DNA from: Eubacteriales bacterium | GTDB taxonomy: Bacteria > Bacillota > Clostridia > Christensenellales > MB2-83 | Assembly: GCA_018385275.1 (NCBI GenBank) | Contig: JAHAZM010000074.1 | Span: 1-34,243, forward strand | Length of the DNA: 34,243 nucleotides | Direction: 5' to 3' | Shown: one piece after another, positions 1-34,243 of the stretch | How positions within the stretch are numbered: the first letter of the stretch is position 1 | Layout of the letters: the number at the start of each line of letters is the position of its first letter | The notes under the pieces: generated by a model | Databases searched by the model: none | Seen by the model: the letters and a program-made list of their open reading frames with translations, nothing else | What the model was told of the DNA's origin: nothing | Program-made: the position numbers and the translations under genes

Positions 1-145
1 CCACAACCCGTTTGCCCCCCGCGACAAGCCGCCCCGGCTTGGACCCCGCGCGGGTGCGCCGGCGGCGGTGCGCGGCACCCCCAACCGGGCGGCCACCGCC
101 GCGGCCGCCGCTTCGTCCGTGCCGGCGCCGGCACGGACGCACAGG

Positions 146-364
146 TTATTCATCATCGTCAAGGCCGTTGTAGTTCTGCCTCCGTACGCTTTTGTATTCG
201 TCGTGATATCGGTAGTAGGGACAGGCGGGACGACGGGAGGCGCCCCCGTATTGACCAGCTATGTATTTTTCGTAATCGTCTTCATCGATACTGACGCGGC
301 AGATGTACTGGTCCATGACTTCATCATAGTCGTAATACACGCAGCTTTCACATAACGGTTCCAT
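146..364 (-). CDS. small Cys-rich conserved protein (DUF6472-like, 72 aa)
   Basis: Start moved to MEPLCESCVYYDYDE..., directly after an AAGGAGGG Shine-Dalgarno. Cys pattern CxxC...C...CPYY and a DEYxxVRRQ-like C-terminus are recalled for this family. Confidence 0.65.
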   Translation of the reverse strand: MEPLCESCVYYDYDEVMDQYICRVSIDEDDYEKYIAGQYGGASRRPACPYYRYHDEYKSVRRQNYNGLDDDE

Positions 365-390
365 AATATCCCTCCTTATTCTTGTTATAT

Positions 391-425
391 AAAAAGGGCG
401 CAGGGAGAACCCAGACGCCCTTTTT
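391..425 (-). terminator. Rho-independent terminator downstream of the 38-aa peptide gene
   Basis: AAAAAGGGCG ... CGCCCTTTTT inverted repeat with flanking A/T tracts. Confidence 0.7.
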
Positions 426-434
426 ATGCGTTTT

Positions 435-551
435 TTACCAGACCACGATACTTCCGCTGCCGGTTCCACCGTTGGTCAGGGAAGTCGTAACAACGTCGGT
501 TATTTCGAAAATGACGATTTCTAATTCCGGTTTTTCAAAAAACTCTTTCAT
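435..551 (-). CDS. 38-aa small protein MKEFFEKPELEIVIFEITDVVTTSLTNGGTGSGSIVVW
   Basis: ATG preceded by GGAAAGGAGAGAGG; consensus promoter upstream at 598-626; terminator immediately downstream at 391-425. Confidence 0.65.
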   Translation of the reverse strand: MKEFFEKPELEIVIFEITDVVTTSLTNGGTGSGSIVVW

Positions 552-597
552 ACGCCTCTCTCCTTTCCTACAACGATATAACCCTACTTTCAGTTTC

Positions 598-626
598 ATT
601 ATAGAAAAGCGAAGACGGCTTGTCAA
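598..626 (-). promoter_or_regulatory. SigmaA-type promoter TTGACA-N17-TATAAT for the 38-aa gene
   Basis: Exact consensus hexamers, 17-nt spacer, read on the minus strand. Confidence 0.75.
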
Positions 627-633
627 GTTATTT

Positions 634-834
634 TTAAGCGCGGGCGACGGCGTTTTTCCGGAACAGGAAAGAAATACTCCACAACCCGGCGATACCGACG
701 AGCACATAAATGATGCGTGCCCAGATCACGGCGCTTCCACCGAAGATCGCGGCGACGACGTCAAAATTGAACAGTCCCACGAGCAGCCAGTTGAGCGCTC
801 CGACGATCACAAGGACCAATGCGGTAATATCCAT
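634..834 (-). CDS. DUF378 family small membrane protein (YuzA-like)
   Basis: MDITALVLVIVGALNWLLVGLFNFDVV... two-TM DUF378 signature; good SD (AAGGAGGATCC). Confidence 0.85.
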   Translation of the reverse strand: MDITALVLVIVGALNWLLVGLFNFDVVAAIFGGSAVIWARIIYVLVGIAGLWSISFLFRKNAVARA

Positions 835-887
835 TTCGGGATCCTCCTTTTTTCAGAATTCAAGTTTATTCTTTCCCTGTTGCAAAC

Positions 888-920
888 AAAAAAAGCACGG
901 AAAAGTTTTCCGTGCTTTTT
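888..920 (-). terminator. Rho-independent terminator for the 932-1963 gene
   Basis: AAAAGCACGGAAAAGTTTTCCGTGCTTTTT long stem with U tract. Confidence 0.75.
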
Positions 921-931
921 GAGCAAAAATG

Positions 932-1963
932 TCAGGCGACGGGGAATTCGCCCGTTCCGCCGTCAACAAAAGACGAGGCGCCGACGTTGATATAGTATCC
1001 GATTCCGTTTTCGGCGTAGACTTTTTCGTCGCCGATGGTCAGATAGGGACGAATGATAAAGTGACCGTTGGCCATCTCGTTCATCGGGATGCTCTGTATG
1101 GTCAGCGCTCCCAGATACATGGTATTGTAATCCGCGGCATTGATCGTTTGAAGCGTACCGCTCGCGACGACGGCGTTCAGCGTGGTATAAACGGTGGTAG
1201 AGGACTCGTCCCAGTTTCTCAGCGTGACGCCGGTCTCGTCAACGGCTTTGACTTCAAAGCCCACGTTGACATAATTGAGCGCCGGAACGCCGATGACGAA
1301 ACGAAGGTCGCAGGTGCCGCCGGAAAGCTCGCTGTACTGGAAGCCCAGATAAGTCGGCTTGTGTTCCGTCACGCTCACCGTGGCGTCCTGAACGGAGACG
1401 GGCGACAGATCCGCGCCGTCGTAACCGATGACAAAGTCGTCGCTGGTCTTGTTGACCGTCACGCTGTAGTCAGCCACGGCAGCGGTGTCGACCGTGCAGC
1501 GGAAAGAGAAAAGGAGCGTATACGCGCCCAGATCGTTCGTGCCCGTGTGCGGGAATCCGTCCAGATCGGCGGTGTTGGCCAAAAACAGCATTTTCGACGG
1601 CGTGAAGGAAATATCGCCCAGCAGACTGGTGTCTTCGCTGCCGAAGGTCTCCAGCATATCGTGCAGCGCAGGATTGATGACGACGCTTTTGGATACGTAA
1701 GTCAGACCGGCTGAAAGCGTCAGAGGGAACGAGATCGTATCGACGTTGGCGTTGATCTTGGCGTAGACGTCGATGGTCACTTCGTCGGCGGCGCCGACGA
1801 ATGTGGCGGCAAAGCCGGACATCGAGACGGTGCCGTCAAAGCGCGGCGCGATCAGGATTTCCGCTTTGGGAGCGATGGCTTGTGCCGTGCCGGACGACAG
1901 AAGAGGAAGCATACCGAACGCAAAGGCGAAGGCAAGCACCAGAGAAAGGATCTGTTTTTTCAT
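932..1963 (-). CDS. secreted protein with signal peptide, possible cohesin-like beta-sandwich domain
   Basis: MKKQILSLVLAFAFAFGMLPLLSSGTAQA signal peptide; beta-rich mature region. ATG at 1963 has AAAGGAG at good spacing; the ORF track extends to an upstream TTG. Confidence 0.6.
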   Translation of the reverse strand: MKKQILSLVLAFAFAFGMLPLLSSGTAQAIAPKAEILIAPRFDGTVSMSGFAATFVGAADEVTIDVYAKINANVDTISFPLTLSAGLTYVSKSVVINPALHDMLETFGSEDTSLLGDISFTPSKMLFLANTADLDGFPHTGTNDLGAYTLLFSFRCTVDTAAVADYSVTVNKTSDDFVIGYDGADLSPVSVQDATVSVTEHKPTYLGFQYSELSGGTCDLRFVIGVPALNYVNVGFEVKAVDETGVTLRNWDESSTTVYTTLNAVVASGTLQTINAADYNTMYLGALTIQSIPMNEMANGHFIIRPYLTIGDEKVYAENGIGYYINVGASSFVDGGTGEFPVA

Positions 1964-1993
1964 ATTGAACAACTCCTTTTAAGGGATATTCAT

Positions 1994-2022
1994 ATTATAT
2001 GCCAATCTAAGAGCCTTGTCAA
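1994..2022 (-). promoter_or_regulatory. SigmaA-type promoter TTGACA-N17-TATAAT for the secreted protein gene
   Basis: Exact consensus with 17-nt spacer on the minus strand. Confidence 0.7.
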
Positions 2023-2038
2023 TCCTGCGTCGTATGGA

Positions 2039-2068
2039 AAAAGCCCGATCGGGTCGATCGGGCTTTGT
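2039..2068 (-). terminator. terminator of the PrsA-like gene
   Basis: AAGCCCGATCG-ACC-CGATCGGGCTTTTT on the minus strand, directly after the stop at 2079. Confidence 0.7.
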
Positions 2069-2078
2069 TGTCGGCGAA

Positions 2079-3554
2079 TCAGGTCACGTCGATGATGTCT
2101 TTCAGACGGTCATAGTGCTTTTCGATTTTGGCCTCCTGGAGCCATTGCGTGGAAAGGTCGGTCAAGAATGCGTCGACCGCTTTCGTGCTTTCGTTATTGA
2201 CGATGGTTTCCTTGACGGTCTCAAAGGGAACGGCGCCTTCTTCATAGGCGGCGACCTTTTTGATGATGTGATAGCCGTAATCGGTCGCGACGAGACCGCT
2301 GACGTCACCGACGTTTTCCAGCGCCAGCGGCGCGTCTTTGAACGCGGTCACGTACTTGGAGGTCTCGGGGCCGATCAGATAGGCCGCATCGTCCTTGACG
2401 ACGACACGGTTGCCGTCTTCGTCCGTGGTAATCATGCCGGTATCTTCGCCCTGTTCAAGGATCAGCGCGTCAAAATCGGCGCCTTCGGCGGTCGCGGCGG
2501 CAAGAAGATCGGTAGCCCGGTCAACGATGGTGGCCAGTTCTTCGTTCAGTTTGGCGTCGGCTTCGGCGGTCTTTTCTTCATAGGTCTTCAGGTACTCGGC
2601 CTTTTCCTCGTCGGAGATCCCGTCTTTTTCGGAATTGGTCTTTGCGGTGTTGGCCTCCGTGCGGAGAGCGGAGATAGCGCTCTGAGCCGTGGAGTCGATC
2701 TGGACAAGCAGGTTTTTATATCTGCCGTAACCGGCCGGGTAGTAAACAATGGTGCCCGTGGCGCTTTCGACCTTCGTCGGATCGCCGGTATACTCGGTCT
2801 GCTGCGTGGAAAGCAGCGTGTCATAGGCCTGTTTGGCTTCGTCGTCGCTGATCTTGGCGGCGTCGGCGCTCAGCGCGTCCTTCATTTTTTCGATAGCCTT
2901 TTCCATGTAATACTGCTTGTAAATATCTTCGCGGGTCTGACCGGCTTCTTCCAGACCTTTGTCATAATCCTGACGGGCTTCCTCGAGATATTTTTCCGCG
3001 ATTTCCGGTTCGGGAGTGGCGGTGGGCACGGGCGTCGGCGCGGGCTTGGGCGTGCGGGTCGGCTCGGGCGTTTCCGTCGGCTCAGGTGTCGCGGTCGGCT
3101 CGGGCGTTTCGGTAGCCGGCGGCGCGGTCGTCGCTTCGGCGGCCGTCTGTTTGGAAAGCGCGCTTTCGCGGACGGCTTGTTCGATGTCTGCTTCCGCTTT
3201 GTCGCGGCATTCTTTCTTTTCTTCTTCAGTCAGACCGTCGAGATAGCCGAGAGATACGGCTTTCTGCTCTTCGATCTTATTCTGAATGAGCGTATTCAGG
3301 ATGCTGTTGGCCTGATTCTTAAAAAAGCTGGCGTAGCGGGAATCGCTCGGAGAGATCCCGTATCCGTAATAGTACTGGTAGACGTAGTTCAGGTAGATGT
3401 TGTAAAAATCCTTTTTCAGGATCTCGTCGCCGTTAACCTTGACGATGACCTGAGCCATGTCGCGTTCGGTATTGGTGGTGATGATGGTTCCGCAGGAGCA
3501 GAGCAGCACCAGAACGGAGAGCACCGCAACCGCGGCGCAGATGAGTTTTTTCAT
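2079..3554 (-). CDS. PrsA/SurA-like peptidylprolyl isomerase lipoprotein (parvulin type)
   Basis: Lipoprotein signal (VLVLLCSCGT); SurA-like N-terminal helices; ...DYGYHIIKKV parvulin motif near the C-terminus; Pro/Thr-rich linker. Confidence 0.85.
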   Translation of the reverse strand: MKKLICAAVAVLSVLVLLCSCGTIITTNTERDMAQVIVKVNGDEILKKDFYNIYLNYVYQYYYGYGISPSDSRYASFFKNQANSILNTLIQNKIEEQKAVSLGYLDGLTEEEKKECRDKAEADIEQAVRESALSKQTAAEATTAPPATETPEPTATPEPTETPEPTRTPKPAPTPVPTATPEPEIAEKYLEEARQDYDKGLEEAGQTREDIYKQYYMEKAIEKMKDALSADAAKISDDEAKQAYDTLLSTQQTEYTGDPTKVESATGTIVYYPAGYGRYKNLLVQIDSTAQSAISALRTEANTAKTNSEKDGISDEEKAEYLKTYEEKTAEADAKLNEELATIVDRATDLLAAATAEGADFDALILEQGEDTGMITTDEDGNRVVVKDDAAYLIGPETSKYVTAFKDAPLALENVGDVSGLVATDYGYHIIKKVAAYEEGAVPFETVKETIVNNESTKAVDAFLTDLSTQWLQEAKIEKHYDRLKDIIDVT

Positions 3555-3587
3555 AAAAAAGACTCCTTCGTAAGAATAGCAACTTTC

Positions 3588-3616
3588 ATTATATACAAAA
3601 TCCGGCAGTTTTGCAA
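3588..3616 (-). promoter_or_regulatory. promoter TTGCAA-N17-TATAAT upstream of the PrsA-like gene
   Basis: -10 exact, -35 4/6 match, 17-nt spacer. Confidence 0.55.
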
Positions 3617-3625
3617 GTAAAGTTT

Positions 3626-4375
3626 TCAGATGCCGTCCCCGCCGTCTCCGCCCGCCACTTCGGCGCCCGGAGAGGCGACTTCGCCGGCAGCGTCCGCGAC
3701 TTCGCCGGCGGCATGTTCAGACGGTTCCCGTCCGTCTTCAGCCGGTTTGATTTCTTCGTCGGTGTTTTTCTTAACGGGCGGCTCCTCGCTCTCCGATTCG
3801 ATCGGTTGACGTTCGTTGTCGAGCATGGTATGCAACATCGCTTCGTCCTGATTTTCTTCCTGCTTTTCCGCTCCGGAACGAGCGAAAACGAAAGCGCGCA
3901 GCGTTTCGACGTCGGCAGGTTCCATGCCGCGCTTGGGCAGTTGGATCCGGTTCAAACCGTTGAGATCGAAAACGAAGGCTTGTCCGGTTTCCTTGCAGGC
4001 GGCGAGGTTTTCCCAGCGTACGCACAGGTCCGCGGCCTCGCAGGAGAAACGAAGCGTCTCCTGATCGAAACGGACGGTCAGTTCGTTATAGGCCGCCGAT
4101 TCTTCATTGCGCCGATTGGCGACGGAACGGCAGATCAGGATAAAGATCACGTCCACGACGAGGATGACGCCGGCGATGAGGCCGAGATTGGCCAGAATAT
4201 TGGGCATCAGCAACGAGTGCCCGGCGCCGAGCTTGTTGTAGATCGAATAAACCGAATACCCGCCGAAAGCCAGAAAAGCCGCGATCGAGATGATGATGAT
4301 CTGGAACCAAAGTTCGCTCATAATGAAGCGAAAATGATCCTTGCCGTCGATATGCACGCTGAATTTCGTTTCCAT
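3626..4375 (-). CDS. two-TM membrane protein with YcxB-like domain
   Basis: Two hydrophobic helices followed by a YcxB-like region (ELTVRFDQETLRFSCE...WENLAACKETGQAFVFDLNGLNRIQLPKR); acidic C-terminal tail. Confidence 0.6.
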   Translation of the reverse strand: METKFSVHIDGKDHFRFIMSELWFQIIIISIAAFLAFGGYSVYSIYNKLGAGHSLLMPNILANLGLIAGVILVVDVIFILICRSVANRRNEESAAYNELTVRFDQETLRFSCEAADLCVRWENLAACKETGQAFVFDLNGLNRIQLPKRGMEPADVETLRAFVFARSGAEKQEENQDEAMLHTMLDNERQPIESESEEPPVKKNTDEEIKPAEDGREPSEHAAGEVADAAGEVASPGAEVAGGDGGDGI

Positions 4376-4429
4376 AGTACCTACTCCTAAGTTTTTTTAT
4401 TTTTCATCATAAGAGCGCCTGACGCCGCG

Positions 4430-5626
4430 TTATCCTTTCGTTCCTTTGCCGGAATAACTCTTGAGCACTTTGGAATCGTAAGAATACTGATTGGCCCGGC
4501 TGTCGGCGTAGGCTTTGAGTCCGCAGTCCACGATGCGGTCGATCAGGTCGGAATACCGGACGCCCAGCGGCTCCCAAAGATAGAAAGCGAAAGAACCGGG
4601 GATCGTGTTGATCTCGTTGATATAGAGCGAACCGTCGGCCTTGTCAATGATATAGTCGATCCGCACGACGCCTCGGCAGTCCAGCAGACGGAACGCTTTG
4701 GCGGTCATGGCGCGTACGCGGGCGGTCAGTTCATCGCCGATCGGCGCGGGAATGATGCGGGAGAGATTGGTCATGCCGCCTTTGCCGCCGCTTTTGCCGC
4801 CTTTGACCGGAGCGTTTTTGCCGCCGCCGATGTATTTGTCGTCAAAGCTCAGGAATTCCTCCCAGGTGACGGGTTGCTCGCATACGGAGGTGTCGACTTC
4901 GCTGCCGTAGCCGACGGCGGAGCAGTTGACCTCCATCAGTTCGTTCACGCCGCGTTCCGCCAGGATGCGCCGGTCATAATACGAGGCTACTTCCACGGCG
5001 TGCCTCAGTTCCGACCGGTCATGGGCTTTACTGATGCCGATGCTGGAGCCCAGATTGGCCGGTTTGATGAAAACCGGGTAGGGCACGGCCGCTTCGATGC
5101 GATCCAAAATCCTTTCCGGATCGGCGGCGAACTCGCCGCGGTCGAAATATACATAGTCAAGCACGGGCAGTCCCGCGCCGCGGAAAGCCGCCTTCATGAG
5201 GATCTTGTCCATGCCGACGCTGCCGCCGAGCACGCCGGAAGAAGCCAACGGAACGCCCGCCAACTGGAACAGACCGGCCAGTGAGCCGTCTTCTCCGTTC
5301 AGGCCGTGCATGGCGGGGATCACGCAGTCGATATGCCGTTTTTCCGGCGCTTTGGCGAACAAACCGGTCTTGGCCGTTTGTTCGACCAGTTCGCCGGTGC
5401 TGGTGTTGACGTAAACGGGTGTGACGGCTTTTTCGTCAAATTCCGTATAAAAAGCCGCGCTCAGCAGTTTTTCGCCCGTGAACCAGCGGCCGTCGCCGTC
5501 GATATAGACGGGCAGGACGTCATATTTGTTCCGGTCGATATTTTCCATGAGCTGGAGCCCGGTGATAACGGAGATGTCGTGCTCGCAGCTTTTTCCGCCG
5601 AAAACGACGGCGAGCGTTTGTTTCAT
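4430..5626 (-). CDS. ddl: D-alanine--D-alanine ligase family protein
   Basis: GGKSCEHDISVITGLQ, FIKPANLGSSIGISK, YINEINTIPGS ATP-grasp/Ddl motifs. Confidence 0.9.
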   Translation of the reverse strand: MKQTLAVVFGGKSCEHDISVITGLQLMENIDRNKYDVLPVYIDGDGRWFTGEKLLSAAFYTEFDEKAVTPVYVNTSTGELVEQTAKTGLFAKAPEKRHIDCVIPAMHGLNGEDGSLAGLFQLAGVPLASSGVLGGSVGMDKILMKAAFRGAGLPVLDYVYFDRGEFAADPERILDRIEAAVPYPVFIKPANLGSSIGISKAHDRSELRHAVEVASYYDRRILAERGVNELMEVNCSAVGYGSEVDTSVCEQPVTWEEFLSFDDKYIGGGKNAPVKGGKSGGKGGMTNLSRIIPAPIGDELTARVRAMTAKAFRLLDCRGVVRIDYIIDKADGSLYINEINTIPGSFAFYLWEPLGVRYSDLIDRIVDCGLKAYADSRANQYSYDSKVLKSYSGKGTKG

Positions 5627-5641
5627 GAGAATCTCTCCTTT

Positions 5642-7237
5642 TCAGTCGTAGTTATCCGGCAGGTCGTTCTCGAACAGAACGGTGTCTCCGGCGGTGATCA
5701 GCGTCTGCATTTTGGCGGTGGCGTCGTTGAACGTGCGCACGGCGAAGACTCGTTCGCCTTCTTTCATGCCGCCGCTCGTCGCGCCGGCTATCAGGGGAGC
5801 TACCCGCGCCGGACTGCCCACGAGGATGGCCAGATCCGCGTACGCGGCGATCTGTTCGCCGAAACGGCGGTTGAGCGCCTCCTGTTCGGCGCCGAGCTCC
5901 ACCATGCCGGGCGTGACGATCAATTTTTTGCCCGGGAAACAAGCCAACGTCCGGAGCGCTTCCAACGCGCCGCCGGGGTTGGAATTGAATGCGTCGTCGA
6001 TAACTGTGACGGCGCCGGGGATCAGCTGCAGCCGGTGTTCGGTCGGCTCGAGCAGAGCGACGCCGCGCGCGATCTCCTCCGGGGTCAGGCCCAGTTCAAG
6101 AGCCAGCGCCGCGCAGCCGACGATATTGAGGATGTTATGACTGCCCAAAAGCCTTGTTCGGCATGCCACGCGCATACCGGTATGACGGAAAACCAGCGTG
6201 AACCGGCTTCCCTGCGCGTCCGTACTCGCGTCTGCGACCGTGACGGGGCTTTCGTCGCCCTCCCGGGCATAGAGCCGCACCGGCGCGGCCGCTTTCCGTG
6301 CGGCCAGCTCCCGGCAGATCTCGTTTTCTCCGTTGAGGAACGCGGCGCCGTCGGCCGGCAGCGCTTTGACGAGCGCGTATTTGGTTTCCGTGATGGCTTC
6401 CTGACTGCCGAAGGTTTCCAGATGCTGCGCGCCCACGCTCGTCAGGATTCCGTACTGCGGACGGACGATCCGGCACAGTTCGGCGATGTCGCCCTTGTGC
6501 GCCGCGCCCATTTCCGCGATGAAAATATCATAGCTGTCGTCGAGTTTGTCATTCACGCAGCGGCTGATCCCGTTGGGTGTGTTGTAGCTCGCCGGCGTGC
6601 AAAGCACTTTGTAACGAACGCCCAGGATCGTGGCCAAGATGAATTTCGTACTCGTTTTGCCGTAACTGCCGGTAATACCGATCCGGCGGCAGCGCGAGGC
6701 CATCAGCTTATTGTGAGCCTTGGAAACGTAGTAGCGGCGGATCGCGATCTCGACCGGATTGACCAGAAGCGCGGCCGTCAGCACCCAGAGCGGCAGCAGC
6801 ACGGCGCCGGTAAAGGGCATGCCCAGCAGGCACAAGCCCGCTTCGACGGCGACGATCACGATTGCGAGCGCGGCGTAGAGCCGCTTGATGCGGGCGGTGA
6901 AAACGAGTTTTTTCTTGAACTCGGTCTTGTTATAGCGAAGGATATAGGTCAGCATAAAGCCTGCGTATACGAGCGTCGGCAGGATGTGCCGTACGGCGAC
7001 GGCCGCGACGACGTTCCAGCTCCCGGTCAGATAGGGCAGTCCGAAATACAGCAGCTGCGCCGGCGCGGCGGCCAGAAGCAGTGAAAACAGCCATTTTTCG
7101 ACCGCGCCCCGCACGTGCCACAGGAGATAGCCCCGGTAATGATAGGTCTCCAGCTGAAAGATATGGATGGCATGACGTGCCCCGATCAGCATCAGAACGG
7201 CGACGACAGCGCCGACGACGGCGAGATACCAGGTCAT
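5642..7237 (-). CDS. murF: Mur ligase family protein, MurF-like, with N-terminal multi-TM region
   Basis: GITGSYGKTSTK P-loop, DDAFNSNP motif, Mur ligase C-terminal domain; adjacent to ddl; N-terminal ~180 aa contains several hydrophobic helices. Confidence 0.8.
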   Translation of the reverse strand: MTWYLAVVGAVVAVLMLIGARHAIHIFQLETYHYRGYLLWHVRGAVEKWLFSLLLAAAPAQLLYFGLPYLTGSWNVVAAVAVRHILPTLVYAGFMLTYILRYNKTEFKKKLVFTARIKRLYAALAIVIVAVEAGLCLLGMPFTGAVLLPLWVLTAALLVNPVEIAIRRYYVSKAHNKLMASRCRRIGITGSYGKTSTKFILATILGVRYKVLCTPASYNTPNGISRCVNDKLDDSYDIFIAEMGAAHKGDIAELCRIVRPQYGILTSVGAQHLETFGSQEAITETKYALVKALPADGAAFLNGENEICRELAARKAAAPVRLYAREGDESPVTVADASTDAQGSRFTLVFRHTGMRVACRTRLLGSHNILNIVGCAALALELGLTPEEIARGVALLEPTEHRLQLIPGAVTVIDDAFNSNPGGALEALRTLACFPGKKLIVTPGMVELGAEQEALNRRFGEQIAAYADLAILVGSPARVAPLIAGATSGGMKEGERVFAVRTFNDATAKMQTLITAGDTVLFENDLPDNYD

Positions 7238-7989
7238 GACTCCGCCTCCTTGAAAAAGCTTTTGGCGATCAGATTGAAGCGAGCGGCCTGCTCGAGAAAT
7301 ACGAAATGCGTCCCCTCCAGCTCGACGAGCGCGCAGTCGGGGATCTCCTTTTCCATTTTATGCGCCATATACAACGGCGTGGCCGTGTCGTTTTTGCCCC
7401 AGAGAAGGAGCGTGGGCGCCTGGATGCGCGGCAAGGTCTCCGACAGATCCCGGTTGACGATTTTGGAAAACGTCGCCCGTTCGTTGGGTTTGAGGATCGC
7501 GTAGTCGCTCGAACCGTGTTTCTTCGCCAGTTTTTCGGTATCCAGTCCGAAGAGACGAGCGAAAAACTTCCCGATTTTATAAGTACAGACCTTCCAGTAA
7601 TACCGCAGCGTGCGCTTGGGGCGGATGCCCGCGCCGCCGGTGATGAGGAGCCGACGCACCCGTTCCGGGTGTCCGGAAGCGATCAGCAGACCGACGCGCG
7701 CGCCGAAAGAATGGCACACCAGATCGACGCGCCCGAGATTCAGCTCGTTGAGGAAAGCCAGCGTTACGGCCGCATACCGGTCGATATCCCAGATCCCGTC
7801 GATGGGACTGCTGGCGCCGTGTCCGGGGAAACTCGGCGCATAGACCGTGTGGTCCTCGGCCAGAGCATCGATCAGGACGCGCATGGTAGAACAGTCGCAG
7901 CCCCATCCGTGAAGCACGACCAAAGACGGCCCGCTGCCGTCGACAGTATATTCAATATCGCAGCCGTCCGCTTTAATAAACAAGCTCAT
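7234..7989 (-). CDS. alpha/beta hydrolase
   Basis: LVVLHGWGCDCSTM, CHSFGARVGLL nucleophile elbow (GHSxG-like), LLLWGKNDTATP, EGTHF catalytic His. 4-nt ATGA overlap with murF. Confidence 0.85.
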   Translation of the reverse strand: MSLFIKADGCDIEYTVDGSGPSLVVLHGWGCDCSTMRVLIDALAEDHTVYAPSFPGHGASSPIDGIWDIDRYAAVTLAFLNELNLGRVDLVCHSFGARVGLLIASGHPERVRRLLITGGAGIRPKRTLRYYWKVCTYKIGKFFARLFGLDTEKLAKKHGSSDYAILKPNERATFSKIVNRDLSETLPRIQAPTLLLWGKNDTATPLYMAHKMEKEIPDCALVELEGTHFVFLEQAARFNLIAKSFFKEAES

Positions 7990-8416
7990 AATTCATTATT
8001 ATAGCATCATCCGACGGGTCTGTATAATAGTTTTTGCGGAAACCCGCCCGTTGAAAACCGGTTTTCTCGTACAAGGCGATAGCAGGGAGGTTCCGGGAAC
8101 GGACTTCAAGGGTCAGACCGGTGGCTTCCCGCTCGCGCGCGCCGGCTTTCAGCGCTTCGATCAGTCCCGTCGCGATCCCGCGCCGCCGGACGGCGGCAAA
8201 TACCGCCACGTTATTGATATAGACCACGTCGGCGCCCATAAACGATCCGACGTAGCCGAGGACCCGGCCGTCTTCCACGGCGATGTAATACAAACCAAAA
8301 GGGGAATTAAGTTGGTCCGTGATGTCGCGCAGCGTCCATGGGTGAGCAAAGCACGCCCGCTCCAGTTCGCAGACCTGATTGACGTACCAAGGGGTCAGGG
8401 GCTTGTATTCGATCAA
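7973..8416 (-). CDS. rimI: GNAT acetyltransferase, ribosomal protein alanine N-acetyltransferase RimI-like
   Basis: ACFAHPWTLRDI, YINNVAVFAAVRRRGIATGLIEAL, LEVRSRNLPAIALYEKTGFQRAGFRKNYY. Confidence 0.88.
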   Translation of the reverse strand: MIEYKPLTPWYVNQVCELERACFAHPWTLRDITDQLNSPFGLYYIAVEDGRVLGYVGSFMGADVVYINNVAVFAAVRRRGIATGLIEALKAGAREREATGLTLEVRSRNLPAIALYEKTGFQRAGFRKNYYTDPSDDAIIMNYELVY

Positions 8417-8455
8417 AGCAATCCCTCCCGGATTCCATTATATGTATAGTATATC

Positions 8456-8500
8456 AAAAAAAACGCCCGAAGGAAAGGAATATTTTTGTTTTTCTTCGGG
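8456..8500 (-). terminator. minus-strand intrinsic terminator between the tetR and rimI promoters
   Basis: CCCGAAG.. hairpin (11-bp stem with one GU) followed on the minus strand by CG and eight Ts. Confidence 0.55.
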
Positions 8501-8546
8501 GGCTCGCCGGTCGTCGAGTTTTCTCTCGTTTTAGGGAAAGTCGGTA

Positions 8547-8575
8547 TTGACAAACACATTTCAACATGTTAAAAT
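8547..8575 (+). promoter_or_regulatory. promoter TTGACA-N17-TAAAAT upstream of tetR
   Basis: Consensus -35, 5/6 match -10, 17-nt spacer. Confidence 0.65.
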
Positions 8576-8597
8576 TTTGATAGATAGTATATCAAAA
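8575..8597 (+). promoter_or_regulatory. candidate TetR operator, perfect inverted repeat TTTTGATA-N7-TATCAAAA
   Basis: 8-bp perfect arms, 7-bp spacer, directly downstream of the -10 of the tetR promoter. Confidence 0.6.
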
Positions 8598-8630
8598 CGG
8601 TAATGCAACTATCAAAAATGAGGCTCAGGT

Positions 8631-9239
8631 ATGTCTATTAAAGAGGCAAAAAAGAATTTCATCGTCGACGAGGCGATCGGCTTGTTTCTGGAACGCTCCG
8701 TCTCCGTCGTGACGATCCGGGACGTGGCGCGGCGCTCCGGCGTCGGAGAAGCGACGATCTATCGCTATTTTTCCGGTCGCACGGGATTGATCGTCGCCTG
8801 TGCGCTTCGTCTGCAGACGCAGGCGGAAGAGCGTTTCCTCGGCGCGGCAGACGCGGTTTCCGGCTATGAGCAGCTCGCTTGTTTTTATCGTGCGTACCTC
8901 GATACGTTTCTGGAGAAACCTGAGCTGTATCGTTTTCTGAGCGAGTTCGACGCTTTCTGCATCAGTCAGGGCGCGCTCGATCTGGAGGAATACGCCGATC
9001 ATCTGGACCGGTTCAAGGAAGCGTTCGCAGACGCTTACGCACAGGGAGTGTCCGACGGAACGGTCCGGCCGGTGGCGGATCTGGAATTGTTCTATTACGC
9101 GACGACACACGCGATCTTGTCTTTATGCAAAAAACTCGCCGTCGGCGACGGAATTCTCCGGCAGGACAGACTCACCGACAAAGCCATGGAACTGCGCACG
9201 CTGCTGGACCTGATCCTGTCGTCACTGAAAAAAACGTAA
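8631..9239 (+). CDS. TetR/AcrR family transcriptional regulator
   Basis: N-terminal HTH: VVTIRDVARRSGVGEATIYRYFSGRTGLI. Confidence 0.9.
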   Translation: MSIKEAKKNFIVDEAIGLFLERSVSVVTIRDVARRSGVGEATIYRYFSGRTGLIVACALRLQTQAEERFLGAADAVSGYEQLACFYRAYLDTFLEKPELYRFLSEFDAFCISQGALDLEEYADHLDRFKEAFADAYAQGVSDGTVRPVADLELFYYATTHAILSLCKKLAVGDGILRQDRLTDKAMELRTLLDLILSSLKKT

Positions 9240-9304
9240 AACATCCGCGGTCTGAAGCGGATCAAGAAAAATGATTGAGGAGGAGAAGCGTTCTTTCAGA
9301 CGGA

Positions 9305-10729
9305 ATGCTTCGCGTTGCTATGAAAAGATTAACCAAGAAGCAAATGATCATTTTTGCCATCGGGCAACTGGGGTGGTCCATGCTGAGCGGGATTATCAAC
9401 GCATGGTTCGTCACTTTCTATTTGCCGACGCAGGGCGACATCGAGGCGGGGGCGGCTCAGTTAATCACGCCCGGACTCGTTGTTTTCGGTTTTCTGACCA
9501 TTCTCGGTCTGATTACGGCGCTGAGCCGGATTTTCGACGCCGTGACCGATCCGCTGATCGCCAGCCTGAGCGACCGCAGCACCAATAAACGAGGCCGTCG
9601 GATCCCGTTCATGCAGTGGGCGGCCGTTCCGCTGTCAATCGTGACCGTCCTCCTGTTCTGCGCGCCGGTCAACGCCATCAGCGGGATCAACGTGGCGTGG
9701 ATCTCCGTCTTTATCGTTCTCTTCTATCTGTTCATGACCATGTACTGCACGCCGTACAACGCGCTGATTTCCGAGTTCGGCAAAACGCAGGACGACCGCA
9801 TGTTCATTTCGACGGCCATCTCGCTGACCTTCTTTGCCGGTACGCTGCTGGCTTATACGCCCTTCGTGTTCTCCGGCATGCTTCGCGGAGCCGTCGGTTA
9901 CGGCTGGAGCTATCGGATCTGCTTCATCGTGCTGGCCGTCATTGCCTGCGTCTGCATGCTGCTGCCGACTTTCCTGCTTAAAGAAAAGGAATTCGTCGAT
10001 ACGAAACCGTCCAATTCGCATATGTTCAAATCTCTCGTCGCCACTTTCAAGAACAAAGAGTTCCGTATTTTTGCCGGCTCCGATATCATGTACTGGATCG
10101 GTCTCACGCTCTTCCAGACCGGTCTTCCGTTTTTCGTGAAAGTTTCCATGGAGCTTGACGAGTCGATGACGATGGTGTTCATGGGCGGCATGACCGTACT
10201 GTCCGCCGTGTTCTATCCGTTCGTCTCCGGCCTTGTCCGCAAATTCGGCAAAAAGAAACTGACCATCGTCGGTTTCCTCGGCCTTGCGCTGGCCTATCTG
10301 ATCACGGCGCTGATCCGCTTCATCCCGCTGCCGGGCATGATCTACGGCGTGCTGATCTGCGTCGTCGCGGCGTTCCCCATGGCGCTTCTGGGCATCATCC
10401 CGCAGTCCATCGTGGCTGACGTGGCCGAGGCTGACGGCGTCAATACCGGCGAAAACCGCGAGGGCATGTTCTTCGCGGCCCGCACCTTCGCCATGAAGTG
10501 GGGCCAGTCCATCGCTATGCTCGTTTTCACCTCCCTGGCTATCATCGGCACGACGCAGAACGCTTCGGCCAACGAGATCACCGCTTCGGCGCAGGGTCTG
10601 ACGATCGTCGCTTTCGTCGCGGTGGCCTTCTGCGTGCTCGGCGCCGTCATTTTGTCGGCCTATAACGAGAAGAAGATCATGAAGACGATCTCGGACAAGA
10701 AAGCGGCCGAAGAAAAGCCGGAAAACTGA
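9305..10729 (+). CDS. MFS transporter, GPH (MelB-like) sugar:cation symporter
   Basis: 12-TM-like protein; DAVTDPLIASLSDRS and RGRRIPFM motifs typical of the GPH family; next to an alpha-galactosidase. Start uncertain (9275, 9305 or 9320). Confidence 0.85.
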   Translation: MLRVAMKRLTKKQMIIFAIGQLGWSMLSGIINAWFVTFYLPTQGDIEAGAAQLITPGLVVFGFLTILGLITALSRIFDAVTDPLIASLSDRSTNKRGRRIPFMQWAAVPLSIVTVLLFCAPVNAISGINVAWISVFIVLFYLFMTMYCTPYNALISEFGKTQDDRMFISTAISLTFFAGTLLAYTPFVFSGMLRGAVGYGWSYRICFIVLAVIACVCMLLPTFLLKEKEFVDTKPSNSHMFKSLVATFKNKEFRIFAGSDIMYWIGLTLFQTGLPFFVKVSMELDESMTMVFMGGMTVLSAVFYPFVSGLVRKFGKKKLTIVGFLGLALAYLITALIRFIPLPGMIYGVLICVVAAFPMALLGIIPQSIVADVAEADGVNTGENREGMFFAARTFAMKWGQSIAMLVFTSLAIIGTTQNASANEITASAQGLTIVAFVAVAFCVLGAVILSAYNEKKIMKTISDKKAAEEKPEN

Positions 10730-10730
10730 T

Positions 10731-12377
10731 ATGAACTGCAAATATGAGTTGATTTACTCCGTAAACGGGACGGAGAAGACCTTGACCGCGCCGTCCAACG
10801 TTGACGTGAAACTCGCGTTTTCGGATGAGGACGGCCGGAGGAGAGTGGTCTTAACCGCGTTGACCGACGTCGAGCTGAACAGCTACAACGAGACGGAACA
10901 CGACTTTTTCACAAAACCAGAGCCCGTCGATCCCGATCCGAAAGGCGACCTGTATTTCATCAACGGGTACCAGTCGTGGACGGAGACGAGAGAGTTTTAC
11001 GCCGACGCGCGGGAGAGAAACGTCACGTCGCTTCCGAAGGCGCTTGTCAAGAACTTTTCGCTCGACCGTTACGGCGACGCGACCTTCTACGAGTACGACA
11101 AACGCATTCTTCACGGCTATGATTATTTCTACGTCAAAGGGACGACGGGGGCCTTTATCTGTAATCTCAACGCCCGTAACGCCTACCTGATCGTCGAGGT
11201 CGTGAGACGCATCGGCGCCGTCACGCTCATCTCCGACGTCCGCGGCAAACATCTCAAAGCCGGCGAAACGTATACGATCTGCGACTATATGTACCGCGGC
11301 ACGTATGAGGAAGGTCTTGCTGAGTTCGACCGCCTTTTCCCGAAAAAGGACGTCGAAAAGGTCTTCGGTTACACCTCCTGGTACAATTACTATCAGAATA
11401 TCAACGAAACGATCATCCTCCGCGATCTTGACGCACTTGACGAACGGTTCAATCTTTTTCAGATCGACGACGGGTATGAAACGTTCGTCGGCGACTGGCT
11501 TGACGTGGACGCGCGGAAATTCCCCTCCGGACTCGCGTCTGTTGTCGAAAAGATTCACGCCAAGGGTTACAAGGCGGGCATCTGGCTCGCTCCCTTCGTC
11601 GCGGAAGAAAAAAGCCGCCTTTATAACGAGAAACGCGGCTGGTTCAGAAAGGGCCGCGACGGCGAATGCGTCAAGTGCGAATCTAACTGGAGCGGATTCT
11701 ACGCGCTCGACCTTGAGAACGAAGAAGCGCGGGAGTATATCCGGCGCTGCCTTCTCCACTACGCGGACATGGGATTCGATTTTTTCAAACTCGATTTCCT
11801 CTATGCCGCGAACCTGCCCGACTACGAGGGCAAAACCAGAAGCGAAGCGGCGGAGGAAGCGTATTCGTTCCTGCGCGAGGCGCTCGGCGAAAAGAAGATC
11901 CTCGGCTGCGGCGCCACGCTTTCGAACAGCGCCGGGAAATTCGACTATCTGCGCGTCGGCCCGGACGTGTCGCTCAAGTTTGACGACGCATGGTTTATGC
12001 GCTTTATGCACCGCGAACGCATCTCGACGAAGGTGACCCTTCAGAATACGATCTACCGTTCGTTTATGGATGGCCGCCTTTTCGGCTGCGATCCCGATGT
12101 GTTTCTCCTTCGCGACGACAACATCTCTCTTACGTCGGATCAGCGCCGTGCGCTCGTGACCGTGAACGCGCTCTTTGGGAGCATGCTGATGACGTCGGAT
12201 AATATCGCCGGGTATGACGAGGAGAAAAAAGCCCGTCTTTCCGACGCGCTTGATCTCTTTCGATCGGCACGGGTCGTTTCCTTCTCCCGGAGGGCAGACG
12301 TCGTCACGATCTGTTACGAGGCGAAAGGCCGAGAATACACGATCCGGTACGATACCGAGAAAGGAGTGCTGGTATGA
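10731..12377 (+). CDS. alpha-galactosidase-like glycoside hydrolase (GH36 / clan GH-D)
   Basis: GYQSWTETRE, FQIDDGYETFVGDW, KAGIWLAPFVAE, FDFFKLDFLYAA (KxD nucleophile region), RVGPDVS. Confidence 0.85.
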   Translation: MNCKYELIYSVNGTEKTLTAPSNVDVKLAFSDEDGRRRVVLTALTDVELNSYNETEHDFFTKPEPVDPDPKGDLYFINGYQSWTETREFYADARERNVTSLPKALVKNFSLDRYGDATFYEYDKRILHGYDYFYVKGTTGAFICNLNARNAYLIVEVVRRIGAVTLISDVRGKHLKAGETYTICDYMYRGTYEEGLAEFDRLFPKKDVEKVFGYTSWYNYYQNINETIILRDLDALDERFNLFQIDDGYETFVGDWLDVDARKFPSGLASVVEKIHAKGYKAGIWLAPFVAEEKSRLYNEKRGWFRKGRDGECVKCESNWSGFYALDLENEEAREYIRRCLLHYADMGFDFFKLDFLYAANLPDYEGKTRSEAAEEAYSFLREALGEKKILGCGATLSNSAGKFDYLRVGPDVSLKFDDAWFMRFMHRERISTKVTLQNTIYRSFMDGRLFGCDPDVFLLRDDNISLTSDQRRALVTVNALFGSMLMTSDNIAGYDEEKKARLSDALDLFRSARVVSFSRRADVVTICYEAKGREYTIRYDTEKGVLV

Positions 12378-13816
12378 CAGACAGAACGAGCGTTATTTTC
12401 GGCAACGCAATAGACAAAAAAACGGTTAAAGCGGCCGAAAAGAGCAAGGCGAAGTATATCAAGAAGTACGGCGACGACTCGGACAAGGATTATAAACTGG
12501 CCTTTGAACCGATCGGCACGCTTTCCCATATGGACGTGCGGAACATCGTTTTCGGCGAAAACGACATGCCGCTGGAAGGCAAGCCGCTCATCGTCGGCAA
12601 TATCCGCATGGGATTCGGACACTACCGCATTTCCATCGCCATGGCCTCCTGCGCGCGTGCGCTCGGCTTTACGCCGTATTGGCTGGATCTAGCGTCGTTT
12701 GCCGCCACAGGATCGGATATGATCCGCGAGCAGAACGCCATGTATTCGATGGCCTCGCGTATTTCACAGAAATCCCGTCTCTTTAATCATTTTCTCTGGG
12801 AACCGCTCAACAGCGAAGGTTTCAAAAAGATTACCTACAACGCCAAGGATCAGAAAAACAGCGAGTTGCTCGTTCCCATTTTCCGTCATATCGACAAGGA
12901 TATCCCCTATATCGCTACTCACGTCTGGCCGAGTCAGGGCGCCGTTCACGCCGGCATGACGCATGTCGTCAACGCGATCCCGGACAACTGGCCCATGGGC
13001 CTGCACCTCTCCGAGGGCGCGATCCACACGGTCCAGACCCCGTTTGCCTATCTGGGCTACAAAACGCTGGAGGGATTTGCCAAAACGCCGCTGCGCGGTA
13101 TTCCGGACGATCAACTGAAAATGGTGGGCTGCTATGTCGATCACGAATTGTTGGCCGATCTTAAAGAAGACAACCGTCTGCGCCGCGAACGCGTCGCTTC
13201 CGGCGGCCCGGTGCGGATCCTGATGAACGTCGGGGGCGCCGGCGCCGGCGGAGACATGTTCAAAGCCATGATCGACCATCTGCTGCCGTACATTGACTGC
13301 GGTGAAGCGGCGCTTTATCTCAATACCGGCGATCACGCGGACGTGTTTGACCGGATCGCGGGACAGCTCGCCGGACGCAGCGACGTTCGCCTGCTGAAGA
13401 ACGACTATGAGGCGCTCAAGGGCCACGTGTCGGAGATCCGCCGCGGAGAGGCGCACGGCATTTGTCTGATTTGCGACAACGATATTTTCCGCGCGGTATA
13501 CTCGACCAATCTGCTCATGCCGGTCTGCGACCTGATGGTCACCAAGCCGAGCGAACTGGTCTACTATCCGATACCGAAACTGTTCATGAAGCATATCGGC
13601 GGTCATGAGGTCTACGGCGCGATCCACGGCCGCGAATTCGGCGACTCCACAAACGAGTATCCGACGAAAAAAGGCGTCTGCGCCGCGCTGGACAGATTGC
13701 TGTCCGATCGGGAGATCATTCTGCATCTGTGCGACCGGATCGACGAACTGAAAGCGCAGGGCTATTATGACGGCGCGTATGAATGCGTTCGTCTGGCCGC
13801 CGGTCTGAAGGAATAG
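12374..13816 (+). CDS. conserved protein, possible GT-B fold glycosyltransferase-like (DUF6937/DUF6938-like)
   Basis: IVGNIRMGFGHYRISIAMASCARALG resembles the N-terminal GxGHxxA motif of MGDG-synthase/MurG-type GT-B enzymes; VRILMNVGGAGAGGD and DLMVTKPSELVYYPIPKL fit the C-terminal Rossmann part. ATGA overlap with the GH36 gene. Confidence 0.55.
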   Translation: MTDRTSVIFGNAIDKKTVKAAEKSKAKYIKKYGDDSDKDYKLAFEPIGTLSHMDVRNIVFGENDMPLEGKPLIVGNIRMGFGHYRISIAMASCARALGFTPYWLDLASFAATGSDMIREQNAMYSMASRISQKSRLFNHFLWEPLNSEGFKKITYNAKDQKNSELLVPIFRHIDKDIPYIATHVWPSQGAVHAGMTHVVNAIPDNWPMGLHLSEGAIHTVQTPFAYLGYKTLEGFAKTPLRGIPDDQLKMVGCYVDHELLADLKEDNRLRRERVASGGPVRILMNVGGAGAGGDMFKAMIDHLLPYIDCGEAALYLNTGDHADVFDRIAGQLAGRSDVRLLKNDYEALKGHVSEIRRGEAHGICLICDNDIFRAVYSTNLLMPVCDLMVTKPSELVYYPIPKLFMKHIGGHEVYGAIHGREFGDSTNEYPTKKGVCAALDRLLSDREIILHLCDRIDELKAQGYYDGAYECVRLAAGLKE

Positions 13817-13829
13817 AATTCGCAGCGAG

Positions 13830-13857
13830 AGATCCCGTTTCCGAACGGGATCTTTTT
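13830..13857 (+). terminator. terminator of the tetR-symporter-GH36 cluster
   Basis: AGATCCCGTT-TCCG-AACGGGATCTTTTT. Confidence 0.8.
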
Positions 13858-13887
13858 GCTTTGGCGTGCAGACGCGCGAAATGCCGC

Positions 13888-13916
13888 TTGAAAAAACGGC
13901 CGCGCTATTGTATAAT
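13888..13916 (+). promoter_or_regulatory. promoter TTGAAA-N17-TATAAT
   Basis: 5/6 and 6/6 hexamers, 17-nt spacer, ~50 nt upstream of ATG 13968. Confidence 0.65.
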
Positions 13917-13967
13917 ACAAAAAAAGATCGGGCCGGGCCCGATGCGTTGCGAAAGGAGAAACGACCT

Positions 13968-14585
13968 ATGTTTTTTTCAAAAAACAGTGAGCTCAACGGC
14001 GCGTGGGAGGAGAAAGGCGTGATCGGCACCCGGCTGGAGATCGACGAACCGAATCTGCTCGTTCTGTGGCGGAACACGCCGGTTTTGAAAACAAGATTCA
14101 AAAGAAAGAAAGACGGCGCCGCGGTCGAGCTGGTGCTGGCGAACAAGGGCATGCGGTATCCGCAGGCGTACTCCGATTACGCGCAGTTGAAAAGCCTGAT
14201 TTATCGGGACGGCAAGCTGGAGATGACGGAGGAATTTCCGATTACGGGAGAGAGCCGCGCGACCCTGAGCAAAACAGACAATACGCGTTTCGGCGCGTAC
14301 GATATCGCCGACGAACTGCTGCCCCAGCTCCGGGGGACGTGGAAGGACGAAAAAGAATGGTTCACGGTGACCTTTGAAGGAGACAAGATGATCCACAACG
14401 GACACGATACCCGGATCCATATCCTGCGCTCTCGCTATGACGGCAGGCTTCTCGTGGCCGATCAGGATCCGTCGCACTATGAACTGGAAGGAATCAGCCG
14501 TTTTGAGTACGACGGCACGACCCTCCGAGCCAATCTTCTGATCTGCGACGCGCCGCCGACCTACGTCGTGCTGACCAAAAAATAA
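13968..14585 (+). CDS. hypothetical protein (205 aa)
   Basis: ATG after GAAAGGAGAAACGACCT; own promoter and downstream terminator; no family recognised. Confidence 0.75.
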   Translation: MFFSKNSELNGAWEEKGVIGTRLEIDEPNLLVLWRNTPVLKTRFKRKKDGAAVELVLANKGMRYPQAYSDYAQLKSLIYRDGKLEMTEEFPITGESRATLSKTDNTRFGAYDIADELLPQLRGTWKDEKEWFTVTFEGDKMIHNGHDTRIHILRSRYDGRLLVADQDPSHYELEGISRFEYDGTTLRANLLICDAPPTYVVLTKK

Positions 14586-14599
14586 CGGTATAAACAAGA

Positions 14600-14631
14600 C
14601 GCCCGTCGGGAATGCCCGGCGGGCGCTTTTT
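14600..14631 (+). terminator. Rho-independent terminator
   Basis: GCCCGTCGGG-AATG-CCCGGCGGGC then GCTTTTT. Confidence 0.75.
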
Positions 14632-14668
14632 ATGCTTTCTGCCGAAGACCGTTTTCGGAAAAGAGCGG

Positions 14669-15481
14669 TCAATCCTCGTCCTTGACGAGACGGACGGCGA
14701 TCCGCTCTTCCGGATCGTCGATGTTGTTGTCGCGCAGCGCTTTGCTGCAGTTTTCGATCAGATCGAAATAGACCGTCCAGTATTCCTCCGTCTTGCACCA
14801 GACGCGCACGGAGAAAATATACGTGTCGTCGTCGACGCCGCACATCCGGGCGAAAGGAGCGGGCTTGTCGAGAACGCCGGCCGTGGTTGAACCGGCCTGC
14901 AGCAGGACGGCCTTGACTTGCTCGGCGTCGATATCGTTGGTGATCTTGAATTCCAGATCGATCCGGCGCTGATCCGCCACGGAGAAATTGGTGACGTTGG
15001 CATTCATCAGATCGCCGTTGGGAACGAAGATCTTTTTATTGTCCACCGTGATAAGAGTGGTATAGAAAATGCTGATATCGCGGACCGTTCCTTCCGCGCC
15101 GCTGGCTTCGACGTAATCCCCGATCTTAAAGGGCTTGAAAACGAGGATCATCAGACCGCCGGCCAGATTGCCCAACGCGCCCTGAAGCGCCAGCCCGACC
15201 GCCAGACCGCAGGAGGCGAGAAGGGCGACCACGCTCGACATGGGTACGCCGAGGATCTCGATGATGCCGATGATGAGGACGATGTAGAGCAGGATTTTGA
15301 CGGCTTTTTTGGCAAAGACCTTGACCGTCTGATCCAGTTTCGTTTTGTCGAGGGCTTTTCCGGCCAGTTTGACCAGAAGTTTGATGAGAAGATGACCGAT
15401 CAGCAGAACGACCAGAGCCAGAACGACTTTGCCGCCGTAGGTGCTGAGCATATTGATTCCGTTTTCGATGAGTTGATCCAT
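14669..15481 (-). CDS. mechanosensitive ion channel, MscS family
   Basis: VVALLASCGLAVGLALQGALGNLAGGLMILVFKPFKIGDYVEASGAEGTV pore helix and beta domain. Confidence 0.92.
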   Translation of the reverse strand: MDQLIENGINMLSTYGGKVVLALVVLLIGHLLIKLLVKLAGKALDKTKLDQTVKVFAKKAVKILLYIVLIIGIIEILGVPMSSVVALLASCGLAVGLALQGALGNLAGGLMILVFKPFKIGDYVEASGAEGTVRDISIFYTTLITVDNKKIFVPNGDLMNANVTNFSVADQRRIDLEFKITNDIDAEQVKAVLLQAGSTTAGVLDKPAPFARMCGVDDDTYIFSVRVWCKTEEYWTVYFDLIENCSKALRDNNIDDPEERIAVRLVKDED

Positions 15482-15537
15482 AGACGCCTCCGTAAGCTGC
15501 CTGCGTCGGAACGCTGCCGACGGCAGAACCTGAGAGT

Positions 15538-15566
15538 ATTATACCTCGATTCCGCCGTTTTTACAA
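15538..15566 (-). promoter_or_regulatory. promoter TTGTAA-N17-TATAAT upstream of the MscS gene
   Basis: Consensus -10, 17-nt spacer. Confidence 0.55.
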
Positions 15567-15605
15567 GAAAAAACTGATGCCGCGCAAGCAGGGAACGGGT
15601 CTGTT

Positions 15606-16049
15606 TCAATCGGTGAATTCCGCGGCGCGGTACGCTTCCGTGATACGCGCGATCTGTTCCTCGGCGCCGCACAGGATCACACGGGCCAGACCGTTGTCCC
15701 AACCAAAATAGAACACGGCGTCGGCGGCTTCTTTCATCCGGTCGCAGAAAAAAGCCGAGATCTCGTTCGCTTTTTTCATCGAAACGGGAAGATCCAGGAT
15801 CACGCAGGCCCGGTTGCCCTTTTTGGAACGGTCGGACAGAAAATCGAACACCGCGCTGTTTCGTTTGATCCGCAGGCCTTCTTTGACGAAAGGCTCCCGG
15901 AAAAACCGATCCAGATCTTCCGCCGAAAACCGCCATACGCCGTTTTCTTTTCCGCCGGTCAGTAGCCCCTGATTCAGATAAGTCCTCAGCGTGCGGGTGG
16001 TGAAACCCGTCATCATCGCCAACTCGTTCAACGTATAGCTGCCGTTCAT
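15606..16049 (-). CDS. MerR-like helix-turn-helix protein with unassigned C-terminal domain
   Basis: MNGSYTLNELAMMTGFTTRTLRTYLNQGLLTGG; ATG preceded by AAGGAGGAAACGAAC. Confidence 0.7.
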   Translation of the reverse strand: MNGSYTLNELAMMTGFTTRTLRTYLNQGLLTGGKENGVWRFSAEDLDRFFREPFVKEGLRIKRNSAVFDFLSDRSKKGNRACVILDLPVSMKKANEISAFFCDRMKEAADAVFYFGWDNGLARVILCGAEEQIARITEAYRAAEFTD

Positions 16050-16161
16050 GTTCGTTTCCTCCTTGCTGTGGTTGATTCTATCATAGCAGAGGTTCCTTCT
16101 GGAAGCAATATGAAATCCGGCGACTTTTTCCGCTCTGCGGGCGCGCTTTTGTCGAAATCCG

Positions 16162-16190
16162 TTGAAAGGAACGACCATATATGATATAAT
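16162..16190 (+). promoter_or_regulatory. promoter TTGAAA-N17-TATAAT upstream of the AAA+ gene
   Basis: 5/6 and 6/6 hexamers, 17-nt spacer, ~46 nt before ATG 16236. Confidence 0.6.
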
Positions 16191-16235
16191 CAATTTCAGC
16201 AACCGATCGGCACGACCGATCCGAGGGAGAAAACC

Positions 16236-18174
16236 ATGGCTCAGTTTTTAGCAAGAATATGTCTTTCCAATTCCGTTGCGACGGATAATCTCAAAAAGCT
16301 CGGCAGCATGTGGAAAGAGTGCAGCAAAGCGCTTCCGAAAGGCGCGTCGCCGGAACTGTTCAGCGAGCGATTTACTTTCGGTGCTCTGCGCATGACGGCG
16401 CGAACGGGAAAAGAATGCGTCAACATACTGGAGAACGCGTGGCGGCAGAAGTTTCCCGAAGAGAAAGAGCTTCCTCGGATCATGGTCTGCGCCGACGACG
16501 GCAGCGATCAGACGAAGCTGATGAAGAGCATCTATTCTTCCTATTACGGGATCAACGAGTATATTTCGCTTGTGACCGAACTGTACGGCGAGATCCCGCT
16601 CCTGCGGGAGCGCGGCGCCTTGAAAGCGCTGCGGATGCAGAACTACCTGTTCGCCGTCGATCAGGGCTGCGGGTTTACGACGATGCTTTCTTCGTTCGGC
16701 GACTATCTGCGCCGCATGAAAGTATACGGCGAGGACAGCGGGCGCGACAAATATACCGAGTATATCGTCGATAAGGAATCGAACGGCGAACGCGCCGACG
16801 TGAACGATATCATCGAGGCGCTTTCCGGAGAAGAGTCCATCGCTGAAAACGGCGTGATCGGGATCGATATCGGATATTTTCTCGAGGGCGAAAAAACGGA
16901 CGAGCTCAGAAGATTCCTCAAAAGACTCTATACCCTGCAGGACAAATATGTTTTTGTTTTCCGGGTGCCGTTCCTCGAAAAAAAAAGCGCTCGACAATAT
17001 CGCCGCGGCGCTTTCCGATCAGATGCTGCTGAGGACGGTGACCGTTCCGCCGCTCCACGAGTGCGCGCTGCTCGAGTATTTCTGGGACACGCTCCGCAAT
17101 CTCGGCTATATGGCCGATGTTTCCGTCATGGAGCCGTTTTTCGCGCGGATACGCGCCGAGAAGAAGGACGGACGGTTCTACGGTTTCAAAACCGTTGAAA
17201 AAATCGCGCAGGAGATGATTCTGGAAAAAGCGAAAACCGTCGCCGGGTCCAAAATGCTCGGGATGAATACGGAAGAAACCATGATCGGAGCCGACGACGT
17301 TTCCGACGCCGCCGGCAAGGAAAAGAAAGAGCAAAACGGGTACGACCAGTTGGCCGAACTCATCGGCATGGAGGAAGTCGCCAAACGCGTCAGGGAGATC
17401 GTCTCGCAGGTAAAACTGTCCCTGTCGGATCCGAAGCTCGATCGTCCTTGTATCCATATGCGGTTCCTCGGTGCGCCGGGCACGGGCAAAACGACGGTCG
17501 CCCGCATCATCGGGCAGATCTTCCGAGAGGAGGGGATTCTCCGCAAGGGAGCGTTCATCGAGTATTCGGCCCGCTCGCTCTGCGCCGAATACGTCGGGCA
17601 GACCGCGGTCAAGACGGCGTCGATCTGCCGCGATTCTTACGGCTCCGTGCTTTTCCTTGACGAAGCCTATTCGCTTTACGATAACGACATCGCCACCAAC
17701 GACTACGGCAAAGAAGCCTTGACGACGCTGATTTCCGAAATGGAAAACCATCGGGACGATATGCTGGTCATCATGGCCGGCTATACGGAGGATATGGAAA
17801 CGCTGATGAAGGGCAACGCCGGTCTGCGGAGCCGTATGCCCTATGAGATCATGTTCAAGAATTATTCGCGCAGCGAGTTGTTCGAGATCTTTATGCTGAT
17901 GGTGAGGAAGCATTTTTCCTATACCGAGGAGTTCGAAGCCGAAGCGAAGAGTTATTTTATGGCTCTTTCCGATGGTTATCTTAATTCGAAAGAGTTCGCC
18001 AACGCCCGGTTCGTCCGCAACCTTTATGAGCGCACATGGTCGAAAGGCGCGCTGCGCGCGTCGCTGTCCGGTCTGGCGCGCGTCGAACTCATCAAGGATG
18101 ATTTCATCGCGGCCAGCAGTGAAAAGGAATTCTCGGAAAAGAGGGAAACCGAGCGCGCCAAGATCGGTTTCTGA
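16236..18174 (+). CDS. CbbX/SpoVK-like AAA+ ATPase, split into two frames at an A9 run (16978-16986)
   Basis: ORF 16236-17198 reads sensibly to ...FRVPFLEKK; ORF 16948-18174 continues as ...ALDNIAAALSDQMLLRTV and contains FLGAPGTGKTTVAR (Walker A) and SVLFLDEAYSLY (Walker B). Removing one A gives one 645-aa protein. Confidence 0.8.
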
Positions 18175-18265
18175 CGCTGTGGCGGAAGCATGGGAGAAAC
18201 GGGAAGCTGCAGGACGTGCGGCAGAACGACCGCGTCAAATCTCCCGTGGCAAGGGACAAAAACCG

Positions 18266-18293
18266 AAAAAGCAGGTCGACAGACCTGCTTTTC
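18266..18293 (-). terminator. terminator downstream of tRNA-Ser, possibly bidirectional
   Basis: AAAAGCAGGTC-TGTC-GACCTGCTTTTT on the minus strand; also usable after the plus-strand AAA+ gene. Confidence 0.65.
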
Positions 18294-18299
18294 CGGTTT

Positions 18300-18390
18300 T
18301 GGCGGAGAGTTAGGGATTTGAACCCTAGGAGGGGTATTAGCCCTCACACGATTTCCAGTCGTGCGCCTTAGACCACTCAGCCAACTCTCC
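18300..18390 (-). tRNA. tRNA-Ser(GGA)
   Basis: GGAGAGTTGGCTGAGTGGTCTAAGGCGCACGACTGGAAATCGTGTGAGGGCTAATACCCCTCCTAGGGTTCAAATCCCTAACTCTCCGCCA; 7-bp acceptor stem, CACGA-CTGGAAA-TCGTG anticodon arm, long variable arm, encoded CCA. Confidence 0.96.
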
Positions 18391-18417
18391 GTAAGCTTTC
18401 GTGCTCTTGACTTCGGT

Positions 18418-18446
18418 ATTATAGCATTCCCGACCCGTTCGGTCAA
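18418..18446 (-). promoter_or_regulatory. promoter TTGACC-N17-TATAAT for tRNA-Ser
   Basis: 5/6 and 6/6 hexamers with 17-nt spacer, immediately upstream of the tRNA. Confidence 0.65.
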
Positions 18447-18484
18447 ATGTTTTTTTGTCCCGCCGGGGTCCGCCTGACGCGCGC

Positions 18485-20401
18485 TCAATCCAGCTCGAAG
18501 GCACCGGTATAAAGCTGATAGTATTTCCCGCGCGCCTCGATGAGCTCGCGATGGCTGCCCCGTTCGATGATGCGGCCGTGATCGAGAACGATGATGACGT
18601 CGGCGTTGCGGACCGTGCTGAGGCGGTGGGCGATAACGAAAACCGTGCGCCCGTGCATCAGCGCGTCCATGCCGCGCTGCACGATGGTCTCGGTGCGGGT
18701 ATCGATGCTGCTCGTTGCCTCGTCGAGGATCATGGCCGGCGGATCGGCCACCGCCGCCCGGGCAATGGAAATCAACTGGCGTTGTCCTACGGACAGATTG
18801 GCGCCGTTGTTGGTCAGTTCGGTTTCGTAGCCCTGCGGCAGCCGGCTGATAAAGTCGTCGGCGCCGGCCAGCTTGGCCGCCGCGACGCATTCCTCGTCGG
18901 TTGCGCCGGGTTTGCCGTAGCGGATATTGTCCATAACGGAACCGGTGAAGAGATTGACCTCCTGCAGGACCATGCCGAGGGAACGGCGCAGGTCGGCTTT
19001 CTTGATCTTGTTGATATTGATGCCGTCGTAGCGGATCTTGCCGTCGGCAATATCGTAGAAACGGTTGATCAGGTTGGTGATCGTCGTTTTGCCCGCGCCG
19101 GTCGCGCCGACGAAAGCGATCTTCTGACCCGGCTGCGCAGTCAGAGAAATGTCGTGCAGGACCAGTTTTTCCGGTACGTAGCCGAAATCCACGTCGTGCA
19201 GGACGATTTCGCCGCGCACCGGTACGAGCTCGACCGTGCCGGTCTCCCGGTGCGGATGCTTCCAGGCAAAGAGTCCGGTCGCTTCCTGCGTTTCGACGAG
19301 CGCGCCGTTTTCCTCGCGGACGTTGACGAGCGTGACGTAGCCCTCGTCGGTTTCGGGCTTTTCGTCAAGGAGACGGAAAACCCTCTCCGCACCGGCCAGC
19401 GCCATGATGAACATATTGATCTGCTGACTGATCTGATTGATGGGCATGGAGAAATTCCTCGACAGCTGCAGGAACGAAGCGACGCTGCCGACGGTCAGTC
19501 CGCCCACGCCGCTGATCGCCAGCGCGCCGCCGAGAATGGCGATGAGCACGTACTGCAGATGATTCATATTATTCATCATCGGCCCGAGGACGTTGGAGAT
19601 CTTGTTGGCTTCCGTGGCGTTGCGGCACAGCTCGTCGTTGCGCTGATCGAATTCTTCCTTGCAGATCTCCTCGTGACAGAAGACCTTGACGACCTTCTGG
19701 CCGTTGATGTGCTCCTCGATATAGCCGTTGAGACGGCCGAGCGAGGATTGATTGGCGGCAAAGTATCCGCCGCTCTTCTGCGCGAGCTTGGTCGAAACGA
19801 AGGTCATGGCCACGACGCAGACCACGACGAAAAGCGTCAGCCACAGACTCAGCTGGCACATGGCGATGAAAATGGATACGATCGTGATCAGCGAGGAGAA
19901 TACCTGCGGGATGAGCTGGGAGACCATCTGACGCAGCGTATCCGTATCGTTGGTATAGCGGCTCATGACGTCGCCGTAGCTGTGCGTATCGAAATACTTG
20001 ACCGGTAGCGTCTGCATATGCCTGAACATATCGTCGCGGATCTTTTTGAGCACGCTTTGGCTGATGCTGACCATGAGCAGGCTGTTGCAGTAACCAGCCG
20101 CGATGCCGATCAGATAGATGCCCGCCATTTTGAGGATGAAAAGCAGCAGAGACGTATAATCCGGCGTCTGCATGAGCAGGAGCGGTCCGATATAGTCGTC
20201 GATCAGTCTGCCGATGAAAAGCGACGCCTGCACGTTGACCAGCGCGCTGACGACGATACACAGGAAGACCAGCAGGAAGCGCCATTTATAATGGAAAATA
20301 TACCCCATCAGGCGCTTGAAAGTGTTTTTATCAAAATGGGCGAACGATTCTTTCGTCAACCCCATTCCGCGCATTCCGCGTCCGGGCATGGGTCCGGCCA
20401 T
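18485..20401 (-). CDS. ABC transporter, fused permease/ATPase, canonical NBD
   Basis: TMD followed by GATGAGKTT Walker A, LSVGQRQ signature, MILDEATSSID, IAHRLST. Confidence 0.93.
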   Translation of the reverse strand: MAGPMPGRGMRGMGLTKESFAHFDKNTFKRLMGYIFHYKWRFLLVFLCIVVSALVNVQASLFIGRLIDDYIGPLLLMQTPDYTSLLLFILKMAGIYLIGIAAGYCNSLLMVSISQSVLKKIRDDMFRHMQTLPVKYFDTHSYGDVMSRYTNDTDTLRQMVSQLIPQVFSSLITIVSIFIAMCQLSLWLTLFVVVCVVAMTFVSTKLAQKSGGYFAANQSSLGRLNGYIEEHINGQKVVKVFCHEEICKEEFDQRNDELCRNATEANKISNVLGPMMNNMNHLQYVLIAILGGALAISGVGGLTVGSVASFLQLSRNFSMPINQISQQINMFIMALAGAERVFRLLDEKPETDEGYVTLVNVREENGALVETQEATGLFAWKHPHRETGTVELVPVRGEIVLHDVDFGYVPEKLVLHDISLTAQPGQKIAFVGATGAGKTTITNLINRFYDIADGKIRYDGININKIKKADLRRSLGMVLQEVNLFTGSVMDNIRYGKPGATDEECVAAAKLAGADDFISRLPQGYETELTNNGANLSVGQRQLISIARAAVADPPAMILDEATSSIDTRTETIVQRGMDALMHGRTVFVIAHRLSTVRNADVIIVLDHGRIIERGSHRELIEARGKYYQLYTGAFELD

Positions 20402-22146
20402 TATTCCTCACCGCCTTTCGTCTGCGAGGTGTAGACTTCGCGGTAAATCACGCTGCGCTCCATCAGCTCGTCGTGCGTGCCGAAATCGACGACCCGGCCG
20501 CCGTCGAGCACAAGGATGCGGTCGGCGTTCTGGATCGACGAGATGCGCTGTGCGATGATGAGCTTGGTCACGTGAGGGATATCCTCGGCAAAGGCGCGCC
20601 GGATCTCGGCGTCCGTGGCGGTATCGACCGCGCTGGTCGAGTCGTCGAGGATCAGGATCTTCGGATCCTTGAGAAGGGCCCGGGCGATGCAGAGCCGCTG
20701 CTTCTGTCCGCCGGAAACGTTGCTGCCGCCCTGTTCGATGACGGTGTCGTAGCCGTCCGGGAACTGCCGGATGAACGGATCGGCGCAGGCGAGGCGGCAC
20801 GCGCGCTCCATTTCCTCGTCCGTCGCGTCCGGATTGCCCCAGCGCAGGTTTTCTTTGATCGTTCCGCTGAAAAGCGTGTTTTTCTGCAGGACCATCGCGA
20901 CTTTGTCACGCAGCGCGCCGAGATCATACTCGCGCACGTCGTGCCCGCCGACCCGGACCGAGCCGACCGTCGCGTCATAGAGACGCGGGATGAGCTGGAC
21001 CAGCGTGGATTTGCCCGAACCCGTGCCGCCGATGACGCCGATAGTTTCGCCGGCGCGGATAGACACGTCTACGTCCGACAGACAGAGTCTGGAAGCGTCG
21101 CCGGCGTAACTGAAACCGACGCCATGGAAATCAATGCTGCCGTCGGGAACCTCTTTCACGGCGTTTTCCGGGGAAACGATCAGACTTTCTTCGTCGAGGA
21201 CTTCCGCGACGCGCTGCATGGACGCCTGCGACATGGTCAGCATGACGAAGATCATCGACAGCATCATGAGACTGGCCAGCGACTGCGTTCCGTAGCTGAT
21301 CAGGCCCATGAGCTGACCGGTGGTCATGCCCAGCTCGGGTACGTTGCCCGACTGGACGATCAGCGCCGCGCAGACCCACGCCACGATCAGCGTCACGGCG
21401 TACATGACGCCCTGCATGAGCGGATTGTTGAGAGCGAGGATCTTTTCGGCCTTGGTAAAGAGCCGGTAGATGTCCTCGGAGATGGTCGTGAATTTCTTCG
21501 TTTCATGATCCTCGCGGACAAAGGCTTTGACGACCCTGTGCCCGCGCAGGTTTTCCTGCACCACTTGGTTAAGGCTGTCGTAGGTGCGGAAAACTTTATT
21601 AAAGAGCGGAAAGGTCGTCTTCATCATCAGAAACAGCGCGATCGCCAGCAGCGGCATCGCGGCCAGAAAGATCAGCGATACGCTGACGTTGATCGTCAGC
21701 GCCATGATGACGGAGAAAAGCAGCGTCATGGGGCTGCGGACCGCCATGCGGATCAGCATCTGAAACGCGTTCTGCACGTTGGTCACGTCCGTGGTCAGCC
21801 GCGTCACGAGACCGGAGGAAGAGAATTTATCGATATTGGTGAAAGAGAAGTTCTGGATCCGATAATAAAGATCATGCCGCAGATTGCGCGCGAAACCGGC
21901 GGAAGCCACCGCCGCGCTGCGGCCGCCGAGCACGCCGAAGAGCATGGAGACGCAGGATGCCGCCACCAGCAGGACGCCGTATTGGATGATTTCGTTCATG
22001 TTGCCGGCGTCGATGCCGTAGTCCACGAGTTTGGCGATCAGCAGCGGGATGAGCATTTCCATAATCACTTCAAACACCATGAAAAACGGCGTCAGCAAGG
22101 CCGGTTTTTTGTATTCGCGGATGCTTTTCGCTATTTTTTTTACCAT
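20401..22146 (-). CDS. ABC transporter, fused permease/ATPase, degenerate NBD
   Basis: TMD followed by GGTGSGKST, VSGGQKQR, LILDDSTSAVD, IAQRISS; 1-nt TAATG overlap with the partner gene. Confidence 0.93.
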   Translation of the reverse strand: MVKKIAKSIREYKKPALLTPFFMVFEVIMEMLIPLLIAKLVDYGIDAGNMNEIIQYGVLLVAASCVSMLFGVLGGRSAAVASAGFARNLRHDLYYRIQNFSFTNIDKFSSSGLVTRLTTDVTNVQNAFQMLIRMAVRSPMTLLFSVIMALTINVSVSLIFLAAMPLLAIALFLMMKTTFPLFNKVFRTYDSLNQVVQENLRGHRVVKAFVREDHETKKFTTISEDIYRLFTKAEKILALNNPLMQGVMYAVTLIVAWVCAALIVQSGNVPELGMTTGQLMGLISYGTQSLASLMMLSMIFVMLTMSQASMQRVAEVLDEESLIVSPENAVKEVPDGSIDFHGVGFSYAGDASRLCLSDVDVSIRAGETIGVIGGTGSGKSTLVQLIPRLYDATVGSVRVGGHDVREYDLGALRDKVAMVLQKNTLFSGTIKENLRWGNPDATDEEMERACRLACADPFIRQFPDGYDTVIEQGGSNVSGGQKQRLCIARALLKDPKILILDDSTSAVDTATDAEIRRAFAEDIPHVTKLIIAQRISSIQNADRILVLDGGRVVDFGTHDELMERSVIYREVYTSQTKGGEE

Positions 22147-22178
22147 GTGACAAAAAACTCCTGTTAAGGTATAATAAC

Positions 22179-22206
22179 ATTATAATGACGGAAAAAATAT
22201 TGTCAA
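22179..22206 (-). promoter_or_regulatory. promoter TTGACA-N16-TATAAT for the ABC exporter pair
   Basis: Consensus hexamers, 16-nt spacer, minus strand. Confidence 0.6.
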
Positions 22207-22316
22207 ACGTCTTTTGCCTTTTTCCGGAAAAAATTTGCGATCCGGCAATAAGCTTTGACGGATTTATATGGTTTTGCCGCGGATTTTTCGCCGTGATAAT
22301 GCCGGGAGGAATTGGT

Positions 22317-23012
22317 ATGCCTTATTTTTATTTCGATCAATGGTACTTTCTGCTGGTCGTGCCGGCCATGATCTTGGGTCTGATCGCTCAGGTGAGGGTC
22401 AAATCTGCCTATTCCCGCTGGTCGGGCGTGCGGGTTTCCACGGGTTTGACCGGAACGGACGCGGCCCGGATCGTTCTGCAGCGCGGAGGGGTACGGGACG
22501 TACAGGTAACGTCCGTCGGCGGACAGTTGACCGATCATTATGATCCGGCGAAAAAATCGCTGGCCCTTTCCGAAGGAGTATACGGCGCCGCCTCGGTGGC
22601 GGCCGTGGGGATCGCGGCCCATGAAGCGGGTCACGCGCTGCAGCATGCCGAAGGGTATTTCCCGCTGAAGATCCGCACCGCGATCATTCCGCTGACGCGC
22701 TTCGGTTCGGCGGCGGCTCCTTTCGTACTGTTGGCCGGCGTTCTCTTTTCGTTTGAACCGCTGGTTCTGGCGGGAATCCTGTGCTTTTCGCTGGCGGCGC
22801 TGTTCCAGCTTGTGACGCTTCCCGTCGAATTCAACGCCAGCCGCCGCGCGCTGACGGCGCTGGAGGAAAGCGGCGTGATCCGTACGGAGGAGGAGAGGAC
22901 CGGCGTCAAGCGCGTTCTGAGCGCCGCGGCAATGACTTACGTAGCGGCGCTGATTTCCTCGTTGGCCACGATCCTGCGGCTGCTGCTTCTGTTCACAAAC
23001 CGCCGCCGTTGA
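22317..23012 (+). CDS. zinc metallopeptidase, YugP family
   Basis: AAHEAGHALQHAEGYFPLKIR HExxH-type motif, membrane helices; SD GGGAGGAATT before ATG 22317. Confidence 0.88.
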   Translation: MPYFYFDQWYFLLVVPAMILGLIAQVRVKSAYSRWSGVRVSTGLTGTDAARIVLQRGGVRDVQVTSVGGQLTDHYDPAKKSLALSEGVYGAASVAAVGIAAHEAGHALQHAEGYFPLKIRTAIIPLTRFGSAAAPFVLLAGVLFSFEPLVLAGILCFSLAALFQLVTLPVEFNASRRALTALEESGVIRTEEERTGVKRVLSAAAMTYVAALISSLATILRLLLLFTNRRR

Positions 23013-23035
23013 TTTCTTCTTTTCCGGATACGAGG

Positions 23036-23067
23036 GTCCCGGTCAATTTTGACCGGGACTTTTTTGC
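23036..23067 (+). terminator. Rho-independent terminator between the peptidase gene and rpoB
   Basis: GTCCCGGTCA-ATTT-TGACCGGGAC-TTTTTTG. Confidence 0.8.
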
Positions 23068-23179
23068 TGTCGGCGCGAAACGCGTTTCGTTCTGAAGCGG
23101 CTTTTTCATGGCGATCCGAGAAATAAAAGCACATTTCTTATCAAAATTCGTAAAATCCAAATGTTTTCTCAAAAAACGC

Positions 23180-23208
23180 TTGACATTCAACTTGACAAGC
23201 GTTAAGAT
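23180..23208 (+). promoter_or_regulatory. rpoB promoter TTGACA-N17-TAAGAT, overlapped by an inverted repeat
   Basis: Consensus -35, 4-5/6 -10, 17-nt spacer; AACGCTTG-N13-CAAGCGTT at 23175-23203. Confidence 0.65.
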
Positions 23209-23292
23209 AGTAAACTGCATCAGTAGTGTTTAAAATGGGAATTTATCCCTGAACCCCGCCCCAATTCTGACAGGATTTGGGTAAGGGGAACT

Positions 23293-23358
23293 ATGCGCCT
23301 TAATTTTAAAAAAACGCCGGTGCCAGAGAAAATCATCATTAGGAGAGTGGACGTATGA
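23293..23358 (+). CDS. candidate 21-aa leader peptide [21 protein letters not shown], overlapping the rpoB start by ATGA
   Basis: SD-like AAGGGG 5 nt before the ATG; TGA stop at 23356-23358 overlaps the rpoB ATG at 23355-23357. Confidence 0.4.
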
Positions 23359-26300
23359 TTCATGAGATGCAGACGGGAGAACGTACGCGTGAGGTATTGA
23401 TGGGGAAGCGCACAAGACATACCTTTGCGCGTGTGAACGAAGCCATCGAAATGCCGGACCTTATCGAGGTGCAGAAGAAGTCTTATCAGAGATTCATCGA
23501 TGAGGAAATGATCGACGTGCTGCGGGACGTTTCTCCGATTTGTGATTATTCTGATACGCTCGAGCTTTCGTTCGTGGGTTTCACGCTGGAAAAGGACAAA
23601 CCGAAGTATTCCGTTCAGGAATGCAAGAACCGTGACGCTACGTATGCCGCTCCGCTGAAAGTCGTCGTTCGTCTGGTAAACAAATCGACGGGCGAGGTCA
23701 AGGAGCAGGAGGTCTTCATGGGAGATTTCCCGCTGATGACCGATACGGGCACTTTCATCATCAACGGCGCCGAACGCGTCATCGTCAGCCAGCTCATGCG
23801 TTCGCCGGGCGCTTATTTCGACATGGTCCCGGACAAACTGGGTAAAAAACTGTTCAACGCGCAGATCATCCCGATCCGCGGCGCGTGGCTGGAGTTTGAA
23901 TGCGATTCCAACGACGTGATGTGGATCCGCGTTGACCGTACCCGCAAACTGCCCGTGACGGTCTTTTTGCGCGCGCTCGGCATCGGCACCGACGCTCAGA
24001 TTAAATCCGTTTTCGGCGAGAACGTTTATACTTTGGCGACCATTGAAAAGGACACCAGCCATACGGAGGAAGAAGGTCTCTTTGAGCTTTACCGCCGTCT
24101 TCGTCCGGGCGAGCCGCCCACGGTGGAAGGCGTCAAGGCTCTGATCAACGCGCTCTTCTTTGATCCGAAGCGTTACGATCTGATGCGCGTCGGCCGCTAT
24201 AAACTCAATAAAAAGCTTTCGCTGGCGAAGCGCATCATTAACCATACGATCGCCGCCGACGTCATCTCTCCCGTCACAGGCGAGGTCGTCGTGGAAGCCG
24301 GCACCAAGATCGACACCGTCGAACTGGCCGAGTCCGTCCAGGACAGCGGCGCCAATATCGTTTACGTTTTCAGCGAAAAAGACGGCACCACGCCCGTCAA
24401 GATCATCGGCAACGGCTTCGTCAACACCCGTGGCTGGCTGCCTTTCAACGGGTGTGAGGAAAACGGCTTCAATGAAAAGATCCGTTTCAGCGTCATCAAA
24501 GAGATCCTGGACAAGTATCCCGACGACGTGGAAGCCCAGACGGCCGAGATCAACGCCCGTCACGACGAGCTGATGCCCAAGACCATCCTGATCGACGACA
24601 TCATCTCCGCGGTCAACTACAATATGAGCCTGATGCACGGGATCGGCTGGACGGATGATATCGATCACCTGGGCAACCGCCGCGTGCGTTCCGTCGGCGA
24701 GCTGCTTCAGAACCAGATCCGCATCGGTCTGGCCCGGATGGAGCGTATTATTAAAGAAAGAATGGCTATTCAGGACATCGAGACGATCTCTCCGCAGAGC
24801 CTGATCAACACGCGCCCGGTCACCAGCGCGATCAAGGAGTTCTTCGGATCGTCCCAGTTGTCCCAGTTTATGGATCAGAACAACCCGCTGGCCGAACTGG
24901 CCAATAAGCGCCGCTTGTCTGCTCTGGGCCCGGGTGGTCTGAACCGCGACCGCGCCAGCTTTGAGGTGCGCGACGTTCACCATTCTCATTACGGCAGAAT
25001 GTGTCCGATCGAGACGCCCGAAGGTCCCAACATCGGCCTGATTAACTCGCTGGCCACTTTCGCCCGCATCAACGAATACGGTTTCATCGAGTCGCCTTAT
25101 CGCCGCATCGACAAAGCAACCGGCCGCGTCACGGACGAGATCGTCTATATGACGGCGGACGAGGAAGACTTTTATATCATCGCGCAGGCCAACGAGCCTC
25201 TGGACGGGGAGGGACGTCTGCTGAACAAGCGCGTCACCGTACGTCGCCGCGATGAGATCCTGCCCATGGATGCTTCGAAAGTCGATTTCATTGACGTATC
25301 TCCCAAACAGATCGTTTCCATCGCCACGGCCATGATCCCGTTCCTGGAGAACGACGACGCGAGCCGCGCGCTGATGGGCTCCAACATGCAGCGTCAGGCG
25401 GTCCCGCTTCTCAAGCCCGAAGCGCCGCTCGTCGCGACCGGCATCGAGTACAAAGCCGCCTGCGATTCCGGCGTGTGCTGGTTGGCCGCCAAGGACGGCG
25501 TGGTGGAAAAAGTCGCCGGCGACAGCATCACGCTGCGCTATGACGACGGCGAGGTCGAAACCTTTGAGCTGCAGAAATTCCGCCGCTCCAACCAGGGCAC
25601 CTGTATCAACCAGCGCCCGATCGTTCAGTACGGCGAGCGCGTAAAGGCCAATCAGGTTATCGCCGACGGTCCGAGCACCGACGGCGGCGAAATGAGTCTT
25701 GGCCGCAATATCCTGATCGGTTTCATGACGTGGGAAGGCTATAACTATGAAGACGCCATGCTCGTCAGTGAAAAACTGGTCAAGGACGATATCTTTACGT
25801 CCGTTCATATCGAGGAGTACGAGCTGGAGGCCCGCGATACCAAACTGGGTCTTGAAGAAATCACCCGCGATATTCCCAACGTCGGCGCGGATATGCTGAA
25901 AAACCTCGACGAGCGCGGCATTGTTCGCATCGGCGCCGAGGTCCGCAGCGGCGACATTCTCGTCGGCAAAGTCACGCCCAAGGGCGAGACGGAGCTGACT
26001 GCCGAGGAGCGCCTTCTGCGCGCTATTTTCGGAGAAAAGGCCCGCGAGGTACGCGACACGTCCCTGCGCGTCCCGCACGGCGAGTACGGCATCATCGTCG
26101 ACGTCAAGATCTTCACCCGTGAGAACAAAGACGAGCTTTCGCCCGGCGTCCACGAGCTGGTTCGCGTTTACATCGCGCAGAAGCGCAAAGTCGGCGTCGG
26201 CGATAAAATGGCCGGCCGCCACGGAAACAAGGGCGTCATCTCCCGCGTTCTTCCCGAAGCGGACATGCCGTTCCTGCCGGATGGCACGCCGCTGCAGATC

Positions 26301-27110
26301 GTTCTGAACCCGCTGGGCGTTCCCTCTCGTATGAATATCGGACAGGTGCTCGAGGTCCATCTGGGACTGGCCGCCAAAGCGCTCGGCTGGCACGTCGCGA
26401 CGCCGGTTTTCGACGGCGCCGAGGAAGAGGACATCGAAGAACTGCTTGATCGTGCCAATATGCCCCGCAACGGCAAGATGCGCCTGCGCGACGGCCGTAC
26501 CGGTGAGTTTTTCGAGAACCCCGTCACCGTCGGTTATATGTATATCCTGAAGCTGTGCCACTTGGTCGACGATAAGATCCACGCCCGTTCGATCGGTCCG
26601 TATTCTCTGGTCACGCAGCAGCCGCTGGGCGGCAAAGCTCAGTTCGGCGGCCAGCGCTTCGGAGAAATGGAAGTCTGGGCGCTGGAAGCCTACGGCGCGG
26701 CTCATACGCTGCAGGAGATCCTGACCGTGAAATCCGACGACGTCATCGGCCGTGTCAAGACCTATGAAGCGATCGTAAAAGGCGAGAGCATCCCTGAGCC
26801 TGGTATTCCCGAGTCGTTCAAGGTGCTCATCAAAGAACTGCAGAGTCTGGCGCTCGACGTCAAAGTCCTGACCGCCGACAAGCAGGAGATCCGTCTCAAA
26901 GAACTGATCGAGGACGATCCGGATCCGACGATGGAATACGTCAACGAGCGGGAGGAAGACAATCCGATCAACGCCGTCGATATCACGCCTGATTTCGACG
27001 AGGACGAAGAAGAGGAAGACTTCGATACCGAGTTTGACGAGGACGAGGATTTCTGGGGCTTTGACGACGAGGAAGCCGAATCCGAAGAACTTCCCGAAGA
27101 CGATGAGTGA
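23355..27110 (+). CDS. rpoB: DNA-directed RNA polymerase subunit beta
   Basis: [79 protein letters not shown]. Confidence 0.98.
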
Positions 27111-27127
27111 TAGGAGGAGCCGGAGTC

Positions 27128-30100
27128 ATGTTTGAATTAAACAATTTTGACGCTATGCAGATCGGCCTTGCTTCGCCGGAGAAGATCCGTGAGTGGTCTC
27201 ACGGCGAGGTCAAGAAGCCTGAAACGATCAATTACCGCACGCTCAAACCCGAGCGCGACGGCCTGTTCTGCGAGCGTATTTTCGGACCGACCAAGGATTG
27301 GGAGTGCCATTGCGGCAAGTATAAGCGCATTCGTCATAAGGGCATCATCTGCGACAAGTGCGGCGTCGAAGTTACCCGCGCCAAGGTGCGCCGCGAGCGC
27401 ATGAGCCACATTGATCTGGCCGCACCCGTCTCTCATATCTGGTATTTCCGTGCGATTCCGAGCAAAATGGGCCTTCTGGTCGATATTCCGCTCAAATCGC
27501 TGGAAAAAGTCCTGTATTTCGCCGCTTTTATCGTAACCGATCCGGGCGAGACCGGTCTTCAGTATAAACAGGTGCTGACCGAGAAAGAATATCATGATGC
27601 GGTCGAAACTTACGGCGCCGACGCTTTCAAGGCCGGAATGGGCGCCGAAGCGATCAAGGTGCTCCTTAAGCAGATCGACCTGCAGAAGCTTTGCGACGAA
27701 CTGCGCAAAGAAGTCGTGGAAGGCACGGGGCAGAAAAAGCTCCGCGCCATCAAGCGCCTCGACGTGGCGGCCAGTTTCCTCAAGAGCGGAAACAAGCCGG
27801 AGTGGATGATTCTCGACGCGGTGCCGATCCTGCCGCCGGATCTGCGGCCCATGGTCCAGTTGGACGGCGGCCGTTTCGCCACCAGCGATCTTAACGATCT
27901 GTATCGTCGCGTGATCAACCGCAATAACCGTCTCAAGCGTCTGATGGAGCTGAACGCTCCGGACATCATCGTCCGCAACGAGAAGCGCATGCTGCAGGAA
28001 GCGGTCGACGCCCTGATCGACAACGGCCGCCGCGGCAGAAGCGTTACAGGCCCTGGCAACCGTCCGCTGAAATCCCTTTCGGATATGCTGCGCGGTAAGC
28101 AGGGACGTTTCCGTCAGAACCTGCTGGGTAAGCGCGTCGACTATTCGGGTCGTTCCGTTATCGTCGTCGGCCCCAATCTGAAACTTTCCCAGTGCGGCCT
28201 GCCCAAGGAAATGGCGCTGGAGCTGTTCAAACCCTTCGTGATGAAGAAACTCGTCGAGCAGGGCTCGGCGCAGAATATCAAGAGCGCGCGCAATATGGTG
28301 GATCGCGCCAAGCCCGAGGTCTGGGATGTTCTCGAAGGCGTCATCAAGGATCATCCGGTGCTGCTCAACCGTGCTCCCACGCTGCATAGACTGGGCATTC
28401 AGGCCTTTGAGCCCGTTCTGGTCGAAGGCAGAGCACTCAAGCTCCATCCGCTCGCCTGCACGGCGTATAACGCCGACTTCGACGGCGACCAGATGGCCAT
28501 TCACGTTCCGCTGTCTCTGGAAGCGCAGTCGGAAGCCCGTTTCCTGATGCTGGCGGCGAACAACATCCTCAAGCCGCAGGACGGCAAACCCGTTATTTCT
28601 CCGACGCAGGATATGGTCATCGGCAGTTATTATCTGACGATGGTCGGCAAGATGAAGACGGACGAGAACGGCAACGAACTGCCGCTGCAGAGTTTCATCT
28701 CGCCCGAAGAGGCGATTATGGCCTATCAGCTCGGTAAGATCGACATGAGCCGCATCAGCGAGGGCTTGTCCCAGCTGCATGTACCGATCATGGTCCGCTT
28801 CACCAAGGAGATCGACGGCAAGCCGATGCAGAAAACGCTCCGCACCACCGTCGGCCGCATCCTGTTCAACGAGAATATCCCGCAGGATCTCGGTTTCGTC
28901 GACAGAAGCGATCCGGAGAACGCCTTTAAGCTCGAAATCGACTTCAACGTCAAGAAAAAAGACATCAACAAGATCGTCGACTATTGTTACAGAAAGCACG
29001 GTCCTACGATCACGGCCGACGTGCTCGATGAGATCAAGGCTCTGGGCTTCAAGTATTCGACCAAAGGCTCCATCACCGTCGGCGTCAGCGACGTCACCGT
29101 TCCGGCGGAAAAAGCGGAGATCCTGCGCGGCGCAGAAGAAGAGGTCCGCAATATCGAAAAGAATTTCCGTCGCGGTCTTCTGAGCGAGGACGAGCGTTAC
29201 GAGCAGGTCATCCGTACCTGGGATAAAGCCAAGGATGACGTTGCCGCCGTTCTCCAGAAACACCTGGATAAATATAATCCTATTTATATGATGTCCGACT
29301 CCGGCGCCCGCGGCAGCTTCAAGCAGATCAACCAGCTGGCCGGTATGCGCGGACTGATGGGTTCGCCCTCGGGACGTATTTTCGAGATGCCCGTGCGCGC
29401 GAACTTCCGCGAAGGCCTGAGCGTTCTGGAGTTCTTCTTCAGTTCTCACGGTACCCGGAAAGGTCTGGCCGATACGGCTCTGCGTACCGCCGACTCCGGT
29501 TATCTGACCCGGCGTCTTGTCGACGTCAGCCAGGAAGTCATCATTAATGAGGACGATTGCTTTGCCGCCAGCGGCGAGCAGCCGAAAGGCGTTCTCGTCG
29601 AGAGACGCAAGTATGCTGAGGAAAGCGAATTCGGCGAGCGTCTGCTCGGCCGCGTGACCATCGGCGACATCGTCGATCCGACGACAGGCGAGATCATCGT
29701 GGCGGACAATCAGCTGATTAATTCCGACGCGGTCCGGCGCATCGTTTCTCTGCCGATCGACAGCGTTACCATCCGCACCATCCTGACCTGCCGCGCCAAA
29801 CACGGCGTATGCGCGAAATGCTACGGCAGCAACCTTTCGACCGGTAACGAGTACATGGTCGATATCGGCGAGGCCGTCGGTATCGTCGCGGCACAGTCCA
29901 TCGGCGAACCCGGTACTCAGCTGACGATGCGTACGTTCCACACCGGCGGCGTTGCCGGCGACGATATCACGCAGGGTCTTCCCCGCGTACAGGAGCTGTT
30001 CGAAGCGCGTAAGCCCAAGAACTGCGCGGTGATTTCCGAGATCGCCGGCAATTACGAGCTCATCGAAACGGCGAAGAAGCGCGAGATCGTCATCAAAGGC

Positions 30101-30736
30101 GACGACGGCGAAACCAAGGTTTACCCGATCACCTACGCGCAGAAGCCGAGATTCAACAACGGCGATCATATCGAGGCGGGCGACGTTTTGACGGCCGGCG
30201 CGCTGAATCCGCAGGATATCCTGAAGATCATGGGCGTTAAGGGCGTGCAGGAGTACCTGCTCAACGAGGTCCGCGGCGTGTACAAAATGCAGGCGGTGGA
30301 TATTTCCTATAAGCATGTCGAGGTCATCATCCGTCAGATGCTGCGTAAAGTCCGCATCGAGGACGCCGGCGACACAGATCTGCTGCCCAGTGAACTCATC
30401 GACCTGAATACCTTTGAAGAGATCAACGACCGCGTGGTGGCGGAGGGCGGACGCCCGGCTATTGCTAAGCGTGTCCTGCTCGGTATCACGAAGGCGTCTC
30501 TGGCGACGAATTCCTTCCTGTCCGCCGCTTCCTTCCAGGAAACGACCCGCGTACTGACCGACGCCGCCATTAACGGCAAGATCGATCCGCTGGCCGGCCT
30601 GAAAGAAAACGTCATCATCGGTAAACTGATCCCCGCCGGAACCGGCATGAAGTGCTATCAGGTCAAAGAGCCGTTCCGCAAGATCCAGCCGACCGAAACG
30701 GAAAACGTGTTTTCTCCGACGGAAGAAAACGCCTGA
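27128..30736 (+). CDS. rpoC: DNA-directed RNA polymerase subunit beta'
   Basis: [23 protein letters not shown] zinc motif, [26 protein letters not shown] after GGAGGAG. Confidence 0.98.
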
Positions 30737-30749
30737 AAATAAAAACCGT

Positions 30750-30777
30750 TTGACACAAAACCGCACCTTGATATAAA
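30750..30777 (+). promoter_or_regulatory. candidate internal promoter TTGACA-N16-TATAAA between rpoC and the L7Ae gene
   Basis: Consensus -35, 5/6 -10, 16-nt spacer. Confidence 0.5.
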
Positions 30778-30813
30778 ATATTTCGGTGTTGCGAAGAAAT
30801 TTTGGAGAGTAGA

Positions 30814-31074
30814 ATGGACGAAACGACAGTCCCTCACCGAAAACGGATCGTAGGGACCAAACAAGTGACCCGCGCTCTGGAAGCCGGAGCGGTCGAAACC
30901 GTTTGGCTTGCCGAGGACGCGGACGAGCGCATCCGCTCCGTTATCGAGTATCTCTGTCATCGACAGGGGATCGTTCCCGTGGCGGTCAAAACCATGAAAG
31001 AACTCGGCGAAAATTGCCGCATCACAGTCGGTGCGGCAGTCGCCGCCGAGTTGAAGGACAATGAATTCCGTTAG
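30814..31074 (+). CDS. L7Ae/L30e-family ribosome-associated RNA-binding protein (YbxF-like)
   Basis: IVGTKQVTRALEAGAVETVWLAEDAD...VKTMKELGENCRITVGAAVAA; position between rpoC and rpsL. Confidence 0.88.
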   Translation: MDETTVPHRKRIVGTKQVTRALEAGAVETVWLAEDADERIRSVIEYLCHRQGIVPVAVKTMKELGENCRITVGAAVAAELKDNEFR

Positions 31075-31137
31075 GGTTGAATGGAATTTGATTATATTAA
31101 TATTGAAGTTTTTTTACCTTGAAAGGAGGTAAGTGGC

Positions 31138-31521
31138 TTGCCCACGATCAATCAGATTATCAAACAGGGAAGACAGCAGGTCAGATATAAGTCTATGTCT
31201 CCGATCCTGCAGGAGTGCCCGCAGAAGAGAGGCGTCTGCCTTTCGGTCAAGACCGTGACTCCCAAGAAACCGAATTCCGCCATGCGTAAAATCGCCAGAG
31301 TGCGTCTGCAGAACGGAATGGAAGGTACCGTTTATATTCCGGGTGAAGGACATAATCTTCAGGAGCACAGCGTTGTGCTCATCCGCGGCGGCCGTGTCAA
31401 GGATCTGCCCGGCGTAAGATATCACATCATCCGCGGTGCTCTGGATACCGCCGGCGTCGCCAACAGAATGCAGGCGCGCAGCAAATACGGTGCGAAGAGA
31501 CCGAAGAAAGCCAAGAAATAA
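31138..31521 (+). CDS. rpsL: 30S ribosomal protein S12 (TTG start)
   Basis: [12 protein letters not shown]...[17 protein letters not shown]...[17 protein letters not shown] preceded by AAAGGAGGTAAGTGGC. Confidence 0.97.
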
Positions 31522-31539
31522 GAATAAGGAGGGACTACT

Positions 31540-32010
31540 ATGCCCAGACGCGGTTCTGTACCGAAGCGCGACGTCCTGCCGGATCCTATTTATAACAGCA
31601 AGGTCGTCACGAAATTGATCAATCAGCTGATGTACGACGGCAAAAAAGGCGTCGCACAGAATATATGCTATTCGGCGTTCGAGATGATCGCCGAGAAGAC
31701 CGGGAAGGATGCCATGGATGTGTTTCAGGCTGCCATGGAGAATATCATGCCCGTTCTGGAAGTGAAAGCCCGTCGTATCGGCGGCGCCACCTATCAGGTT
31801 CCCATGGAGATCAGAGCGGAACGCCGTCAGACGCTTGGACTTCGCTGGCTCGTTATCTATTCCAGAGCCCGCGGCGAGCGCACCATGCAGGAGAAGCTGG
31901 CCGGCGAACTGATGGACGCGGCCAATAATACCGGCGCCACCGTCAAGAAGAAGGAAGAAGTCCATAAGATGGCAGAGGCCAACAAGGCGTTTGCTCACTT
32001 CAAGTTTTAA
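31540..32010 (+). CDS. rpsG: 30S ribosomal protein S7
   Basis: [29 protein letters not shown]... Confidence 0.98.
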
Positions 32011-32039
32011 TCGCGCGTAACGCAGGAGGACTGGAAAAC

Positions 32040-34106
<2,067 letters not shown>

Positions 34107-34137
34107 AAGATCCTATATGAAGGAGGAAGAATAGAAA

Positions 34138-34243
34138 ATGGCAAAAGAGAAATTCGTGAGAACGAAACCGCACGTAAACATCGGAACGATCGGACACGTA
34201 GATCACGGCAAGACGACGCTGACGGCGGCGATCACGATGGTAC
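34138..34243 (+). CDS. tuf: elongation factor Tu, truncated by the window end
   Basis: [48 protein letters not shown]. Confidence 0.95.

Follow-up and report, generated by a model that had tools for sequence, protein, structure and literature searches.

A run of nine adenines breaks the frame of a conserved tandem AAA+ ATPase gene in a clostridial draft genome, very probably through a private one-base insertion or an assembly error

In bacteria, transcriptional slippage is documented at runs of nine A, and genes that are broken at an A9 run, have homologues in a single ORF and could regain their frame through slippage have been described as 'pseudo pseudogenes' (Baranov et al. 2005, PMC1088944). 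As far as it is cited there, A9 slippage in Thermus dnaX yields both shorter and longer runs. Another interrupted gene is tssM1 of Citrobacter rodentium, in which the break follows a run of eleven A, the C-terminal domain lies in another frame, and an extra A was shown by mRNA and protein (PMC4256274). Regarding the direction of slippage, homopolymer transcription errors were found to be mostly single insertions, with deletions rarely occurring in homopolymers (PMC5574713), and rescue by deletion was not observed with the E. coli RNA polymerase at the poly(A) tracts studied (PMC6260861). Furthermore, the GeneTack survey considered a frameshift as programmed when its site was conserved among at least 5 clustered homologues, while frameshift genes outside such clusters but with intact homologues were attributed to sequencing errors or recent indels (PMC3711429).

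The gene analysed here is located at positions 16236-18174 of the window, this being the whole stretch of 34,243 nt studied, which belongs to contig JAHAZM010000074.1 of the assembly GCA_018385275.1. Nine consecutive A are read directly from the sequence within this gene, and the features around them are collected in Table 1. The frame-1 ORF (16236-17198, 320 aa) comprises 250 family residues up to ...FRVPFLEKK, which are followed by 70 unrelated residues and a stop, while the +1 frame (frame 2) is open from the 5′ side of the A9 through 18174, presents a clear AAA+ domain and includes an ORF of 408 aa when read from the ATG at 16948. A seven-state coding-potential HMM trained on the same genome placed a frame change at 16979 unprompted, in agreement with the one-base break at 16978-16986 reported in a preliminary description of this DNA. 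Likewise, the 645-aa ORF that was announced there on removal of one A was recovered, its 250 + 395 residues equalling the length of the intact relative L033. The frame break is more than chance. It occurs inside the first AAA+ module, just past its fourth core strand and not at the boundary between modules, so that neither fragment holds a complete first module. Moreover, the 5′ coding part ends in the conserved FLEKK motif and can be aligned residue by residue to the corresponding N part in 78 GTDB loci.

Table 1. Positions in the window of the features around the frame break
Feature	Position	Strand	Description
5′ coding part, 250 residues	16236..16985	+	N-terminal alpha/beta domain and first half of the degenerate AAA+ module 1
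Internal ATG, out of frame, with AGGA 5′ of it	16948..16950	+	By-product of the coding sequence
A9 run	16978..16986	+	A1-A7 in relatives; downstream frame continuous if one A fewer
End of the frame-1 ORF, out of frame: 70 non-family residues, then stop	16986..17198	+	
3′ coding part, 395 residues, +1 frame	16987..18174	+	Remainder of module 1 with its lid, followed by active CbbX/SpoVK-like AAA+ module

The second module belongs to the CbbX/SpoVK group of AAA+ proteins, as previously proposed, on account of its core, its Walker A and B motifs (GAPGTGKTT and VLFLDEAY) and its lid, with PF00004 (E 1.6e-15) and AAA_lid_6 (PF17866, E 1.4e-6) both over the cut-off and TIGR02881 matching at E 5.8e-62. 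An AlphaFold2 model of L033 (pLDDT 87) displayed two AAA+ modules preceded by an N-terminal alpha/beta domain, the pair of modules aligning with Cdc48/p97 and NVL, both double-ring ATPases, over ~580 columns, and the second module having CbbX as its best structural match. When module 1 of L033 was modelled alone (pLDDT 91), it presented an AAA+ core with a helical lid and again matched CbbX first (3syk/3syl, TM about 0.6), followed by Skd3, Hda and clamp-loader subunits. At the sequence level, the module 1 profile had no match among PDB sequences, and no Pfam family found the module consistently. Its Walker motifs are lost (consensus DxGCGFTT and DISYF, with no Lys and no DE) and deviate from those of active ATPases (Walker A GxxxxGK[ST], Walker B DE). 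Since both modules are AAA+ in the model and the Walker motifs of the first are gone, the term 'tandem AAA+' of the preliminary description is right, with a dead first module. The family resembles CbbX, SpoVK and EccA, but differs from them in its tandem architecture, in a first module without Walker motifs and in missing the NCBIfam equivalog cut-offs (209/423, 179/459 and 189/467 bits for SpoVK, CbbX and EccA, respectively). CbbX remodels Rubisco and, by analogy, the present protein is probably a hexameric remodelling ATPase. A function in defence was rejected, as the matches obtained were weak and typical of any AAA+ domain. Tandem CbbX-like ATPases of this kind occur widely in Clostridia of the gut and rumen; the family has no Pfam or NCBIfam name of its own and could merit a separate study.

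Relatives were searched with the downstream part as query in 297 genomes of the same order and in a scan of GTDB genomes. Many relatives were obtained, mostly from rumen MAGs, with identities of up to 72% over this part (72% for L033 against the 3′ coding part). All 78 GTDB loci holding both sides of the junction had both parts in one frame, and the junction was likewise read in a single frame by 26 genes from the same order. The longest A run at 77 of these junctions varied from A1 to A7 (4 junctions with A1, 18 with A2, 10 with A3, 21 with A4, 15 with A5, 7 with A6 and 2 with A7), and A8 or A9 appeared in none of the 77, which answers in the negative the question, raised previously, of whether homologues keep the A run. 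Therefore, programmed slippage is excluded as a family trait from the causes listed in the preliminary description (error, mutation, phase variation and slippage), and a private indel or an error is left. Most close relatives had Glu-Lys-Lys-Ala as the junction motif, encoded in various ways (GAG AAA AAG, GAA AAG AAG, GAG AAA AAA or GAA AAA AAG); because these codons vary, the A run can be considered a by-product of the Glu-Lys-Lys motif that is not maintained. No conserved recoding signal was found at the junction, nor any other frameshift at the site equivalent to the A9 among the 78 GTDB and 26 same-order homologues. The only other broken homologue (L096:3650-3830, 72% identical) was rejected as a second example, its frame change being located elsewhere and beside an N, which points to an assembly gap.

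As the relatives all read through the junction, the break has the appearance of an ordinary mutation of one base, or of an assembly error, and not of a programmed frameshift. Moreover, of 160 columns conserved at ≥90% in 46 relatives, the window gene kept 157 near-invariant residues, both before and after the break. More would be missing from a gene that had been dead for any length of time; the break is therefore very recent, unreal or corrected in the cell. The gene is thus very probably a conserved single-ORF tandem AAA+ ATPase gene with a private insertion of one A (A8 to A9), the ancestral A8 being expected to encode Glu-Lys-Lys as GAA AAA AAA, which one additional A would convert into A9. 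Mutation or error alike, such an insertion is in all probability no control device. Programmed recoding was rejected, since the site is not conserved in homologues and the gene falls outside any cluster of the kind considered in PMC3711429. In that scheme it is a singleton, found in one genome only and with unbroken homologues, with no difference detected from the singletons of the survey; in the scheme of PMC1088944 it is at most a 'pseudo pseudogene', having nine A at the break and single-ORF homologues. Chances are about even that the extra A is a replication-slippage mutation of this strain or population. Provided that the base does exist in the DNA, a truncated 320-aa protein lacking an ATPase module would be the main product.

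The other part of this explanation, a consensus error of the draft assembly, with an intact gene in the strain and the extra A absent from its DNA, is a serious candidate that nevertheless falls short of an even chance. It is favoured by the draft state of the assembly (80 contigs, 87% complete), by the low-complexity junk that opens some contigs and denotes imperfect assembly edges, by the absence of decay in the rest of the ATPase gene and by the expectation that singletons with intact homologues are mostly sequencing errors (PMC3711429). Against it, seven A8/T8 runs within HMM-supported open ORFs were all unbroken, and the HMM scan of 859 kb gave no frame change at any other run of at least 8; the assembly therefore does not suffer from homopolymer errors in general. 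In addition, the junk at contig edges resembles short-read data, and such data seldom give consensus errors of the A8/A9 kind. A homopolymer error rate of the long-read type was not seen, as the A9 was the only one of 37 HMM candidates (frame changes with long overlaps) placed at a run of at least 8; four of the 37 were inspected and had the appearance of shadow ORFs or overlaps, not of clear frameshifts. The contig-start junk consisted of homopolymers such as T24, C9, G18 and G12 (L117:1-123 and L157:15-26), with the look of short-read edges. As a matter of caution, a lone homopolymer-broken gene of a draft genome should be checked against its relatives before recoding is proposed.

The A/T homopolymers were further analysed in the same 859 kb, which were taken as stretches and represent about half of the genome. 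In this sample, the + strand had no run of exactly nine A other than that of the window. A whole-genome search gave eleven distinct A/T runs of at least 9, and the window A9 was the only one found both inside a gene and breaking its frame, the others being intergenic or at gene or contig edges, including one in a contig-end murI fragment. Within 391 long ORFs, no A or T runs of at least 9 were found versus 8.4 + 4.1 (about 12.5) expected from synonymous codon shuffling, while runs of 6 and 7 were commoner than expected. Therefore, such long runs are selected against, via replication or transcription slippage, which suggests that slippage at them is costly in the lineage of this clostridial genome of 58% GC. 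Furthermore, none of the 41 Glu-Lys-Lys cases in the sample was written GAA AAA AAA, with AAA AAA appearing in 0/15 cases after GAA versus 12/26 after GAG (Fisher p 0.0014). In the murI (glutamate racemase) fragment (L193:28-36, genome G000, contig C16), a T9 (A9 in sense) adjoins G5, and the frame stays open through the T9 but continues with atypical residues.

It is quite unlikely that the gene is a working 'pseudo pseudogene', that is, that the A9 is real and slippage of the RNA polymerase gives some mRNA with 8 or 11 A and hence full-length ATPase. Joining the frames would need such an mRNA, or else a ribosome shift of +1 or −2. The precedent of Thermus dnaX, as cited in PMC1088944, and the six genes with 9A/9T and single-ORF homologues in that study speak in its favour, together with the undecayed downstream frame and the avoidance of runs of 9 in the genes of this genome, which indicates that such runs matter here. 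However, neither the A9 nor the split ORF is conserved in relatives, and the change required is −1 or +2, while the bacterial RNA polymerase mostly adds one base on A runs; a −1 ribosomal slip at A AAA AAA likewise lands in the wrong frame. Since slippage in Thermus dnaX goes both ways, low-level rescue is possible. This requirement of −1 or +2 separates the window gene from the 'pseudo pseudogenes' described, and also from tssM1, as the run of nine in the window gene must lose one A or gain two. An RNA stem as stimulator was rejected, because the site folded no better than shuffled sequences (z 0.5 and −0.8). A stricter form, in which the A9 is real and fixed in the lineage and the cell makes the truncated protein and the slippage-derived full-length ATPase in a set ratio, is very unlikely; if true, it would be a case of recoding specific to this lineage, even though A/T runs of 9 are otherwise purged from the genes of this genome.

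A selected switch, with the tract flipping between A8 (on) and A9 (off), is extremely unlikely. An A8/A9 tract is intrinsically mutable and the gene is intact apart from the break, both compatible with phase variation, but the relatives lack the tract, mutS and mutL are intact, and the predicted product would be a cytoplasmic ATPase and not a surface protein. A mutator background was also rejected, mutS and mutL being open. Taken together, selected slippage or a phase switch is unlikely as the origin of the break.

Finally, that two separate proteins are made, with the C-terminal ATPase initiated at ATG 16948 as the preliminary description had suggested, is barely credible: AGGA lies 5 nt upstream of this ATG, with about 9% of all ATG trinucleotides in the genome having such a 4-mer upstream, but the product would begin with out-of-frame residues, and a start there would halve module 1. 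Moreover, an ATG at the same out-of-frame place was found in 11/77 intact homologues, 5 of these with an SD-like 4-mer, where it can serve no purpose, so it arises incidentally from the coding sequence.

Regarding the gene neighbourhood, a gene for a TPR-GGDEF protein (diguanylate cyclase) or for a MORN-repeat protein was found near the ATPase gene of relatives, at nine loci each, with direct adjacency in loci such as L033:3487-5112 and L068:2347-3138, and a functional link with the ATPase is possible. The copy in the window has neither of these neighbours. A MerR-type HTH gene (15606-16202, − strand) is divergent from it and could regulate the ATPase gene.
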